Positions 1 through 64,000 of a stretch of 64,000 nt of DNA are shown one piece after another. The stretch's first letter is position 1; every line of letters starts with the position of its first letter. A program made the position numbers and the translations under genes. Under the pieces are notes generated by a model. The model saw only the letters and a list, made by a program, of their open reading frames with translations, made no database searches and was not told the DNA's origin. Origin of the DNA: Turicibacter sanguinis (GTDB lineage: Bacteria; Bacillota_I; Bacilli_A; MOL361; Turicibacteraceae); the NCBI RefSeq assembly GCF_013046825.1, contig NZ_CP053187.1, positions 1,415,501 through 1,479,500 on the forward strand, written 5' to 3'.

Positions 1-1272
1 GACCGTTTAATTGAAACATTAAAATCGATGCGAGATTTGGGAAATACGTTAATTGTGGTTGAACATGACGAAGATACAATGATGGCATGCGATTATTTAA
101 TCGATATTGGTCCTGGTGCAGGGATTCATGGTGGAGAGATTGTAGCCGCAGGTACCCCTGATGAAGTGATGAAGAATGATAAATCTATTACAGGACAATA
201 CTTAAGTGGAAAGAAACAGATTTTCCTTCCAAAAGAACGTCGAAAAGGAAATGGGAATTTTATTGAAGTCAAAGGTGCTTCTGAAAATAATTTAAAAAAT
301 ATTAACCTTTCAATTCCAATGGGTGTTATGAATGTTGTAACTGGAGTATCAGGGTCGGGGAAATCAACGTTAATTAATGATATCTTATATAAATCAATTG
401 CGACAAAATTATATCGTATGAAAGATAAGCCTGGCGCTCATAAAGAGATAAAAGGACTCGAATTTATTGAAAAAATTATTGATATTGATCAATCTCCTAT
501 TGGGAGAACGCCACGTTCTAATCCAGCAACGTATACGGGTGTGTTTGATGATATTCGAGATTTATTTGCGGCAACAAATGAAGCAAAAGTTCGAGGTTAT
601 CAAAAAGGACGTTTCTCTTTTAATGTGAAAGGTGGCCGTTGTGAAGCCTGTCGTGGCGATGGTTTACTAAAAATTGAGATGCACTTCTTGCCAGATGTTT
701 ATGTTCCTTGTGAAGTTTGTCATGGTAAACGATATAATCGTGAAACTTTGAGTGTCACGTATCGAGGGAAAAATATTGCCGATGTTTTAGAGATGACAGT
801 CGAAGATGCGTATCATTTCTTTGAACATCATCCCAAAATTGCTCGTAAATTGAAAACCTTATGCGATGTTGGATTAGGATATTTACAATTAGGACAACCA
901 GCCTCTACTTTATCAGGAGGAGAAGCACAACGTGTTAAATTAGCATCAGAGCTTCATCGTCGTATAACAGATAAAACGGTATATATATTGGATGAACCAA
1001 CAACCGGATTACATGTAGATGATGTCAGACGATTATTAAAGGTTCTTGAGAGAATGGTTGATGAAGGAGCTACTATTGTTATTATTGAACATAATTTAGA
1101 TGTGATTAAGATGGCAGATTATATTATTGATTTAGGTCCTGAAGGTGGTAATCGTGGAGGAACGATTGTTGCTAAAGGAACGCCAGAAGAAGTTGCTAAT
1201 GTAGAGGGGTCTTATACCGGTAAGTATTTGAAAAAAGTTTTAGAGCGAGATCGTCTAAGACAAAATAGATAG
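1..1272 (+). CDS. uvrA: UvrABC system protein A, C-terminal part (5' end outside window)
   Basis: Damage-recognition ATPase of nucleotide excision repair; it works as a dimer with UvrB on DNA. The reading frame is open from base 1, so the start lies upstream and only about 423 residues, the C-terminal part of a roughly 940-residue family, are present. Visible in order are the end of the first nucleotide-binding domain (VVEHDEDTM), the second Walker A (GVSGSGKST, about residue 115), a CxxC-x19-CxxC zinc module (CEAC and CEVC), the ABC signature [10 protein letters not shown] and Walker [12 protein letters not shown]. This combination of a zinc module inside a twin-ABC protein is diagnostic. 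A terminator follows at once, so uvrA ends its transcription unit. No defect is visible in this part. Confidence 0.97.
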
Positions 1273-1280
1273 AAAATAAA

Positions 1281-1320
1281 AGAGAGCTTTTTCTTAAGGA
1301 AGAGGCTCTCTTTGTTTTTT
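1281..1320 (+). terminator. Intrinsic terminator after uvrA
   Basis: GAGAGC and GCTCTC arms around an A/T-rich loop are followed by a T-rich run. It separates uvrA from the next unit. Confidence 0.85.
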
Positions 1321-1482
1321 TAATTCATCTTAAAACGGTCGATAATGCGCATTTCAGACAAAGTGTTCTAGAAAAATCAGGAAAATCATCGAAAAACGAA
1401 CGAAATGTGTCCGAATCACTATACTTTTATGTTCTTTTTGTATAAAAAATGTATTAAACAAGAATTAGAAGCGGTGATAGTG

Positions 1483-1512
1483 TTGACCTTTTTTTTGACC
1501 TCGTGCTATGAT
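1483..1512 (+). promoter_or_regulatory. SigA-type promoter for the 3D/G5 protein
   Basis: TTGACC and TATGAT are separated by 18 bp. It lies about 130 bp upstream of the start codon, so the transcript has a long leader. The stretch 1321-1480 before it holds nothing I recognise. Confidence 0.7.
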
Positions 1513-1568
1513 AGGCGAGTCGTAAGCTCACGCTAGAAAGATTACTTGCTTGTTTATCGGACGTAAAG

Positions 1569-1635
1569 AAGGAGGTGAACTGTTGCTAAAATGAGCTTGG
1601 TGAATGATTATTCACTATAGTGTTTTAGGCAACAG
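1569..1635 (+). promoter_or_regulatory. Structured leader with two tiny upstream reading frames
   Basis: A strong Shine-Dalgarno (AAGGAGGTG, 1569-1577) is not placed for the main ATG at 1645. Seven bases after its GGAGG is TTG CTA AAA TGA (1583-1594). Its stop overlaps, as ATGA, a second frame encoding MSLVNDYSL (1591-1620). GTTGCTAAAA (1582-1591) can pair with TTTTAGGCAAC (1623-1633) around a GTGAAT/ATTCAC hairpin (1600-1615). The main start has no clear Shine-Dalgarno. Translation control by leader translation or folding is inferred. Confidence 0.45.
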
Positions 1636-1644
1636 GCGCATGAG

Positions 1645-2619
1645 ATGAAACGAGACCTAATTGCATTTATTACAGCTTTATGCGTAATAGTGGTTGGTAT
1701 CTACGCCGTCATGCAATCCAACTTGAAGGAAGTAAACATCAATGATAATGGAGAGCTAAGTACATTCACAACATATCAGCAAACCGTGGATGAGTTCTTA
1801 AAGGAACAAAAAATCAGAGTTGGAAATTTTGATGATATGAACGTGAGTTTTGATGATCGCGTTTATGATGGTATGGAAATTGATATTACAAGAGCACAAC
1901 CTGTCGTAATTAACGATGGGGGAATTAAAACTCTTGTTATGACAACGGAACCGACTGTCGATGATGTATTAAAAGCTCGTAGTATCGAGCTAAGTACAAA
2001 TGATGAAATTTCAGTTGCCAGAACTTCTCATGTAGAAGGTGATATGGAAATTGAAATTACCCGTGTTGAAAAAGAGTATGAATCTGTTTATGAAGAAATA
2101 AATTTAGATACTGAATATGTTTACACGGATGAACTTCCTAGTAATGAACAGGAAGTTTGGAATGAAGGAAGTCCAAAAGTAGTTGAGCACGTCTACGAAA
2201 AAGTTTATAAAAACGGAGATCACGTTGAACAAACTAAAGTAGCGACTAATGTAGTTGATGAAGGTCAACCACGCACAATTGCTGTTGGAACTGGAGCCAT
2301 TACTTCATTTGTTGCCAATATGACAGCATATGATGTTCAAAGTGCTGGTGGAGGTTCACGAGTAGCATGTAAGCCGTATACGGATGTTAGTAATACGATT
2401 TACTATAATGATAGTGAATACGGACAACTTCGTATCGTAGCCGCAGGGAAAGATTATCCTTGTGGAACAATTGTTGACATTGATGGAATCGGAAAAGCAA
2501 TCGTTCTTGACCGAGGAAGTGCTATCACTGGAAATGATTTAGATTTATTGGTCAATACCAACGCATGGGATTTTGGCCGCAAATACAAACAAACTAAAGT
2601 CCTCAGATTGGGCTGGTAA
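1645..2619 (+). CDS. Cell-wall protein with DUF348, G5 and 3D domains (YabE-like)
   Basis: A membrane-anchored exported protein probably acting on or in peptidoglycan, as expected for YabE/Rpf/stationary-phase survival relatives. Residues about 5-24 form an N-terminal membrane anchor. Two DUF348 ubiquitin-like repeats follow (about 40-140), then a G5-type segment (about 140-215), then a C-terminal 3D domain (about 225-324) containing the MTAYD start and the DRGSAITGNDLDLL end, which carries the conserved acidic residues. The 324-residue length is close to that of relatives. An in-frame stop at 1618-1620 leaves the ATG at 1645 as the first usable start. It has its own promoter at 1483 and an unusual leader. 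The exact hydrolytic activity is not known from sequence. Confidence 0.85.
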   Translation: MKRDLIAFITALCVIVVGIYAVMQSNLKEVNINDNGELSTFTTYQQTVDEFLKEQKIRVGNFDDMNVSFDDRVYDGMEIDITRAQPVVINDGGIKTLVMTTEPTVDDVLKARSIELSTNDEISVARTSHVEGDMEIEITRVEKEYESVYEEINLDTEYVYTDELPSNEQEVWNEGSPKVVEHVYEKVYKNGDHVEQTKVATNVVDEGQPRTIAVGTGAITSFVANMTAYDVQSAGGGSRVACKPYTDVSNTIYYNDSEYGQLRIVAAGKDYPCGTIVDIDGIGKAIVLDRGSAITGNDLDLLVNTNAWDFGRKYKQTKVLRLGW

Positions 2620-2625
2620 TCTTTC

Positions 2626-2760
2626 ATTTACGAGGCGTTATAGCCACTTAACAATTTTAATTGCTTGTAGAGGGATGGACAGTTAGTGAAAGTTCTTACG
2701 ACAATCAATATCAAGGTCATTAGCTGAAGCATTAAAATGGTCATAACGTGACGCGTAAAT
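2626..2760 (+). ncRNA. Candidate structured RNA closed by a long-range stem
   Basis: ATTTACG (2626-2632) pairs perfectly with CGTAAAT (2754-2760). Inside it, CGTTAT (2636-2641) pairs with ATAACG (2743-2748), and GCCA pairs with TGGT further in. About 90 bases are enclosed. An intrinsic terminator begins 8 bases later. It lies just downstream of the 3D protein gene and could be its 3' end or a separate RNA. I match it to no known class. Confidence 0.45.
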
Positions 2761-2767
2761 ATTCAAG

Positions 2768-2812
2768 AGTCTTCTAGATTTAACATGATTGTTAAAGCTA
2801 GAAGGCTTTTTT
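2768..2812 (+). terminator. Intrinsic terminator
   Basis: AGTCTTCTAG and CTAGAAGGCT arms are followed by TTTTTTATT. It ends the 3D-protein transcript, or the structured RNA just before it. Confidence 0.85.
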
Positions 2813-2860
2813 ATTATATTAAAAGCCCTAGAAACAAATTGACATGAATTGCTAAAAGTG

Positions 2861-2889
2861 TTGTGATACGTTTGAGTTATGATACAATA
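2861..2889 (+). promoter_or_regulatory. Probable promoter for yvlD
   Basis: TTGTGA and TACAAT are spaced 17 bp, ending 28 bp before the ATG of the yvlD-like gene. A TTGACA at 2839-2844 is an alternative -35 element with a poor partner. Confidence 0.45.
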
Positions 2890-2917
2890 ATATTGACTAG
2901 ACTTTGGAGGGAGTAGA

Positions 2918-3451
2918 ATGAATCGGAAAGAAAATCTTAATCAGTCTGATCGAGAAGTTATTGATGAAAATAAAGTAATTGAAAATCTCTTAAATGGGGA
3001 TGCTAAAAATGAAAAAAAACAATCGGGTAAAAATCGTTCAGGTACCGAAGTCATATATTCAAAACAAGTTGGGTGCTTTGATTTAAAGTCTATTTTAATT
3101 AATTTAATGATTTATACGATTGTTTTAATGGTGACAAGTGGATGGTTAGGTGGATTTTATTTAGGTAGCTTTTTAGATGCCTGTAACGCAGCCATTATAA
3201 TGTCTATCTTAAATATAATCTTAAAACCTATCTTAGTCCTTTTAACGCTCCCATTAACCATTATGACTTTTGGATTATTCTATGTTTTTGTTAATGGATT
3301 TCTGTTAGTTATAGCTGATTATTTAATGGGACCAAGTTTTGAGATTACATCATTTGGTGTTGCTGTATTAGCTTCTATTTTCATTTCATTATTAAGGATG
3401 GCAATTAACCATTACTTTTTAAAAGAAGATACAATAAAAGTGAAATTGTAA
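2918..3451 (+). CDS. yvlD: YvlD-like membrane protein (phage-holin 4 superfamily, PF04020 type)
   Basis: A small integral membrane protein of unknown role. Residues 1-60 are charged and hydrophilic. About residues 63-170 carry four hydrophobic segments with the family pattern of a conserved ILNxxLKP stretch (ILNIILKPILVLLTLP) and LFxxFVNGF. The family name comes from similarity to phage holins, and the cellular genes are not prophage genes. The start has a strong GGAGGGAG Shine-Dalgarno. In Bacillus subtilis yvlD lies directly before hprK, and the same order here supports the name. The charged N-terminal extension of about 55 residues is longer than usual for the family. Whether it is cotranscribed with hprK, 82 bp away, is unclear; no terminator is seen between them. 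Confidence 0.8.
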   Translation: MNRKENLNQSDREVIDENKVIENLLNGDAKNEKKQSGKNRSGTEVIYSKQVGCFDLKSILINLMIYTIVLMVTSGWLGGFYLGSFLDACNAAIIMSILNIILKPILVLLTLPLTIMTFGLFYVFVNGFLLVIADYLMGPSFEITSFGVAVLASIFISLLRMAINHYFLKEDTIKVKL

Positions 3452-3533
3452 TCAAAACTAAAGATAAGTCGTTTTCTAAACGATAGCTCATAAAGATGAA
3501 TAAAATTCATTAAAATTATTTGGTGGTGATAGG

Positions 3534-4472
3534 ATGAATGTCGTAACAGTTGCAGATTTAGTTCAAGAATTAAAATTAGAAGTAATCACGAAAGAGATTT
3601 CATTAGATCGTAAAATTACAGAACAAATGATTTCACGTCCTGGAATGGAGCTTGCGGGTGTTATAGAATATTTTAGAGACAGTGCAAAACGCCGTGTTCA
3701 AATTATTGGAACAAAAGAATGGTTATATCTTCAAACATTAGATTCACAAACTCGAAAAGAAAGAGCTCGTGTTTTATTCACAGAAGATACCCCAGTTATT
3801 ATTTTCTCTAAAAACTTTGAAATTCCAGAAGAAATGATGGAGTTAGCAAATGAAACGCAAGTGCCGATGTTAAGAAGTCAAAAAGAAACAACTGTTTTAT
3901 TTACATCAATTTCAAATTATTTAGAGGAAGCTTTATCTCCAATTGAATCAGTACATGGGGTACTTGTTGACGTCAATGGGATTGGAGTTTTAATTACCGG
4001 AAAAAGTAGTATCGGGAAAAGTGAGACAGCTTTAGAATTAATTCACCGTGGTCATCAATTGATTGCCGATGATCGAGTAGATATTTATGAAAAAGAACCA
4101 GGATTAGTTGTAGGACGAGCGCCAGAATTATTACAACAATTTATTGAAGTTCGTGGGATTGGGATTATCAACGTGGTTGAAATGTTTGGTGCCCGTGCGT
4201 ATCGTCATAAAAAACGCGTGACATTAATGATCGAATTAGAAGATTGGAATAATGAAAAAATTTATAATCGAATTGGATTATCAGATGAAACGACTCGATT
4301 ATTCAATACAGACATTACGAAAATTACAATTCCTGTTCGTCCAGGACGTAGTATTGCCTCTTTAATTGAAGTAGCTGCGATGAACCATCGATTAAAAGTT
4401 ATGGGGTATAACGCAGCAGAAGCTTTCACAAATCAATTAAATAGCTATATTCAAAATAAAAATAATCAATAA
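3534..4472 (+). CDS. hprK: HPr kinase/phosphorylase
   Basis: A cytoplasmic bifunctional enzyme that phosphorylates and dephosphorylates HPr on Ser46, setting CcpA-dependent catabolite repression. The N-terminal domain is about residues 1-130. The kinase domain follows, with conserved His141 (HGVLV), the P-loop GKSSIGKSE at 156-164, the ADDRVDI metal/base region near 178-184 and the HprK signature EVRGIGIIN at 205-213. The length of 312 residues is typical. The start follows TTTGGTGGTGATAGG. It heads the hprK-lgt-ppaX-trxB cluster. Its presence means Ser-P-HPr/CcpA control should operate here; possible weak cre-like half sites lie before gpmI and eno. Confidence 0.97.
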   Translation: MNVVTVADLVQELKLEVITKEISLDRKITEQMISRPGMELAGVIEYFRDSAKRRVQIIGTKEWLYLQTLDSQTRKERARVLFTEDTPVIIFSKNFEIPEEMMELANETQVPMLRSQKETTVLFTSISNYLEEALSPIESVHGVLVDVNGIGVLITGKSSIGKSETALELIHRGHQLIADDRVDIYEKEPGLVVGRAPELLQQFIEVRGIGIINVVEMFGARAYRHKKRVTLMIELEDWNNEKIYNRIGLSDETTRLFNTDITKITIPVRPGRSIASLIEVAAMNHRLKVMGYNAAEAFTNQLNSYIQNKNNQ

Positions 4473-4527
4473 ATGATTTAGAGGTGAGGACGTGCAGCCT
4501 CACTTTTCATGTAATAAGGAGGATAAT

Positions 4528-5382
4528 ATGGATCACTCAGCAATTGAACCGTTAAATCGTGTATTTTTACAATTGGGGCCCATTACTATTTATTGGTATG
4601 CAGTTTTGATTATGTCAGGGGTCGCAATCGGACTTTATCTTGCCATTCGTGAAGGGAAACGTATGGGGATTAAACCAGAATTCTTTTATGATTTAGTGAC
4701 ATTTGGCTTACCAATCGCTATTATTGGAGCTCGTATTTATTACGTCGCTTTTTCTTGGGATTATTACTCTGTCCATCCTGAGGATATTATTAAAATTTGG
4801 CAGGGAGGGATTGCAATTCATGGTGCAATTATAGCATCTGTTATTTTTGGATACTTCTTCTGTAAACGAAAAAATATTTCACTGTGGCTTATCACAGATA
4901 TTGCAGCTGTCAGTTTCTTTATTGCTCAAGCGATTGGACGTTGGGGGAATTTTATGAATCAAGAGGCGCATGGTGGAGTTGTTCCAGGTGCAACACTTGA
5001 TGCTCAACGAGAATTTTTGCATTCATTATTCATCCCAGATTTTGTGATCAATAATATGTATATTAACGGGGCATATTATCATCCAACTTTCCTATATGAA
5101 TCACTTTGGAATGTGATTGGATTTTTAATTGCAATCTTTATCTTACGAAAACTAAGTAAATTATTAGTTGGAGAAATTGCAGCCTTTTATGCTATTTGGT
5201 ATTCAATTGGTCGTTACTTTGTTGAAGGAATGAGAACGGATAGTTTGATGTTAACGGATACGATTCGTATGGCTCAATTTATTTCAATCATCACAGTTAT
5301 AGCTGTTTTAATTGTTGTTGTTGCAAGACGTGTAATGAAAAAGAATTTGGTCACATATCGTAGTTTCTATTTAAAAAACTAA
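4528..5382 (+). CDS. lgt: Prolipoprotein diacylglyceryl transferase
   Basis: A membrane enzyme that moves diacylglycerol from phosphatidylglycerol to the lipobox cysteine of prolipoproteins. Clear substrates in this window are the lipoproteins at 24922, 30187, 34491 and 50359. It has seven hydrophobic segments. The catalytic-region motif IHGAI lies near residue 92, followed by GRWGNFMNQEAHG (the Lgt signature, near 140), YHPTFLYES and GRYFVEGMRTDSL. I place the start at 4528, after AAGGAGG. An open frame runs back to 4492 but adds 12 residues without family resemblance or a ribosome site. At 284 residues it has normal size. The hprK-lgt neighbourhood is conserved in Bacilli. Confidence 0.97.
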   Translation: MDHSAIEPLNRVFLQLGPITIYWYAVLIMSGVAIGLYLAIREGKRMGIKPEFFYDLVTFGLPIAIIGARIYYVAFSWDYYSVHPEDIIKIWQGGIAIHGAIIASVIFGYFFCKRKNISLWLITDIAAVSFFIAQAIGRWGNFMNQEAHGGVVPGATLDAQREFLHSLFIPDFVINNMYINGAYYHPTFLYESLWNVIGFLIAIFILRKLSKLLVGEIAAFYAIWYSIGRYFVEGMRTDSLMLTDTIRMAQFISIITVIAVLIVVVARRVMKKNLVTYRSFYLKN

Positions 5383-5397
5383 AAGGAGTCTAGACTC

Positions 5398-6048
5398 ATG
5401 ATTAAAGCTGTATTATTTGATTTAGATGGAACTCTATTAAATACAAATGATTTAATCATTAAATCATTTACAGACACATTTAAACACTATTATCCGAACC
5501 GTGAATTCACATATGAAGAAATTATCGACTGTATTGGTCCAACACTCGAACAAACAGCGATGAAATATTATCCACAAAACATTTCGGAAATGGTTGAGAT
5601 GTATCGTCATCATTATGTGTTAAATCATGATGGATTAATTAAAATCTATCCTGGAATCGAAGAAATGCTTAAAGCTTTAAAAGCTTTAGGATTAAGATTA
5701 GTCATCGTCACATCTAAAAAACGTGATATGACGTTAAAGGCAATGAAACATACAAATATTTTAGATTATTTTGATTATATTATTTCATCAGATGAAGTCA
5801 CGCAACCTAAACCCCATCAAGAACCGATTGAATTAGCATTAAAAAAGCTAAATCTTTTAAAAGATGAAGTTATAATGGTGGGTGACAATTCACACGATAT
5901 TGAGTGTGCAAATCATGCATCAGTCAAAAGTATTGCAGTCGGTTGGGCATTAAAAGGTGCAGATTATTTGCGAGGGTTTAATCCGACTTATATAATTAAT
6001 ACTGCTGATGAACTAGTAGAAATTATTAAAAAGGAAGGTGTTCAATAA
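5398..6048 (+). CDS. ppaX: HAD-superfamily phosphatase, PpaX-like
   Basis: Predicted pyrophosphatase/phosphatase of the HAD family. PpaX hydrolyses the pyrophosphate released when HPrK dephosphorylates Ser-P-HPr. Motif I is DLDGTLLNT (residues 8-16) with nucleophile Asp8, motif II is VTSKK near 104, and motif IV is [10 protein letters not shown] near 160. The cap domain is the helical C1 type. The length of 216 residues equals that of B. subtilis PpaX. The gene lies 15 bp after lgt and its stop overlaps the trxB start by one base, so coupled translation is likely. From sequence alone it could also be a phosphoglycolate-phosphatase-like enzyme; the hprK-lgt context favours PpaX. Confidence 0.85.
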
Positions 6049-6977
6049 TGGAAAAAGTATATGATGTTGCGATTATCGGAGCAGGGCCTGCTGGAATGAC
6101 AGCTGCAATTTATGCAGCACGTGCGAGTCTTTCTGTTGTTATGATCGAACGCGGAGCTCCAGGTGGACAAATGGTTAATACATTCGAAATTGAAAATTAT
6201 ACAGGATTTGAAAAGATTTCTGGGCCTGATTTATCAATGAAAATGTTTGAACATTCTCAAGCAGCAGGAGCTGAATATGCATATGGTTACGTTGAAAATG
6301 TAACAATTGCGGAGGATGGAACAAAAGTTATCGATTGTGGAGATCATAAAGTTTACGCTAAAACAATTATCGTAGCAACAGGAACCAAACACCGTTTATT
6401 AAATGTACCAGGTGAACAACAATTATCAGGACGTGGAATTTCATGGTGTGCTGTTTGTGATGGAGCATTCTTTAAAGGGAAAAAAGTTGCAGTTATCGGT
6501 GGTGGAGATTCTGCAATCGAAGAAGCTATCTATTTAGCTGGATTAGTTGAGAAAGTAACGGTTATTCATCGTCGTGATGAATTACGTGCTCAAAAAATTC
6601 TTCAGCAACGTGCTTTTGCTGATGAAAAAATCGAATTTGTTTGGGATTCAACAGTAGAATCATTTGAAGAAGCTGATGGAAAATTAGGTGCCGTAAAAGT
6701 TAAAAATGTGAAAACAGGTGAAGTATCAACAGTTGAGGTAGCGGGAGCATTCATCTATATCGGATTAGATCCAATTACGGAGATGGTAAAAGATCTAGGA
6801 ATTACAGATGAATCAGGGTATGTAGTCGTTGATCACGCCATGATGACGAAGATTCCAGGTGTCTTTGCAGCGGGAGATGTTATTAGTAAAGAATTACGCC
6901 AAGTTGTCACAGCAGTTAACGATGGAGCAATCGCTGCACAATCTGCCTTTAAATACATTGAAACAAATTTACGTTAA
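6048..6977 (+). CDS. trxB: Thioredoxin reductase
   Basis: NADPH-dependent flavoenzyme that reduces thioredoxin in the cytoplasm. The N-terminal FAD-binding motif is GAGPAG (residues 11-16), the redox-active dithiol is CAVC within WCAVCDG near 135, and the NADPH motif is [10 protein letters not shown] near 152. The C-terminal FAD motif GVFAAGDV lies near 276. The length of 309 residues is standard for the low-molecular-weight bacterial type. The gene overlaps ppaX by one base and is followed by a strong terminator, so it closes the hprK cluster. Confidence 0.96.
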
Positions 6978-7013
6978 TTAACGAATGAACTCTCGTTTCG
7001 TTTAATATATTTA

Positions 7014-7045
7014 AAAAGAAAACTTTAATTAAGTTTTCTTTTTTT
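7014..7045 (+). terminator. Intrinsic terminator after trxB
   Basis: AGAAAACTT and AAGTTTTCT arms with a TAATT loop are followed by TTTTTT. Confidence 0.9.
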
Positions 7046-7068
7046 ATGCAATTGAAAGGATGAGAGAG

Positions 7069-7884
7069 ATGGATTTACTTATGGATGCTTTCTTGGATAC
7101 GGCTAAAGTTTGGCCACTTTTGTATATAGTGTACGCTATATTTGAATGGGTGGAACATAAGCAAATAAATTTATGTGCAAAGAAAGAATTAGGTCCAATC
7201 GCTGGAGCTTTAAGTGGATGTATTCCACAGTGTGGGGCATCGATTGCAGCATCGTCTTTATACTCAGGACGTGTGATTACATTAGGAACTTTGCTAGCAG
7301 TTTTTATCGCCACATCGGATGAGGCGATTCCATTGATGTTTACTCATGTTAATCAGTGGAAAATGATTGCGTTATTAGTCATAATAAAAGTGATTTATGC
7401 AAGTTTTGTTGGAATTCTAATTGATTTATTATGGAGAGGAGAAAGATCAGAATTATCCACAGTTTCTAGATACGAGTATCAAAAGGAGAAATCAATTTTT
7501 ATAGAGGCATTTGAACGTTCAGTGAAGGTGCTAGTCTTTTTATTTATCATGACGTTTTTGATTAACTTGGTTATTTCCTGGATTGGAGAAGACACATTGG
7601 CACGGGTATTAATGACAACCTCTTATAGACAACCTTTTTTAGCAGCGCTCATCGGATTAATTCCTAACTGTGCAGCATCTGTTTTATTAACTGATCTTTA
7701 TTTAAAAGGCATGATTACCTTTGGTTCTTTGTTAGCAGGACTTTGTACAGGTGTGGGGGCAGGATTGTTAACCTTATTTAAAATGAATAAGTTACTTAAA
7801 GAAAATTTAGTGATTATTGGATTACTTTACTTTTTTGGAGTTCTCATCGGATTGACTTTCCATATACTGATTATTGGAATTTAA
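7069..7884 (+). CDS. Putative metal/metalloid exporter membrane protein (ArsP_2 / PF11449 type)
   Basis: An integral membrane protein of about 271 residues with roughly eight hydrophobic segments. It resembles the family annotated as putative manganese transporter or arsenic efflux protein. Two internal half-repeats each carry a Cys-containing turn, GCIPQCGASIAAS near residue 52 and LIPNCAASVLLTDLY near 200, consistent with a duplicated transporter fold. I choose the ATG at 7069 because AAAGGATG sits nine bases before it, while the ATG at 7060 abuts the ribosome site. It is transcribed alone between a terminator and the nudix-rapZ cluster. The substrate is not determined by sequence. Confidence 0.7.
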   Translation: MDLLMDAFLDTAKVWPLLYIVYAIFEWVEHKQINLCAKKELGPIAGALSGCIPQCGASIAASSLYSGRVITLGTLLAVFIATSDEAIPLMFTHVNQWKMIALLVIIKVIYASFVGILIDLLWRGERSELSTVSRYEYQKEKSIFIEAFERSVKVLVFLFIMTFLINLVISWIGEDTLARVLMTTSYRQPFLAALIGLIPNCAASVLLTDLYLKGMITFGSLLAGLCTGVGAGLLTLFKMNKLLKENLVIIGLLYFFGVLIGLTFHILIIGI

Positions 7885-7961
7885 AAATTGACGATGTTAG
7901 TCAGTTTTTTCTATTTTGCTATTTATATGATATAATAAGGAGTAATGAAGGAGGCTAACGA

Positions 7962-8417
7962 ATGAGAGTTGTTCATAGTTTATTAGTGCAAGATGATCAA
8001 ATTCTTCTTTTGTTTAAACCTAGTCGCCAAAAATGGTTTTTACCAGGTGGGAAAGCTGAGTTTGGGGAGAATATTATTCAAACTGGGCTACGTGAGTTTT
8101 ATGAAGAAACAGGCCTACAATTGAAGCACGCAAAATTAGGTGCTATTACAACGGTTGTAGTTGAAGAAGAATTAGAAAAAAAAGAGTGGATGTTATATAC
8201 CGTTAAAGCAACGGATTCAACTGGTGAATTAATTGAGGAAAACCGTGAAGGTTCATTAGCGTGGCATTCCCTTAAAGAAGTTGATGAATTACCGATGTTT
8301 GAAGGTGATCGTTTTATTATTAAGAAATTATTAGAGTCAGATCTGCCTATCGTTTCAACTCAAATTTATACACCAACATATGAGTTAATTGAACTGATTC
8401 AAAATACAGATGAATAA
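7962..8417 (+). CDS. yvcI: Nudix hydrolase, YvcI-like
   Basis: A cytoplasmic Nudix-fold pyrophosphohydrolase that probably cleaves a nucleoside diphosphate derivative. The complete Nudix box runs over GGKAEFGENIIQTGLREFYE then ETGLQL (residues about 30-55), with the metal-binding REFYEETG. The length of 151 residues is normal. The start follows AAGGAGG. In B. subtilis the gene before rapZ (yvcJ) is the Nudix gene yvcI, so position and family agree. The physiological substrate is unknown. Confidence 0.9.
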   Translation: MRVVHSLLVQDDQILLLFKPSRQKWFLPGGKAEFGENIIQTGLREFYEETGLQLKHAKLGAITTVVVEEELEKKEWMLYTVKATDSTGELIEENREGSLAWHSLKEVDELPMFEGDRFIIKKLLESDLPIVSTQIYTPTYELIELIQNTDE

Positions 8418-8456
8418 TATTAAAAAGTGATAATAGAGTGAAAGAAGGGTGTCATA

Positions 8457-9326
8457 GTGAAAAAGATTAACTTATTAATTGTCACGGGAATGAGTGGAGC
8501 AGGAAAAAGTGTCGTACTGAATAGTCTAGAGGACGTAGGATATCATTGTATTGATAATTTTCCACCTATTTTATTGCCTAAATTAACAGATTTAATTTTG
8601 GGTACGAGTGAGCAATCAGTAAATTTAGCCGTTGTGATTGACTTAAGATCACTTGATTTTAACTCAATTGACGAGATGCTTTATTTCTTACAAGATAGTC
8701 ATTTTGTTAATGTCCATGTTTTATACTTAGATGCAGATGATGCAACATTAGTAAAACGCTATAAAGAAACTCGAAGAACACACCCATTATCACGAGATAC
8801 AAATTTATTAGATGGAATTGATAAAGAGCGAGAGTTGTTAAAGCCAATTCGAGATATTTCAGATGTTACAATTGATACAACGGGTCTAGCTGCTAAAGAT
8901 TTAAAACAGCAGATTATTACAAAGTTTGGGGATTTGGATTCAGATTATTTTAGCGTCACATTCATGTCATTTGGATTTAAACATGGAACACCGATTGATA
9001 CAGATATTATGTTTGATGTACGTTTTTTGCCAAATCCATTTTACATTGAAACATTACGTCCACAAACAGGACTTGATGATGGAGTTTATGAGTATGTGAT
9101 GAGTTTTGAGGAGACAACAACCTTCTTAGCTAAATTAGTAGATTTATTACAATTTTTAATTCCTAAATATAAGGCTGAAGGAAAATCACAAGTGATCATT
9201 GGGATTGGATGTACTGGAGGTCAACACCGTTCAGTTGCAATTGCTGAATACTTGGCGCACGCTTTTGAAAATGATTATAAAACCAATTCAAAACACCGTG
9301 ATATCCACCGAGCACATAAAAAATAA
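8457..9326 (+). CDS. rapZ: RNase adapter / nucleotide-binding protein RapZ (YvcJ)
   Basis: A P-loop nucleotide-binding protein. In Gram-negatives RapZ guides decay of the GlmZ RNA; in Firmicutes YvcJ binds GTP and affects competence and envelope functions. Walker A GMSGAGKS lies at about residues 11-18, and the characteristic C-terminal domain contains GIGCTGGQHRSV near 265. The length of 289 residues is standard. Translation starts at GTG 8457 after GAAGGGTG. It stands 15 bp before yvcK in the conserved yvcI-rapZ-yvcK-whiA order. Confidence 0.95.
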   Translation: MKKINLLIVTGMSGAGKSVVLNSLEDVGYHCIDNFPPILLPKLTDLILGTSEQSVNLAVVIDLRSLDFNSIDEMLYFLQDSHFVNVHVLYLDADDATLVKRYKETRRTHPLSRDTNLLDGIDKERELLKPIRDISDVTIDTTGLAAKDLKQQIITKFGDLDSDYFSVTFMSFGFKHGTPIDTDIMFDVRFLPNPFYIETLRPQTGLDDGVYEYVMSFEETTTFLAKLVDLLQFLIPKYKAEGKSQVIIGIGCTGGQHRSVAIAEYLAHAFENDYKTNSKHRDIHRAHKK

Positions 9327-9340
9327 GGGGGCCTAAAATA

Positions 9341-10321
9341 ATGGCAGAGTATGATTTAAGGGTAGCGGTAATCGGGGGTGGAACCGGGTTATCTACAATA
9401 TTAAGAGGATTAAAGCGTTATCCAATCGATATTACAGCGATTGTAACAGTTGCCGATGATGGAGGAAGCTCTGGAAGTTTAAGAAGTGATTTTGATGTTC
9501 CACCACCAGGAGATATTCGAAATGTTCTAGTGGCATTATCGGAAGTAGAACCACTAGTGCAAGAACTATTTCAATATCGTTTTAAAGGTGAAACAGAATT
9601 AGCAGGTCATCCAACAGGAAATCTTTTAATTGCTGCAATGACAAATATCACAGGGGATTTTGCATCAGCGGTTCAAAAGTTAAGTGAAGTTTTAAAAGTT
9701 CGAGGAACAGTATTACCAGTAAGTAACACCCCGTTATGCTTGTGTGCTGAGTATGATGATGGTACAATCATTCAAGGCGAATCACTCATTCCTGTTGAAG
9801 ATAAGAAAATTAAACGTGTCTATTATACAAATCCAGATGAGCCAGCACTAGATGAAGCTGTTGAAGCTATCATGGAGGCAGACTTAGTTCTTTTAGGCCC
9901 TGGAAGTTTGTATACAAGTATTATTCCTAACCTTTTGTTAAAACAAATAGCTGATGCAGTTGTTAAAACGGAAGCTCAGTGTGTCTATTGTTGTAATATT
10001 ATGACCCAGCCAGGGGAAACAACAGGTATGACGGCTTCTGATCATGTTCGTGTTATTGAAGAACATGTAGGATGTCATATTATCGATAAGATTATTGTAA
10101 ATGATGAAAGTGTTGACGATAGTACTTATGAACGCTATACACATCAAAATTCTGATATGGTTGTCATTGACGAAGAGGTATTAGAAAACATGAATATAGA
10201 TGTTATTAAGAGCCGATTAGTTTCTTATAATAACGTAGGAGAAGTGCGCCATAATACTAAGAAAGTAGCAGCAACTATTTTCTCATTATTATTAGACATC
10301 GAAGAACAAAGGGAGGGGTGA
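9341..10321 (+). CDS. yvcK: Gluconeogenesis/cell-shape factor YvcK (MgfK)
   Basis: A UDP-sugar-binding protein of the CofD-like (PF01933) family, required in B. subtilis for growth on gluconeogenic carbon and for correct PBP1 localisation. The N-terminal GGGTGLSTILRGLKRYP (about residues 12-28) is the family signature; DDGGSSGSLR (about 39-48) and GPGSLYTSIIPNLL (near 187) follow. At 326 residues it is full length. Its stop lies six bases before the whiA ATG, so the two are probably translationally coupled. Confidence 0.95.
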   Translation: MAEYDLRVAVIGGGTGLSTILRGLKRYPIDITAIVTVADDGGSSGSLRSDFDVPPPGDIRNVLVALSEVEPLVQELFQYRFKGETELAGHPTGNLLIAAMTNITGDFASAVQKLSEVLKVRGTVLPVSNTPLCLCAEYDDGTIIQGESLIPVEDKKIKRVYYTNPDEPALDEAVEAIMEADLVLLGPGSLYTSIIPNLLLKQIADAVVKTEAQCVYCCNIMTQPGETTGMTASDHVRVIEEHVGCHIIDKIIVNDESVDDSTYERYTHQNSDMVVIDEEVLENMNIDVIKSRLVSYNNVGEVRHNTKKVAATIFSLLLDIEEQREG

Positions 10322-10326
10322 TTATT

Positions 10327-11298
10327 ATGTCATTCGCTTCTGAAACAAAAAAAGAGTTAGTTCAAATTCAGTCAGATGATTGTTGTGCAAAAGCCGAATT
10401 GTCTGCTTTAATTCGAATGAATGGTGTGATTTCTTTATCGAATAAAGGATTAGTTTTAGACTTTGCAACAGAGAATGCGGCAATTGCAAGACGAACGCTA
10501 CAGTTAATTAAACAGCTCTTTGATACAGAGGTCGATTTATTATCACGAAAAAAAATGCAATTAAAAAAGAATAATGTCTATATTATTCGAATTAAAAAAA
10601 ATGCTAGAGATATTGCAACAGAATTAGGGATTATGTCTGAAAGTGTTGGATTTGTTCTTGGAATTGCAAAAGATTTAGTAGAATATGATTGTTGTAAACG
10701 TGCGTATATGCGTGGTGCTTTTTTAGCGGGAGGATCAGTTAATAATCCAGAAACATCATCGTATCACTTTGAAATTTCTACATTAGATCAAGAACTAGCA
10801 GAAGATTTAAAAGATTTAGCTAATGTTTTTAATTTAAATGCTCGTGTTTTACAGCGTAAAAAGGGATATATTATGTATATTAAAGAAGCTGAGAAGATCA
10901 GTGATTTTTTAAGAGTGATTGAGGCTTATAATGCAGTCTTGAATTTTGAAGATGTTCGTATCTTTAGGGATATTAGAAATTCAGAAAATCGTTTGAATAA
11001 TTGTGAAATTGCAAATGAAACTAAAACGATTGTGGCGGCTCAACGTCAAATTGATAATATTGAATTAATTGATTTTGTATATGGAATTGATTCATTACCA
11101 GAGAGATTACAACATGTAGCTAAATTGCGTTTAGAATTTCCTGAAGAAAATTTGAATTATTTAAGCGATATTTCAAATGAAAGAGGATTTAAATTAACGA
11201 AATCTGGGATTAATCATCGTATGCGTAAATTAGCTGAAATGGCTGAAGAAATTCGTGACAATCAAAAGAAACGTTTATTAGAAGAAAATCAAGATTAA
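10327..11298 (+). CDS. whiA: WhiA family protein (YvcL)
   Basis: A DNA-binding protein with a degenerate LAGLIDADG homing-endonuclease-like N-terminal domain and a C-terminal helix-turn-helix. It controls sporulation septation in Streptomyces; in B. subtilis it affects division and chromosome segregation. The family pattern YMRGAFLAGGSVNNPETSSY lies near residues 129-148, and the C-terminal motif LTKSGINHRMRKL near 290. I set the start at ATG 10327, eight bases after GGGAGGGG. An upstream GTG in frame overlaps yvcK and lacks spacing. At 323 residues it is full length. The crh gene that follows in Bacillus is absent; a terminator and gpmI follow instead. Confidence 0.95.
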   Translation: MSFASETKKELVQIQSDDCCAKAELSALIRMNGVISLSNKGLVLDFATENAAIARRTLQLIKQLFDTEVDLLSRKKMQLKKNNVYIIRIKKNARDIATELGIMSESVGFVLGIAKDLVEYDCCKRAYMRGAFLAGGSVNNPETSSYHFEISTLDQELAEDLKDLANVFNLNARVLQRKKGYIMYIKEAEKISDFLRVIEAYNAVLNFEDVRIFRDIRNSENRLNNCEIANETKTIVAAQRQIDNIELIDFVYGIDSLPERLQHVAKLRLEFPEENLNYLSDISNERGFKLTKSGINHRMRKLAEMAEEIRDNQKKRLLEENQD

Positions 11299-11345
11299 AG
11301 CGAGATGATGAGTATCTATCGTTTTGAAATAGTAGAACAAACGTG

Positions 11346-11385
11346 AACCTTATTTATGACTATATGGCATAAATAAGGTTTTTTT
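11346..11385 (+). terminator. Intrinsic terminator after whiA
   Basis: AACCTTATTTATG pairs with CATAAATAAGGTT, then TTTTT. It ends the nudix-rapZ-yvcK-whiA unit. Confidence 0.92.
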
Positions 11386-11456
11386 ATGTTAAATCAAATT
11401 TAAGTTGAGTATGATTTTAAATGAATGATAGATAATAAAGAGGATTGAAAACAAAT

Positions 11457-11512
11457 TAACAACCGCTTACATTCTGATAATCTTGTACTTATAAATTAAA
11501 GTTTAGTATACT
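11457..11512 (+). promoter_or_regulatory. Promoter of gpmI with a partial cre-like element
   Basis: TTGTAC (11483-11488) and TATACT (11507-11512) are spaced 18 bp. Upstream, 11457-11471 matches the right half of a CcpA cre site (CCGCTTACA) but misses the left TG. CcpA binding is inferred only. Confidence 0.4.
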
Positions 11513-11541
11513 ATAGATAGATAATTTAAGGAGGAAACAAT

Positions 11542-13083
11542 ATGACTAAAAAACCTGTAGCATTAATCATTTTAGACGGATTTGGTTTACGTGATGAAAC
11601 TGCTGGGAATGCAGTTAAAGCGGCTAAAATGCCAAACTTAGATCGTTTATTCCATACATATCCTCATAACACTTTAGAAGCTTCTGGATTAGGAGTTGGT
11701 TTACCAGAAGGACAAATGGGGAACTCAGAAGTAGGACACTTAAACTTAGGTGCAGGACGCATCGTTTACCAATCATTAACTCGTATTAACTTAGCGGTTA
11801 AAAATGGTGAATTAAATACTGACGCAACAATTGCAGAAGGTGTTAAACATGCTTTAGAGAATAACAAAAAAATTCACGTAATGGGATTATTATCACCTGG
11901 TGGAATCCATTCACATAATGAACATATGTATGCATTAGTTGAAGCTGCAAAAGCTCAAGGTGCAAAAGAAGTTTATGTTCATGCATTTTTAGATGGACGT
12001 GATACAGCTCCTAAATCTGCATTAGAATATGTTGAGGCATTAGAAGCAAAATTAGCTGAAATCGGAATGGGGAAAGTTGCGACTGTTTCAGGACGTTACT
12101 ACTCAATGGACCGCGATAAAAACTATGATCGTACACAATTAGCTTACGATGCTATGACTCAAGGAACTGGAGAAAAATTCGAATCAGCTAAAGCTGGTGT
12201 AGAGGCTTCTTACAAAAATGATATTTTAGATGAATTCGTTGCTCCTTTTGTTGTTGATGAAAATGGATTAATTCAAGATGGAGATACAGTCATTTTTGCC
12301 AACTTCCGTCCTGACCGTGCACAACAAATCGCAATCGCGTTATCTAACCCAGAAAATGTTGCAAACTATGCAAAAGAAGGTAAACCAGCATTAGATTCAT
12401 CAAAAGGGCCAAAAGATGTATACTTTATTTCAATGATGTCTTACGGAAGTGCTGTAAATGGGCCAGTTGTATTCCCATTACAAGACTTAGCTAATACTTA
12501 TGGAGATGTTATTGCAGCAAATGGATTAAAACAATTACGTATTGCTGAAACTGAAAAATATGCTCACGTTACATTCTTCTTCGATGGTGGAGTAGATAAA
12601 GAAATCGAAGGAGCAACTCGAGTTTTAATTAACTCTCCAAAAGTTGCAACTTATGATTTAAAACCAGAAATGTCTGCTTACGAAGTAGCTGATGCTTGTG
12701 TAGCTGAAATTAACAAAGATATTCATGATACAATTATTTTAAACTTCGCTAACCCAGACATGGTTGGACATACTGGAGTATTCGATGCGACAGTTAAAGC
12801 ATTAGAAGCTGTTGATGAGTGCTTAGGTAAAGTTGTGGATGCAATCATCGCTAAAGGTGGAGTTGCAATTATTACAGCTGACCACGGAAATGCTGAAAAA
12901 TTAGAAGATGAAAATGGTGGAGCATACACAGCTCACACATCTAATCCAGTTCCAGTTATTGTAACTAAAGAAGGAATCGAGTTACGTAACGGAGGTAACT
13001 TAGGAGATTTAGCTCCAACAATGTTACAATTATTAGGTGTTGAACAACCAGTTGAAATGACAGGAAAATCAATCATTAAATAA
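11542..13083 (+). CDS. gpmI: 2,3-bisphosphoglycerate-independent phosphoglycerate mutase
   Basis: Interconverts 3- and 2-phosphoglycerate in glycolysis using two Mn ions and a phosphoserine intermediate. It belongs to the alkaline-phosphatase superfamily. LDGFGLRD near residue 10 supplies a metal ligand, [15 protein letters not shown] near 60 contains the catalytic serine, [10 protein letters not shown] lies near 186, and TADHGNAEK near 444 binds metal. The length of 513 residues is full size. A strong AAGGAGG precedes the start. It has its own promoter and terminator. Eno follows after a tRNA, but the gap-pgk-tpi genes that usually accompany it are not in this window. Codon choice is biased towards preferred codons, as expected for a highly expressed gene. 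Confidence 0.97.
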
Positions 13084-13088
13084 TATTC

Positions 13089-13127
13089 AAAAAGACATAG
13101 CGCCTAAAAGGTGTTATGTCTTTTACT
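13089..13127 (+). terminator. Intrinsic terminator after gpmI
   Basis: AAAGACATAGCGCC pairs with GGTGTTATGTCTTT, followed by a T-rich tract. Confidence 0.88.
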
Positions 13128-13343
13128 TTTTGTAAAAAAAAGTGGTATTATTTTCGGTAAATTATAATATTTATAATCGGATTCATATATACTTTCAATA
13201 TATGATTGAAGTTTAATTTATAGGGAATAGGTGTGATTATTTGTAATATAAAATTCCATAATAAAGATAAAAGGTATGGATGATAAGACAAAGAAAAAAA
13301 TCGACTTATTCAAGAATTAAAGAGGTAAATTTAACGTTTATAT

Positions 13344-13372
13344 TTGAAAATGGTGGATATTTATGGTACTAT
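13344..13372 (+). promoter_or_regulatory. Promoter of the tRNA gene
   Basis: TTGAAA and TACTAT have an ideal 17-bp spacer. The expected start is about 6 bases before the mature tRNA. The 210 bp between the gpmI terminator and this promoter hold nothing I recognise. Confidence 0.75.
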
Positions 13373-13384
13373 ATAAAAGTGGAA

Positions 13385-13458
13385 GCCAGGTTAGTTTAGT
13401 GGTAAAACAACGCAATGGTAATGCGTAGCCGCGAGTTCGATTCTCGCACCCGGCACCA
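13385..13458 (+). tRNA. tRNA-Thr (anticodon GGT), CCA encoded
   Basis: A full cloverleaf is present: acceptor GCCAGGT/ACCCGGC, D stem GTTT/AAAC with loop AGTGGTA, anticodon stem ACGCA/TGCGT with loop ATGGTAA, T stem GCGAG/CTCGC with loop TTCGATT, discriminator A73 and encoded CCA. The G1-C72 and C2-G71 pairs and anticodon GGT fit known threonine identity. Two oddities: A4 opposite C69 is a mismatch, and the short D arm looks like that of Gly tRNAs. It has its own promoter and terminator. Confidence 0.88.
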
Positions 13459-13479
13459 TCAAAATGGATTGAAATATAT

Positions 13480-13507
13480 AATCTAGCTGAGAGCTAGATT
13501 TTTTTTT
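13480..13507 (+). terminator. Intrinsic terminator after tRNA-Thr
   Basis: AATCTAGCT and AGCTAGATT arms with a GAG loop are followed by seven T. Confidence 0.93.
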
Positions 13508-13679
13508 GTCAAATTTCTTAATTAGTGATTCATAATAATTGAAATTTTGGTCATATTAGAGATTGTATTGAAAAAAATTGAGATATTGAGGAATAATATG
13601 ATGTAAGAGCTTATTTTGTTTCATTAGTATGAGCTTTAATTTACAAAAAATAGCGTTTACAACAGAAAAATATCTTTAA

Positions 13680-15032
<1,353 letters not shown>

Positions 15033-15111
15033 TTTAATTTATTAAATTAAATCGCACACGATTGTTTTTAAGTTAGGGATTTATAACCTAATTAATCATG
15101 CACATATATTG

Positions 15112-15157
15112 AAGCCCATCTAGGTTTAGGTAACTAAATCTAGATGGGCTTTTTTTG
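15112..15157 (+). terminator. Intrinsic terminator after eno
   Basis: AAGCCCATCTAG and CTAGATGGGCTT arms are followed by T7. It is one of the strongest terminators in the window. Confidence 0.95.
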
Positions 15158-15518
15158 ACAAAAAAACATTTTCAAAATAATTGTCGATTTAACAAAATAT
15201 GCTAAAATATACTTATATATAAGTCTTCTATACTTAGAAAAAATGCGACCTATTAGTAGAAGATACCTTTTAAATGGGAGAGATTCCATTTGATTTTATT
15301 ACACCTTTGGTGAATTAACCTTTAGACAATAGAATACTGCTTTAATAAAAATTACCATAGGATGGAATTAATCTATATAATATAGGTTCGCTAGTATTTG
15401 GTGTGAAAAACAATCCGCAACTGATAGGAAGAAATTTTTATTTCAATATACAGTTCTAGAGTGTTTAACCAGTTTAAAATTGTTAAAAATATATGACATG
15501 ATTGAAAGGATGAGACAA
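15158..15518 (+). other. Long gene-free leader before the AI-2E permease gene
   Basis: About 360 bp without a gene. It contains a short hairpin (AAATGG/CCATTT near 15274-15293) and a late segment with GGTG...CCGCAACTG near 15399-15422, reminiscent of cobalamin riboswitch core strings, but the rest of that consensus is missing. I call no riboswitch. A long 5' UTR is possible. Confidence 0.3.
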
Positions 15519-16631
15519 ATGAAAAAATCAGAAGAAACTTTGAATTTTAAATTGATTAATCGAGTTGTCTTATTAATTGGGATCTTAGTTGGGGTTCAGG
15601 TTATTAAAATATGTTTTCCGATTATTAAACCTGTTATTTCAGCATTAAATTTAATTATTAGCCCATTTATTATTGCGATTTCTCTAGCATATTTACTCAA
15701 TCCATTAGTCGATTTCTTCTGTCGCTTACATTTTAAACGTTCATACGCGATACTTGTAACCTTTGTTTCAATTGTCGGTGGGTTATTTTATGCTATCTTT
15801 AGCTTAATTCCGTATTTAATTGTTAATATTCAAGAAGTACTTAATAGTATGCCAATGTTGATTGAAAAAGTGGAGCTTCTTATTTCTAATTTAAATCTAG
15901 ATTATATTGATATTTATAAGTTTGATTTTAGTTCTCTGTTTAGTGAAAATTCAAAATTCTTTACCCTTTTTTCATCATTTTTATCACGAGCAGGTAGTTG
16001 GTTATCAAGTGCAAGTAGTAGTTTTACGATGATTATAGGGATGTTATTCCTAGTTCCTATTTTGTTATACTATATTTTAAATAACTTCTATGAACTGCGT
16101 AATCGAATTAAAAACTATTTAATAACTCACCGTCATATTCAATTTTTTAATATTTTAAAAGAATCGGAAGAAGTTGTGAGGGGATATGTGTCAGGAACAT
16201 TAGCAGTATCACTTGCTTTATCGATAATTGCATCTATTTATTTTGCCTTAATTGGATTAGATAACGCGGTTGTATTTGGTGTTTTAATTGGATTTTTAAA
16301 TATTATTCCTTATGTGGGACAAATTATTGGTACGATTCCAGCTGCTCTTTTTGGTTTAACAGTTTCGATTTGGACGCCAGTGTATGTCATTATCGGAGTA
16401 TTAGCACTTAATTTTATTGAAGGAAACTTTATTAAACCACTTGTGTTCTCTAAAGCAGTAGACTTTCATCCAATTATTTTGTTAACACTTATTATTATTG
16501 GAGGACAAATTTTTGGGGTAATTGGGATGATTTTCATTATTCCGATTGCAGGTATTATAAAAATTATCTTACGTTATAGTAAAGACGTCTATTTTGAATA
16601 CCGTAGTAAAAAAAATAATGAATTGAATTAG
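15519..16631 (+). CDS. AI-2E family transporter (PF01594 permease), copy 1
   Basis: A polytopic membrane protein of the AI-2 exporter family, whose members range from autoinducer-2 export to Na+/H+ antiport; the substrate here is unknown. It has about eight hydrophobic segments with a long extracytoplasmic or amphipathic loop at about residues 95-165. The family segment GVLIGFLNIIPYVGQIIGTI lies near residue 265, and a KPLVFSKAVDFHPIILL stretch near 315. I place the start at ATG 15519 after GAAAGGATG; earlier frame starts at 15480 lack a ribosome site. It is transcribed alone, between the eno terminator and one of its own. A second family member is at 52116-53276. Confidence 0.85.
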   Translation: MKKSEETLNFKLINRVVLLIGILVGVQVIKICFPIIKPVISALNLIISPFIIAISLAYLLNPLVDFFCRLHFKRSYAILVTFVSIVGGLFYAIFSLIPYLIVNIQEVLNSMPMLIEKVELLISNLNLDYIDIYKFDFSSLFSENSKFFTLFSSFLSRAGSWLSSASSSFTMIIGMLFLVPILLYYILNNFYELRNRIKNYLITHRHIQFFNILKESEEVVRGYVSGTLAVSLALSIIASIYFALIGLDNAVVFGVLIGFLNIIPYVGQIIGTIPAALFGLTVSIWTPVYVIIGVLALNFIEGNFIKPLVFSKAVDFHPIILLTLIIIGGQIFGVIGMIFIIPIAGIIKIILRYSKDVYFEYRSKKNNELN

Positions 16632-16634
16632 TTT

Positions 16635-16668
16635 AAAGGTCATTTCATAATCATGGAATGACCTTTTC
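16635..16668 (+). terminator. Intrinsic terminator
   Basis: AAAGGTCATTTCA pairs with TGGAATGACCTTT, then TTT. It ends the AI-2E permease unit. Confidence 0.82.
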
Positions 16669-16858
16669 TATATTAAAACAAAAATATATTTCACCATTAT
16701 AAATGAGTCTCGGGCCTTATATATGCAAAAATAATCAAACTTCAAAAAATCATGTCTTTTCTACATATAATTGTTTAGTTAATCATAGAGTTTATAGATA
16801 AGAAATCTACTTTACCTTATGTAAATAATGAAGTAATGATTGTAGGAGGAGTTGTTAG

Positions 16859-17833
16859 ATGGGATTGTTATTATTGCAGTATGTGGGATTATCGTTTTTA
16901 GTCGTCTTTTCATCAATTAAAATTTCAGAATGTGTAGATGAACTTGATCAGAGAACTAAACTCGGGGGAGCTTTAATAGGAGGAATTTTATTAGCTGGGG
17001 TTACATCCTTACCAGAATTGATTACAAGTATTTCATCAACAATGATGTTAAATAACCCAGATTTAGCATTCGGAAACATTCTTGGAAGTAATGCTTTTAA
17101 TGTTTTTATTTTAGCGGTTGGAAATATTGTTTTTATTAAGCACATGTTATTTAATAACATAGGACGCTCTAACACGATGACAAATGTTATTAACTGTATT
17201 ATTTATATTATTATTTTATTTACGTTTTTTAGTCCAACGATTACACAGGTGGGACATGTTGGAACAGCATCTATTTCTATTGCGGTGTTATATTATTTAA
17301 ATTTAAAATTAGCTTCTAATTTAGAGTCTAACGACAATCAAAGTAGCGATTTGCCAAATCCATCAGAATCAATGCTTAACTTAATTTTACGCTTCGTATT
17401 CTTTGCAATTGTTATTGTGATCAGTAGTTTATTAGTTTCAATTACGACAGATAACATTGCAAGGGAGACTGGTGTTGGTTCATCTTTTGTGGGAGCAATC
17501 TTTTTAGGGGTGGCAACATCATTACCTGAGATGACTAGTTTAATTAGTTTAATTAGAATGCGTAACTATGATATTGCGGTTGGGAATATTGTTGGAAGTA
17601 ACTTGTTTAATTTTGGAATTATTGCTTTGACAGATGTTTTATATTTCTCGGGTAATATCTTTGAAATTGCCGATATCTCCAATTCATTGTTAGTTTTTGT
17701 TGGCTTGGCAGAATCTATTGTATTAGCTTTTGTGTTATTTGGTATTAAGATTAAAAATAAATTTTTATACGCAATTCCTTCTGTTTTGATTATTCTAGTT
17801 TATTGTTACTATATTACGACATCCTTGAAATAA
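16859..17833 (+). CDS. Sodium/calcium exchanger family membrane protein (CaCA, YrbG-like)
   Basis: A cation antiporter of the Ca2+:cation superfamily in the cytoplasmic membrane. The two inverted Na_Ca_ex halves each carry the two alpha motifs: GVTSLPELITSIS near residue 43 and GNILGSNAFN near 75, then GVATSLPEMTSLIS near 220 and GNIVGSNLFN near 245. The glutamates in the SLPE motifs are the ion ligands. There are about ten membrane segments and 324 residues, a normal size. The start follows AGGAGGAG. It is a single gene just before secG. Confidence 0.9.
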   Translation: MGLLLLQYVGLSFLVVFSSIKISECVDELDQRTKLGGALIGGILLAGVTSLPELITSISSTMMLNNPDLAFGNILGSNAFNVFILAVGNIVFIKHMLFNNIGRSNTMTNVINCIIYIIILFTFFSPTITQVGHVGTASISIAVLYYLNLKLASNLESNDNQSSDLPNPSESMLNLILRFVFFAIVIVISSLLVSITTDNIARETGVGSSFVGAIFLGVATSLPEMTSLISLIRMRNYDIAVGNIVGSNLFNFGIIALTDVLYFSGNIFEIADISNSLLVFVGLAESIVLAFVLFGIKIKNKFLYAIPSVLIILVYCYYITTSLK

Positions 17834-17891
17834 TGGTTGAAATTGTATAATAGATGTGATACAGTTTTGATATATACAAGGAGGGTTTAGG

Positions 17892-18122
17892 ATGTTTAGT
17901 TTAGGTGTTGTAGACGTATTATTTATGATTGTTTCAGTAATCCTAATTGTCTTAGTTGCATTACAAAGTTCTAAACAGGGATTAAGCGATTCATTAACAG
18001 GTGGAAATAGTGAGTTATTCAAGAATCAAAAAGAACGTGGAGCAGAAGCTTATATTGTTCGTGCAACTTATATTTGTTCAATTATTTTTATCGTTTTAGG
18101 ACTAATTATTTTTATGAAATAA
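17892..18122 (+). CDS. secG: Preprotein translocase subunit SecG
   Basis: A small membrane subunit of the SecYEG translocon. The 76 residues form two hydrophobic segments (about 5-25 and 54-75) joined by a loop with the family pattern LQSSKQGLSDSLTGG. A TATAAT box near 17846 and a strong AAGGAGGG precede it. In Firmicutes secG commonly lies before rnr and smpB, as here, though a terminator separates it from rnr. Confidence 0.95.
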   Translation: MFSLGVVDVLFMIVSVILIVLVALQSSKQGLSDSLTGGNSELFKNQKERGAEAYIVRATYICSIIFIVLGLIIFMK

Positions 18123-18130
18123 TATACTAG

Positions 18131-18158
18131 CTCATATTCGAAGAATATGAGTTTTTTT
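18131..18158 (+). terminator. Intrinsic terminator after secG
   Basis: CTCATATTC and GAATATGAG arms with a GAA loop are followed by T7. Confidence 0.93.
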
Positions 18159-18257
18159 AATGTCAAAATACGTAGTAGCAATAAATTATATAATATTGGT
18201 ACAAACTAAACATAGGTCAAATACAAGAGAACTTTGTATTCTCGGATTCTAAAAAAT

Positions 18258-18273
18258 GGTTAAATATTTAACC
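18258..18273 (+). promoter_or_regulatory. Perfect 16-bp palindrome in the rnr promoter region
   Basis: GGTTAAATATTTAACC lies just before a -10-like TATGAT (18277-18282) and 42 bp before the rnr start. It could be an operator; nothing identifies its protein. Confidence 0.35.
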
Positions 18274-18314
18274 GAGTATGATAGAATAGTAGTTATGAGT
18301 TGGAGGTGTGCTAT

Positions 18315-20660
18315 TTGCGCAATACAGTATTAGAGTTATTAGGATCAAGTCATTATGAAGCAATGACAATTGATGAGTTAGTAGATTATTTACAAATTGA
18401 AGGAACAGAAGCTTTTAAAGAATTCGTTAAATTAATGGTAGCCCTTGAAGATGAAGGGGTTGTCGTACGTTCAAAAAATGATCGTTATGATTTAGCACGT
18501 GAATTAGGTTTTTATAAAGGAATTATTTCTATTCATCCAAAAGGATTTGGGTTTGTTGAAATAGATGATATGGATGACGTTTATATTCGTAATGAAGATT
18601 TAAATGGAGCCTTACATAAAGATACGGTTTTAGTTAAAATCTTACCATCTTCTAAAGGTGATAGTTTAGAAGGAGAAATCGTTCAAGTTTTAGAACGTGG
18701 AATGAAAGAGTTTATTGGGACTTACTATGAAATTAAACAAGTAGGTTATGTTAAACCAGACAACTCACGTTATCATGCTGTTGTAGCAATTCCTAAAAAT
18801 AAAAGTAAAGGGGCTGTTCGCGACCATAAAGTCCGTGTTAAGATTGTTGACTACTTAGAAAATAATGTTGTTAAAGCAGAAGTTTTAGAAATTCTTGGAC
18901 ATAAAAACGATCCAGGTATTGATATTTTATCTGTTGTTTATAAATATGACATTGTACCTGAATTTTCAAAGGATGCATTAGAACAAGCTGCTGCTATTCC
19001 TACGGAATTAGATGCAGACAGCTATAAAGGTCGTCGTGATTTACGTGGTGAAACCATTGTTACAATTGATGGCGATGATGCTAAAGACTTAGATGACGCT
19101 GTTCATGTAAAAATGCTTGATAATGGAAACTATTTATTAGGTGTTTCAATTGCAGACGTTTCGTATTATGTAACCGAAGGGTCTCCATTAGATCGTGATG
19201 CGTATTTTAGAGGGACTAGTGTGTATTTAGTTGACCGCGTTATCCCAATGATTCCACATCGTTTATCAAATGGAATTTGTTCATTAAATCCTCAAGTTGA
19301 TCGTTTGACGATTACTTGTGAAATGGAGATTTCACCTAAAGGTGAAGTGGTTAACCATGAAATCTTCCCTTCTGTAATTAATACAACAGAACGTATGACT
19401 TATCACAATGTGAATTTGATTTTACAGGGTGAGGATCAAGAGGTTTTAAATCGTTATGAAGCGTTAGTACCAAATTTCCATCTAATGTATGAGTTATCTC
19501 AAATTCTACGTAAAGCTCGTCATGATCGTGGATCAATTGATTTTGATTTAGATGAAGCAAAAATTATTGTAGATGAGTATGGTTTTCCAACAGGTGTTGA
19601 ACTTCGTGACCGTGGGATCGCAGAGCGCATTATTGAAGATTTTATGTTAGCAGCTAATGAAACAGTTGCTGAACATTTCCATTGGATGGATGTTCCATTT
19701 ATTTATCGAGTTCATGAACATCCAAAACCTGAAAAATTAGAGCGTTTCTATAAGCTAGCTCGTGCTTTAGGTTATGAGATTAAAGGAACAAGAGAACATG
19801 TTCATCCAAAAGCATTGCAAATGATTACGGAAGCCGTACAAGGAAAACCTGAGCATGCTGCAATTAATACAATGATGCTTCGTTCATTACAAAAAGCAAA
19901 ATATAGTGAAGAAAGTTTAGGACATTTTGGATTGGCTGCAGAGTTCTATACTCACTTTACATCACCGATTCGTCGTTACCCGGACTTAATTGTTCATCGA
20001 TTAATTCGTCGATATTTGTTCGAACAGGACTTATCAAATGAGACTTTAACATATTATAATACTATTATGCCTGAAATTGGTCTTCAAACTTCAAAACGTG
20101 AGCGTGATGCAATCGATGCAGAACGTGAAGTGGAGGATATGAAAAAGGCAGAGTATATGACACAATTTATTGACGAAGAGTTTGAAGGTGTTATTTCATC
20201 TGTTACGAAATGGGGAATGTATGTCGAACTACCAAATACGGTAGAAGGGCTAGTTCATGTAAATGATTTAACAGATGATTATTATGAATTTGATGAAGAT
20301 AATTTAGCATTAATTGGACGTCGTACGAAAACCATGTACAAACTTGGGGATGTTGTAAAAGTTGTTGTAGTAGCTGCAAGTAAAGAGGAAAGAACTATTG
20401 ACTTCCAATTAGTTGGTATGAGTAAGAGCCGTCCTAAACGTTCATTTAAACGTATTGATACACGAGGTGCATCAGGAGCAAATGATCGAAGAAGAGATGG
20501 CAAACCTAAAACATCTTCATCATCAAATTCGAGAAATAATCGTAATAAAAAATCATCTGATCGTTTCAATGATAATAAGAAACCAAAAAGAAAAAATAAT
20601 AAAGGTTCAAAAAACTTTTCGAATCAAAAAAGTAATAGTCAAAAAAAATCTAATAAATAA
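18315..20660 (+). CDS. rnr: Ribonuclease R
   Basis: A processive 3'-to-5' exoribonuclease that degrades structured RNA and works with tmRNA/SmpB in trans-translation. An N-terminal winged-helix region (about residues 1-65) is followed by cold-shock OB domains. The RNB catalytic core has DGDDAKDLDDAVHV near 252 with the metal aspartates, and HFTSPIRRYPDLIVHR near 545. An S1 domain occupies about 620-705. The last 80 residues are a low-complexity Lys/Arg/Asn/Ser tail, common in RNase R and probably RNA-binding. The start is TTG 18315, seven bases after GGAGGTG; the frame back to 18300 runs through the ribosome site. Length is 781 residues. smpB follows two genes later. Confidence 0.95.
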   Translation: MRNTVLELLGSSHYEAMTIDELVDYLQIEGTEAFKEFVKLMVALEDEGVVVRSKNDRYDLARELGFYKGIISIHPKGFGFVEIDDMDDVYIRNEDLNGALHKDTVLVKILPSSKGDSLEGEIVQVLERGMKEFIGTYYEIKQVGYVKPDNSRYHAVVAIPKNKSKGAVRDHKVRVKIVDYLENNVVKAEVLEILGHKNDPGIDILSVVYKYDIVPEFSKDALEQAAAIPTELDADSYKGRRDLRGETIVTIDGDDAKDLDDAVHVKMLDNGNYLLGVSIADVSYYVTEGSPLDRDAYFRGTSVYLVDRVIPMIPHRLSNGICSLNPQVDRLTITCEMEISPKGEVVNHEIFPSVINTTERMTYHNVNLILQGEDQEVLNRYEALVPNFHLMYELSQILRKARHDRGSIDFDLDEAKIIVDEYGFPTGVELRDRGIAERIIEDFMLAANETVAEHFHWMDVPFIYRVHEHPKPEKLERFYKLARALGYEIKGTREHVHPKALQMITEAVQGKPEHAAINTMMLRSLQKAKYSEESLGHFGLAAEFYTHFTSPIRRYPDLIVHRLIRRYLFEQDLSNETLTYYNTIMPEIGLQTSKRERDAIDAEREVEDMKKAEYMTQFIDEEFEGVISSVTKWGMYVELPNTVEGLVHVNDLTDDYYEFDEDNLALIGRRTKTMYKLGDVVKVVVVAASKEERTIDFQLVGMSKSRPKRSFKRIDTRGASGANDRRRDGKPKTSSSSNSRNNRNKKSSDRFNDNKKPKRKNNKGSKNFSNQKSNSQKKSNK

Positions 20661-20696
20661 TAGTTTGGCTAATTAGTGAAAGGGTGCAGGTAAATC

Positions 20697-22187
20697 ATGA
20701 TGAAGAAGTTAAAAGGTATTAAGTGGTTCAATGTCATTTTGTTCCTATTCGTCATGGTTGGTTTATTAGTTTTAGCTCAATTTTTTGTTCGTCCTAATAT
20801 GGAAGGATGGGATGTTGAGCGTGTTTTACATTATGAAGCTGCTAATGATATAAATATTATTTATGATTATATTTATTCAGACGAAGTGGATTATGGGATC
20901 GTTGTTGATCAACAAAAATGTGAAAATGAGGAGACTTGTGATGTTAAATTAACGATATCAAAAGGAAGAGATGTCTCAAAAAACACAGAAACAGAAATTA
21001 GAGCCTACCTAGATGAATTGATTGCTACGGGATTAATTACAGCAAATGAAGTCAATTATCATGACTCAATGTACTCAAATGATGTAAAGCCTGGATTTGC
21101 AGTTTATTATGAACCAGATCCTATTAAACAGCGTATTGATATTAGCTTTTCTTTAGGACCCGAAATACGTGTCTATAAAGCTTCTATGGTTGCTGTAGGT
21201 GATATTTTACTACATGATACTGTATTTAATGATTTTAGATTAGAAGGAGATTTGTTTGATTTTTCTCCATTACTTGAAAATGTAAAATCATATATTGAAC
21301 CAGCAGACTTTGCTTTTGCAAATCAAGAGTCAAATATTGGAGGTATAGAGATTGGATTATCTTCATATCCAAACTTTAATAGTCCATATGAAATTGTTCG
21401 AGATCTTGTTGGCATTGGATTCAATATGTTTTCAAGAGCTAATAATCACACATTAGATAAGGGAGAAAATGGCGTGATTTTGGCTGAATCATACTGGCAA
21501 ACCTTAAATGGAATTATTTCAGCTGGATCAACTGATTCACAAGAAAAACGTGATCAAATCCCTGTGATTGAACAAAATGGAATTAGATTAGCATTACTAG
21601 CATATTCTTACGGATTTAATGGATATAGGGTTCCAGAAGATAAACCTTATTTAGCTAATGAGTTCAGTTATGAACAAGCGGAACAAGATATTCAAAAAGC
21701 TAAAGAAGTTGCAGATGTTATCGTGGTTTCAATGCATTGGGGTACTGAATATCAAGATACACCAAATGAAACACAGTTAGAACAAGCCAAGTGGCTAGCA
21801 GATCAAGGTGTAAATGTTATTTTAGGTGAACATCCTCATGTTTTACAACCTGTTGATATCTTGGTTGGACGTGATGGAAATGAAACATTAGTTGCGTATT
21901 CATTAGGTAACTTTATTTCAGGTCAAACAGGACTTGCTAAATTAGTAGGTGGAATTTTAAAGTTTGATATTATTAAAACAACGATTGGTGATGAAGTGAA
22001 AATTGAAATTTCGCAACCTCAATTAATGCCAACCTATAACTATGCTGAAAATGGAACAGTTAATTATCAATTAGTTCCATTAGTTGAATCTGATCAACGT
22101 GATTATTTTGAAACGGTTCAAGCTTTAATGGAAAATTACTCGAATGTAGTTGATGTTGTAGATTACATTACTTACGATGAAAATTAG
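20697..22187 (+). CDS. CapA/PgsA-type metallophosphatase-like envelope protein
   Basis: A membrane-anchored protein with a CapA domain (PF09587), the family of poly-gamma-glutamate synthesis accessory proteins. Residues about 10-28 are a signal anchor. Residues 30-160 form a region I cannot assign, which contains a close cysteine pair (CENEETC). The CapA core then runs to about 430: [11 protein letters not shown] near 163, [10 protein letters not shown] near 205, [10 protein letters not shown] near 243, [10 protein letters not shown] near 345, [12 protein letters not shown] near 378 and [10 protein letters not shown] near 402. No pgsB/pgsC genes are nearby, so polyglutamate synthesis should not be assumed. 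It lies between rnr and smpB with close spacing and is probably cotranscribed with them. Confidence 0.8.
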
Positions 22188-22213
22188 TTGGAGAGCTTAA
22201 AGGTGGTGTAAGA

Positions 22214-22681
22214 ATGCCAAAAGGTGTGGGATCAACGCTTGCGCAAAATAAAAAAGCAGGACATGATTATTTTATTGAAGAAACATTTGAAGCGGGAATT
22301 GTGCTGCAAGGAACTGAAATCAAATCGATTCGTGCCGGTAAAGTCAATTTAAGAGATTCATTTGTTCGTATTGATCGTAATGAAGCTTTTGTACATAATA
22401 TGCACATTTCTCATTATGAACAAGGAAATCGATTTAATCATGATCCATTACGTACAAGAAAACTATTATTACACAAACGTGAAATAGCAAAATTAATTGG
22501 AACACAAAAAATGGGTGGTTATTCACTTATTCCATTAAAGTTATACATTAAAGATGGATATGCGAAATTATTATTTGGTATTGCAAAAGGGAAGAAAAAT
22601 TACGATAAACGTCAAGATTTAAAGGCCAAAGATGCAAATCGTCAAATTGAAAAAGCATTGAAAGACCGTCAAAAGTATTAA
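22214..22681 (+). CDS. smpB: SsrA-binding protein SmpB
   Basis: Binds tmRNA and brings it to stalled ribosomes for trans-translation. Family strings are [20 protein letters not shown] (residues 12-31), [19 protein letters not shown] just after, and the basic C-terminal tail [19 protein letters not shown]. At 155 residues it is full length. The ribosome site is AAGGTGGTG. The tmRNA gene itself is not seen here. It ends the rnr-capA-smpB group; a terminator follows. Confidence 0.97.
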
Positions 22682-22684
22682 TTG

Positions 22685-22719
22685 AAAAAGACCTTGAGCT
22701 TAAGCTTGGGGTCTTTTTT
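22685..22719 (+). terminator. Intrinsic terminator after smpB
   Basis: AAGACC with inner GAGCTTAAGCTT and closing GGTCTT is followed by six T. Confidence 0.88.
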
Positions 22720-22780
22720 GCATGATTTTTAAAAATTAACAAATAAATATAATAACAATAAACTGAGAGGCGGTTTACAG

Positions 22781-24232
22781 ATGATTGAAGCACAAAAAAA
22801 AGTTATTATTGTTGGTGCTGGAATAGGAGGATTAGCCAGCGCTTTAAGGTTGTTAAGCAAAGGTTATGAAGTCGTCATATACGAAAAAAATGAAAGAGTC
22901 GGCGGGGTTGTAAATCAGTTTTATCAAGATGGATACACATTCGATTTGACAGCTTCTTTATCTCTAATTCCTCAAAATTTCTCGCAACTTTTTGACGATT
23001 TAAATTTAAAAAACGAGCTTGAAATGCTTTCGCCTAAGCTTTTGTATCGAGTCTTTAGCGCTAAGGGGGAAAAATTAGATTTTAGTACTAATTTGATACA
23101 GTTGACTCAAACATTAGAATCTATCTCTAAAAAAGATAGCATCGGCTATTTGAATTTGATGACAGATATTTATCAGAAATATCAACTGATTGAAGAGAAT
23201 TTTTTGACTCAATCTTTTGAAAAAAAGAAAGAATTTTTTAATTTAGAAAATATGAAAAATATCTTTAAAATTCATCCTCTTCAAACGACTGAAGATTATG
23301 TCTCTCAATTTATTGAAAGTGAGATTCTTCAAAACTATTTATATTTTCAGGCAATGTATATTGGGTCATCTCCATTCGATAGTTCAAGTACATATAGCTT
23401 ACTTCCAGGCGTTACTCAACTGTATGGGTTACCATACTTTAAAGGGGGAATGTACGCCTTTGTACAAAGGTTAGAGTCTTTAATTTTAAAACTGGGTGGT
23501 AAAATTTATTGTAGCCAGGAAGTAACGGAGTTAGTGACGGAAGGTAAACATGTGAAAGGGGTTAAAATAGGAGAAAAATTAGATAAAGCTGATCTTTTTT
23601 TAGTCAATTGTAATGGTTTTGAATTAAAAGATAAGTTGTTAGAAAATAAAGATAAGTTATCTTGTTCAGCCTTTATTTTATATCTTGGTATTAAAAAAGA
23701 ATTACCTCAACTAAATGTTCATAATATTTATATAGGCGATGAATTTAAGAAAAATATTGAGACAGTATTCAAGGGGAATTTACCTGATAAACCATCTGTC
23801 TATATTTATTGCCCAAGTCGATTGGATTCTTCAATGGCCCCTAAAGGATGTGAATCGTTGAATATTATGATGAGGGTTCCTAATTTAACGTCACATATTT
23901 CTTGGAATGATGAAATCGTAATCCTGTTAAAACAAAAAATTTATCATATTTTAGAAGAGGTTTTAAATTGTGAGAATCTACAGCAATGGATTGAAGTGGA
24001 ACAATTTTTGACGCCGAAAGATTTAGAAGAAAAGTTTGGTGAGGTTAAGGGATGTGCTTTTGGACTAGGGCATCATCTATTACAAACTAATTATTTTAGA
24101 CCTCATTATCGAAGTGAAAAGTATGATAATTTATTTTTTGTTGGTGCTTCTAATCATCCTGGAACAGGGATTTCATTAGTTTTAAATAGTGCTAAGCTTG
24201 TCGTAGAAGAAATTGATAAGCATATCTTATAA
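22781..24232 (+). CDS. Phytoene-desaturase-like FAD-dependent oxidoreductase
   Basis: An amine-oxidase/CrtI-family flavoprotein. The Rossmann FAD motif GAGIGGLASALRLLSKG (residues 12-28) is followed by YEKNERVGG, and the C-terminal CrtI/CrtN motif GASNHPGTGISLVLNSA lies near 457. The length of 483 residues fits carotene desaturases (CrtN, CrtI) and retinol-saturase-like enzymes. No phytoene or squalene synthase gene lies near, so the substrate is open; dehydrogenation or saturation of an isoprenoid or other polyene is possible. It seems to be a single-gene unit between the smpB terminator and a small unknown gene. Confidence 0.75.
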   Translation: MIEAQKKVIIVGAGIGGLASALRLLSKGYEVVIYEKNERVGGVVNQFYQDGYTFDLTASLSLIPQNFSQLFDDLNLKNELEMLSPKLLYRVFSAKGEKLDFSTNLIQLTQTLESISKKDSIGYLNLMTDIYQKYQLIEENFLTQSFEKKKEFFNLENMKNIFKIHPLQTTEDYVSQFIESEILQNYLYFQAMYIGSSPFDSSSTYSLLPGVTQLYGLPYFKGGMYAFVQRLESLILKLGGKIYCSQEVTELVTEGKHVKGVKIGEKLDKADLFLVNCNGFELKDKLLENKDKLSCSAFILYLGIKKELPQLNVHNIYIGDEFKKNIETVFKGNLPDKPSVYIYCPSRLDSSMAPKGCESLNIMMRVPNLTSHISWNDEIVILLKQKIYHILEEVLNCENLQQWIEVEQFLTPKDLEEKFGEVKGCAFGLGHHLLQTNYFRPHYRSEKYDNLFFVGASNHPGTGISLVLNSAKLVVEEIDKHIL

Positions 24233-24348
24233 TTTAAAACATATAATTTTTGATGTAGACGAAATCAAGCACCAACGAGTGGTAAACTATGTTATAATAA
24301 ATTAATGCCAAACCTAAAAGCATTATAAAACGGTTAAGGGGGGATTGT

Positions 24349-24750
24349 ATGTTAAAAAGTGAAACTCTTAAAATCATCGAATTTGCTAAAGGTGAAATAA
24401 AAAAACCGGTATTGATTCGATATACGATAACAGTTGATTTAAACAGTCCAAAAGTATACGATGAAGATGCACTTAAGCTAATAGGCTCTGTCAAAACATT
24501 ACCAGATAACATCTATTTAGCTGAATTTGTTTACGAAGTAACTGATTCACGTTTAACTCATCTTAACCGCCAAAAAATTACAATTAAAATAAACGAAAAA
24601 AATTATTTTACACTTGTACTAGATGATGATTTAGATATCTTCTTCTCATTGTTGAGATTATACAAAAATTATGAAGCTGAAGTAGAGGCTTATGAACAAA
24701 CAATCACTCAAGGCATGTTGTTAAAAGTTTTAGAAACATATTATTCTTAA
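24349..24750 (+). CDS. Conserved-looking hypothetical protein, 133 residues
   Basis: I do not recognise this protein. It is predicted soluble with no signal or membrane segment, mixed alpha/beta, with an Asp-rich stretch (LVLDDDLDIFF near residue 87) and a helical C-terminus. A strong ribosome site (AAGGGGGG) and a terminator right behind make it a real gene. Reverse-strand frames over the same region lack such signals. It has its own small transcription unit between the desaturase-like gene and the DUF4358 lipoprotein. Confidence 0.7.
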   Translation: MLKSETLKIIEFAKGEIKKPVLIRYTITVDLNSPKVYDEDALKLIGSVKTLPDNIYLAEFVYEVTDSRLTHLNRQKITIKINEKNYFTLVLDDDLDIFFSLLRLYKNYEAEVEAYEQTITQGMLLKVLETYYS

Positions 24751-24752
24751 TC

Positions 24753-24783
24753 AAAAAGAGATGAGTATTCATCTCTTTTTTTG
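24753..24783 (+). terminator. Intrinsic terminator
   Basis: AAAGAGATGA and TCATCTCTTT arms with a GTAT loop are followed by a T run. Confidence 0.93.
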
Positions 24784-24921
24784 TTAATTATTAATAATTA
24801 TTTAAAATTATAATAAATAAGCTATAACTTTTGGAACAAAATAGGCAATAGGGTCGTCTAATTTAATGTAAAGAGCTAAATTTGGAATTCTATTTGAATC
24901 AAAATATTAGGAGGAACAATT

Positions 24922-25449
24922 ATGAAAAAATTAAAGATGATGTTAATGGCTTTATTAGTAACAGTTGTAGCGGTAGGATGTAGTAATTCAAAAGAAGGAG
25001 AATCAGCTAGTAATACATCCGCGACACCTGAAGAAATCATGAATAAAATTCAAGAAACATTAGCAAGTGATTACGATATGCAACTTCAAGATGGTGTATT
25101 ACCAGGATTTCAAGTGATTGATATGACAGATTCATTACAGTTAGGAATGTATGCGGATCATTTTAATACGGCAGATATTGAATCTGGATATATGTTATTA
25201 CCAATGATGAATGTTAAATCTTCTTTAATTATGGTTGTAAAAGCTAAAGATGAGAAAGCATCAGAAAGTGTTAAAGATGGGTTTGAAAAAGTATTATCTG
25301 ATCAAGAAGCAACATGGTCAATGTACTTACCAGATCAATATGAATTAGTTCAAGAAAACCAAATTAAACAACAAGGAAACTATTTATTATATGTAACAAG
25401 CGATGTAGCAGACAAAATTGTAAAAGTATTTGAAGAGTCAGTAAAATAA
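24922..25449 (+). CDS. DUF4358 lipoprotein
   Basis: A secreted lipoprotein of 175 residues. Residues 1-20 are a signal peptide ending in lipobox VAVGC, with Cys20 the lipid attachment site; Lgt (this window) would modify it. The rest resembles DUF4358, a family found beside MBOAT/DHHW genes in Firmicutes, and this gene is followed by exactly those genes. Its function is unknown; a role in surface polymer acylation is inferred from the neighbourhood. A terminator between it and the MBOAT gene suggests it can be expressed at a higher level than the enzymes. Confidence 0.75.
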   Translation: MKKLKMMLMALLVTVVAVGCSNSKEGESASNTSATPEEIMNKIQETLASDYDMQLQDGVLPGFQVIDMTDSLQLGMYADHFNTADIESGYMLLPMMNVKSSLIMVVKAKDEKASESVKDGFEKVLSDQEATWSMYLPDQYELVQENQIKQQGNYLLYVTSDVADKIVKVFEESVK

Positions 25450-25457
25450 TTTCTTTG

Positions 25458-25502
25458 AAAAAAAGATTGTTGATTGCTAAATGCTTCAACAGTCTTTTTT
25501 CT
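25458..25502 (+). terminator. Intrinsic terminator between DUF4358 and MBOAT genes
   Basis: AAAGATTGTTGA pairs with TCAACAGTCTTT, followed by a T run. Read-through would be needed for cotranscription with the MBOAT gene. Confidence 0.82.
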
Positions 25503-25522
25503 TCTTTGGGTGGTGATGAAGG

Positions 25523-26938
25523 ATGGTTTTTAGTAGTCTTGTCTTTTTATTTGTTTTTTTACCAATTACGTTGTTGTTATATTTTATCGTTCCAAGACGT
25601 GTCCGTAATTTTATTTTACTACTAGTGAGCTTAGTTTTTTACGCATGGGGAGAACCTATTTATGTTGTTTTAATGATATTCTCAACCATTGTTGATTTTA
25701 TTCATGGGTTACTTGTAGAAAAATATCAAGATCAACCTAAAAAGGCAAAGCGTGTGGTATTATCCTCAGTAATTATTAATTTAGGATTACTAACATTTTT
25801 TAAGTATTCGGGGTTTATCATTACAAATATTAATACGATTTTTGGAACAACTTTTTCAACTCCAGACATTGCTCTTCCAATTGGGATTTCATTCTATACG
25901 TTCCAAACAATGTCTTACACGATTGATATCTTTAGACGTGATGCTCGTGCACAACGGAATATCGTTGATTTAGGAGCTTATGTTGCAATGTTTCCACAAC
26001 TTATTGCAGGACCCATTGTTCGTTACCGTACCGTGGCTGAACAATTAAATCATAGACAAGAAACAATCGAACGTTTTGCGGATGGAGTCAGACGATTTAT
26101 TATTGGACTTGGGAAAAAAGTTTTATTAGCAAATAATATTGGTTTGCTTTGGGATAGCATTTCAACAACTGAAGTCACAAATTTAACAGTTTTATCTGCC
26201 TGGTTGGGGGTTATGGCCTTCGGACTTCAAATTTATTTCGACTTCAGTGGATATTCAGACATGGCTATTGGACTTGGTAAAATGCTTGGATTTGAATTGT
26301 TAGAAAACTTTAATTATCCATATATCTCACAAAGTATCACAGAGTTTTGGAGACGTTGGCATATCTCACTCGGTTCTTGGTTTAGAGATTATGTTTATAT
26401 TCCACTTGGCGGGAATCGTAAAGGAAAGTATCGTACCTATTTAAATGTTTTTATTGTTTGGTTTTTAACAGGCCTTTGGCATGGGGCGAGTTGGAATTTC
26501 GTATTTTGGGGACTTTATTTTGGAAGCATTATTTCAATTGAGAAGGCCTTTTTAATGAAGTGGTTAAATAGAGGTCCAGCTTTTATTCGTCATTTCTATA
26601 CCATCTTCTTATTATTAATCGGATGGGGATTATTCGCTTTTGATAATTTTGAACATTTATTGAATTACTTCAAAGTTATGTTTGGAATGCAAGGAGAAGG
26701 TCTTTATAATCAGATGACGTTGTTTTACTTAGCTTCTAATGCCATTACCCTCATTGTGTTAATTATCGCTTCTACGCCTTTAATGAAGCTAATTTATGGT
26801 TATGCCACACGCACGTCTAAATTCAAATGGCTTTTTGAACTAATCATTATGCCATTAATCTACTTTTCGATTTTATTTATTTCAACAGCTTACTTAGTTG
26901 ATTCGTCTTATAATCCGTTCTTGTACTTTAGATTTTAG
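25523..26938 (+). CDS. MBOAT family membrane O-acyltransferase (AlgI/DltB/PatA-like)
   Basis: A polytopic membrane enzyme that moves acyl (usually acetyl) groups across the membrane for O-acylation of a surface polymer. The AlgI-type strings are QLIAGPIVRY near residue 155, RRWHISLGSWFRDYVYIPLG near 275-295 and WFLTGLWHGASWNFVFWGLY near 315, the last with the catalytic His of the WHG motif. There are about eleven membrane segments in 471 residues, as in AlgI. The gene is followed without a gap by a DHHW-family protein that would be the extracytoplasmic transferase partner. The polymer acylated cannot be named from this sequence. Confidence 0.9.
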   Translation: MVFSSLVFLFVFLPITLLLYFIVPRRVRNFILLLVSLVFYAWGEPIYVVLMIFSTIVDFIHGLLVEKYQDQPKKAKRVVLSSVIINLGLLTFFKYSGFIITNINTIFGTTFSTPDIALPIGISFYTFQTMSYTIDIFRRDARAQRNIVDLGAYVAMFPQLIAGPIVRYRTVAEQLNHRQETIERFADGVRRFIIGLGKKVLLANNIGLLWDSISTTEVTNLTVLSAWLGVMAFGLQIYFDFSGYSDMAIGLGKMLGFELLENFNYPYISQSITEFWRRWHISLGSWFRDYVYIPLGGNRKGKYRTYLNVFIVWFLTGLWHGASWNFVFWGLYFGSIISIEKAFLMKWLNRGPAFIRHFYTIFLLLIGWGLFAFDNFEHLLNYFKVMFGMQGEGLYNQMTLFYLASNAITLIVLIIASTPLMKLIYGYATRTSKFKWLFELIIMPLIYFSILFISTAYLVDSSYNPFLYFRF

Positions 26939-26947
26939 GAGGTGAGG

Positions 26948-28078
26948 ATGATGGATAAAGTTAAGAATTTAGTTTATAGTTTGATGTTTTTAATTTTTAT
27001 TTTTGGAATAAGTTTATGGAATATGATAACGCCAGATAAAAGTATTTCTGAAAGTGAAAATCGTCCTTTACAGCAATTTCCTAAGTTTACATGGGAAAGA
27101 CTTGCATCAGGAAAATTTACGAGTGGATTTGATGAGTACATGACGGATCAATTTGTATTTAAGGATGATTGGGTAGGGGTAAAATCTGATGTCGAGCGTT
27201 TACTTTTAAAGGGGAAAAATAATGGAGTTTATTTTGGAAAACAAGGCTATTTACTAGAAGAATTTTTGACGCCTGGAAAATACTTTATAAGAAACTTAGA
27301 TTCAATAAATGCCTTTCATAAAAAGTTGCCCTATTTGAATACAGAAGTCATGCTCATTCCAACGGCAGTTGAAATTTATAAAGAGTTATTGCCACTATAT
27401 GCACCAACATATGATCAAAATCTGATGCTTAAACAAGCAAGTGCTACATTATCAGTTGATTTAATTGATGTGTATTCGGTTCTAGAAGCACATAAATCTG
27501 AATATATTTTCTATAAAACCGATCATCATTGGACGACACTTGGGGCTTTTTATGCTTATCAAAGTCTAATGGGTGCAATAGGTGAACAAGCTTATCATTT
27601 AGAGGATTTTAATATTAAACAAGTCAGTGATTCATTTTATGGAACATATTATTCAAAGGCAAATAACCACCATTTACAACCTGATTCAATGGATATCTTT
27701 ATTCCAAAAACTGACGTGAGTTTTTCTGTGAGTTTGAATGGAGAAGAAGTTAGTTTAGATGGTTTATACGATTATAATTACCTTAATCAAAAAGATAAAT
27801 ACTCAATGTTTTTAGGAGGAAATCAGCCTTTAACCATTGTAAAAAGTAGTATAAATAACGGTAGAAAACTTGTTGTGTTTAAAGATTCATATGCTCACAG
27901 TTTAGTACCATTTTTAGCGTTACATTTTGAAGAAATTCACTTAATTGATTTAAGATATTTCAATATGAATCCATATGAATATATTAGAGATGAATCATTT
28001 GATCAGGCATTGTTTTTATATAATTTATCAACATTTGGATCAGAACCTAACTTAATAAAATTACAGTCTTATAACTAA
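26948..28078 (+). CDS. DHHW-family (AlgX/AlgJ-like) surface protein
   Basis: An extracytoplasmic SGNH-hydrolase-like partner of the preceding MBOAT enzyme. Residues about 8-25 form a signal anchor. The defining motif KTDHHWTTLGAF lies near residue 190 and carries the Asp-His pair expected for catalysis; a later FKDSYAHS near 315 probably supplies the nucleophilic serine. The length of about 376 residues is usual for the family. The AGGAGG site overlaps the MBOAT stop, so translation is coupled; ATG 26948 or 26951 may be used, while GTG 26942 lies inside the ribosome site. Confidence 0.85.
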   Translation: MMDKVKNLVYSLMFLIFIFGISLWNMITPDKSISESENRPLQQFPKFTWERLASGKFTSGFDEYMTDQFVFKDDWVGVKSDVERLLLKGKNNGVYFGKQGYLLEEFLTPGKYFIRNLDSINAFHKKLPYLNTEVMLIPTAVEIYKELLPLYAPTYDQNLMLKQASATLSVDLIDVYSVLEAHKSEYIFYKTDHHWTTLGAFYAYQSLMGAIGEQAYHLEDFNIKQVSDSFYGTYYSKANNHHLQPDSMDIFIPKTDVSFSVSLNGEEVSLDGLYDYNYLNQKDKYSMFLGGNQPLTIVKSSINNGRKLVVFKDSYAHSLVPFLALHFEEIHLIDLRYFNMNPYEYIRDESFDQALFLYNLSTFGSEPNLIKLQSYN

Positions 28079-28095
28079 GTGGGGGGGAACATTTA

Positions 28096-28479
28096 GTGAG
28101 AAAAATATATCTGTCATGTTTAAGTTGTTTAGTGGGATTCATGGGCTTAAGATATTATTTTGGGTTAACATCATTAAATGGACCATTTTTTAAGGGATAT
28201 GGCTTAGTCTGTTTAATCATTGCAGTTTTATTACTGAGTTGCTATTTTAAAGATTTACCTCAAAAGTTAGTAAGGCGTCTAACAATAATTAATTTGATTG
28301 CTTTATTTGGCGTTCAATTAATCCCACTTTCAACATTTGTTTTTACTTTTGAATGGAATGTTGAACTCATCTTGCCAACGTTAATTGTATTATTTGAAGT
28401 AATGGGATTTTTTTATAGGGCATTAAAATCATTAATTAATTATGTTTCACTCAAAAGAACACGATTAAAAGTTAAATAA
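28096..28479 (+). CDS. Small membrane protein at the end of the acyltransferase module
   Basis: I do not recognise a family. The 127 residues contain about four hydrophobic segments and a basic C-terminus (SLKRTRLKVK). The start is GTG 28096 after a long G run (GGGGGGG). It follows the DHHW gene by 17 bp and precedes a bidirectional terminator, so it is the last gene of the MBOAT-DHHW operon. A helper role in the acylation machinery is inferred from position only. Confidence 0.65.
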   Translation: MRKIYLSCLSCLVGFMGLRYYFGLTSLNGPFFKGYGLVCLIIAVLLLSCYFKDLPQKLVRRLTIINLIALFGVQLIPLSTFVFTFEWNVELILPTLIVLFEVMGFFYRALKSLINYVSLKRTRLKVK

Positions 28480-28512
28480 GGTGATTCTAGCACATAGAAT
28501 CACCTTATTTTT
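28474..28512. terminator. Bidirectional terminator between converging units
   Basis: AAATAAGGTGATTCTA and TAGAATCACCTTATTT with a short loop carry A/T tracts on both sides. It serves the MBOAT operon (+) and the NitT/TauT-type ABC operon (-). Confidence 0.92.
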
Positions 28513-29332
28513 ATTTATTAGCTCCTTGGCGTTTTTTAAGTTTTTTTTCATAGTAGCCTAGAAGTTGATACATTAAAAGTGTACAGATTGCAAGGACTAA
28601 GATTCCCATCATAACAAGGCTTAAGTTAAATACTTGGCCACCATATACGATTAAATATCCAAGTCCAGCACGAGAAGCGATAAATTCCCCAACGATAACC
28701 CCGACCCAGACCATACCAATATTGATTTTTAACAGGTTAATCATATTACTTGTATTTGATGGTAAGACGAGTTTCGTTAAAATTTGAAACTTACTAGCTC
28801 CGAAACTTTTCATAAGTTTAATCTTATCCTCATCAACTGTTGAAAAATAGTTATAGGCAGATAAAATAGTGACAGCAATAGAGGTAATAATCGAGATGAC
28901 GACAATCCCTTTTACTCCAGTTCCGACCCAAACGATTAAAATGGGAGCAAGAGCTGTTTTTGGCAAAGCATTTAGTACAACAAGAAATGGATCGAAAATT
29001 TTGGCAAGTTTTTCTGACCACCATAAGCAAATAGCAATAAATAATCCAGAGCAGGTCCCGATAATTAAACCAACAATTGTTTCATATAATGAAATACCAA
29101 GATGTTTGAAGATTTCTCCATTTGAAACATATTTGACGAGAATATTCCAAACAGCTGATGGTTTGCTAAATAAGAAATCATCAATAAATCCTAGTTGAGC
29201 GCCGACTTCCCAAAAAATTAGGAAAGCGACGAGTAGAAAAATTTGAAGAAAGTGAATATTGAATGCCTCTTTTTTACGATCTTTTAAGTATTTTTGATAG
29301 CCAGGAGTTCCATTAATTTGTTTCTTCATCAT
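28511..29332 (-). CDS. ABC transporter permease, NitT/TauT family
   Basis: Membrane subunit of an importer with the ATPase and binding protein encoded upstream. It has six or so hydrophobic segments, and the coupling-helix EAA-type loop is FGASKFQILTKLVLPSN near residue 185. It is about 273 residues, usual for SsuC/TauC/ThiX types. I place the start at the ATG at 29332, seven bases after AAGGAG. This overlaps the 3' end of the ATPase gene by about 20 bp, indicating translational coupling. The substrate is unknown; taurine/sulfonate, nitrate and the pyrimidine or thiamine precursor (ThiXYZ) types all share this architecture. Confidence 0.88.
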   Translation of the reverse strand: MMKKQINGTPGYQKYLKDRKKEAFNIHFLQIFLLVAFLIFWEVGAQLGFIDDFLFSKPSAVWNILVKYVSNGEIFKHLGISLYETIVGLIIGTCSGLFIAICLWWSEKLAKIFDPFLVVLNALPKTALAPILIVWVGTGVKGIVVISIITSIAVTILSAYNYFSTVDEDKIKLMKSFGASKFQILTKLVLPSNTSNMINLLKINIGMVWVGVIVGEFIASRAGLGYLIVYGGQVFNLSLVMMGILVLAICTLLMYQLLGYYEKKLKKRQGANK

Positions 29333-30071
29333 TTTGCAACTCCTTCCAGAATAAATCAAAGTAATCTTTAAACTCAGGAGCAGTTCGGGAGCTTAAAGGT
29401 GTTTTTTCATGATCAAGTGTCAAGTTGATCGGACGCATGCTTTTTATTGTCGTTGGACGATGACTTAAGACAGCAACATGGTCTGCTACTGAAATAGCTT
29501 CAGAGATGTCATGGGTTACTAAAATTGCTGTTTTATTTTCACTTTTAATAATTTTATAAATATCATCGGTAACGATTAATCTTGTTTGATAATCAAGTCC
29601 TGAAAAGGGTTCGTCTAGTAATAAAATATCAGGGTTTAATGCCAGTGTTCTAATTAGGGCAGCACGTTGCTTCATCCCACCAGAAAGCTCCCGAGGATAA
29701 TTATTTCTAAAATCCCATAAATCATAAATTTGTAGTAATCGCTTAATTTCTTCCATTGCTTCATCTGTCAATTTGTTTTGAATTTCTAGGCCTAAGGTGA
29801 TATTTTTCATAATAGTTCGCCACTCAAATAGATGATCCTTTTGAAACATATATCCGATTTTTTTGTTATAGGTATTAATCTCTCCACTTGTGGGTTCTAG
29901 TAAGCCAGAAATCATGTTTAAAATTGTAGATTTTCCACATCCTGAAGGTCCGAGTAAGACTAAAATTTCACCTTCTTCAACTGAAAAGGTGATATCATTT
30001 ATAATATTTCGCTCTTCTTCAACTGAGTAAAAATCTTTATAAACATGGCTCACATCTAGAATTTTTGACAT
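29313..30071 (-). CDS. ABC transporter ATP-binding protein, NitT/TauT family
   Basis: Cytoplasmic ATPase of the importer. Walker A is GPSGCGKST near residue 39, the Q-loop MFQKDHLF lies near 73, the signature LSGGMKQRAALIRT near 128 and Walker B LLLDEPFSGLD near 150, with H-loop VTHDISEA. The length of 252 residues is normal. The start follows GGAGGTGACC. A terminator-like hairpin between the upstream binding-protein gene and this gene would make the ATPase less abundant than the binding protein. Confidence 0.92.
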   Translation of the reverse strand: MSKILDVSHVYKDFYSVEEERNIINDITFSVEEGEILVLLGPSGCGKSTILNMISGLLEPTSGEINTYNKKIGYMFQKDHLFEWRTIMKNITLGLEIQNKLTDEAMEEIKRLLQIYDLWDFRNNYPRELSGGMKQRAALIRTLALNPDILLLDEPFSGLDYQTRLIVTDDIYKIIKSENKTAILVTHDISEAISVADHVAVLSHRPTTIKSMRPINLTLDHEKTPLSSRTAPEFKDYFDLFWKELQNDEETN

Positions 30072-30144
30072 ATAAGGTCACCTCCATTTTCTCATATGTC
30101 CTACTTTATAATATTAGGTAAAAGAATAAAGGGTACCTAATATC

Positions 30145-30188
30145 AAAAAAGATTTACTCCCTATTTTGATTAGGGAGTAAATCTTTTT
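30145..30188 (-). terminator. Terminator hairpin inside the NitT/TauT-type operon
   Basis: AAGATTTACTCCCTA and TAGGGAGTAAATCTT form a 15-bp stem with a short loop, followed on the minus strand by TTTTTT. It sits right behind the binding-protein stop and before the ATPase gene, giving partial termination. Confidence 0.88.
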
Positions 30189-31212
30189 ATTTGATATTAT
30201 TAATTGCATTTTCAGCATAGCTTGTATCGACGATTGTTTCATAAGGCGCACGATTATCAAGTTGTCCTGCTAATTCCATAACATCCATTAGGTTATTTAA
30301 GCTATCTTCTTTTAAAACAGGATCAGTTGCCCAGGCATCAATAGATTGATAACGTTCAACAACTGTTACTAAGTCCTCAATTTCCATATCAGGGAAAAAT
30401 TGATGAATTGATTGTGCAATTTCTTCACTTGTATGTGTTGAAACCCATAACTGCGCTTTATAAATAGCATTTGTAAATGATTGGATGACATCACTATTTT
30501 CTTTTAAGTATGATTCGGTTGTTTGGTAGCAAGTATAAGGAATGTCACCACCTAGTTCACCAATTGATGCAACGATGTAACCTTTACCTTCTTTTTCCAT
30601 AGTTGTTGCTAATGGTTCGAAAAGTGTTACATATTCAGCGTCAAGTCCTGTAAAAGCTCCTGCCATGGCATCAAATGAGATATCAGTACGCACATTAACT
30701 TCTGCTGTTTTATCGTCTGGACGAGCATCAAGACCTTGTGATTTTAAGACATATTCAAGTGTCATTTCAGGCACTCCACCTTTACGACCACCGATGACTT
30801 CAGTTCCTTTCATTTCATCAAAAGAAAAGTTTTCATGAGGATTTTTAGCCACTAAGAAACTACCATCACGTTGAGTGATTTGTGCAAAATTTATGGCAAG
30901 GTCTTTTCCACCTTCGTTGTAGACATAAATAGAAGCTTCAGGTCCCATAAATCCAATTTGCACATCGCCTGATAGTAAAGAGGCCATTGCTTTATCAGCA
31001 CCTCCAGCATTAATTAATTCAACTTCTAATCCTTCTTCTTCTAGGAATCCTTCACTAATGGCAACGTAGTGTGGTGCATAAAAAACAGAGTGAGTTACCT
31101 CAGCAACTTTGATTTGAGTTAATTCATCAGATGACTTGTTACATCCAACTAATGTAGCTGTTGCAAGTGCCATCAATCCTAAAAACGAAGTAACACGTTT
31201 AATTGATTTCAT
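30187..31212 (-). CDS. ABC transporter substrate-binding lipoprotein, NMT1/TauA-like
   Basis: Captures substrate outside the cell for the importer encoded downstream. Residues 1-24 are a signal peptide with lipobox ATLVGC (Cys24). The body matches the NMT1/THI5-like type II fold: HSVFYAPHYVAISEGFLEEE near residue 41, GDVQIGFMGPEASIYV near 81 and GGRKGGVPEMTLEYVLKSQG near 141. The length of 341 residues is typical. No TPP riboswitch is seen in the 350 bp upstream, so a thiamine-precursor role is not supported. A GTGTGCACAC palindrome lies at 31280-31289 in the promoter region. It is the first and probably most highly expressed gene of its operon. Confidence 0.87.
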   Translation of the reverse strand: MKSIKRVTSFLGLMALATATLVGCNKSSDELTQIKVAEVTHSVFYAPHYVAISEGFLEEEGLEVELINAGGADKAMASLLSGDVQIGFMGPEASIYVYNEGGKDLAINFAQITQRDGSFLVAKNPHENFSFDEMKGTEVIGGRKGGVPEMTLEYVLKSQGLDARPDDKTAEVNVRTDISFDAMAGAFTGLDAEYVTLFEPLATTMEKEGKGYIVASIGELGGDIPYTCYQTTESYLKENSDVIQSFTNAIYKAQLWVSTHTSEEIAQSIHQFFPDMEIEDLVTVVERYQSIDAWATDPVLKEDSLNNLMDVMELAGQLDNRAPYETIVDTSYAENAINNIK

Positions 31213-31279
31213 ATTAGCCCTCCTATTTGCCGAAATTTTAACTCTCGGTCTAATACATCATATTTTAACTTGGGCGAAT

Positions 31280-31289
31280 GTGTGCACAC
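31280..31289. promoter_or_regulatory. Palindrome in the NitT/TauT-type operon promoter region
   Basis: GTGTGCACAC is a perfect 10-bp palindrome about 70 bp upstream of the binding-protein start (minus strand). On the minus strand a TATGAT box follows about 20 bases further on. It is possibly an operator. Confidence 0.3.
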
Positions 31290-31421
31290 GAAGTATTAAA
31301 AATTTTTTGAGTTAAGTAATAAAGTCTGCTTGATTGGGCATAATTGTAAGAGGAAAAAGAATAAAATAAAGTAATTTCGACAAGAATAGATAAAATTAAT
31401 TAGAAATTAACATAAATTCCA

Positions 31422-31451
31422 TTGACTTGTGATACTAAAATTCATTAGAAT
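31422..31451 (+). promoter_or_regulatory. Promoter of the Ugp-type ABC operon
   Basis: TTGACT and TAGAAT are spaced 18 bp. The leader to the start codon at 31560 is about 100 bases; I see no clear cre site or riboswitch in it. Confidence 0.6.
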
Positions 31452-31559
31452 ACTGTTTGGATGTTATTTTTCTAATAGAAATAGTAAATGAGAATTTTTA
31501 CAAAGTATCCATATAAAAATAAGTCGCAAAACGGATGCATAATTTTGGAGGTTAGTTCG

Positions 31560-32603
31560 ATGGAAGTAAGATTAGAGGGCATTACCAAAAGCTTTGGAGA
31601 TTTTACGGCAGTTAACAATTTAAACGTAACAATTGAAGATGGAACACTTGCTGGTCTTTTAGGACCATCTGGATGTGGAAAATCTACAACACTTTATATG
31701 ATTGCTGGATTAGAAAAACCAACAAGTGGTCGTATTTATTTCGGTGACGAAGATGTAACGGATTTACCACCAGAAAAACGTGGAATTGGATTAGTATTCC
31801 AAAACTATGCTTTATATCCACATATGACGGTACGCCAAAATATCATGTTCCCACTTGAAAATGCTAAAGTACCAAAAGCAGAAGCATTAAAAATTGCTCA
31901 AGAAATGGCTGATTTAGTTCAAATTGGACACTTAATGGATCGTAAACCTGGAGAATTATCAGGTGGTCAGCAACAACGTGTAGCAATCGCACGTGCTATT
32001 GCGAAAAAACCTCGCGTTTTATTATTAGATGAGCCGTTATCAAACTTAGATGCTCGTTTACGTTTAGAAACTCGTGAAGAAATTCGTCGTATTCAACAAG
32101 AAACTGGTATTACAACAATTTTCGTAACACACGATCAAGAAGAAGCAATGAGTATCACAGATGCAATTGTTTTAATGAAAGATGGAGTGTTACAACAAAA
32201 AGAAGCACCTCAAGAAATGTATCGTAAACCAGCTAATCAGTTCGTTGCCTCATTCATGGGAACACCACCAATGAGCTTTATGAATGGACGTATTGAAAAT
32301 GGAAAAGTAATGGTTGGTGGATCTGTATTAGGAGATGCAACTGGTTTAAATAATACAGATGCAATTGTTGGAGTTCGTCCTGAGTCATGGCGCCTTGCAC
32401 AAGAAAATGGTGTTGATGCAACAGTTGTTATGGTTGAAGTAATTGGACGTGACAAATTAATGACAGTAACAATCGATGGACAAAAAGTTCGCTGCTTAAT
32501 TGATTCAGAAAATGAAGTTAATGTTTCAGATATCGTTAAATTAACGGTAAAACAACAAAATATTCATTTATTCGATGCAACGAACGGTCACCGTTTAGCG
32601 TAG
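31560..32603 (+). CDS. ugpC: ABC sugar-type importer ATPase, UgpC/MsmK family
   Basis: ATPase for a carbohydrate-type (CUT1) importer. Walker A GPSGCGKST lies near residue 36, signature LSGGQQQRVAIARAIAKKP near 134 and Walker B LLLDEPLSNLDARLR near 155. A C-terminal TOBE/regulatory domain starts at about 235. The length of 347 residues is usual. The start is ATG 31560 after TTGGAGG; the open frame back to 31488 has no ribosome site. It is the first gene of an ATPase-permease-permease-binding protein operon. MsmK-type ATPases can serve several importers, so it may not be exclusive to its neighbours. Confidence 0.9.
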   Translation: MEVRLEGITKSFGDFTAVNNLNVTIEDGTLAGLLGPSGCGKSTTLYMIAGLEKPTSGRIYFGDEDVTDLPPEKRGIGLVFQNYALYPHMTVRQNIMFPLENAKVPKAEALKIAQEMADLVQIGHLMDRKPGELSGGQQQRVAIARAIAKKPRVLLLDEPLSNLDARLRLETREEIRRIQQETGITTIFVTHDQEEAMSITDAIVLMKDGVLQQKEAPQEMYRKPANQFVASFMGTPPMSFMNGRIENGKVMVGGSVLGDATGLNNTDAIVGVRPESWRLAQENGVDATVVMVEVIGRDKLMTVTIDGQKVRCLIDSENEVNVSDIVKLTVKQQNIHLFDATNGHRLA

Positions 32604-32612
32604 GGGGCAACT

Positions 32613-33524
32613 ATGAATAAAAAACTATCAAATGCTACCCGAACAACCATCAAACACAATTTTTTAGGTTATTTGTATTTATTACCAACATTAATCATTA
32701 CAGCTGTTTTCGTAGTTTATCCATTAATTATGTCATTCCGTATGGGATTCTATGAAAAATATAATTATTATACAGATGAAGGAAGTGGATTCGGTTTAGC
32801 AACGTTTAAATTCGTCTTAACAGATCCTAATTTCCATCAAGCATTAAAAAATACATTTTTAATTGTAGTAATCGCGGTTCCGGTTTCAATGATTATTGCA
32901 TTAGCAATTGCATTGTTATTAAATACTGGAATTAAGGCAAGTAAGTTTTTCCAAGCGATTTATTTCTTGCCATATGTAACATCAGTTATTGCCATTGGGA
33001 TTGTATGGAGTTGGTTATTCCATAGTGACTTTGGATATATTAATCAGTTTTTAGGAATGTTTGGTGTTGATCCAATTCAATGGCTAAATGATCCAAAAAT
33101 GGCAATTTGGGCATTAATCATCTTCAATATTTGGAGTGGACTAGCCTTTAAGATTGTTATTTTCTTATCAGGATTACAAAATATTGATCCACAATATTAC
33201 AAGGCAGCGCAAATCGATGGAACACCTAAATGGAAAGTATTCTCTCGTATTACATTACCTTTATTATCGCCAACTGTATTTTTCTTAACAATGACTTCAG
33301 TCATCGGAAGTTTTAAGGTGTATAATGAAGTATTTGCGTTATTTGGTGGAAAGCCAGGACCTGCAAATAGTTGTATGACGGTTGTATACTACATTTATGA
33401 TATGTTCTATGGTTCATCACAAGTACATAAAGCTGCAGCAGCTTCAATTATTTTATTCGTTATTATTTTAGCTGTAACGCTTGTACAAATGGTATTAAGT
33501 AAGAAGTTAGTTCATTACAAATAG
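32613..33524 (+). CDS. ugpA: ABC importer permease, UgpA-like (CUT1)
   Basis: Membrane subunit with six hydrophobic segments and the MalF/UgpA-type EAA loop (YYKAAQIDGTPKWKVFSRIT, near residue 194). It is 303 residues. It follows the ATPase gene by 9 bp after TAGGGGGC, and is followed by the second permease at 12 bp, so the four genes form one operon. CUT1 importers carry sugars, glycerol phosphates or glycerophosphodiesters. Confidence 0.88.
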   Translation: MNKKLSNATRTTIKHNFLGYLYLLPTLIITAVFVVYPLIMSFRMGFYEKYNYYTDEGSGFGLATFKFVLTDPNFHQALKNTFLIVVIAVPVSMIIALAIALLLNTGIKASKFFQAIYFLPYVTSVIAIGIVWSWLFHSDFGYINQFLGMFGVDPIQWLNDPKMAIWALIIFNIWSGLAFKIVIFLSGLQNIDPQYYKAAQIDGTPKWKVFSRITLPLLSPTVFFLTMTSVIGSFKVYNEVFALFGGKPGPANSCMTVVYYIYDMFYGSSQVHKAAAASIILFVIILAVTLVQMVLSKKLVHYK

Positions 33525-33536
33525 GGAGTGTGCTCA

Positions 33537-34379
33537 ATGGAAAGTAATACAAAAAAAGTTACCTCAACATGGGCTAAAGTATTGATTTACATTGCGTTAT
33601 CACTTGGAGCAATTATCATGCTTTTCCCATTCATCTTCATGATTTTAACATCATTTAAAACATATTCAGAATCTATTGCTGTTCCACCAAAATTATTACC
33701 TGAAATTTTCCAATTTGAAAATTATAAAACAGCAATGGAAATGGCACCTTTTGATGTTTATTTTAAAAATACTGTTATTTCAGCAGTTGGAAATACAGTA
33801 TTAACCATTTTCGTAACAATTTTTGCAGCATTTGCGTTTACACGTTATAAATTTTTCGGAAGTAACACAATTTTCACTTTATTATTAGCAACGATGATGG
33901 TTCCAGGTGAAATGTTAATTATCCAAAACTATCAAACTGTATCAGCATTAGGATGGATTGATTCATTCAAAGGATTAATTCTTCCATATATTGCGAATGT
34001 CTTCTATATCTTCTTATTAAGACAATACTTTATGCAAATTCCAGAACAATTATATAAAGCAGCAAAAATTGATGGATGTAGCGATTGGAAATACTTATGG
34101 AAAATCATTATTCCAAATACGATTAGTGCTGTCGCAACAATTGGTATTTTAAACTTTATCGCAAGCTGGAATGCATTCTTATGGCCATTATTAATTACAA
34201 ATAAAGATAGTATGCGTGTTTTAACAATCGGGTTAACTCACTTTACAAATGAATCAGGATCACAAGTTCATTTACAAATGGCTGCTGCAACAATCATTAT
34301 TGTTCCAGTTGTGATTATTTACTTATTCTTACAGAAATACATTATCAGTGGGGTAACTCGTGGAGGATTAAAAGGATAG
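33537..34379 (+). CDS. ugpE: ABC importer permease, UgpE-like (CUT1)
   Basis: Second membrane subunit of the importer. Six hydrophobic segments; the EAA loop is LYKAAKIDGCSDWKYLWKII near residue 180; the C-terminus ends QKYIISGVTRGGLKG, a typical MalG/UgpE ending. The start is ATG 33537 nine bases after GGGAG; an in-frame ATG-less extension to 33528 lies inside the ribosome site. Length is 280 residues. Confidence 0.9.
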   Translation: MESNTKKVTSTWAKVLIYIALSLGAIIMLFPFIFMILTSFKTYSESIAVPPKLLPEIFQFENYKTAMEMAPFDVYFKNTVISAVGNTVLTIFVTIFAAFAFTRYKFFGSNTIFTLLLATMMVPGEMLIIQNYQTVSALGWIDSFKGLILPYIANVFYIFLLRQYFMQIPEQLYKAAKIDGCSDWKYLWKIIIPNTISAVATIGILNFIASWNAFLWPLLITNKDSMRVLTIGLTHFTNESGSQVHLQMAAATIIIVPVVIIYLFLQKYIISGVTRGGLKG

Positions 34380-34490
34380 TCCTTGTATACTAAATTATTA
34401 TGAAGTAGGTATTAAATGGGGTATTAAAGGAGATAATCCTTTTATACATAGATAAATAACTCAATGAATTGTGAGTAGGAGGACTACAAA

Positions 34491-35810
34491 GTGAAAAAAT
34501 TATTTACATCATTATCACTTTTAGCTGGTGTAACAACTTTAGTAGCTTGTTCAAGTGGGAAAGACACAGGAACAACTAATGAATCTACAGCTGAATTAGT
34601 GACTACAATTGAATCACCTGTAACAATCGAATTCTGGCATGCAATGTCAGGAACAAATCAAGAAGCAGTAGATGCATTAGTAGAGCAATTCAATACGACA
34701 GTTGGGGCTGAAAAAGGAATTACTGTAAAATCAGTTTATCAAGGTGCTTACAATGATTTAAAAACTAAAACAACAGCTGCTTTAAAATCTGGTTCAGCTC
34801 CAGCAATTTCACAAGCATATCCTGATTGGGTTGCAGAATATTTACAATCAGGTGCAGTTGTAGCATTAGATGATTATATTAATGATAAAGAAGTTGGAAT
34901 TTCTGATTTTGATGATATTATTGAAGCTTATCGTGCAGAAAATAGCCAATATGAAGGTGGAAAATTCTATTCTTTACCTTTCAACAAATCAACAGAAGTT
35001 TTATACTATAACAAAACATTCTTCGAAGAAAATGGATTAGAAGTTCCAACAACTTGGGAAGAAGTTGAAGCTGTTTCAGCTAAAATTACTGAATTAACTG
35101 GTAAACCAGCATTCGGTCATGATTCATCACAAAACTACTTCATTACAATGGTTCAGCAATTTGGTGGAGAATATACAAATTCTAAAGGTGACATTTTATT
35201 CTCAGAAGATAATGCACAAGCAGCTATTGAAGCTTTAACATTAATGCAACGTAATACTGATGCTGGATACTGGCGTTTAGCTGGAGAAGATAAATACATG
35301 TCTGGTCCATTCATGAGTAATTTAGTTCAAATGTATATTGGTTCTTCTGCTGGTTATTCTCATATTGCTTCAGCTGAATTCGAAGTTGGGGTAGCACCAA
35401 TTCCTCAAGTTTCTAAAGAAACTGAAGCTGTTATTCAACAAGGAACTAACGTTGTAGTATTTAACCAAAATAAAACTCCTGAAGAAGTTTATGCAGCATA
35501 TGAATTTGCAAAATACTTATCTTCATATGAAGGAAATTTATACTTCGCAACTCATACTTCTTACTTACCAATCCGCCAATCAGTTATTGATTCAGCAGAT
35601 TATCAAGCATATGTAACAGAGTCTAATGATCAAACGAAAATTGTAGGACCATCTCAAGATAGTGCTTTCTTCTATGATCCATCATTCTTCACTGATACAT
35701 TCTCTTCTTACAATGTACGTACAGCAGTTGGTCAAGCTGTTGAGCAAGTTGTATTAAATGGAGTATCTCCTGAACAAGCAGTTCAAGATGCCTTAAATCA
35801 ATTAAAATAA
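34491..35810 (+). CDS. ugpB: Extracellular solute-binding lipoprotein, UgpB-like
   Basis: Substrate-binding lipoprotein of the importer. Residues 1-20 are a signal peptide with lipobox TTLVAC (Cys20). The mature body is similar to E. coli UgpB: EFWHAMSGTNQEAVDALVEQ near residue 47, APAISQAYPDW near 104, SLPFNKSTEVLYYNKTFF near 161 and YLPIRQSVI near 360. This resemblance favours sn-glycerol-3-phosphate or glycerophosphodiesters, but other CUT1 substrates remain possible. It starts at GTG 34491 after AGGAGG, 111 bp behind the permease gene. Length is 439 residues. A terminator follows. Confidence 0.85.
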   Translation: MKKLFTSLSLLAGVTTLVACSSGKDTGTTNESTAELVTTIESPVTIEFWHAMSGTNQEAVDALVEQFNTTVGAEKGITVKSVYQGAYNDLKTKTTAALKSGSAPAISQAYPDWVAEYLQSGAVVALDDYINDKEVGISDFDDIIEAYRAENSQYEGGKFYSLPFNKSTEVLYYNKTFFEENGLEVPTTWEEVEAVSAKITELTGKPAFGHDSSQNYFITMVQQFGGEYTNSKGDILFSEDNAQAAIEALTLMQRNTDAGYWRLAGEDKYMSGPFMSNLVQMYIGSSAGYSHIASAEFEVGVAPIPQVSKETEAVIQQGTNVVVFNQNKTPEEVYAAYEFAKYLSSYEGNLYFATHTSYLPIRQSVIDSADYQAYVTESNDQTKIVGPSQDSAFFYDPSFFTDTFSSYNVRTAVGQAVEQVVLNGVSPEQAVQDALNQLK

Positions 35811-35820
35811 TTTGATTATG

Positions 35821-35852
35821 AATAGAGGTAGAATTTCTACCTCTATTTTTTC
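35821..35852 (+). terminator. Intrinsic terminator after the Ugp-type operon
   Basis: AATAGAGGTAGAA pairs with TTCTACCTCTATT, followed by TTTT. Confidence 0.92.
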
Positions 35853-35927
35853 TTTATAATTTGATAGAGTGTCATAATTTGACGTATAATTAAAGTAGGT
35901 AATCATTTTTATATTAGGAGGTTCAAT

Positions 35928-36869
35928 ATGTCAATTCAACAAGAGATTTTAAAGAAAATTGAAGAATTTGAAACAATTATTATTCACCGTCACGTCATTC
36001 CAGATGGAGATGCATATGGTTCATCATTTGGATTAGCTGAAATCATTCGTGAAAGTTTTGAGGGGAAGAAAGTTTACCTTGTAGGCGAGGAAGTAGCTTA
36101 TTTAAATTACATTGGTCATACAGAAGAAATTGAAGATGAACTATATAACAATGCTTTAGTTATCATTACAGATACATCGAACGCAGCACGTATTTCAGAT
36201 GAACGTTGGAAATTAGGTGCTTTCAAAATTAAAATCGATCATCATCCATTTAGCGATGAATATGCAGATATTGAGTGGATTGATACAAGTTATACATCAA
36301 CTTGTGAAATGATTACAGATTTATTAGTTAAGAATAATTTAAAAACAAATGATAACGGTGCTCGTTGCTTATTCAATGGAATTGTATCAGATACAGGACG
36401 CTTCTTATTCCGTGGAGTAAGTGAGCAAACATTCCGTTATGCATCAGAATTATTAAAATATAATTTTGATATGGTAGAGTTATACTCAAAAATGTATACA
36501 CAATCTAAAGAATTAGCACGTTTTAAAGGTTATGCGGTTTGTAACTTTGAAGAAACGGCTCATGGTGTTGGGTATTTAAAATTAACAGATGAATTATTAC
36601 AATCTTTAAACGTAAATGAATTAGCAGCTTCAGCTAACGTTAATACGTTGGCAAACATTGAAGGAATTAAAATTTGGGCATTTTTTGTTGAAAATGCTGA
36701 AGGAAATGATATTCGCGTTAATTTACGTTCAAGTGGGGCAGCCGTTAATGAAATTGCTAAAAAATATGGCGGAGGTGGTCATGTGCAAGCAGCAGGTGCT
36801 CGTGTAATGGATTGGGAAACTGTTGATGCGATGATTGCTGACTTGGATGAATTAGCTCAAAATAACTAA
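35928..36869 (+). CDS. nrnA: DHH/DHHA1 phosphoesterase, NrnA-like nanoRNase/pAp phosphatase
   Basis: A cytoplasmic Mn-dependent phosphoesterase that degrades 2-5-mer RNA (nanoRNA) and 3'-phosphoadenosine 5'-phosphate. DHH motifs are HVIPDGDAYGSS (residues 22-33), ITDTSNAAR near 85 and KIDHHPFSDEYAD near 105. The DHHA1 domain carries the substrate loop KKYGGGGHVQAAGARV near 284. At 313 residues it is full size. The start follows TTAGGAGG. It is 12 bp before surE, so the pair is cotranscribed. It could also act on cyclic-dinucleotide breakdown products such as pApA, as some family members do. Confidence 0.88.
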   Translation: MSIQQEILKKIEEFETIIIHRHVIPDGDAYGSSFGLAEIIRESFEGKKVYLVGEEVAYLNYIGHTEEIEDELYNNALVIITDTSNAARISDERWKLGAFKIKIDHHPFSDEYADIEWIDTSYTSTCEMITDLLVKNNLKTNDNGARCLFNGIVSDTGRFLFRGVSEQTFRYASELLKYNFDMVELYSKMYTQSKELARFKGYAVCNFEETAHGVGYLKLTDELLQSLNVNELAASANVNTLANIEGIKIWAFFVENAEGNDIRVNLRSSGAAVNEIAKKYGGGGHVQAAGARVMDWETVDAMIADLDELAQNN

Positions 36870-36881
36870 GGAGATGATGTC

Positions 36882-37598
36882 ATGAAAATTTTAATTACAA
36901 ATGATGATGGAATAAAAGCGCCAGGAATTGCAGCCTTAGCTGAAATTGCATCAAAATTTGGTGATATTTATGTGATTGCTCCTCATCAAAATAATAGTGC
37001 AGTAGGACATGGAATTACAATGCGCCGTCCCTTAAAAGCTTATATTGAATCAATTCCTTATACCAAACTGGCTTATGGAATTGATGGGACACCAGCTGAT
37101 TGCGTGAAATATGCCCTTGGTCATTTGAAGATTCAACCCGATTTGGTTTTATCAGGTATTAATGATGAACGTAATGTTGGGACTGATGTTTTATATTCAG
37201 GAACAGTATCGGGTGCGCTTGAAGCAAATCTTTGTGGATATCCTTCTATTGCTGTATCAACAACAGAGTCAAACTTTGAGGTAGTAAAAAAATATTTGCC
37301 TCAACTATTTGAAAAGCTATTTTCTCAAAAATTAGAATCAAATATTACATTTAATATTAATTTCCCTTCATTAACGGAACCTAAAGGAATTAAAGTTGCA
37401 AGTTTAGGAGTTACACGTTATGATGAAGTTTATGTTGAAGAAGATGGTGGCCATAAATTATCAGGTCCATTTATCGATATTGAACAATCTGAGGATACAG
37501 ATGTAAAATCTATTCAAAAAGGTTATATTACTATTACTCCGTTAAAAATTAAGCTAGATGATGATGATAAAATAAAAGAATTACAAAAATTATTTTAA
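36882..37598 (+). CDS. surE: 5'/3'-nucleotidase SurE
   Basis: A metal-dependent nucleoside-monophosphate phosphatase linked to survival in stationary phase. The N-terminal ITNDDGIKAPGIAALAE (residues 4-20) holds the metal-binding Asp-Asp pair; APHQNNSAVGHGITM lies near 37 and NDERNVGTDVLYSGTVSGA near 90. The family usually reads SGIN-xGxN at that point, and the NDERNVGTD here is a normal variant. The length of 238 residues is slightly short. It is coupled to nrnA, which fits a joint role in nucleotide recycling. Confidence 0.92.
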   Translation: MKILITNDDGIKAPGIAALAEIASKFGDIYVIAPHQNNSAVGHGITMRRPLKAYIESIPYTKLAYGIDGTPADCVKYALGHLKIQPDLVLSGINDERNVGTDVLYSGTVSGALEANLCGYPSIAVSTTESNFEVVKKYLPQLFEKLFSQKLESNITFNINFPSLTEPKGIKVASLGVTRYDEVYVEEDGGHKLSGPFIDIEQSEDTDVKSIQKGYITITPLKIKLDDDDKIKELQKLF

Positions 37599-37606
37599 TT
37601 TAATAT

Positions 37607-37638
37607 AAAAAATCCTGAGATTTTTTCTCAGGATTTTT
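37607..37638. terminator. Bidirectional terminator between surE and the HD-GYP gene
   Basis: AAAAATCCTGAGA and TCTCAGGATTTTT are symmetrical, with T tracts on both strands. It overlaps the stop of the convergent HD-GYP gene. Confidence 0.92.
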
Positions 37639-38887
37639 AACATGCTATTTTTTGTTTAAATAAAGCTTGATATTCTTTTTTTAAATCTGTATAGCGGTCC
37701 AGATAAGGTTTAGAATCAATACTTAATTCGTAAACTAAAGTATCGTAATGAGTAACGATAAATTCTACAATATCAGCATCAATTTTATAGTCACGTGCTA
37801 AGTTCTCTAAAATATTGATAATTTTCTCTTTTGGAAATTCTTGTTTATAGCTTCTCACGCCAAGGAGAGCACTCATAATATCAGCAATACTAATAATGCG
37901 AACCGGAATTGAAAGTTGATGATCTTTTAAACCAAAAGGATAACCGCTACCATCTAATTTCTCATGATGATAAGCTGCCATTTCAACGATATCTTTAGAA
38001 CAGATACAATTTAAAATGTCATATGTAATCGTAACATGTTGTTTCATAATTTCCATCTCACTAGAAGTAAGTTTTGTTGGTTTTTCTAAAATTTCGATGG
38101 GAGTAGCGATTTTTCCAATATCATGCATCGTCGCTGCAAATGCAAGATTCGTTACCACTTCATCATCAAGTCCTAGTTTTATTGCGATAATCTTTGATAA
38201 ACTAGTCACTGTTATAGTATGGATGAGCGTACTCTCACTTCTAAAATCAATCATATACATCATCATTCTAACGTATTCCATCGTTGTTTCTTTAGAGGGC
38301 TCGAAATGATTTAAAAAATGATATAATTCCTTTAAATATCGCCCATCTATTACTTTGCTTATTAATTCTTCTGATTGATTAACTTCTTTAAAATAGTCGA
38401 GAAGGGAAGAGTTTAGAGGAGAATGTAAAATCTTTTTCAAGGCTTCATCTGTGATATATGATTTACGATGAATAAATAATGATATCTTATCTAGGAGATT
38501 TAAGAGAATAGTCTCATCTTTATAAGGAAAATCTAGTTTTTCATATTCTATTATAGAATCGTGATGATGGAGGATAATATCTGATAAATGAGATAAAGGT
38601 GAAAAATATTTAATAAATAAAGAACCACAGATTGAATGCAGATGTGGATTTGGTGAAGTATTATAAAGAAATTCACTAAAATCTTTTGTTTTATAAGTAC
38701 CAATATCATGGAATAAAGCAATGAGAGTAAGGTTAACGAGCTCTTCCTCAGTATATTTTCCTGTATGTTGAAGAGTTTTCCAGTAAAGAAAAGCTACTTG
38801 TTCACAGTGTCGGTCTAATCTAGTATCAATGTAGTTAAAACATTTTTGAAAAACTAACATAATGTCTTTAAATGTAAAGTTGTTCAT
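37637..38887 (-). CDS. Two-domain HD / HD-GYP phosphohydrolase
   Basis: A cytoplasmic protein with two metal-dependent HD domains. The N-terminal one has LIALFHDIGTYK near residue 51 and a later HHHDS. The C-terminal one is a true HD-GYP domain: MHDIGKIATP near 250 and HHEKLDGSGYP near 308 carry the HD and GYP residues expected for cyclic-di-GMP or cyclic-GAMP hydrolysis. There is no receiver or membrane segment. The length is 416 residues; the start follows GGAGGATACAG. It is a single gene, with no diguanylate cyclase (GGDEF) gene in this window, so the signal it turns over is not shown. Confidence 0.87.
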   Translation of the reverse strand: MNNFTFKDIMLVFQKCFNYIDTRLDRHCEQVAFLYWKTLQHTGKYTEEELVNLTLIALFHDIGTYKTKDFSEFLYNTSPNPHLHSICGSLFIKYFSPLSHLSDIILHHHDSIIEYEKLDFPYKDETILLNLLDKISLFIHRKSYITDEALKKILHSPLNSSLLDYFKEVNQSEELISKVIDGRYLKELYHFLNHFEPSKETTMEYVRMMMYMIDFRSESTLIHTITVTSLSKIIAIKLGLDDEVVTNLAFAATMHDIGKIATPIEILEKPTKLTSSEMEIMKQHVTITYDILNCICSKDIVEMAAYHHEKLDGSGYPFGLKDHQLSIPVRIISIADIMSALLGVRSYKQEFPKEKIINILENLARDYKIDADIVEFIVTHYDTLVYELSIDSKPYLDRYTDLKKEYQALFKQKIAC

Positions 38888-39045
38888 CTGTATCCTCCGC
38901 GTCTATTCATGTAAATATTTTATCATAATTTGTATTTTAAATGTAAAAAAATGTATAGTATGCAGATAAGGGGATTTTTCTTTCTTTTCAAATTTAAAAT
39001 TAACGTGTAAAATTATTATGAAATGATAAGCAGGAGGAAATTATA

Positions 39046-39444
39046 ATGAAAACTGTATTAGATAAGTTACAACAAAATGAAAAGATTTTTCAATTTATTA
39101 AGTTTGTAATCGTTGGTGGTTTTGCAACAGTTATTCATTACGGAGTGTATTTAGCACTTGAATATGGAATTTCTGTAAATGCCAATATTGCCTTTACAAT
39201 AGGATATATTATCAGCTTTATCTTTAACTACTTTGCTTCAACAGCCTTTACATTCAAAACAGAAGCAAGTGCATCAAATGGAATCAAATTTGCTGGCGCA
39301 CATTTAATCAACTATTTTGTTCAAATGATCTTACTAAACATATTCCTTGCAATCGGAATCAACCAATCATTTGCACCAATTCTCGTATTCCCAATCGCCA
39401 TGATCATCAACTTCTTCATGGTACGATTCGCACTTAAGAAGTAG
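39046..39444 (+). CDS. GtrA family membrane protein
   Basis: A four-helix membrane protein of the GtrA/DPMS family, often a flippase-like partner for lipid-linked sugar transfer. Hydrophobic segments span most of residues 15-130; the family strings FIKFVIVGGFATVIHYGVYL (about 18-37) and NYFASTAFTFKT near 72 are present. It is 132 residues and the start follows AGGAGG. No glycosyltransferase gene is adjacent. The coding sequence runs directly into a GC-rich structured segment after its TAG stop. Confidence 0.88.
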   Translation: MKTVLDKLQQNEKIFQFIKFVIVGGFATVIHYGVYLALEYGISVNANIAFTIGYIISFIFNYFASTAFTFKTEASASNGIKFAGAHLINYFVQMILLNIFLAIGINQSFAPILVFPIAMIINFFMVRFALKK

Positions 39445-39701
39445 GGACCCGGCTACGTAGTAAGCCTCAGGCGAGCTCGTAGCTATCCTCAACTGGTGGG
39501 CAGGGAGTCCTCGGGGGAGCGAACAATCCACCGCTGCTGAGTCTATAAAGGATTATAGCCTGATACAAATAACTTTTAAAAATGCGAAGTTAGGTGTCCA
39601 TAATTGATGGGGGATAATAAGTAATAGCTCTTTTCTATTTCTAAATATAATGAAACAATAAAAAAAGTCTCTATCTTTGCATTTAAGATAGGGACTTTTT
39701 T
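39444..39701 (+). ncRNA. Candidate GC-rich structured RNA ending in a terminator
   Basis: From the gtrA stop to about 39565 the base composition jumps to GC-rich and the sequence folds well. CTACG (39453-39457) pairs with CGTAG (39478-39482) around GCC-TCA-GGC. CTCA and GGTGG pair with CCACC and TGAG around a further GC-rich domain. CTATAA-AGGA-TTATAG is a clean hairpin at 39543-39558. An intrinsic terminator closes at 39701. No reading frame explains it. The raiA motif RNA class of Firmicutes is worth testing; I cannot confirm a match. Confidence 0.55.
39662..39701 (+). terminator. Intrinsic terminator after the structured RNA
   Basis: AAGTCTCTATCTT pairs with AAGATAGGGACTT, followed by TTTTTT. 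It could end either a gtrA read-through transcript or the RNA itself. Confidence 0.92.
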
Positions 39702-39748
39702 ATTAATCGATAAGTCGACGTAAATTTTTTTGTATTAAGGTGACTCTT

Positions 39749-41221
39749 TTAAATTAATGGCGAAATATAGGTAGACTGTTTTTTCTTATTGTTCATTAGA
39801 TGAAGACACTGTTTTAAAATATCAATTCCTTTGATGATGTCCGCTTCTGTACATGCTGCAAAACTTAAACGCATATATTGATTTAGATGAGTATCTTCCG
39901 TTGGACTGAATAGTTTTCCTGGGGTCGTAATTAGTGAATGAGATAAACAAAGATCATAAAGTTCATTAGCATTAAGATGTGGCGGCAGTTGAATCCAAAA
40001 ATGAAGGCCACCATGTGGAATATGAAATTTGACATCATATGCTTTTAATTTATTTAATTCTTGAACCATGATATCGTATTTTTTCTTATAAATAATTCGC
40101 ATTTGATTAATATGTTCATCCCATTGACCTTCACGTAAATATAAATCTACTGTACGTTGGATTAATCCAGATGATGAAATATCTGTATGATGTTTGGCAT
40201 TCATAATATCTGTAGAGAGGGGAGAGGGAACAAGGATAAATCCAATACGAAGACCAGGCATCATAATTTTAGAGAAACTTTTTATATAAATAACACGTTC
40301 ATTTTGATCTAGACTTTTGAAACTGATATTGCTAGCATCAGGTTCATAATTTAGCTCAGACATTGAATCATCCTCAACAATATAGAAGTCGTATAGTTGC
40401 GCGAGTTCTATTAAACGTTTCATTTTTTTTAAGGAATAAGTCACGGTACTAGGGTTTTGATATTTAGTCATGACATATAAAAGTTTTGGTCGAACAGTTA
40501 GTAGTGCTGCTTCTAATTCAGAAAGATTAAGGCCATCCTCTTCTAAGCTGATTCCTTTAATTAAAACATCTCGAGATTTGAAAACAGCTAAAGCTCCTGT
40601 ATAGGTTGGGTCTTCAACGAATACACAGTCACCGCTTCCAAGAAGTGTTTTACCAATAATATCAATTCCTTGTTGGGCACCTGATACAATTTGAATTGAG
40701 TTAGGTGAAACCTCAAGTTTTTGATGGCGTTTTAGGTATTGGCATAAACTTTCACGAAGAGGTTCATATCCATTACTTTCTTGATATCCAAAGGCGTATC
40801 CCTGATCTCGATCGAGAACATAATTTAGATAATGTTTAAATGAGGCAATTGGAAAGATGCTTGGTTCAGGTGTGGCACTCGCAAAGTTAATTTGGTTGTG
40901 TTCTAAATGCAGATGCTGACTTGTAATTTGTTGCATTGATAATTTAGGTGAGGGAATTGAGGGAGGAATGATTTGTTTTTCTTTAACGTAATAACCGCTC
41001 CCTTTTTTTGCAATGACAAGTCCAAGTGTTTCAAGGTGTTTATACGCAGAAACAATCGTTACATTATTAACTTCGAGTAGAGTAGCTAATTTTCGAATAG
41101 AAGGAAGAGAGCGACCACCTTCTAATTGTTGGTGTTGAATCATAGTTGCTACTTGATTAGCGATTTGTAAATACATGGCTTCAGATTTATTCTTATCTAA
41201 TTGTATGGGTACAGGTAACAT
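39749..41221 (-). CDS. pdxR: MocR-type PLP-dependent regulator, PdxR
   Basis: A GntR-type winged helix fused to an aminotransferase fold that senses pyridoxal phosphate. The N-terminal DNA-binding domain (about residues 10-80) contains GGRSLPSIRKLATLLEVNNV. The aminotransferase-like domain has SGAQQGIDIIGKTLL near 175, EDPTYTGAL near 197 and the PLP-lysine segment YIKSFSKIMMPGLRIG near 312. The length of 490 residues fits MocR proteins. It is divergent from pdxS-pdxT, with repeated AATTGT elements between. That arrangement is typical of PdxR, the activator of pdxST, so I name it so rather than GabR. Confidence 0.88.
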   Translation of the reverse strand: MLPVPIQLDKNKSEAMYLQIANQVATMIQHQQLEGGRSLPSIRKLATLLEVNNVTIVSAYKHLETLGLVIAKKGSGYYVKEKQIIPPSIPSPKLSMQQITSQHLHLEHNQINFASATPEPSIFPIASFKHYLNYVLDRDQGYAFGYQESNGYEPLRESLCQYLKRHQKLEVSPNSIQIVSGAQQGIDIIGKTLLGSGDCVFVEDPTYTGALAVFKSRDVLIKGISLEEDGLNLSELEAALLTVRPKLLYVMTKYQNPSTVTYSLKKMKRLIELAQLYDFYIVEDDSMSELNYEPDASNISFKSLDQNERVIYIKSFSKIMMPGLRIGFILVPSPLSTDIMNAKHHTDISSSGLIQRTVDLYLREGQWDEHINQMRIIYKKKYDIMVQELNKLKAYDVKFHIPHGGLHFWIQLPPHLNANELYDLCLSHSLITTPGKLFSPTEDTHLNQYMRLSFAACTEADIIKGIDILKQCLHLMNNKKKQSTYISPLI

Positions 41222-41237
41222 TGTATTACTCCTTTTA

Positions 41238-41326
41238 AGTAATTGTATTGATTTATTAGGGATTATTTGGTATAAAATAATTGTTAGAAATCATTTTAAT
41301 AATAATTGTTTCGATACAATTATTAT
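41238..41326. promoter_or_regulatory. Repeated AATTGT operator region between pdxR and pdxS
   Basis: AATTGT occurs at 41241, 41279 and 41304. The first and third extend to AATTGTATTGAT and AATTGTTTCGAT, 63 bp apart, about six helical turns. The third is also half of an 11-bp-arm inverted repeat (41299-41309 with 41316-41326) overlapping the likely pdxS promoter. Direct plus inverted repeats are what MocR-family PdxR proteins bind; this assignment is inferred. Confidence 0.6.
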
Positions 41327-41362
41327 ATTGAAGATGAGTAAAAATGTAAAGGAGTGAGGAAA

Positions 41363-42241
41363 ATGAGTGAACGTTATGAATTAAATAAGAATCTAGCTCA
41401 AATGCTAAAAGGTGGCGTTATTATGGACGTCGTAAATGTTGAGGAAGCTAAAATTGCAGAAGCTGCGGGGGCAGTTGCTGTTATGGCACTTGAACGAGTA
41501 CCGTCTGATATTCGTGCGAAAGGCGGAGTAGCTCGTATGTCTGATCCTAAAATGATTAAAGAAATTCAAGAAGCAGTTAGTATCCCAGTAATGGCTAAAG
41601 TGCGCATTGGTCATTTAGTAGAAGCTCAAGTGCTTGAAGCACTTGAAATTGATTATATTGATGAAAGTGAAGTATTAACTCCAGCTGATGATGAATTCCA
41701 TATTGATAAAACAGAGTTTAACGTACCATTTGTATGTGGGGCTAAAAACTTAGGGGAAGCACTTCGTCGTATTGGAGAAGGAGCCTCAATGATTCGTACG
41801 AAAGGAGAAGCGGGAACAGGAAATGTTGTAGAGGCAGTTCGCCATATGCGTACGATGAATAAAGAAATTCGTGAAATCCAAGCAGCAAGCAAACAAGAGT
41901 TAATGACAATAGCGAAAAATATGGGAGCTCCATATGACTTAGTGTGCTATGTTCATGAGCATGGAAAATTACCAGTTGTAAACTTTGCTGCAGGTGGAAT
42001 TGCGACACCAGCTGATGCTGCCTTAATGATGCAACTTGGATGTGATGGGGTATTCGTAGGATCTGGAATTTTTAAATCAGATAATCCACAAAAACGTGCT
42101 GAAGCAATCGTTAAAGCTACTACTTATTATAATGATCCAAACATCATTGCACAGGTTTCAGAAGGATTAGGAGAAGCGATGAGTGGAATTGACATTCGTC
42201 AATTACCTGAAAATGAACAATACGCAAAACGAGGATGGTAG
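41363..42241 (+). CDS. pdxS: Pyridoxal 5'-phosphate synthase lyase subunit PdxS
   Basis: Builds PLP from ribose 5-phosphate, glyceraldehyde 3-phosphate and ammonia supplied by PdxT; dodecameric TIM barrel. Conserved pieces are [20 protein letters not shown] near residue 14, the catalytic-lysine segments VMAKVRIGH near 75 and [11 protein letters not shown] near 145, and the C-terminal [14 protein letters not shown] near 228. The length of 292 residues is normal. The start is ATG 41363 after GGAGTGAGG. It is one base from pdxT, ensuring a balanced supply of the two subunits, and PdxR encoded opposite is the likely activator. Confidence 0.97.
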
Positions 42242-42242
42242 T

Positions 42243-42818
42243 ATGAAAAACATTGGAGTCTTAGCTGTCCAAGGTGCCGTACAAGAGCATATGAACCTTT
42301 TAAGCCAACTAGACGATGTAAATCCACTTCTAGTAAAATATGAAGATGAGTTGGAAAAAATCGATGGTTTAATTATTCCAGGAGGAGAAAGTACCGCTAT
42401 CGGACGGCTATTACGTGATTTTAATTTATTAAAACCACTGCGGAAAAAAATTAAAGATGGTTTACCTGTTTGGGGGACATGTGCTGGAATGATTATCCTG
42501 GCTAAAGAACTTGCTAAAGATTCAACAGTTCATTTAGGATTAATGGATATTGAAGTTGAGCGTAATGCTTATGGGCGACAATTAGGAAGTTTTAAAACGG
42601 AAGTGGAAATTGAGACAGTATCGTCCTCTAAAATTCCATTAGTGTTCATAAGAGCGCCATATGTTACTAAGGTAGGACCAGAGGTTTCAGTCATACTAGA
42701 ACTTAATAATCATATCGTAGCATGTAAACAAGATAATATGCTTGTTACTTCATTTCATCCTGAATTAACGAACGATTTAAGTTTTCATCAGTATTTTTTA
42801 AATATGATTGATAAATAA
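42243..42818 (+). CDS. pdxT: Pyridoxal 5'-phosphate synthase glutaminase subunit PdxT
   Basis: Glutamine amidotransferase that feeds ammonia to PdxS. The class I triad is visible: Cys in WGTCAGMII near residue 79, and His and Glu in TSFHPELT near 170. GGESTAIGRLLRDF near 46 is the PdxT signature. The length of 191 residues is normal. The start is ATG 42243, just behind the pdxS stop, with GAGGATGG as ribosome site; the longer frame from 42183 lies inside pdxS. Confidence 0.96.
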   Translation: MKNIGVLAVQGAVQEHMNLLSQLDDVNPLLVKYEDELEKIDGLIIPGGESTAIGRLLRDFNLLKPLRKKIKDGLPVWGTCAGMIILAKELAKDSTVHLGLMDIEVERNAYGRQLGSFKTEVEIETVSSSKIPLVFIRAPYVTKVGPEVSVILELNNHIVACKQDNMLVTSFHPELTNDLSFHQYFLNMIDK

Positions 42819-42819
42819 A

Positions 42820-42847
42820 AAAAATGACCATTTCGGTCATTTTTTTA
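42820..42847 (+). terminator. Intrinsic terminator after pdxST
   Basis: AAATGACC and GGTCATTT arms with an ATTTC loop, then a T run. Confidence 0.92.
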
Positions 42848-42903
42848 TTTAGATAGAGAATACTAAAAGAAAATAAAAATATTTTAAAAGAGAAGGAATC
42901 AAC

Positions 42904-43302
42904 ATGAGAAAAGCAATCGGAAAATTATTATTTTGTTTAGTTTTTATATTTTTAATGACAGTAGCTATTTTAGATTATGAATCAACTCAATCTGCTGCTT
43001 TGATGCAACAGACTAGTCCCCAAATTATTCAAAGAGAGTCGGCAGAAGAGCTAATGGATAATACAAAAGAAATCCTTATTATTGATGTCCGTGATGCAGA
43101 TGAATACGAGAAAGGTCATATTCGCAATGCCATAAACATACCATATAATCAATTAGAGCAACATCTTGATGAACTTATGGCCTATCAAGATACACCGATT
43201 ATTATTTACTGTCAAAGTGGTAACCGTAGTAAGATAGCTGGTGAAAAATTAGAGGAACTTGGATTTACTAAAGTTTATGTGATAGAAGATAAAATGGATT
43301 AA
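42904..43302 (+). CDS. Exported/membrane-anchored rhodanese-like protein
   Basis: A single rhodanese domain behind an N-terminal membrane anchor or signal (about residues 8-24). VRDADEYEKGHIRNAINIPY near 60 and the active-site loop CQSGNRS near 103 with Cys103 are intact, so sulfur transfer or thiol redox chemistry outside the membrane is possible. It is 132 residues; the start follows AGAAGGAATC. The gene converges on the RRNPP regulator; a short hairpin separates them. No direct partner is adjacent. Confidence 0.85.
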   Translation: MRKAIGKLLFCLVFIFLMTVAILDYESTQSAALMQQTSPQIIQRESAEELMDNTKEILIIDVRDADEYEKGHIRNAINIPYNQLEQHLDELMAYQDTPIIIYCQSGNRSKIAGEKLEELGFTKVYVIEDKMD

Positions 43303-43325
43303 AAAAAACCTACAATAGTAGGTTT
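43301..43325 (-). terminator. Terminator at the end of the RRNPP regulator gene
   Basis: AACCTAC and GTAGGTT arms are followed on the minus strand by a run of eight T. On the plus strand it also ends just behind the rhodanese gene. Confidence 0.78.
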
Positions 43326-44232
43326 AAGCAATATCAATTCCAAGTGCTTTATATTGTTCAATAACGCGCTCAATTTGATTACGTTTCCCTTGCATTTCAT
43401 ATAAAGTCACGAAAAATTTAGCACATGTTGTTGCTTCTTCCATTAAACCTTGATCCGCTAGAATGCTTCCCTTGCACATAAATAAATCGGCAACAACCGC
43501 AAAAGAACGTTCCTGTAAACAAGTTTTAATTCCTATTTCACAGACTTCAAGTGCTTTATCATAGTAATCTAGTCGATAATAAACATTGGCTAGGTTATAA
43601 TACATACGGCCTAGTAAATTAATATCGTATTTATGATAATATTTTAAATAGTTCTCAATGATTAAGGGTAATAATTGAGAAGCTTCAACTAATTTATTAT
43701 TGATAATATAGAATAGAATAATAATAGTATGAATAATATTTAATTCATTTAGGGTACGGAATCCCACACAAGCTTCTTCTAAATTTGTAAAGTTCATAGT
43801 TAGTTTTAACAAATCAATGTAGTATTCAATAGTTGGACTTTCATATTGGGGAAGATGAAATTTAGCAGCACCTTCATACCATCCTAAATATTGTTGAAAG
43901 TCTACTGGTGGATTAGGATGAAGAGAACGGTATTGATCGATTAATTCCATTAACGGAACAAAGTCTTTCTCGTAGAAATAATAATCTAATTGTTGCTTTA
44001 ATTCAATGACTTCCATCGGATTTTCGTGGTTGGCAAAAAGCAGAAAAGGTTCTAGGTTCTCATTTAATTTTTTTGATAATGCACTGAGTAAAAATCCCGT
44101 TGGTAAATTCTCATTTTGCTCAATTCGAATAAGCTGGCGCTTTGTACAAATACCATCAGCTAACTTTTCTTGACTCAATTGTTTTTTTAATCTTAACTCT
44201 TTCAATACATTTCCGAAATAAATTTCGTTCAT
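43324..44232 (-). CDS. RRNPP-type peptide-sensing regulator (PlcR/Rgg/ComR-like)
   Basis: A cytoplasmic transcription factor expected to bind a re-imported signalling peptide. The N-terminal XRE helix-turn-helix (about residues 7-60) contains LRLKKQLSQEKLADGICTKR. Residues about 75-300 are helical, with TPR-like repeats; the clearest is MYYNLANVYYRLDYYDKALE near 208, followed by GSILADQGLMEEATTCAKFF. The length of 302 residues matches PlcR, Rgg and ComR. The start follows TAGGAGG. It is divergent from a 43-codon exported peptide gene ending SIELPWWL, with a 22-bp palindrome between. It is probably an activator of that gene and of itself or other targets. Which subfamily it belongs to cannot be settled by eye. 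Confidence 0.85.
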   Translation of the reverse strand: MNEIYFGNVLKELRLKKQLSQEKLADGICTKRQLIRIEQNENLPTGFLLSALSKKLNENLEPFLLFANHENPMEVIELKQQLDYYFYEKDFVPLMELIDQYRSLHPNPPVDFQQYLGWYEGAAKFHLPQYESPTIEYYIDLLKLTMNFTNLEEACVGFRTLNELNIIHTIIILFYIINNKLVEASQLLPLIIENYLKYYHKYDINLLGRMYYNLANVYYRLDYYDKALEVCEIGIKTCLQERSFAVVADLFMCKGSILADQGLMEEATTCAKFFVTLYEMQGKRNQIERVIEQYKALGIDIA

Positions 44233-44299
44233 GAGCGTCCTCCTAACCCCCAGTATTTATTATTCTTATAATAAATAAACATCATGTGCTAAAAAGTAG

Positions 44300-44321
44300 A
44301 AAGTGAAAAAATAGTCACTTT
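44300..44321. promoter_or_regulatory. Inverted repeat operator candidate between regulator and peptide gene
   Basis: AAAGTGA, 8 bp, TCACTTT (44300-44306 and 44315-44321). It touches the likely -35 element of the peptide gene and lies 68 bp upstream of the regulator start. The placement suits an activator bound at -35/-45. Confidence 0.55.
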
Positions 44322-44347
44322 ACGTCTTATTTAATTTATTATATCAT
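44319..44347 (+). promoter_or_regulatory. Promoter candidate for the signalling peptide gene
   Basis: TTTACG and TATCAT are spaced 17 bp, about 35 bp before the ATG at 44383. The -35 is imperfect, as expected for an activated promoter. Confidence 0.45.
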
Positions 44348-44382
44348 GAAAATAGCAAAAGTTGAGAGGAGAGACAAAGACA

Positions 44383-44514
44383 ATGAAAAAAAATTTAAAA
44401 CAATTAGTTGTTGCATTTGTATTAGGATTAGTATTAGTTCAAGGAGTTACTACAGTACAAGGTAGTCAACAACCTTCAACTCGTGCATCAATCGAACTTC
44501 CTTGGTGGTTATAA
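44383..44514 (+). CDS. Small exported signalling-peptide precursor (PapR/ComS-like), 43 residues
   Basis: A gene of 43 codons. The start ATG 44383 follows GAGAGGAGAG. The product has a basic N-terminus (MKKNLK), a hydrophobic core (about residues 8-22) and a likely Sec cleavage site near VQG-S (about 27). A short hydrophilic stretch then leads to the C-terminal SIELPWWL. This layout of signal peptide plus short tail is that of PapR (tail ADLPFEF in Bacillus cereus), and the WW pair recalls ComS/XIP peptides. It is divergent from an RRNPP regulator and has its own terminator. The mature signal is probably the last five to eight residues; export, processing and re-import through an oligopeptide permease are inferred. 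Confidence 0.8.
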   Translation: MKKNLKQLVVAFVLGLVLVQGVTTVQGSQQPSTRASIELPWWL

Positions 44515-44556
44515 TCAATAATTAAAAATTAAATTGGGGATATGAGATAGAGGGGA

Positions 44557-44588
44557 AAAGATGTGAATCATGATTCACATCTTTTTTT
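44557..44588 (+). terminator. Intrinsic terminator after the peptide gene
   Basis: AAAGATGTGAAT and ATTCACATCTTT with a CATG loop are followed by T7. It shows that the tiny gene is a separate transcription unit. Confidence 0.95.
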
Positions 44589-44737
44589 TATATTTAATTA
44601 AAAAATATAAACTCTTTAGAGGAATAGAATAGGTTAAAAATCAATAATAATACCCCAAATTTGTGTGATTTACATGACCAAAAATCCTTCCGTTTAATAT
44701 ATTATAGTGTAGCTCGAATTTGAAGGGGGGGATAGAA

Positions 44738-44998
44738 ATGACTATTAAACGTTCTTATTACCCTCAAGATACGGATAATCCAGTTAAATTATTTGAGCCA
44801 ACGACGCAAACATTTACATTTGATAAACGAGATTTTAAAGAATTTTGTTCATTGGATAATATTTCTGTTATCGTCACAAACGTTGAAAATCACCATTATG
44901 AACATGAATACATTTATGAATATATAGACGTAAAAGAGTTACATTGTTATCATCATGGAAAGCGAGATGGTAATAGTTATAATTTGAATGACGAGTAG
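44738..44998 (+). CDS. His/Tyr-rich small protein, possible spore-coat protein
   Basis: A protein of 86 residues with no signal or membrane segment. Its C-terminal half (VENHHYEHEYIYEYIDVKEL then HCYHHGKRDG) closely matches the C-terminal part of the next gene product, so the two are paralogues. His/Tyr-rich small proteins of this look occur among spore coat proteins (CotD-like); this assignment is a guess. The start is ATG 44738 after GGGGGG; the earlier TTG at 44720 precedes the ribosome site. The gap to the next gene is 50 bp with no terminator, so the two are probably cotranscribed. Confidence 0.6.
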   Translation: MTIKRSYYPQDTDNPVKLFEPTTQTFTFDKRDFKEFCSLDNISVIVTNVENHHYEHEYIYEYIDVKELHCYHHGKRDGNSYNLNDE

Positions 44999-45048
44999 AA
45001 ATAGTGATGTAATTTTTATAATTATTCAAGTTAAAGGAGATAGAGCTT

Positions 45049-45729
45049 ATGAAACAATATCCACGTTGTCAGGCTAAACACCAACAAGAAAGTAAACCAT
45101 CTTTGTTTGATGAAGAAAAATTTTTCTCAGATGAAAAATTATTTGGGAGAGATGAATTAGAAAGAACATCTAACGCTAAATGGTATCCTGCGGATGTTAA
45201 AGGTGGTAAACATAATCTTTGGGACGACAATGCCGAAACTATTGAGTCACACCATTTTTGGGAAGGGGAAGAAGATAAAGCAGAACCTTTTGGGCCAGGT
45301 AGGGATGAAGAAATGGAGTTAGAACATCTTTGGGAAAATGAAAGTCAATGTAGTGAAGAAGATCAAAGTGCTGTAACAGATTCTCTTTGGGAAGGTCAAG
45401 AGGATGAAGAACATGAAATGTTGAATGAAGAGAAAGGATGTGAAGGTAAAAAACATCCGGAACCTTGTCATCATCATGAAGATTGCAAAGTCATTCGAGA
45501 AAAACCTGTTTATTGTAAAGAAGAAAAAAATTATTATCATAAAGTAAAACATATTATTCCTGTTATTTGTAAAAAAGTCGAAAACCATCACTATAATCAT
45601 GAATATATTATCAAAAAAGAAGTTATCAAAAAAGAACATCATTATGATCATGGAAAACGTGATGAAGATTGGTGTAAAGTTGCCGGATGCTGCAACAATC
45701 ATAAAGATGATTGCGGTTGCGAAGAATAA
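45049..45729 (+). CDS. Repeat-containing acidic/His-Cys-rich protein, possible spore-coat protein
   Basis: A protein of 226 residues in two halves. The N-terminal half is strongly acidic and repeats an [LF][FW]-acidic motif: LFDEEK (19), FFSDEK (25), LFGRDE (31), LWDDNAE (57), FWEGEED (70), LWENE (94) and LWEGQED (113). The C-terminal half is rich in His, Lys and Cys. It contains VENHHYNHEYIIKKEVIKKE, then HHYDHGKRD, shared with the preceding small protein, and ends in a Cys cluster (CCNNHKDDCGCEE). This composition suits a cross-linked or metal-binding structural protein such as a spore coat component; I cannot name a family. The start follows AAAGGAGAT. Confidence 0.6.
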   Translation: MKQYPRCQAKHQQESKPSLFDEEKFFSDEKLFGRDELERTSNAKWYPADVKGGKHNLWDDNAETIESHHFWEGEEDKAEPFGPGRDEEMELEHLWENESQCSEEDQSAVTDSLWEGQEDEEHEMLNEEKGCEGKKHPEPCHHHEDCKVIREKPVYCKEEKNYYHKVKHIIPVICKKVENHHYNHEYIIKKEVIKKEHHYDHGKRDEDWCKVAGCCNNHKDDCGCEE

Positions 45730-45748
45730 AATAGGTTATGAAGTGATG

Positions 45749-45779
45749 AGGTTAAGATTGAGTCAATCTTAGCCTTTTT
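45749..45779 (+). terminator. Intrinsic terminator after the coat-like genes
   Basis: GGTTAAGATTGA pairs with TCAATCTTAGCC, followed by TTTTT. Confidence 0.85.
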
Positions 45780-45783
45780 ATAT

Positions 45784-45818
45784 AAAAAAGGTATCTTTAC
45801 TTTTAAGATACCTTTTAA
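45784..45818. terminator. Second terminator, serving the hemolysin III gene
   Basis: AAAAGGTATCTT and AAGATACCTTTT arms are symmetrical, so it works for the minus-strand hemolysin III gene and as a back-up on the plus strand. Confidence 0.85.
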
Positions 45819-45830
45819 TGTATATCGAAC

Positions 45831-46478
45831 TTATATAACAAATAAATAAATGCATAAAAAATGACAAAGACTACCGAGTAAGATAAAAATATGAAAGATT
45901 TCATGGAACCCAAGGTATTTAAATTCCAAGCATTTGGGTTTAAGCGCATAAATAATTCCACCAACAGTGTAAAGAATCCCTCCAGCAATTAATAAGCTAA
46001 GACCGGTTGCACTTAAAGACGCTAAAAGTGGTTTAAAGACGAAAATGGCCATCCACCCCATAATGATGTAAATAGATGTAGAAAGAATGCGAGGACAATT
46101 GAACCAGGCCATTTTAAAGGTAATTCCGCAAATAGCAATAGCTATAATGACAAAGAATAATACCCATCCAGACCATCCATTAAGTGCGATCAAACAAAAC
46201 GGTGTATAAGATCCTGCAATAAGAATGAAAATCATACTATGATCGAGACGTTGTAAAAAGTTAATGACGCGATCAGATGAAATGATCATGTGATAAGTGG
46301 CTGAGGTAGCATATAACAAGATCATACTGATTCCAAAAATAATCACTGCTGTGATGCCAATAGCATTTGGATTTTCGCAAGCTACTTTGATAATCATAGC
46401 AATAAGAGCAATAAATGATAGAATGGCACCAATTAGGTGAGTTATTGCATTAATAGGTTCGCGCATATAATTACTCAT
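45831..46478 (-). CDS. Hemolysin III / PAQR family membrane protein (YqfA-like)
   Basis: A seven-helix membrane protein of the PAQR/HlyIII superfamily. REPINAITHLIGAILSFIAL (residues 6-25) carries the conserved Glu and His; SATYHMI near 60, DHSMIFILIAGSYTPFCLIA near 83, and the C-terminal HEIFHIFILLGSLCHF near 192 hold the metal-binding residues. At 215 residues it is typical. Despite the family name it is a conserved housekeeping gene of uncertain role, often linked to membrane lipid homeostasis. The start follows AAGGAGG. It is divergent from a DUF1836 gene. Confidence 0.92.
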   Translation of the reverse strand: MSNYMREPINAITHLIGAILSFIALIAMIIKVACENPNAIGITAVIIFGISMILLYATSATYHMIISSDRVINFLQRLDHSMIFILIAGSYTPFCLIALNGWSGWVLFFVIIAIAICGITFKMAWFNCPRILSTSIYIIMGWMAIFVFKPLLASLSATGLSLLIAGGILYTVGGIIYALKPKCLEFKYLGFHEIFHIFILLGSLCHFLCIYLFVI

Positions 46479-46645
46479 TTTTTATCCTCCTTACTTCGTT
46501 ATGTGGTTTTTAAAACTACATCTACTTTTGTCTATATTATATGGCTATTAAGTAATGTTGTCAACATTTACATTATGTGAAACTATGATATAATTTATGT
46601 ATATAATAAAAAGTAGTTTTAGATACTATATAACAGGTGATAAAA

Positions 46646-47221
46646 ATGAATTTTGATGAGAAAATTAAGCAACTTCATTTAGAAAGACAGTTGAAATTAG
46701 AAGATTTACCTCAAGTCGATTTATATATGGATCAAGTTATTCAATTATTTCAAAATGTTTACGGTGAAACACTTCGAAATGACTCAGAAAAAGTTTTGAC
46801 AAAAACAATGATTAATAATTACTCTAAGGGAAAATTATTATTTCCAATTCAAAATAAAAAATACACTAATGAACATTTAATTTTAATGAGTTTTATTTAT
46901 CAACTAAAAGGCGGTTTATCAATCAGTGATATTAAGACATCTTTAGATGAAATTAATGAAAAAGTTATTGAACAATATGAATTTCCATTAACATCAATTT
47001 ATGAAACATATTTGAAGTTGGTAGACAAGAATGTCGAAATATTCAAACAGAATGTTTTACAGAGCGTAGATGAAGTTTCACATGAGATTAATCAATTAGA
47101 GGGAATTCATCTAGAATCAATGGAAAAATTTCTACTATTATCTTCTCTTGTGAATATGAGTAATATGTACAGACGGTTAGCTGAATCATTAATTGATGAT
47201 ATGAAAAAGGAAGAAAATTAG
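46646..47221 (+). CDS. DUF1836 family protein
   Basis: A predicted cytoplasmic protein of 191 residues. The N-terminal half matches DUF1836 (YkrK-like): LPQVDLYMDQVIQLFQNVYG near 24, KTMINNYSKGKLLFP near 54 and YTNEHLILMSFIYQLKGGLS near 75. That arrangement looks like a MerR-like winged helix, so it may bind DNA. The C-terminal half is helical. I choose ATG 46646 after AGGTGAT; GTG 46637 lies in the ribosome site. It is divergent from hemolysin III and may regulate it; that is inference from position. Confidence 0.8.
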   Translation: MNFDEKIKQLHLERQLKLEDLPQVDLYMDQVIQLFQNVYGETLRNDSEKVLTKTMINNYSKGKLLFPIQNKKYTNEHLILMSFIYQLKGGLSISDIKTSLDEINEKVIEQYEFPLTSIYETYLKLVDKNVEIFKQNVLQSVDEVSHEINQLEGIHLESMEKFLLLSSLVNMSNMYRRLAESLIDDMKKEEN

Positions 47222-47544
47222 CTATCGTATACTAGGGATTGTGTGGATAGAATAGATAAATCCAGATAAGTTTTTTATGATTTAAAAAAATCCACTTTAT
47301 CTAATGGTGAAAGAAAACTACGAATCCACAAACTTATGATGTGGGATAGGTAACTAGTTTTAAAAAGTTCTATGAATTCAGACAGATTCTGAAGATTTGG
47401 GTTCTCTAGTTTTTTCATATAAGTCCATCTTCAACTGCTAGGTAAAAACATTTCTGATTCATATGGATGGTTATTGAAGTCTTAATTTGATAGAATGTGA
47501 GAGTAAGATTTTGAGAAAATTTAATTAGTAGGGAGAGGGCGACT
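47222..47544. other. Gene-free stretch before cyuA
   Basis: About 320 bp. I find no RNA gene, terminator or gene here. On the reverse strand a frame stays open for about 47 codons around 47280-47420, but it has no ribosome site and no recognisable product. A remnant is possible, chance more likely. Confidence 0.3.
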
Positions 47545-48825
47545 ATGTCTTTAACTAAACAATCGTATCATGCATTTCTTGCTATTTTAAAAGAAGAACT
47601 TGTACCTGCTCTTGGATGTACAGAACCAATTGCCATTGCTTATGCAGCAGCTAAAGCACGTGAGGTATTGGGGATATTTCCTGAAAAAATTATAGTTAGA
47701 TGCAGTGGAAATATTATTAAAAATGCTAAATCGGTTGTAGTCCCTAATACAGGCAACTTAACAGGAATTGAGGCAAGTGCTATTACTGGTGCAATTGCAG
47801 GTGATTCAAGTAAAGGTCTTGAAGTGATTGAATGTGTAAATGAAAGTCAAATTCAAGAGGTAGGGAAGCAACTGCGCCAAAATTTATGTATAGTTGAACT
47901 AATCGAGAATGATGCAAATTTACATATTATTATGGAGATGGTTGCCGGTGATCAATCTTCGTTAGTAGAATTAATTCATACGCATACAAATGTGTGCCGT
48001 ATTGAAAAAAATGGTGAAGTTTTATTATCTAAACAATTTAACAAAGATGACTTTAATTCTGCGTTAGCCGATCGTTCGGTTTTAAATGTAGCGGATATTT
48101 ATGAGTTTGCCAATACAGTGGATTTATCTGATTTGAATGAAATGCTTGCTAAGCAAGTTAAATATAATTTAAGTATTGCCAAAGAAGGTTTATCTAATCA
48201 GTATGGTGTTAATGTTGGGAAAATGATTTTAGAATGTTATGGTGATGATGTTAAAACCAAAATGAAAGCTTATGCGGCAGCGGGATCTGATGCTCGTATG
48301 TGTGGATGTAGCTTACCAGTTATGACGACATCTGGAAGTGGAAATCAAGGAATGACGGCATCATTACCTATTATTATTTACGCTCGTGAAAAAGGATTAA
48401 CAGAAGAACAAATGTATCGTGGATTAATTTTGGCGAGTCTTGTGACCATTCATCAAAAAACGTTTATTGGACGTTTATCAGCCTACTGTGGTGCTGTAAG
48501 TGCAGCCTGCGGTAGTGGTGCAGCCTTAACGTATTTAAAAGGTGGAACTCTTGAACAAATTGAAATGACGATTACAAATACATTAGCTAATATTGCAGGA
48601 ATTGTTTGTGACGGAGCTAAAGCATCATGTGCGGCTAAAATTGCGTCAAGTTTAGATGCGGCTATTATGGCACATTATTTAGCTTTAAGAGGCGTGGCAT
48701 TTGATGAAACATGTGGAATGGTGCAATCTAATATCGAAAGTACAATTGAAGCTTACGGACGTCTAGGCCGTGAAGGAATGAAACAAACGGATATTGAAGT
48801 TTTAAATATTATGTTAGCAAAATAA
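47545..48825 (+). CDS. cyuA: L-cysteine desulfidase / UPF0597 family (CyuA, YhaM)
   Basis: An iron-sulfur enzyme of the serine dehydratase-alpha-like superfamily that breaks L-cysteine into pyruvate, ammonia and sulfide. LVPALGCTEPIAIAYAAAKA (residues 16-35) is the family N-terminus; CGCSLPVMTTSGSGNQGMTA near 252 and GIVCDGAKASCAAKIAS near 352 hold the conserved cysteines. The length of 426 residues is normal. The start follows TAGGGAGAGG. No cyuP transporter is adjacent. A terminator follows. The assignment as desulfidase rests on the CyuA/CdsB relationship; related proteins were long unassigned. Confidence 0.85.
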   Translation: MSLTKQSYHAFLAILKEELVPALGCTEPIAIAYAAAKAREVLGIFPEKIIVRCSGNIIKNAKSVVVPNTGNLTGIEASAITGAIAGDSSKGLEVIECVNESQIQEVGKQLRQNLCIVELIENDANLHIIMEMVAGDQSSLVELIHTHTNVCRIEKNGEVLLSKQFNKDDFNSALADRSVLNVADIYEFANTVDLSDLNEMLAKQVKYNLSIAKEGLSNQYGVNVGKMILECYGDDVKTKMKAYAAAGSDARMCGCSLPVMTTSGSGNQGMTASLPIIIYAREKGLTEEQMYRGLILASLVTIHQKTFIGRLSAYCGAVSAACGSGAALTYLKGGTLEQIEMTITNTLANIAGIVCDGAKASCAAKIASSLDAAIMAHYLALRGVAFDETCGMVQSNIESTIEAYGRLGREGMKQTDIEVLNIMLAK

Positions 48826-48828
48826 GTG

Positions 48829-48865
48829 AAAAGGGCTCAAAATCTTATATTTTGGGCCCTTTTGT
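48829..48865 (+). terminator. Intrinsic terminator after cyuA
   Basis: AAAAGGGCTCAAAAT pairs with ATTTTGGGCCCTTTT; a T-rich stretch follows. Confidence 0.88.
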
Positions 48866-48924
48866 TCTATTTAATAGGGATTATTAATATGGTTATAACA
48901 GAGTAAGTGTGAGGGGGATGAGGG

Positions 48925-50331
48925 ATGTTAGAATCGATAATGCCAATGTTAAAGTGGGTTATTTTAATTGTGGTAATTTTAATTCTTTTATGCATGGTTT
49001 GGAAAAAGGCACCGCAGGATAAGGCAATTGTTGTAACAGGGTTAAAACGTCGTGTTATTAGTGGTAGTGGTGGAATTGTGATTCCTTATTTAGAACAAAT
49101 TTCACGAATTTCACTTGAAAATATGAAAGTGGAAGTTAAGACCCATGAATCATTAGATAGTAATGGAGTTCCAATTGATACAGATGGAGTTGCAATTATT
49201 AAGGTTAATTCAGATCCTAAGTGTGTTTTACTTGCAATGGAACAATTTAATACGGGTCGTGAAAAAGAAACGATTAATGTTATTAAAGAAACCGTCCAAG
49301 ATGTTCTTGAAGGAAAGTTACGTGAAATTGTTTCTAAGATGTCGATTGAGGAAATTTATAGAGATCGAGAAATGTTTGCAAATGAAGTTGAGAATGTGGC
49401 AAAAGATGATTTAGAAAAGATGGGGCTTGAAATTAAAACATTTACAATTCGAGATATTGATGATACAAAAGGCTATTTAACTGCACTTGGAGCGAAACAA
49501 ATTGCGGAAGTAAAAAAGAATGCAGCGATTGCAGAAGCGGAAGCTGAGCGTGATCAAATGCAAAAAACTTCAGAAGCTAAACGCTTAGGAACGGAAGCAC
49601 AGTTAAGGGCTGAAACTGAAATTGCTCGTGCAAAGAAAGAAAAAGAATTACAAATTCAGTCTTTTAAAGAAGAAGAACAAAAAGCGCAAGCAAAAGCCGA
49701 TTTTGCTTATGAAGTAGAACAAAATATTGTAAAGAAAAATGTGATTGAAGCATTAAAAAATACTCAGTTATTTGAAGAGCAACGTCAGACTGAGATTGCA
49801 ATGCAACAAGCTTTAAAACAAGAAAAAGAATTAGAGGCAACCGTTAAAAAGGTAGCGGAAGCACAGAAGTATAAAGCAGAACAAGAGGCCGAAGCAGAGC
49901 GTTATAAGTTGATTAAAAAGGCAGAGGCTGAAGCAGAGTCAATTCGGATAAAGGGAGCTGCAGAAGCGGAAGCAACACGTGTTAAAGGACAGGCATTAGC
50001 AGATGCGATGAAAGCAGAGGCGGAGGCGATGCGTGAAAAAGCTGAAGCTTATAAACAATACGGCGAAGCTGCGGTGATTCAAATGGTAGTAGAAAGGCTA
50101 CCAGAAATTGCGCAACATATTTCAGCTCCGCTCGCACAAACTGAAAAAATGGTTATCATTGATAATGGTGGTGGCGGTGGGGCTGCAAAAGTCTCACAAA
50201 ATGTAACGAAGATGATTGCTGAGGTTCCAGAAGTTGTGGAATCTTTAACGGGAATCAATTTAATTGACTTAATTTCTTCTATTCAACATAAATCTGAAAG
50301 TGATGAAACGGAAGAATTAAATGAAGCATAA
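48925..50331 (+). CDS. floT: Flotillin-like SPFH protein (FloT type)
   Basis: A membrane-associated scaffold of lipid-ordered domains. The N-terminal hydrophobic segment (residues 8-25) is followed by the SPFH/PHB domain (about 30-200; ISLENMKVEVKTHESLDSNG near 55, EGKLREIVSKMSIEEIY near 130). A long Ala/Glu/Lys coiled coil (about 195-375) contains many AEA(E) repeats, and a C-terminal Gly-rich turn GGGGGAAK near 415 is followed by a short amphipathic end. It is 468 residues versus about 500 in Bacillus FloT. The NfeD partner gene (yuaF) that normally sits next to floT is absent; the gene stands alone with its own terminator. Confidence 0.92.
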   Translation: MLESIMPMLKWVILIVVILILLCMVWKKAPQDKAIVVTGLKRRVISGSGGIVIPYLEQISRISLENMKVEVKTHESLDSNGVPIDTDGVAIIKVNSDPKCVLLAMEQFNTGREKETINVIKETVQDVLEGKLREIVSKMSIEEIYRDREMFANEVENVAKDDLEKMGLEIKTFTIRDIDDTKGYLTALGAKQIAEVKKNAAIAEAEAERDQMQKTSEAKRLGTEAQLRAETEIARAKKEKELQIQSFKEEEQKAQAKADFAYEVEQNIVKKNVIEALKNTQLFEEQRQTEIAMQQALKQEKELEATVKKVAEAQKYKAEQEAEAERYKLIKKAEAEAESIRIKGAAEAEATRVKGQALADAMKAEAEAMREKAEAYKQYGEAAVIQMVVERLPEIAQHISAPLAQTEKMVIIDNGGGGGAAKVSQNVTKMIAEVPEVVESLTGINLIDLISSIQHKSESDETEELNEA

Positions 50332-50358
50332 GAAAAAGAGCCAATAGGCTCTTTTTCT
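50332..50358 (+). terminator. Intrinsic terminator after floT
   Basis: AAAAGAGCC and GGCTCTTTT arms with an AATA loop. It lies tail-to-tail with the lipoprotein gene and may serve both. Confidence 0.9.
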
Positions 50359-50931
50359 TTATTTTTGAAGTTCCATAGCACCTGTCACTTTTGAAGTATC
50401 ATCCATTTTAAAGCTATCTTTAGCTGCTTGGTCTTTGAAATAAATATTTCCATTAACTGTTGCATCAACTAATTCAAAGTTGTTACAGTCAACGTAAATA
50501 TCACCCGCTACAGTCCCACCTTTAATACGAGAACCATCTTCTTTGAATGTCATTTTAGGTGCAGTTAGAGTATAGCTTGCTGTTTTATTACGGTTTTCAT
50601 CTTGATTATACAGAGCTAATAAACGAGGTGTTTCAACGCCATCTTTTTTTAATCCACCTTCAAATGTTAAATCTTTTGTTGTATTCATATCTTTAGTAAT
50701 GATAACAATCCAACTTTCTTTAACAGCTTTTTCTAGTGTTGCTTCATCTGTTACCCAAGAAGGTCCAGTTGTTGCATCTGCTAGCTCACCTGTATTTGGA
50801 TTTGTTGTTGGAGATTGAGTGGTAGAATTATTAGTTGTCTCATTAGTATTAGTGTTATCTGCTTTACTACCACATCCACTTATTAAAGTGGCTAACGTGA
50901 ATAAGGATAAAATAACTGTTTTCTTTTTCAT
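50359..50931 (-). CDS. Secreted lipoprotein of unknown function
   Basis: A lipoprotein of 190 residues. A short signal peptide ends in lipobox LISGC (about residue 20). A Thr/Asn-rich linker of about 35 residues follows, then a domain of about 120 residues with repeated short beta-like segments (GGTVAGDIYVDCNNFELVDA near 147, TVNGNIYFKD near 165). This pattern resembles right-handed beta-helix or bactofilin-like repeats. I recognise no named family. The start is the second Met of the open frame (MKKKTV), which gives a proper signal peptide. Confidence 0.7.
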   Translation of the reverse strand: MKKKTVILSLFTLATLISGCGSKADNTNTNETTNNSTTQSPTTNPNTGELADATTGPSWVTDEATLEKAVKESWIVIITKDMNTTKDLTFEGGLKKDGVETPRLLALYNQDENRNKTASYTLTAPKMTFKEDGSRIKGGTVAGDIYVDCNNFELVDATVNGNIYFKDQAAKDSFKMDDTSKVTGAMELQK

Positions 50932-50997
50932 ATAAATCGTCCCAATCATTTAAAATTTAAATCCAATATTAATGTATCCAGATTCATGAGAAATATA

Positions 50998-51028
50998 AAA
51001 AAAACATCCACAAAAGTGGATGTTTTTT
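50998..51028 (-). terminator. Intrinsic terminator after fba
   Basis: AAACATCCAC and GTGGATGTTT arms with an AAAA loop and a U run on the minus strand. Confidence 0.92.
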
Positions 51029-51043
51029 AGATGAAAGTTAAAA

Positions 51044-51907
51044 TTATGCTTTGTTAACTGATCCGAATAATTCCATTTTTTCTTTAACGCAAGCTTTAAT
51101 AGCTTCGAATCCTGGGTTTAATAATTTACGAGGGTCGAATCCTTTACCTTCTAAATCTTTTCCAGCTTCGATGTATTTACGTGTAGCTTCTTGGAATGCT
51201 AATTGGCATTCAGTATTAACGTTGATTTTAGCAACTCCTAAAGAGATCGCTTTTTTAATCATTTCTTCGTTAATTCCTGTTCCACCGTGTAATACTAATG
51301 GAGTGTTTCCAGTTGCAGCATTGATTTCTTCTAAAGCATCGAATGCTAATCCAGCCCAGTTTTCTGGGTATTTACCATGGATGTTTCCGATTCCAGCAGC
51401 TAACATAGTTACTCCTAAGTCAGCGATTAATTTACATTCAGCTGGGTCAGCAACTTCACCTTTACCAACTACACCGTCTTCTTCTCCACCGATTGATCCA
51501 ACTTCAGCTTCTAAAGATAATCCTTTTTCAGCAGTTAATTTAACCATTTCAGTTGTTTTAGCGATGTTTTCTTCGATTGAGTAATGAGAACCATCGAACA
51601 TGATTGAAGAGAATCCAGCTTCCATAGCGTCTAAAGCACCTTGGTAGCTTCCGTGGTCTAAGTGTAATGCTACAGGAACAGTGATGTTTAATGTTTTCAT
51701 CATTCCTTCAACCATACCTACGATTGTATTATAACCGCACATATATTTTGCAGCACCTTCAGATACACCTAAGATAACTGGTGAGTTATTTTCTTGAGCA
51801 GTTAATAAAATAGCTTTAGTCCACTCTAAGTTGTTGATGTTGAATTGACCAACAGCGTATTTACCTTCATAGGCTTTTTGTAACATATCTTTAGCAGAAA
51901 CTAACAT
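51044..51907 (-). CDS. fba: Fructose-bisphosphate aldolase, class II
   Basis: Zn-dependent aldolase of glycolysis. Metal and substrate motifs are LHLDHGSYQGALDAMEAGFS (residues about 80-99), GSHYSIEEN near 106, EAEVGSIGGEEDG near 133 and VLHGGTGINEEMIKKAISLG near 207. The length of 287 residues fits the FbaA type; tagatose-bisphosphate aldolase (GatY/KbaY) shares the fold and cannot be fully excluded. The strong GGAGG site and codon bias suggest high expression, supporting the glycolytic role. It stands apart from gpmI and eno in this window. Single-gene unit with its own terminator. Confidence 0.93.
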   Translation of the reverse strand: MLVSAKDMLQKAYEGKYAVGQFNINNLEWTKAILLTAQENNSPVILGVSEGAAKYMCGYNTIVGMVEGMMKTLNITVPVALHLDHGSYQGALDAMEAGFSSIMFDGSHYSIEENIAKTTEMVKLTAEKGLSLEAEVGSIGGEEDGVVGKGEVADPAECKLIADLGVTMLAAGIGNIHGKYPENWAGLAFDALEEINAATGNTPLVLHGGTGINEEMIKKAISLGVAKINVNTECQLAFQEATRKYIEAGKDLEGKGFDPRKLLNPGFEAIKACVKEKMELFGSVNKA

Positions 51908-52079
51908 GTTGTAACCTCCATCGATTCAATTATTATTGGATTGAGATTTTACTTTTTTCTCGTCCTAAAAGTTATTATAACGGAATTTGTGAAAAAAATA
52001 AATAAAAATGTTTTACTTTCACTTTGATGAATTTGAACGGAAAATATGGTTTAAAGTCGAATATTAAGTAAGAAATAAT

Positions 52080-52105
52080 AAAAAGGCTATCATTCGATAG
52101 CCTCG
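52080..52105 (-). terminator. Intrinsic terminator after the second AI-2E permease
   Basis: AGGCTATC and GATAGCCT arms with a four-base loop and a U run on the minus strand. Confidence 0.88.
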
Positions 52106-52115
52106 TTTCATAGCA

Positions 52116-53276
52116 TTAAGCACGCGTTTCTAATTTTTGAAATCTACGATCAATGTATACTTTGCATAAAGCGGCAATTGGAACAGAAAGAATCATACCA
52201 AGAGCTCCTAAATAATTCCCACCAATTAAAATGGCAATAAAAATCCAAACGGGTGCAAGACCGACGCTATCTCCTAATATTTTAGGTTGAATAAAGTATC
52301 CGTCTATTTGCTGATAGGCAATTAATAAGATAAATCCTAAAATACCAAGTTTAACACTTGTAAATAACCCAAGAATTAAAGCAAGTGCAGCACCGATGAT
52401 AGGCCCAACATAAGGGATGATATTAGAAACCCCGGCGATTAATCCAATTAATAAAGCAAACGGATGACCGATAATGAGTAATAAAAGACTAGATGCAACG
52501 CCAACAATAGCGGCATCAATTAATTGTCCAACAATAAAATTACCAAAGACCTCATGTAAGTCATGTAAGAAATGTTTAATTTTTGCTTTTATCTGTGGCT
52601 TAAAAATAACAGTTCCTAATTTATCAATACCTGCAAAAATCGTTTCTTTATCTTTAAGGAAGTAGAAGGTTAAGATGATAGTCGCTAATGTATTGATTAC
52701 AAGTCCTGTTAAATTTGTTACAACACCTGTTCCAATATTTAAAGCATTTGTTAATAAACCTTTTAAAAGGTTTGTTAAGAATAACGTAAACTCTTGAATT
52801 TGTTCGTTAGTAATAGAAACTGCTTTAATATATGGCGTTAAATTATTAATCCATTCCGTAATAATGGTTTGGAAGTTAGGAAGTGATTGCATAACGGTAT
52901 CGATATTTTCAATGAGAGGAGGAAAGATTGAATTAATCAACGTATAGATAGCGAAGAAGACAAGGATAGCTAGTAATAAAATACTGATGGTGCGTGCCAT
53001 TCCATTTGAAATCCCTTTTTTACTTATCTTTTTAAATCCTTTTTTAAAATTACGCTCAATAAACATGAGAGGGCGATATAAAATATATGAAATAACAAAG
53101 GCATATAAAATAGGTGAGATGACGGATAAAAAATTGGTTAAAAAACTTTTTGTCCAAAGAACGATATCCGATGATTTTAAAGATAATTGATAAACGAATA
53201 ATAAAATGATTCCGATGACTAACGTAATCATGGCAATATTCAAATATTTTTTGCTAATTTTAACTTTATCAAACAA
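52116..53276 (-). CDS. AI-2E family transporter (PF01594 permease), copy 2
   Basis: A polytopic membrane protein of 386 residues, from the same family as the gene at 15519. There are about eight hydrophobic segments. The family core runs through GLIAGVSNIIPYVGPIIGAA near residue 282 and GYFIQPKILGDSVGLAPVWI near 327. The start is TTG 53276 after TAGGGAT. The two copies are clearly different in sequence, so this is not a recent duplication. The substrate is not known; family members include AI-2 exporters and sodium-proton antiporters. Confidence 0.85.
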   Translation of the reverse strand: MFDKVKISKKYLNIAMITLVIGIILLFVYQLSLKSSDIVLWTKSFLTNFLSVISPILYAFVISYILYRPLMFIERNFKKGFKKISKKGISNGMARTISILLLAILVFFAIYTLINSIFPPLIENIDTVMQSLPNFQTIITEWINNLTPYIKAVSITNEQIQEFTLFLTNLLKGLLTNALNIGTGVVTNLTGLVINTLATIILTFYFLKDKETIFAGIDKLGTVIFKPQIKAKIKHFLHDLHEVFGNFIVGQLIDAAIVGVASSLLLLIIGHPFALLIGLIAGVSNIIPYVGPIIGAALALILGLFTSVKLGILGFILLIAYQQIDGYFIQPKILGDSVGLAPVWIFIAILIGGNYLGALGMILSVPIAALCKVYIDRRFQKLETRA

Positions 53277-53490
53277 AATAATCCCTACTTTCTCTTGATG
53301 TCGTTTATTATGTCATATTTTAGTTTGAAAATCAAATAAATAATAGTGAATAGATAGGCTAGATAAGTTTTGTAAAAAAATTCTAACAACTAAGATTAGG
53401 TTAACATGATTGAAAATAGTTCTGTTTCAATAGAGATATACCGTTAGTATAATCCATTTTGCCATAAAAATTCCTATAGGAAACTCTTGG

Positions 53491-54831
53491 TTAATTGACA
53501 GAAGATAGTCGTTTAAACTCTTTTTTTATTAAGAAGAAACAGAGTAATGAAACACTTAAATCTGTGATTGGCTGAGCTAGCCAGACTCCATTCAGTCCTA
53601 TTAATCTAGGAAGAATGATGAGAGCGGGAATCAAAATAATCATCTGACGAATAATCACAAGCCAAATAGAGAGTTTTGAATTCCCAATTGATTGGAAGAA
53701 GTTTGGGGCAGTTAAAGATAAAGCACATAATGGAAGACTGAAGGCGTAGAGTTTAAGTTCAGTTACAGTTGTGTTAATGAAGGTTTTATCTGGATTAAAA
53801 AAGCTCACAAGCGGCGTGGGAAGAATATAGATAAGTAAAAATCCGAGTGTGAAAATAATAGTTGAAGCAATAGTTCCTTGTAAAAATGTTTTTTTGACAC
53901 GGGTATAGTTTCGTTGACCAAAGTTATACCCAATAATTGGAATCATTCCTTGATTAATTCCGACGACCGGCATCATGACGAGATTATAAATAGTGCTAAT
54001 GGTTGTGAAAGATCCGATGGATAGAGCGGTTCCATAGTGTTTTAGAGACTGATTTAATAAAATTTGAACGAAAGCAGAAATGAGCTGGATAAGCGCTGTG
54101 GATAATCCAAAGGTAATGATAGGTTTTACTAAATGATGTTGAATTTTTAATTTTTTAAAATCAAGTTTTAGGTTAGAGGCACCTCGTGTGTAATAGTACA
54201 CAACATAAAGAAAGACAGTGGCCTGCGATAAGATGGTAGCAAGTGCAGCTCCGCTAATCCCGAGATTAAGTCCAAAAATAAAGAGCGGATCCAAAATAAT
54301 ATTAATGAGACAGCTTGCCATTAAAATTAAAGCCGCTCGTTTTGGATCTCCTTCAGAGCGGATAATTCCCATTAAAGAAAAGCCCATAATATAAAATGGA
54401 ATACCGATTGTTAAAATATTGAGATAATCTTTGGCATAGCCAATCGTATCTGATGTAGCTCCGAATAGGTAAAGAAGGGGTTCATTAAATAGATAGAAGA
54501 CAATCATTAAGAAAATGCTAATTATGAGTCCAAGAAGCGGAACTTGATTCAAAAAATCCTCTGCTTCTTCCTTCTTTTGTTCGCCAAGTCTTAGTGAGAG
54601 GTTAGCGATAGCTCCGTACGTAATTAAAAGTTCACAGGCTAATATAATCGTTGTAAAAGGAATTAAGGTTCCAAGTCCAGTTAAAGCTAAGGAACCGGCA
54701 CCTTGAATATGACCAATAAAGATACGATCAACGGCATTGTATAAGGAAACGGTCATCATACTAATGATAGCTGGGATACAATATTTGAGTAGTAATTTAG
54801 AAATGTTTGTGGTTTGTAGTGAGTGATGCAA
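53491..54831 (-). CDS. MATE family efflux transporter
   Basis: A cation-coupled multidrug/toxin exporter with twelve membrane segments arranged as two MatE halves. Family strings are YNAVDRIFIGHIQGAGSLAL near residue 32 and GINQGMIPIIGYNFGQRNY near 282. The length is 446 residues when started at TTG 54831, six bases after AAGGAGGAG. The open frame begins seven codons further upstream, but the ribosome site would then be inside the gene. It is divergent from a Crp/Fnr-family regulator with only about 90 bp between, so that regulator is the likely controller. Confidence 0.88.
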   Translation of the reverse strand: MHHSLQTTNISKLLLKYCIPAIISMMTVSLYNAVDRIFIGHIQGAGSLALTGLGTLIPFTTIILACELLITYGAIANLSLRLGEQKKEEAEDFLNQVPLLGLIISIFLMIVFYLFNEPLLYLFGATSDTIGYAKDYLNILTIGIPFYIMGFSLMGIIRSEGDPKRAALILMASCLINIILDPLFIFGLNLGISGAALATILSQATVFLYVVYYYTRGASNLKLDFKKLKIQHHLVKPIITFGLSTALIQLISAFVQILLNQSLKHYGTALSIGSFTTISTIYNLVMMPVVGINQGMIPIIGYNFGQRNYTRVKKTFLQGTIASTIIFTLGFLLIYILPTPLVSFFNPDKTFINTTVTELKLYAFSLPLCALSLTAPNFFQSIGNSKLSIWLVIIRQMIILIPALIILPRLIGLNGVWLAQPITDLSVSLLCFFLIKKEFKRLSSVN

Positions 54832-54897
54832 TAGATACTCCTCCTTGTTCAAGTTGAAATTGTAGCTTATAATATCAAAAGATTTTTAGAAATTCGA

Positions 54898-54909
54898 GGA
54901 CATTTGTCC
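54898..54909. promoter_or_regulatory. Palindrome between MATE and Crp/Fnr genes
   Basis: GGACATTTGTCC is a perfect 12-bp palindrome in the divergent promoter region, 15 bp before the regulator start. It could be the regulator's own site; unproven. Confidence 0.3.
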
Positions 54910-54923
54910 ATAGGGAGAAAGAT

Positions 54924-55562
54924 ATGAATTGGTTAACATCACGAATTGAGAATGGAAGTCAGAGTTTAAAAGATGGCATAGTTATGAAAAGATACGAAAA
55001 AGGGATGACAATTTTATCTGCAGAAGATGAAATTAAGGGTGTTTTAATTGTCAAAAAGGGAAAAGCTAAAGTATATTCTCTTGCTGAAAATGGATCGACT
55101 CATATGATTAAAATTTATGAAGCGGGAGAATTGCTAGGTGAGATGGAAATTCTCACTGGAAGAACTGTCTTTCATTATGTGGAGGCATTAGAAACGTGTG
55201 AGATGATGTGGATTTCACAGTCTTTATTTTTTGATTGGATAAAAGAGGATTCGGATGTTTCACTTTATATCATGAAGCAATTAGCAGAAAAATTATATCG
55301 TAGTGCAACCGTGATGAAGTCAGTTGTTTTATATCCACTTAAATATCAAGTGTTGTTTTTTATCTGGCGGCATATTTGTGAAACCAAGGAAATGGTCATA
55401 AAGAAAGAACTTGTTGTTGAGGCTTTAGGTTCTAACACAAGAAGCATCAATCGTATTATTAAAGAATTAGATGAGGATGGTATTTTAGATAATTTAAGTG
55501 GCGAAATTATCGTTCATGAATTTTCAAAAGTGGTTCAATTAGTTAGTCAATATGAATCATAA
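54924..55562 (+). CDS. Crp/Fnr family regulator (YeiL-like)
   Basis: A transcription factor of 212 residues with an N-terminal cyclic-nucleotide-binding-type beta-barrel (about 20-135; GELLGEMEILTGR near 72) and a C-terminal winged helix (about 150-205; VEALGSNTRSINRIIKELDE near 171). The effector site lacks the full cAMP-binding signature and no Cys cluster for an Fe-S centre is seen, so the signal is unknown. It is divergent from the MATE exporter and precedes the Zn/Cd ATPase, which has its own promoter. Confidence 0.85.
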   Translation: MNWLTSRIENGSQSLKDGIVMKRYEKGMTILSAEDEIKGVLIVKKGKAKVYSLAENGSTHMIKIYEAGELLGEMEILTGRTVFHYVEALETCEMMWISQSLFFDWIKEDSDVSLYIMKQLAEKLYRSATVMKSVVLYPLKYQVLFFIWRHICETKEMVIKKELVVEALGSNTRSINRIIKELDEDGILDNLSGEIIVHEFSKVVQLVSQYES

Positions 55563-55588
55563 AATTTTAGAAAGCTAAGTTCATTTGG

Positions 55589-55617
55589 TTGACTTTTACG
55601 GAGGTTGTGCATATACT
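55589..55617 (+). promoter_or_regulatory. Promoter of the Zn/Cd ATPase gene
   Basis: TTGACT and TATACT with an ideal 17-bp spacer. Transcription should start near 55624, just before the operator at 55630. Confidence 0.8.
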
Positions 55618-55629
55618 AATTACATGAAC

Positions 55630-55649
55630 ATATGAATAAATATTCATAT
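55630..55649. promoter_or_regulatory. ArsR/SmtB-type (CzrA-like) operator
   Basis: ATATGAATA-AA-TATTCATAT is a perfect 9-2-9 inverted repeat. It matches the TGAAyA-xx-TRTTCA core bound by zinc/cadmium-sensing ArsR-family repressors. It starts about 6 bases after the expected transcription start. No ArsR-family gene is in the window, so the repressor must be encoded elsewhere. Confidence 0.7.
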
Positions 55650-55673
55650 TACAAAGTTTAGGAGGTCATTCCT

Positions 55674-58109
55674 ATGGGGAAATCAAATCCATTTAAATTA
55701 ATGTTAGAGGGATTAAATTGTGCGAATTGTGCTAATAAAATTGAAGAGCGTGTGAATCGATTAGAATTGGTAGAGGAGGCTAATTTAAACTTTTCCACAA
55801 CTCAATTAATTGTGAAATTATATGATGAGTCAATGAAATCACAAGCTATTGAAGAGATTAAAAGTATTGTGAAACAATTAGAGCCTGATGTAGTAGTATC
55901 AGAAAAAACTCAATTAGTTACACAAGTGAAACAGTCACAAAATAAAGAGATTAAACTTTTATTAGAAGGGTTGAACTGTGCAAACTGTGCAAATAAAATT
56001 GAAGACCGTGTTAATCAATTAGCGTCAGTTGAAAGTGCTAATTTGAATTTTTCCACAAGCCAATTAAGTGTTACACTCGAGGATGGAGCAATCAAACAAG
56101 AAACACTCGTTGAGATAAAAAGTATTATTAATAAATTAGAGCCTGATGTAGTGGTATCAGAAAAAGTATCAACTGTTACTGGTAAAATCAGTTCATGCCA
56201 AGATAGTTCTTGTTCAACACACGATCATGATACACATGAGCATAGTCACGAACATTTTGATGCCGAGTCAGGGTTTAAAGGCTTTATTAAGGAAAATATC
56301 GCCTTGCTACTTGGAGTTATTGTGTTCATTATCACGAGTGTTGGTAATTGGCCAGCTGAAGTGCTGTTATATGCGATTAGTTATTTATTAATCGGAGGAA
56401 ATGTGTTGACGACAGCATTTAAAAATATAATGCGTGGTGAATTTTTTGATGAAAACTTCTTGATGATGGTTGCCACTGTTGGAGCTTTTGCCATTGGAGA
56501 ATACCCTGAGGCCATCGCCGTTATGTTATTTTATGAAATTGGTGAATTGTTCCAAGGTTATGCGGTCAATCGTTCACGTAAATCAATTAGTTCTTTACTT
56601 GATATTCGTGCAGATCATGCTAATTTAGTGACAACTGGGGGGGTAAAGGAAGTTTCGCCGGAAGAGGTATCGATTGATGACGTGATTATCGTAAAACCTG
56701 GTGAACGTGTACCACTAGATGGAATCGTGGTTGAGGGTGAAAGTTACTTAGATACATCGGCTTTAACAGGCGAGTCAGTGCCACGTCTTGTGCATGTGGG
56801 GGAGGAGATTTTAGCTGGATGTATTAATACGAATGCTTTAGTACGTGTTCGCGTCAGCGCAACTTATGGTGACTCAACGGTTGCTCGTATTTTGGAGCTA
56901 GTTGAAAATGCGTCATCTAAAAAAGCTCAAACTGAAAAATTTATTACGAAATTTGCTCGTGTTTATACACCAATAGTTGTGTTATTGGCAGTGGCGATTG
57001 CGATTATTCCAAGTTTAATTTTTGGGGCAGATTTTTCAACATGGCTATATCGTGCGTTAGTGTTCTTAGTTGTTTCATGTCCTTGTGCTTTAGTTGTTTC
57101 GATTCCGTTAGGATTCTTTGCAGGACTTGGTGGTGCTTCAAGTCTTGGTGTTCTTATTAAAGGAGGAAACTATTTAGAAGCATTAAATCATGTGGAGACA
57201 GTCGTTTTTGATAAAACAGGAACGTTAACAAAAGGTGTTTTTAAAGTAACACAGATTCACTCAGTCAACATGACTGAAGAAGATTTTATTCAAGTTGCTG
57301 CTCATGCTGAAAGTCATTCAACTCATCCGATTGCAAAATCGATTGTAGTTGCATATGGGAAAGAGTTAAGCACAGATCGTTTAACCAATTATGAAGATAT
57401 CGCAGGTCAGGGGATTAAAGTTAAAGTTGATGATCAACAAGTTTTAATTGGAAATGCGACTTTAATGCAAAGTGCTAATTTAGAAGTTTCAGAAGTCGAT
57501 GCAATTGGAACCATTATTCACATGGCGATTAATGGTGAGTACAAAGGATACATGGTTATTGCAGATGAGATTAAGGAAAGTTCTAAAGCGGCTATTGCAG
57601 AACTAAAAAAACGTGGTGTTTCTAAAGTTGTGATGTTAACAGGTGATCACAAATCAGTGGCTGATAAAGTAGCTAAAGAATTAGGGATTGATGAAGTTTA
57701 TTCACAATTATTACCTCATCAAAAAGTAGAACATGTTGAAGCATTGCTCGCTAAAAAATCATCAGATCAAAATTTAGTCTTTGTTGGAGATGGAATGAAT
57801 GACGCACCTGTTCTTGCTCGTGCTGATATCGGAGTTGCAATGGGGGGAATTGGATCTGATGCAGCCATTGAAGCAGCAGATGTGGTCCTAATGAAAGATG
57901 ATCCAATGGCATTGGTTGATGCGATTGTTAAAGCAAAACAAACAAGCCGTATTTTATATCAAAATATTATCTTTGCTTTAGGTGTTAAAATTCTAGTTAT
58001 GATACTTGGAGCTTTGGGATTTGCAACGATGTGGGCAGCTGTGTTTGCAGATGTTGGGGTTACTATTCTCGCTGTTATGAATAGTACACGCGCTTTAAAA
58101 AGAAAATAA
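55674..58109 (+). CDS. Zn/Cd/Pb-exporting P1B-type ATPase with two HMA domains
   Basis: A membrane pump that expels divalent soft metals (CadA/ZntA type, P1B-2). Two N-terminal metal-binding domains each begin GLNCANCANKIE (residues 13 and 99), with the CxxC pair, and share long identical pieces (PDVVVSEK at 71 and 158), pointing to a recent internal duplication. A His-rich linker follows (STHDHDTHEHSHEHFD, about 181-196). The core has TGES, CPCALV in a transmembrane segment near 463, phosphorylation site DKTGTLT near 510, a HP motif (STHPIAKSI) and GDGMNDAP near 702. Lys in NIIFALGVKI and Asp in FADVGVT near the C-terminus mark the Zn/Cd subgroup. Length is 811 residues. The operator just upstream fits metal induction. 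Confidence 0.94.
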   Translation: MGKSNPFKLMLEGLNCANCANKIEERVNRLELVEEANLNFSTTQLIVKLYDESMKSQAIEEIKSIVKQLEPDVVVSEKTQLVTQVKQSQNKEIKLLLEGLNCANCANKIEDRVNQLASVESANLNFSTSQLSVTLEDGAIKQETLVEIKSIINKLEPDVVVSEKVSTVTGKISSCQDSSCSTHDHDTHEHSHEHFDAESGFKGFIKENIALLLGVIVFIITSVGNWPAEVLLYAISYLLIGGNVLTTAFKNIMRGEFFDENFLMMVATVGAFAIGEYPEAIAVMLFYEIGELFQGYAVNRSRKSISSLLDIRADHANLVTTGGVKEVSPEEVSIDDVIIVKPGERVPLDGIVVEGESYLDTSALTGESVPRLVHVGEEILAGCINTNALVRVRVSATYGDSTVARILELVENASSKKAQTEKFITKFARVYTPIVVLLAVAIAIIPSLIFGADFSTWLYRALVFLVVSCPCALVVSIPLGFFAGLGGASSLGVLIKGGNYLEALNHVETVVFDKTGTLTKGVFKVTQIHSVNMTEEDFIQVAAHAESHSTHPIAKSIVVAYGKELSTDRLTNYEDIAGQGIKVKVDDQQVLIGNATLMQSANLEVSEVDAIGTIIHMAINGEYKGYMVIADEIKESSKAAIAELKKRGVSKVVMLTGDHKSVADKVAKELGIDEVYSQLLPHQKVEHVEALLAKKSSDQNLVFVGDGMNDAPVLARADIGVAMGGIGSDAAIEAADVVLMKDDPMALVDAIVKAKQTSRILYQNIIFALGVKILVMILGALGFATMWAAVFADVGVTILAVMNSTRALKRK

Positions 58110-58114
58110 TAATT

Positions 58115-58146
58115 AAAAGGTATCTCATCATTTGGAGATACCTTTT
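58115..58146 (+). terminator. Intrinsic terminator after the Zn/Cd ATPase
   Basis: AAAGGTATCTC and GAGATACCTTT arms with a short loop, then T-rich sequence. Confidence 0.9.
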
Positions 58147-58466
58147 AATTTATTTATAGTAATGGTTGATTGTTTGATAACGCTCACTTCTTACGTTTTA
58201 AATTTTCAATGTTGGTTTCTAATGTTAACAACGAAATAGTAAAAAGAAAATTAGGTTTCTAAAATTGCAATAATATGCCTATATAAAAAGATACATTATT
58301 GGATATATTTTTGTATCTAATTTTATATTTATAGAGTTTTAATTGTGAGTTGTTTGAATATCTTTAGAATTTCTTAAGTTTTATATAAGGTATTTCTTTA
58401 TTTATTATTGTTAAGATATAAGTGTCTTAAAGATGTAGGAATAGTCAATCTTTAATTAGGTATTAT

Positions 58467-58690
58467 CCTAGCAATTGAGGATGGTATAACTTACTGGCGG
58501 AAGAAAGCTACGATCTCACTTTTTAAGTGAGCCACGTAGCGTAGGGAACCTACATAGCTCACAGCTGGGGGCCCATACCCCAGCAATTGGGGATGGTATA
58601 ACCTACTAGCGGAAGAAAGCTACGATCTCACTTTTTAAGTGAGCCACGTAGCGTAGGGAACCTACATGGCTCACAGCCGGGGTCCCCATT
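58467..58690. repeat. Tandem structured repeat, two copies, 112-bp period
   Basis: Copy 1 (58467-58578) and copy 2 (58579-58690) are nearly identical for about 108 bp, and much more GC-rich than their surroundings. Each folds, in order, into: CCT/AGG or CCC/GGG around AGCAATTG; GCTACG/CGTAGC enclosing CTCACTT/AAGTGAG; GTAGG-GAA-CCTAC; and AGCT-CAC-AGCT or GGCT-CAC-AGCC. Two of the differences between copies are compensatory pair changes, which argues for a selected RNA (or cruciform) structure. Strand is not settled. It fills much of the 650-bp gene-free gap between the Zn/Cd ATPase and the two-component genes; the rest (58150-58466) shows nothing I recognise. Confidence 0.75.
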
Positions 58691-58798
58691 CTTAAGTTAT
58701 TGTTGATAGGATAAGTTTTTAAATTAATAAAGTGAGGTGAGAAGTTTTCTAAGTTTGTTATATAATAATGGAAACACATGCTTAGAAAGAGGGTTTTT

Positions 58799-59497
58799 AT
58801 GAGTCAGTCACATATTTTAATTGTTGAGGATGAAAAAGATATTGCATTAGCAATTGAAGCTTATTTAACAAATCAAGGATATAAGGTTAGTATTGCAGGT
58901 AATGGAATTGAAGCATTAGAAATTGTGGAAGCAACGCCAATTGATTTAGCCATTGTTGATGTCATGATGCCTAAAATGGATGGTATTACGTTTACGATGA
59001 AATTACGTGAACATCATCATTTTCCAGTGATTATGCTCTCAGCAAAATCGGAAGAGGTCGATCAAATTATGGGATTAAATATGGGGGCTGATGATTATGT
59101 GACGAAGCCATTTCGTCCATTAGAATTACTGGCTCGTGTCAACTCTCAACTTCGTCGTTATAAAAGGTTTTCAAATCTTTTAAATGAAGAAAGTTCAAAT
59201 GTTATTACGATTGGTGGACTTGAATTAAATACTGAAACAAAGGAATTTACTGTAGACGGAAATGCAGTTAAATTAACGCCTATTGAGTACAAAATTTTGA
59301 ACTTGTTAATGAAACATCCAGGTCGTGTTTTTCCTACGGAAGAAATTTATGAGCGCATTTGGAATGAAACTGCCATAAATACCGATACGATTATGGTTCA
59401 TATTCGAAACATTCGAGAAAAAATAGAAATAAATCCGAAAAATCCAAAATATTTAAAGGTGGTGTGGGGAGTTGGATACAAACTCGAAAAGCAGTAA
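58799..59497 (+). CDS. OmpR/PhoB-family response regulator
   Basis: A two-component DNA-binding response regulator. Receiver domain residues 1-120: acidic pair EDEKD near 10, phospho-acceptor Asp in VDVMMPKMDG near 53, Lys in DDYVTKPFRP near 101. A winged-helix effector domain runs over about 135-230 (LTPIEYKILNLLMKHPGRVF, near 166). Length is 232 residues. I choose ATG 58799 after GAGGG; the frame back to 58778 precedes that site. It overlaps the kinase gene by about 26 bp. The most similar named types are VanR/YycF-like; the stimulus is unknown. Confidence 0.93.
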   Translation: MSQSHILIVEDEKDIALAIEAYLTNQGYKVSIAGNGIEALEIVEATPIDLAIVDVMMPKMDGITFTMKLREHHHFPVIMLSAKSEEVDQIMGLNMGADDYVTKPFRPLELLARVNSQLRRYKRFSNLLNEESSNVITIGGLELNTETKEFTVDGNAVKLTPIEYKILNLLMKHPGRVFPTEEIYERIWNETAINTDTIMVHIRNIREKIEINPKNPKYLKVVWGVGYKLEKQ

Positions 59498-61691
59498 TAA
59501 AATAAGTAAATGGATTGTTGGCATCATCTCCGTTTTAATAATAGGAATGATTTCAGGTTGGCTTTATTCACAGTATGAGAACATGGGGAAAATCGCTAAA
59601 CAACAATCTGGAACTATATACACTGATCATGAGTTTTATACATATTTATCTGAATTAAGTTATACCTTATACTTTGATACCTTAAAACAGGAAAATAAAG
59701 AAATTAGTAATGAGGAATTAATTCAGATAACGACAAATGATTTAGAGTATTTATATGATAGGTACTATCATGAAACATCGATAGAAAATGTAGATTTTTA
59801 TTATTTATCAACAGATGAGCAATATAAAGTTCTGATGAAATCTATCGGCTCATACGTTAAAAATAACTTAATTGATTCTAACTGGATTTTTAATCAGCTA
59901 CAAAATATGGAGTACTTAGTCATTGATCAAACAGAGGGTTCGAACTATAAATATGGGAATCTTAATCTTGAAACATTGAACAATGCAAATTTAACTGCTT
60001 CACAATTAGAAAATTTAAAGAATCAATATCAGTCATTTGTTGTTTTAAATTATGATGCAAATGGAAATTTAACCGTGATAAATAACTATGAATTCGATTC
60101 TTCGACTAACGTGTATAATCACTTTGAGTATCAAGATGGCTATAAATTAGCTCCCATTAAAAACATGACGATTGTTTATGGGGTCCCTAAAATCTTAACC
60201 TATACAGATTATATCTGGCAGATGAATTATAGATATGATTGGTGGAGTATACAATCTGTTGTAGGCTATTTTAGTTGGATTGCGATTGCCTTAACAGCGA
60301 TAACAGCTATTATTTTACCCATTAACGCTTTTAAACAAAGTAAGTTATTTACATGGATATTAAAAATTCCGTTTGAAATCATGCTCTTTTTATCCATCTT
60401 TTTGTTTCCGATTTTTATTGAGGCAATGCCAAGTCTAGTTCAATCTACACTTGAAGAGATGGAGTTTATGAATACTAGTTATTTAATCTTCCCTGAGAGT
60501 GTCCATCATTTAATTGCTCCAACATTTAATATCGTGATGTGGACTATCGTTTTATACTGGTTTTTCCTAGATTGTGTCTATCTTAAAAATCTATTTAAAA
60601 TAGGATGGAAAGCAACAATAAAAACAAAATTTATCAGTATTAATCTCATGAGAGGGTTTGTAAGAAAAGGACGATTAATTTATCAAAATTTAGCTAATAT
60701 TGATTTGAAAAATGCTAATACCAAAAAGTTAGCACTATTTTTAGGAATTCAATTTGTTATGATTAGTATCATGTGTTTAACTTGGTTTTTTGGTTTATTT
60801 ATTGCTATCATTTACACAGGTTTCCTATTTGTTTACTTAAATAAAAAGATTAAAAAAATAGAATCAGATTATTCAAGGTTATTTGAAGTCACAAATGAAG
60901 TTGCAGAAGGAAACCTAGATGTGGTCATTGATGAAGACTTAGGAATTTTTAATTCATTTAAAGATGAAGTTGTTAATATTCAAAGTGGATTAAAAAAGGC
61001 AGTTCAAAATGAAGTGAAGAGTCAGCGCATGAAAACAGATTTAATAGCGAATGTTTCACATGATTTAAAAACACCTCTGACGTCAATTATTACATATGTT
61101 GATTTACTTAAAGATGAAAATTTAACTCATGAAAAACGAACACAGTACCTTGAAACATTAGACCAAAAATCGCAGCGACTAAAAATTTTAATTGAAGATT
61201 TATTTGAGATGAGTAAGGCAAGTAGTGGTAATATCACAATGAATTTACAGATGGTGGACGTGGTTTCTTTAATGAAACAAACGTTGCTTGAAACAGAGGA
61301 TAAAATTGAAGAAGCGGGACTTATGATTCGCCGTCAATTTCCAGAACATAAGGTAATGATATCACTTGATAGTGAGCGTACATTCCGTGTGTTTGAAAAC
61401 TTAATTTCAAATATGACAAAGTATGCAATGGCTAGAACACGTGCTTATATTGATATTGTGGATGATGAAGAAATAGTTCAAATTATTTTTAAAAATATGT
61501 CGGCTGAGGAAATCAATGTTAATGTCGATGAACTAGTGGAACGATTTGTAAGAGGAGATCAATCTCGTCATACAGAGGGATCAGGTCTTGGACTTGCGAT
61601 TGCAAAAAGTTTTGTGGAATTACAAGGTGGACAATTTGTGGTTCAGGTCGATGGAGACTTGTTTAAAGTCATCATCACGTTTAGTAAATAA
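59472..61691 (+). CDS. Membrane sensor histidine kinase (large, multi-TM)
   Basis: Partner of the preceding response regulator. It starts at TTG 59472 inside the regulator gene, with GGTGGTGTGGGGAG as ribosome site, and is 739 residues. Transmembrane segment 1 is about residues 13-32, followed by an extracytoplasmic domain of about 220 residues I cannot assign. Further membrane segments lie at about 265-285, 300-320, 355-375 and 425-455. Then come a HAMP-like region, a DHp domain with phospho-acceptor His in NVSHDLKTPLTSIITY near 528, and a catalytic domain with NLISNMTKYAM and GSGLGLAIAKSF. The usual DNG of the G1 box is replaced by KNMS, as in a known VanS-like Firmicute subgroup. Confidence 0.92.
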   Translation: MDTNSKSSNKISKWIVGIISVLIIGMISGWLYSQYENMGKIAKQQSGTIYTDHEFYTYLSELSYTLYFDTLKQENKEISNEELIQITTNDLEYLYDRYYHETSIENVDFYYLSTDEQYKVLMKSIGSYVKNNLIDSNWIFNQLQNMEYLVIDQTEGSNYKYGNLNLETLNNANLTASQLENLKNQYQSFVVLNYDANGNLTVINNYEFDSSTNVYNHFEYQDGYKLAPIKNMTIVYGVPKILTYTDYIWQMNYRYDWWSIQSVVGYFSWIAIALTAITAIILPINAFKQSKLFTWILKIPFEIMLFLSIFLFPIFIEAMPSLVQSTLEEMEFMNTSYLIFPESVHHLIAPTFNIVMWTIVLYWFFLDCVYLKNLFKIGWKATIKTKFISINLMRGFVRKGRLIYQNLANIDLKNANTKKLALFLGIQFVMISIMCLTWFFGLFIAIIYTGFLFVYLNKKIKKIESDYSRLFEVTNEVAEGNLDVVIDEDLGIFNSFKDEVVNIQSGLKKAVQNEVKSQRMKTDLIANVSHDLKTPLTSIITYVDLLKDENLTHEKRTQYLETLDQKSQRLKILIEDLFEMSKASSGNITMNLQMVDVVSLMKQTLLETEDKIEEAGLMIRRQFPEHKVMISLDSERTFRVFENLISNMTKYAMARTRAYIDIVDDEEIVQIIFKNMSAEEINVNVDELVERFVRGDQSRHTEGSGLGLAIAKSFVELQGGQFVVQVDGDLFKVIITFSK

Positions 61692-61694
61692 CTA

Positions 61695-61725
61695 AAGGCA
61701 TCGAGATTCTTCTCGGTGCTTTTTA
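61695..61725 (+). terminator. Intrinsic terminator after the histidine kinase gene
   Basis: GGCATCGAG and CTCGGTGCT arms are followed by TTTT. It separates the two-component pair from the VanZ-ribokinase group. Confidence 0.82.
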
Positions 61726-61774
61726 ATGTGAATTATGATAGAATTTGTTTTGTTAACGGAAGTGGGGAATTAGG

Positions 61775-62899
61775 GTGATTTTAGGAATATTATTTATCTT
61801 TGGATTTTTAGTTTATCGAATTAGTTGTAGTTTGAAATTTAAGACATTTAATGTATGGCGTGAAGTAGCGATCTGGATATTTTTTATTTACTTGGTTGTT
61901 GTAGCGAATTTAACTTTGTTTAAGCACGGCGTTTTTGAGTATCCAATTTCTATACAGCAGTTGATAGATAGGGTGAATTTGGTTCCACTTGTAGAAACTT
62001 ATAAAATGTTAACTGATGGTTGGATTGTGGCGTATTCTTGGTACCAAGTGATTGCGAATATTTTAGTATTAATACCGCTGGGCTTTTTAACGCCAATCTT
62101 ATTTAAATCGTTAACTAAGTGGTGGCATATTTTAATTGTTGGATGTAGTACCTCATTATTAATCGAAGTATTCCAAATCTTAACGCCTCAAAATGTTGTA
62201 GATGTGGATGATTTAATTTTTAATACATTGGGAGCTATGATTGGATACGGTGTGTATCTACTATTTATAAAGCTAGTTAAGTATTTCAAGTTGATGAATG
62301 TTGTGGAAAAGTTTGAGGTTCCGTTGAAAAAGCCTATTATTAGAGTCGCGAGTGTTCCAATTAGTATTATGGTTTTGATCTCCTGTTTGGCATCGATATT
62401 GGCTTATTATGAATCTACACTGTGTGCTAGTTTAAGTGATGAAGAACTAGTAACAGCCCATTTATCTTATGAGGGTGAAATTATTTCAACATCTTTGGAG
62501 GATTATCGTCTAATTTTAAAGGATGATGGTGAGTATTTAGACTTAGATATTTATCAAGAGCTACCGCTTAATCGTGTCCGCATGATTGGTGGGAGTCAGT
62601 GGCATCCTGAATATAATGAAATGAATTATGAATTTATGTTTTTGACTGATGATTTTAGAGTCGATGATGAAGCAATCTTTGTGATATTTGGAAAAAATGA
62701 AGCAGCAACTCAGATTAAAATCACGTATTTAGAAGAAGAATATATAGAAGAACTTTCGCCTGGAAATTTCTTAGTTGTTTATCCAAAAATTATTTTAATG
62801 GATGACGATAGCTTGTATCAGTTGTATGACAGTAAAGAGTCGAAAAATTTTGAAGTTGAATTTTTAAGTGAAAATGGAGAAGTGGTGAATAGTTTATGA
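61775..62899 (+). CDS. VanZ family membrane protein with an extracytoplasmic tail
   Basis: A membrane protein of 374 residues. The first 170 residues hold the VanZ domain with four or five membrane segments: NLVPLVETYKM near 68, NILVLIPLGFLTPILF near 92, LLIEVFQILTP near 126, DVDDLIFNTLGAMIGY near 143. A further membrane segment near 190-210 leads to a C-terminal domain of about 160 residues I cannot assign. VanZ itself gives teicoplanin resistance, but most family members have unknown roles, so resistance should not be inferred. The start is GTG 61775. The stop overlaps the ribokinase start (ATGA). Confidence 0.8.
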   Translation: MILGILFIFGFLVYRISCSLKFKTFNVWREVAIWIFFIYLVVVANLTLFKHGVFEYPISIQQLIDRVNLVPLVETYKMLTDGWIVAYSWYQVIANILVLIPLGFLTPILFKSLTKWWHILIVGCSTSLLIEVFQILTPQNVVDVDDLIFNTLGAMIGYGVYLLFIKLVKYFKLMNVVEKFEVPLKKPIIRVASVPISIMVLISCLASILAYYESTLCASLSDEELVTAHLSYEGEIISTSLEDYRLILKDDGEYLDLDIYQELPLNRVRMIGGSQWHPEYNEMNYEFMFLTDDFRVDDEAIFVIFGKNEAATQIKITYLEEEYIEELSPGNFLVVYPKIILMDDDSLYQLYDSKESKNFEVEFLSENGEVVNSL

Positions 62900-63774
62900 A
62901 AGTATTAAATATGGGTTCATGTAACATTGATTATATTTATGAAGTTGACCATATGGTTAAACCCGGTGAAACGCAGTCTGTAAGTTCACTGCAAGTTGTT
63001 AGTGGTGGTAAAGGATTAAATCAATCGATTGCTCTTGCTAAGGCAGGCGTTAATGTTTATCATGCCGGATTAATTGGAGCAGACGGTGGAATTTTAAAAG
63101 AAGCATTAACATCTCACGGAGCCAATTGTGAGTATTTAAAAGAAGTGGATGAGAAGTCGGGACATGCGATTATTCAAATTGATCGTCGTGGAGAAAACTG
63201 TATCTTAGTTTATCCGGGAGCTAATCATTGTTTTACAGAAGCAAAAGTTGATGAGATTTTATCAGATTTTAATGAAGGTGATTTATTACTGTTACAAAAT
63301 GAGATTAATTTAATGGATTATATCGTCAAATCAGCTCATGAACGTGGTTTGAAAATCGCACTTAATCCCGCTCCATTTAACGATAAAGTGAAAGCAATTG
63401 ATTTATCTTTGATTGATTATCTTGTCGTTAATGAAATAGAGGGATGTGATTTGGCAAATGAGGAAGATGAGTCAAAGGTAATAGATACTTTAAAATCCAT
63501 GTATCCACAGACACATATTTTATTAACACTTGGAAGTAAGGGGTGCCTTTATACACAGGGAGAAATGGTTATTAAACAAGAAGCATACAAAGTAGAAGCT
63601 GTGGATACAACAGCAGCGGGAGATACGTTCATTGGATATTTTATTGCTGGATTAGTTGAAGGATATGAGATTAAAGAGTGTTTAGAATTAGCAGCTCGTG
63701 CTTCTTCAATAACGGTGACGAGAAAAGGATCATCCTCTTCTATTCCAACAATAGAGGAAGTGAGACAGTTATAA
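62896..63774 (+). CDS. PfkB-family carbohydrate kinase (ribokinase-like)
   Basis: A sugar kinase of 292 residues, most like ribokinase. The N-terminal NMGSCNIDYIY (residues 5-15) has the substrate Asp; GGKGLNQSIALAKAG near 38 is the glycine-rich hinge; NEIEGCDLANEEDE lies near 179; and the C-terminal PfkB motif DTTAAGDTFIGYFIAGL near 236 carries the catalytic Asp (AAGD in place of the common GAGD). The start overlaps the VanZ stop by four bases. No ribose transport or isomerase genes are near, so the sugar is not proven. Confidence 0.88.
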   Translation: MKVLNMGSCNIDYIYEVDHMVKPGETQSVSSLQVVSGGKGLNQSIALAKAGVNVYHAGLIGADGGILKEALTSHGANCEYLKEVDEKSGHAIIQIDRRGENCILVYPGANHCFTEAKVDEILSDFNEGDLLLLQNEINLMDYIVKSAHERGLKIALNPAPFNDKVKAIDLSLIDYLVVNEIEGCDLANEEDESKVIDTLKSMYPQTHILLTLGSKGCLYTQGEMVIKQEAYKVEAVDTTAAGDTFIGYFIAGLVEGYEIKECLELAARASSITVTRKGSSSSIPTIEEVRQL

Positions 63775-63786
63775 AGGGGAGTATGG

Positions 63787-64000
63787 ATGAGAAGAAAGTT
63801 AGCAGTGATTGTTTGTTTGCTTTGGATGGCATTTATTTTTTATCAATCTTCACAAACTTCACAACAATCAAATGAACTGAGTCATGAAATTGTCAATTAT
63901 ATTGGTAGCCAACAAAAAGAAGAAACGAAAGTTGAAACACCTGAATCAATGGTGATACAGGAAAGTAAATGGAGCTTCGAACAAGTTAACGTGTTTATTC
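63787..64000 (+). CDS. VanZ-like family protein, N-terminal part (cut by window end)
   Basis: An open frame from ATG 63787, five bases after AAGGGGAG, that runs off the window; 71 codons are visible. The N-terminus has a membrane segment LAVIVCLLWMAFIFYQSSQT (residues 5-24) followed by SQQSN. The WMxxIFxxSSQ pattern is typical of the short VanZ-like family (PF04892). A hydrophilic Glu/Lys-rich linker follows. It lies 12 bp behind the ribokinase gene and probably belongs to the same operon. Confidence 0.7.
   Translation, partial: MRRKLAVIVCLLWMAFIFYQSSQTSQQSNELSHEIVNYIGSQQKEETKVETPESMVIQESKWSFEQVNVFI

Follow-up and report, generated by a model that had tools for sequence, protein, structure and literature searches.

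A PlcR-like regulator gene opposite a small secreted-peptide gene in Turicibacter sanguinis: a candidate autoinducing RRNPP cassette

Does the short gene that lies opposite an HTH-TPR regulator in Turicibacter sanguinis encode the signal to which that regulator responds? The two genes lie within a 64-kb stretch of DNA, hereafter the window, of a 3.0-Mb single-contig genome (G000:C1:1415501-1479500), and had been predicted to form a peptide quorum-sensing cassette. The regulator of 302 residues is encoded on the minus strand (43324-44232) and the gene of 43 codons divergently from it (44383-44514, plus strand), with the two start codons 150 nt apart; inspection confirmed both reading frames, the ribosome-binding site, the signal peptide, the C-terminal sequence SIELPWWL and the strong terminator that this original prediction had described. 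We consider it highly probable that the cassette is a self-contained, autoinducing RRNPP peptide-receptor switch that works in the manner of TprA/PhrA or PlcR/PapR.

The regulator contains an HTH_3 domain at residues 10-61 and an RNPP_C/TPR domain at residues 88-269, with Pfam scores of 34.0 bits (cut-off 23) and 47.7 bits (cut-off 26.5), respectively, and thus has the DNA-binding domain of an RRNPP transcription factor as well as the peptide-binding domain of the family. In a phmmer search, PlcR was the top PDB sequence match, with an E value of 2.7e-5 over residues 6-287. An AlphaFold2 model with 33 homologues as input had a pLDDT of 89.7, and its first-ranking Foldseek match was the PlcR-PapR7-DNA complex 3u3w (E 1.1e-9, 19% identity), with other PlcR chains, ComR (1e-6) and Rgg2 (3e-5) at further ranks. 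Judged by sequence and predicted fold, the protein is an RRNPP transcription factor with PlcR as its nearest relative, at an identity far below subfamily level: structural alignments give 19-20%, whereas members of the PlcR subfamily are 30-80% identical to PlcR (PMC9765709). It occupies a long branch in the receptor tree, where its position is uncertain. By inspection, the gene has the ribosome-binding site AGGAGGA (44238-44244, minus strand), and at its 3' end stands a terminator-like stem (43306-43325, minus strand) that it has in common with the upstream rhodanese-like gene.

The peptide gene, delimited by ORF anatomy and a filter scan, extends from an ATG at 44383 to a TAA at 44514 and has the ribosome-binding site AGGAG (44367-44371) 11 nt 5' of the ATG; an alternative 50-aa version with a TTG start, proposed by the ORF caller, has no better support. 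The precursor of 43 aa, MKKNLKQLVVAFVLGLVLVQGVTTVQGSQQPSTRASIELPWWL, carries three Lys within residues 1-10 and an 11-residue hydrophobic segment with a mean hydropathy of 3.33. From hydropathy and Lys content, a Sec signal peptide, MKKNLKQLVVAFVLGLVLVQGVTTVQG, is predicted at 44383-44463, for which cleavage by signal peptidase at V-Q-G/S, a site found by inspection, is plausible. This would leave a tail of 16 residues, SQQPSTRASIELPWWL (44464-44511), which is predicted to be exported and ends in SIELPWWL. The proposal that the mature signal lies in the C-terminal residues gains support here: following PapR and PhrA practice, and given a [DE][ILVM]P motif, it probably consists of the last seven or eight residues (44488-44511). 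The gene ends in a rho-independent terminator with a 17-pair stem and a T-run (44552-44589, plus strand; fold z = -5.2).

Within the 64-kb window, 44383-44514 is the sole ORF to pass a small-ORF filter that asks for an ATG, 30-60 codons, a ribosome site, a basic start and a strongly hydrophobic segment, and no ORF passed it when the local stretch was shuffled 4000 times or the intergenic DNA of the window 100 times. Because the filter was set after the ORF had been seen, this outcome is supportive, not decisive. The adjacent secreted precursor typical of RRNPP systems is thus represented by a 43-aa ORF with a basic start, a hydrophobic core and a ribosome site. Together with RNPP_C, HTH_3 and the PlcR-like fold, this signal-like precursor bears out the earlier identification of an RRNPP receptor beside a secreted-peptide gene. 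The cassette also satisfies the strict layout of RRNPP_Detector, in which a TPR receptor of 250-500 aa adjoins a secreted precursor of 10-100 aa, and in this resembles the many candidate clusters predicted with that tool (PMC10075063).

Between the two genes lies a 22-bp inverted repeat, AAAGTGA-N8-TCACTTT (44300-44321), which we propose as the operator and which differs from the PlcR box. It is the single exact copy in the 3.0-Mb genome, and copies with one mismatch number zero; since there is no second site of either kind, the palindrome speaks for autoregulation at this locus and against a wide regulon. Sites with two mismatches, some of them terminator-like hairpins, exceed those of a reversed-pattern control by no more than a factor of about two, so a genome-wide regulon was discarded. 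The palindrome is directly upstream of the predicted peptide promoter, which comprises a weak -35-like TTTACG at 44319 and a -10 of TATCAT or TATTAT; the latter is included in a block, TTATTTAATTTATTATATCAT (44327-44347, plus strand), that shares 20 of its 21 bases with its counterpart at L009, a divergent pair in the congener G004. This identity was equalled by none of 1000 shuffled pairs and by none of 423 window tiles. At L009 and at L022, the locus of the best homologue outside the genus, the palindromes lie 30-35 nt 5' of the predicted -10, and averaged over unrelated pairs the palindrome position gives a weak peak near 30 nt 5' of the -10, weak since AT-rich DNA leaves the position of the -10 ambiguous. 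An AT-rich inverted repeat by the regulator start (44254-44277; p 0.01 versus shuffles) may form part of the regulator's own control region. The peptide-gene terminator holds GTGA-N8-TCAC at 44563-44578, which matches the operator core at 44303-44318; a second operator was dismissed here, as a third copy in the window, at 1600-1615, makes chance the probable explanation.

In the switch that we favor, the 43-aa precursor would leave the cell through Sec, with signal peptidase cutting it near VQG/S, and extracellular trimming of the tail would then yield a C-terminal peptide of seven or eight residues, about IELPWWL. This peptide would re-enter the cell through an oligopeptide permease (Opp); the genome holds five SBP_bac_5 genes, which encode permease-type binding proteins. 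Inside the cell, it would dock on the regulator, at the concave face of the TPR domain; the regulator itself would be bound to the AAAGTGA-N8-TCACTTT palindrome directly 5' of the peptide promoter. Once loaded with peptide, the regulator would either activate this promoter, as PlcR does, or cease to repress it, in the manner of TprA; in both cases promoter activity would rise and a positive feedback loop would result. Secretion, processing, import, binding, the direction of control and targets beyond the peptide gene are the parts of this explanation that we infer.

Among the streptococcal systems, some Rgg/SHP pairs are divergent and some ComS tails contain WW, while SHPs are exported by PptAB. 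The window regulator has the same superfamily fold as ComR and Rgg but matches PlcR better in both sequence and fold, and the 43-aa precursor with its Sec-type signal contrasts with the shorter SHP and ComS peptides. Of the proposed mixture of PapR, ComS and SHP features, the PapR-like tail is supported, whereas the mixture as proposed is not; the regulator is nearest to PlcR by both measures. PlcR/PapR of the Bacillus cereus group provides the best sequence and fold match, and IELPWWL, like ADLPFEF of PapR7, fits the pattern x-[DE]-L-P-aromatic-x-hydrophobic. The gene order is different: the PapR gene lies downstream on the same strand, as the peptide is encoded immediately downstream for PlcR, NprR, Rap and AimR of Bacillales (PMC9765709), whereas the peptide gene in the window is divergent.

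A precedent for the divergent layout exists in Streptococcus pneumoniae, where the gene for the PlcR-family regulator TprA2 lies on the opposite strand to phrA2; TprA2 represses, and the active C-terminal heptapeptide of PhrA2, VDLGLAD, relieves this repression (PMC5436883). The window resembles TprA/PhrA and TprA2/PhrA2 in having a PlcR-like HTH-TPR regulator opposite a small secreted-peptide gene, and it would share with TprA/PhrA a C-terminal heptapeptide and autoinduction, both of which we propose by analogy. The divergence, which had been read as SHP-like, is thus real, but it is a layout already known for TprA2/PhrA2, a PlcR-family pair that the original prediction had not named (PMC5436883). 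The likeness has limits: the lineage differs, IELPWWL is dissimilar to VDLGLAD, and no ABC transporter or lantibiotic genes adjoin the window cassette. A RiPP-type cluster such as accompanies TprA2/PhrA2 is found alongside the congener pair.

The congener pair is formed by the L009 regulator of G004 and, opposite it, a secreted ORF of 44 aa, MIKKISILLVLISIINTGLYFYSFTNNDSFNAISAEEWPGHNWY, with the palindrome TGGTCA-GAA-TGACCA between them. At L083:3163-8813 (G004:C1:2605000-2622000), after a divergent RRNPP/44-aa pair come two identical 18-aa ORFs in tandem, MKLKEVVRSQEHTCFMFC, and then genes for a ThiF-family protein of 787 aa and for an ABC transporter. From its gene content, this locus is likely a RiPP cluster and suggests RRNPP control. 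The same genome holds a near-identical second L009 regulator with an adjoining ABC transporter (L010:1309-2443 / L084:6798-9770); its peptide ORF is truncated past the hydrophobic segment, and it is possibly an eavesdropper or a decaying copy. In the genome G005, an RRNPP-like regulator is convergent with a secreted, proline-rich ORF of 61 aa (L008:233-2445), and two nearby ORFs of 45 and 66 aa have double-glycine-type leaders.

These comparisons bear on the direction of control, for which a repressor switch like TprA/PhrA and an activator switch like PlcR/PapR seem to us evenly matched. The divergent layout and RiPP neighborhood of the congener pair agree with TprA2/PhrA2 (PMC5436883), and the palindrome lies directly against the weak -35 (TTTACG, 44319), as would suit a repressor. 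The nearest fold, however, is that of DNA- and peptide-bound PlcR, an activator, and a palindrome directly 5' of a poor -35 would suit an activator as well.

They also bear on the identity of the small ORF, which might encode a secreted effector (a mini-bacteriocin, a type I toxin-like membrane peptide or a RiPP precursor) that is under the regulator's local control and is not its signal. We judge this improbable. The hydrophobic nature of the 43-aa product and its Trp-rich end would suit such a role, as would the position of a congener RRNPP cassette near genes for a ThiF-family protein and an ABC transporter, which likely form a RiPP cluster. In that congener, however, the would-be RiPP precursors are encoded by 18-aa ORFs of their own next to the divergent secreted one; in the window precursor, only 16 residues are left beyond the predicted cleavage site, and no modification, immunity or export gene adjoins the peptide gene in the window. 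The same layout is also kept in homologous pairs that have no biosynthetic neighbors. It is more improbable still that the regulator responds to some other ligand, or to a peptide from another locus, and that the small ORF arose by chance or is the remnant of a decayed gene. In favor of this reading, some RRNPP receptors have no adjacent peptide, a regulator conserved in the genus beside a MATE transporter (L004-L007) showed no divergent secreted ORF in the same scan, and the near-identical L010 receptor of G004 has a truncated one. Against it, the window ORF has a ribosome site, a signal peptide, a terminator, a palindrome and a promoter that the congener pair shares; it is the one ORF in the 64 kb to pass the filter, and it belongs to a divergent pairing that recurs in homologues.

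The autoinducing pair itself has a narrow distribution. Orthologues of the regulator or the peptide were found in none of seven relatives of the family, and cassette orthologues neither in genome contigs, by one window-specific motif scan, nor in viral contigs. All four other congeners keep the rhodanese-like gene and the downstream pair of small Cys/His-rich genes and lack the cassette; as the whole cassette is missing from them, these congeners speak neither for conservation nor for loss of the tail. On these sequence comparisons, the cassette is confined to T. sanguinis among the genomes compared. Plasmid and phage matches reach only 23-26%, and a mobile or phage origin was rejected, as there was no phage-like match. 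The downstream pair (44735-44998 and 45049-45729), which is present genus-wide beside the rhodanese-like gene, encodes small His/Cys-rich proteins that have no Pfam match and look like spore-coat proteins. Its promoter-like block, TTAATATATTATA...TGTA.GCTC, is recognizable in two cassette-free congeners, and because these next genes keep a promoter-like block of their own in cassette-free species, the 64-kb window shows no target gene other than the peptide gene.

A search of related genomes for divergent RRNPP genes with small ORFs, as had been suggested, showed that the pairing recurs at L009, at L022 and in an Izimaplasma-type clade; the cassette itself is absent in the congeners. The L022 regulator, which at 28% identity ranks first among homologues beyond the genus, lies opposite a 35-aa secreted ORF that ends in GGIFPWI, with the intergenic palindrome GACTAATTAGTC. 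A profile search found related receptors in 63 of 395 genomes of the class; at 25 further loci, the fixed-filter scan found a divergent secreted small ORF in 14 cases and a downstream one in four. In one tree clade of 16 rows, a divergent secreted small ORF is present at 13 loci. Its named members are Candidatus Izimaplasma HR2, a second Izimaplasma MAG and other Mycoplasmatota/Tenericutes MAGs, and four of these five have a divergent ORF of 43-45 aa; in the fifth (L075), the contig ends too near the regulator for such an ORF to be judged. For the L058 receptor of this clade, a second AlphaFold2 model again had PlcR as its first PDB match. Seven orthologous loci of the clade have a common, operator-like intergenic element, GGGTCATATATGAAC, which in L061 forms the perfect palindrome GGTCATATATGACC, while their peptide tails vary. 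The tail motif [DE][ILVM]P, to which ADLPFEF of PapR7 and ELP in the window tail conform, is enriched among the 18 candidate peptides (6 of 17 when the window is left aside, p 0.0008), in a test chosen post hoc with the tails already seen. As far as distant homologues can speak for the window, their comparison supports the pairing of regulator and peptide.

RRNPP one-component peptide signaling with a TprA/PhrA layout is of a known kind, and the divergent arrangement is not new, since TprA/PhrA has it (PMC5436883). What appears to be new is this particular cassette, together with the spread of pairs of this design into other lineages of the class: most of the mapping of RRNPP signaling concerns Bacillales and Lactobacillales (PMC9765709), and we found no paper in the open-licence literature that joins Turicibacter with RRNPP or Izimaplasma with quorum sensing. 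A complete receptor-peptide pair in another order-level lineage would extend peptide communication beyond the bacteria covered in the open-licence papers searched, and the congener pair beside a RiPP-type cluster reuses its promoter block. More tentatively, and with slightly less than even confidence, we propose that the window cassette is part of a so far undescribed PlcR-fold RRNPP branch, one in which the peptide gene is typically divergent and the tail often carries [DE]-[ILV]-P. This branch would extend over several families of the class outside Bacillales and Lactobacillales, with the wall-less Candidatus Izimaplasma among its members, and its operator and tail would shift by lineage. 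The Candidatus Izimaplasma pairs would offer an independent set in which to follow the joint divergence of operator, receptor and signal.

In Candidatus Izimaplasma and related MAGs, at L074:2279-3409, L076:2276-3409, L077:2286-3409 and L078:378-1504, a PlcR-fold regulator and a divergent secreted ORF of 43-45 aa share an operator-like element, and two of these Izimaplasma-type loci have a second related regulator upstream (L074:911-1810 and L077:933-1832). On a plasmid of Cytobacillus oceanisediminis (L042:1992-3066), an RRNPP-like regulator is followed on the same strand by a secreted 54-aa ORF that is annotated as hypothetical; it contains GYPTQH twice and resembles a multi-copy pheromone precursor.
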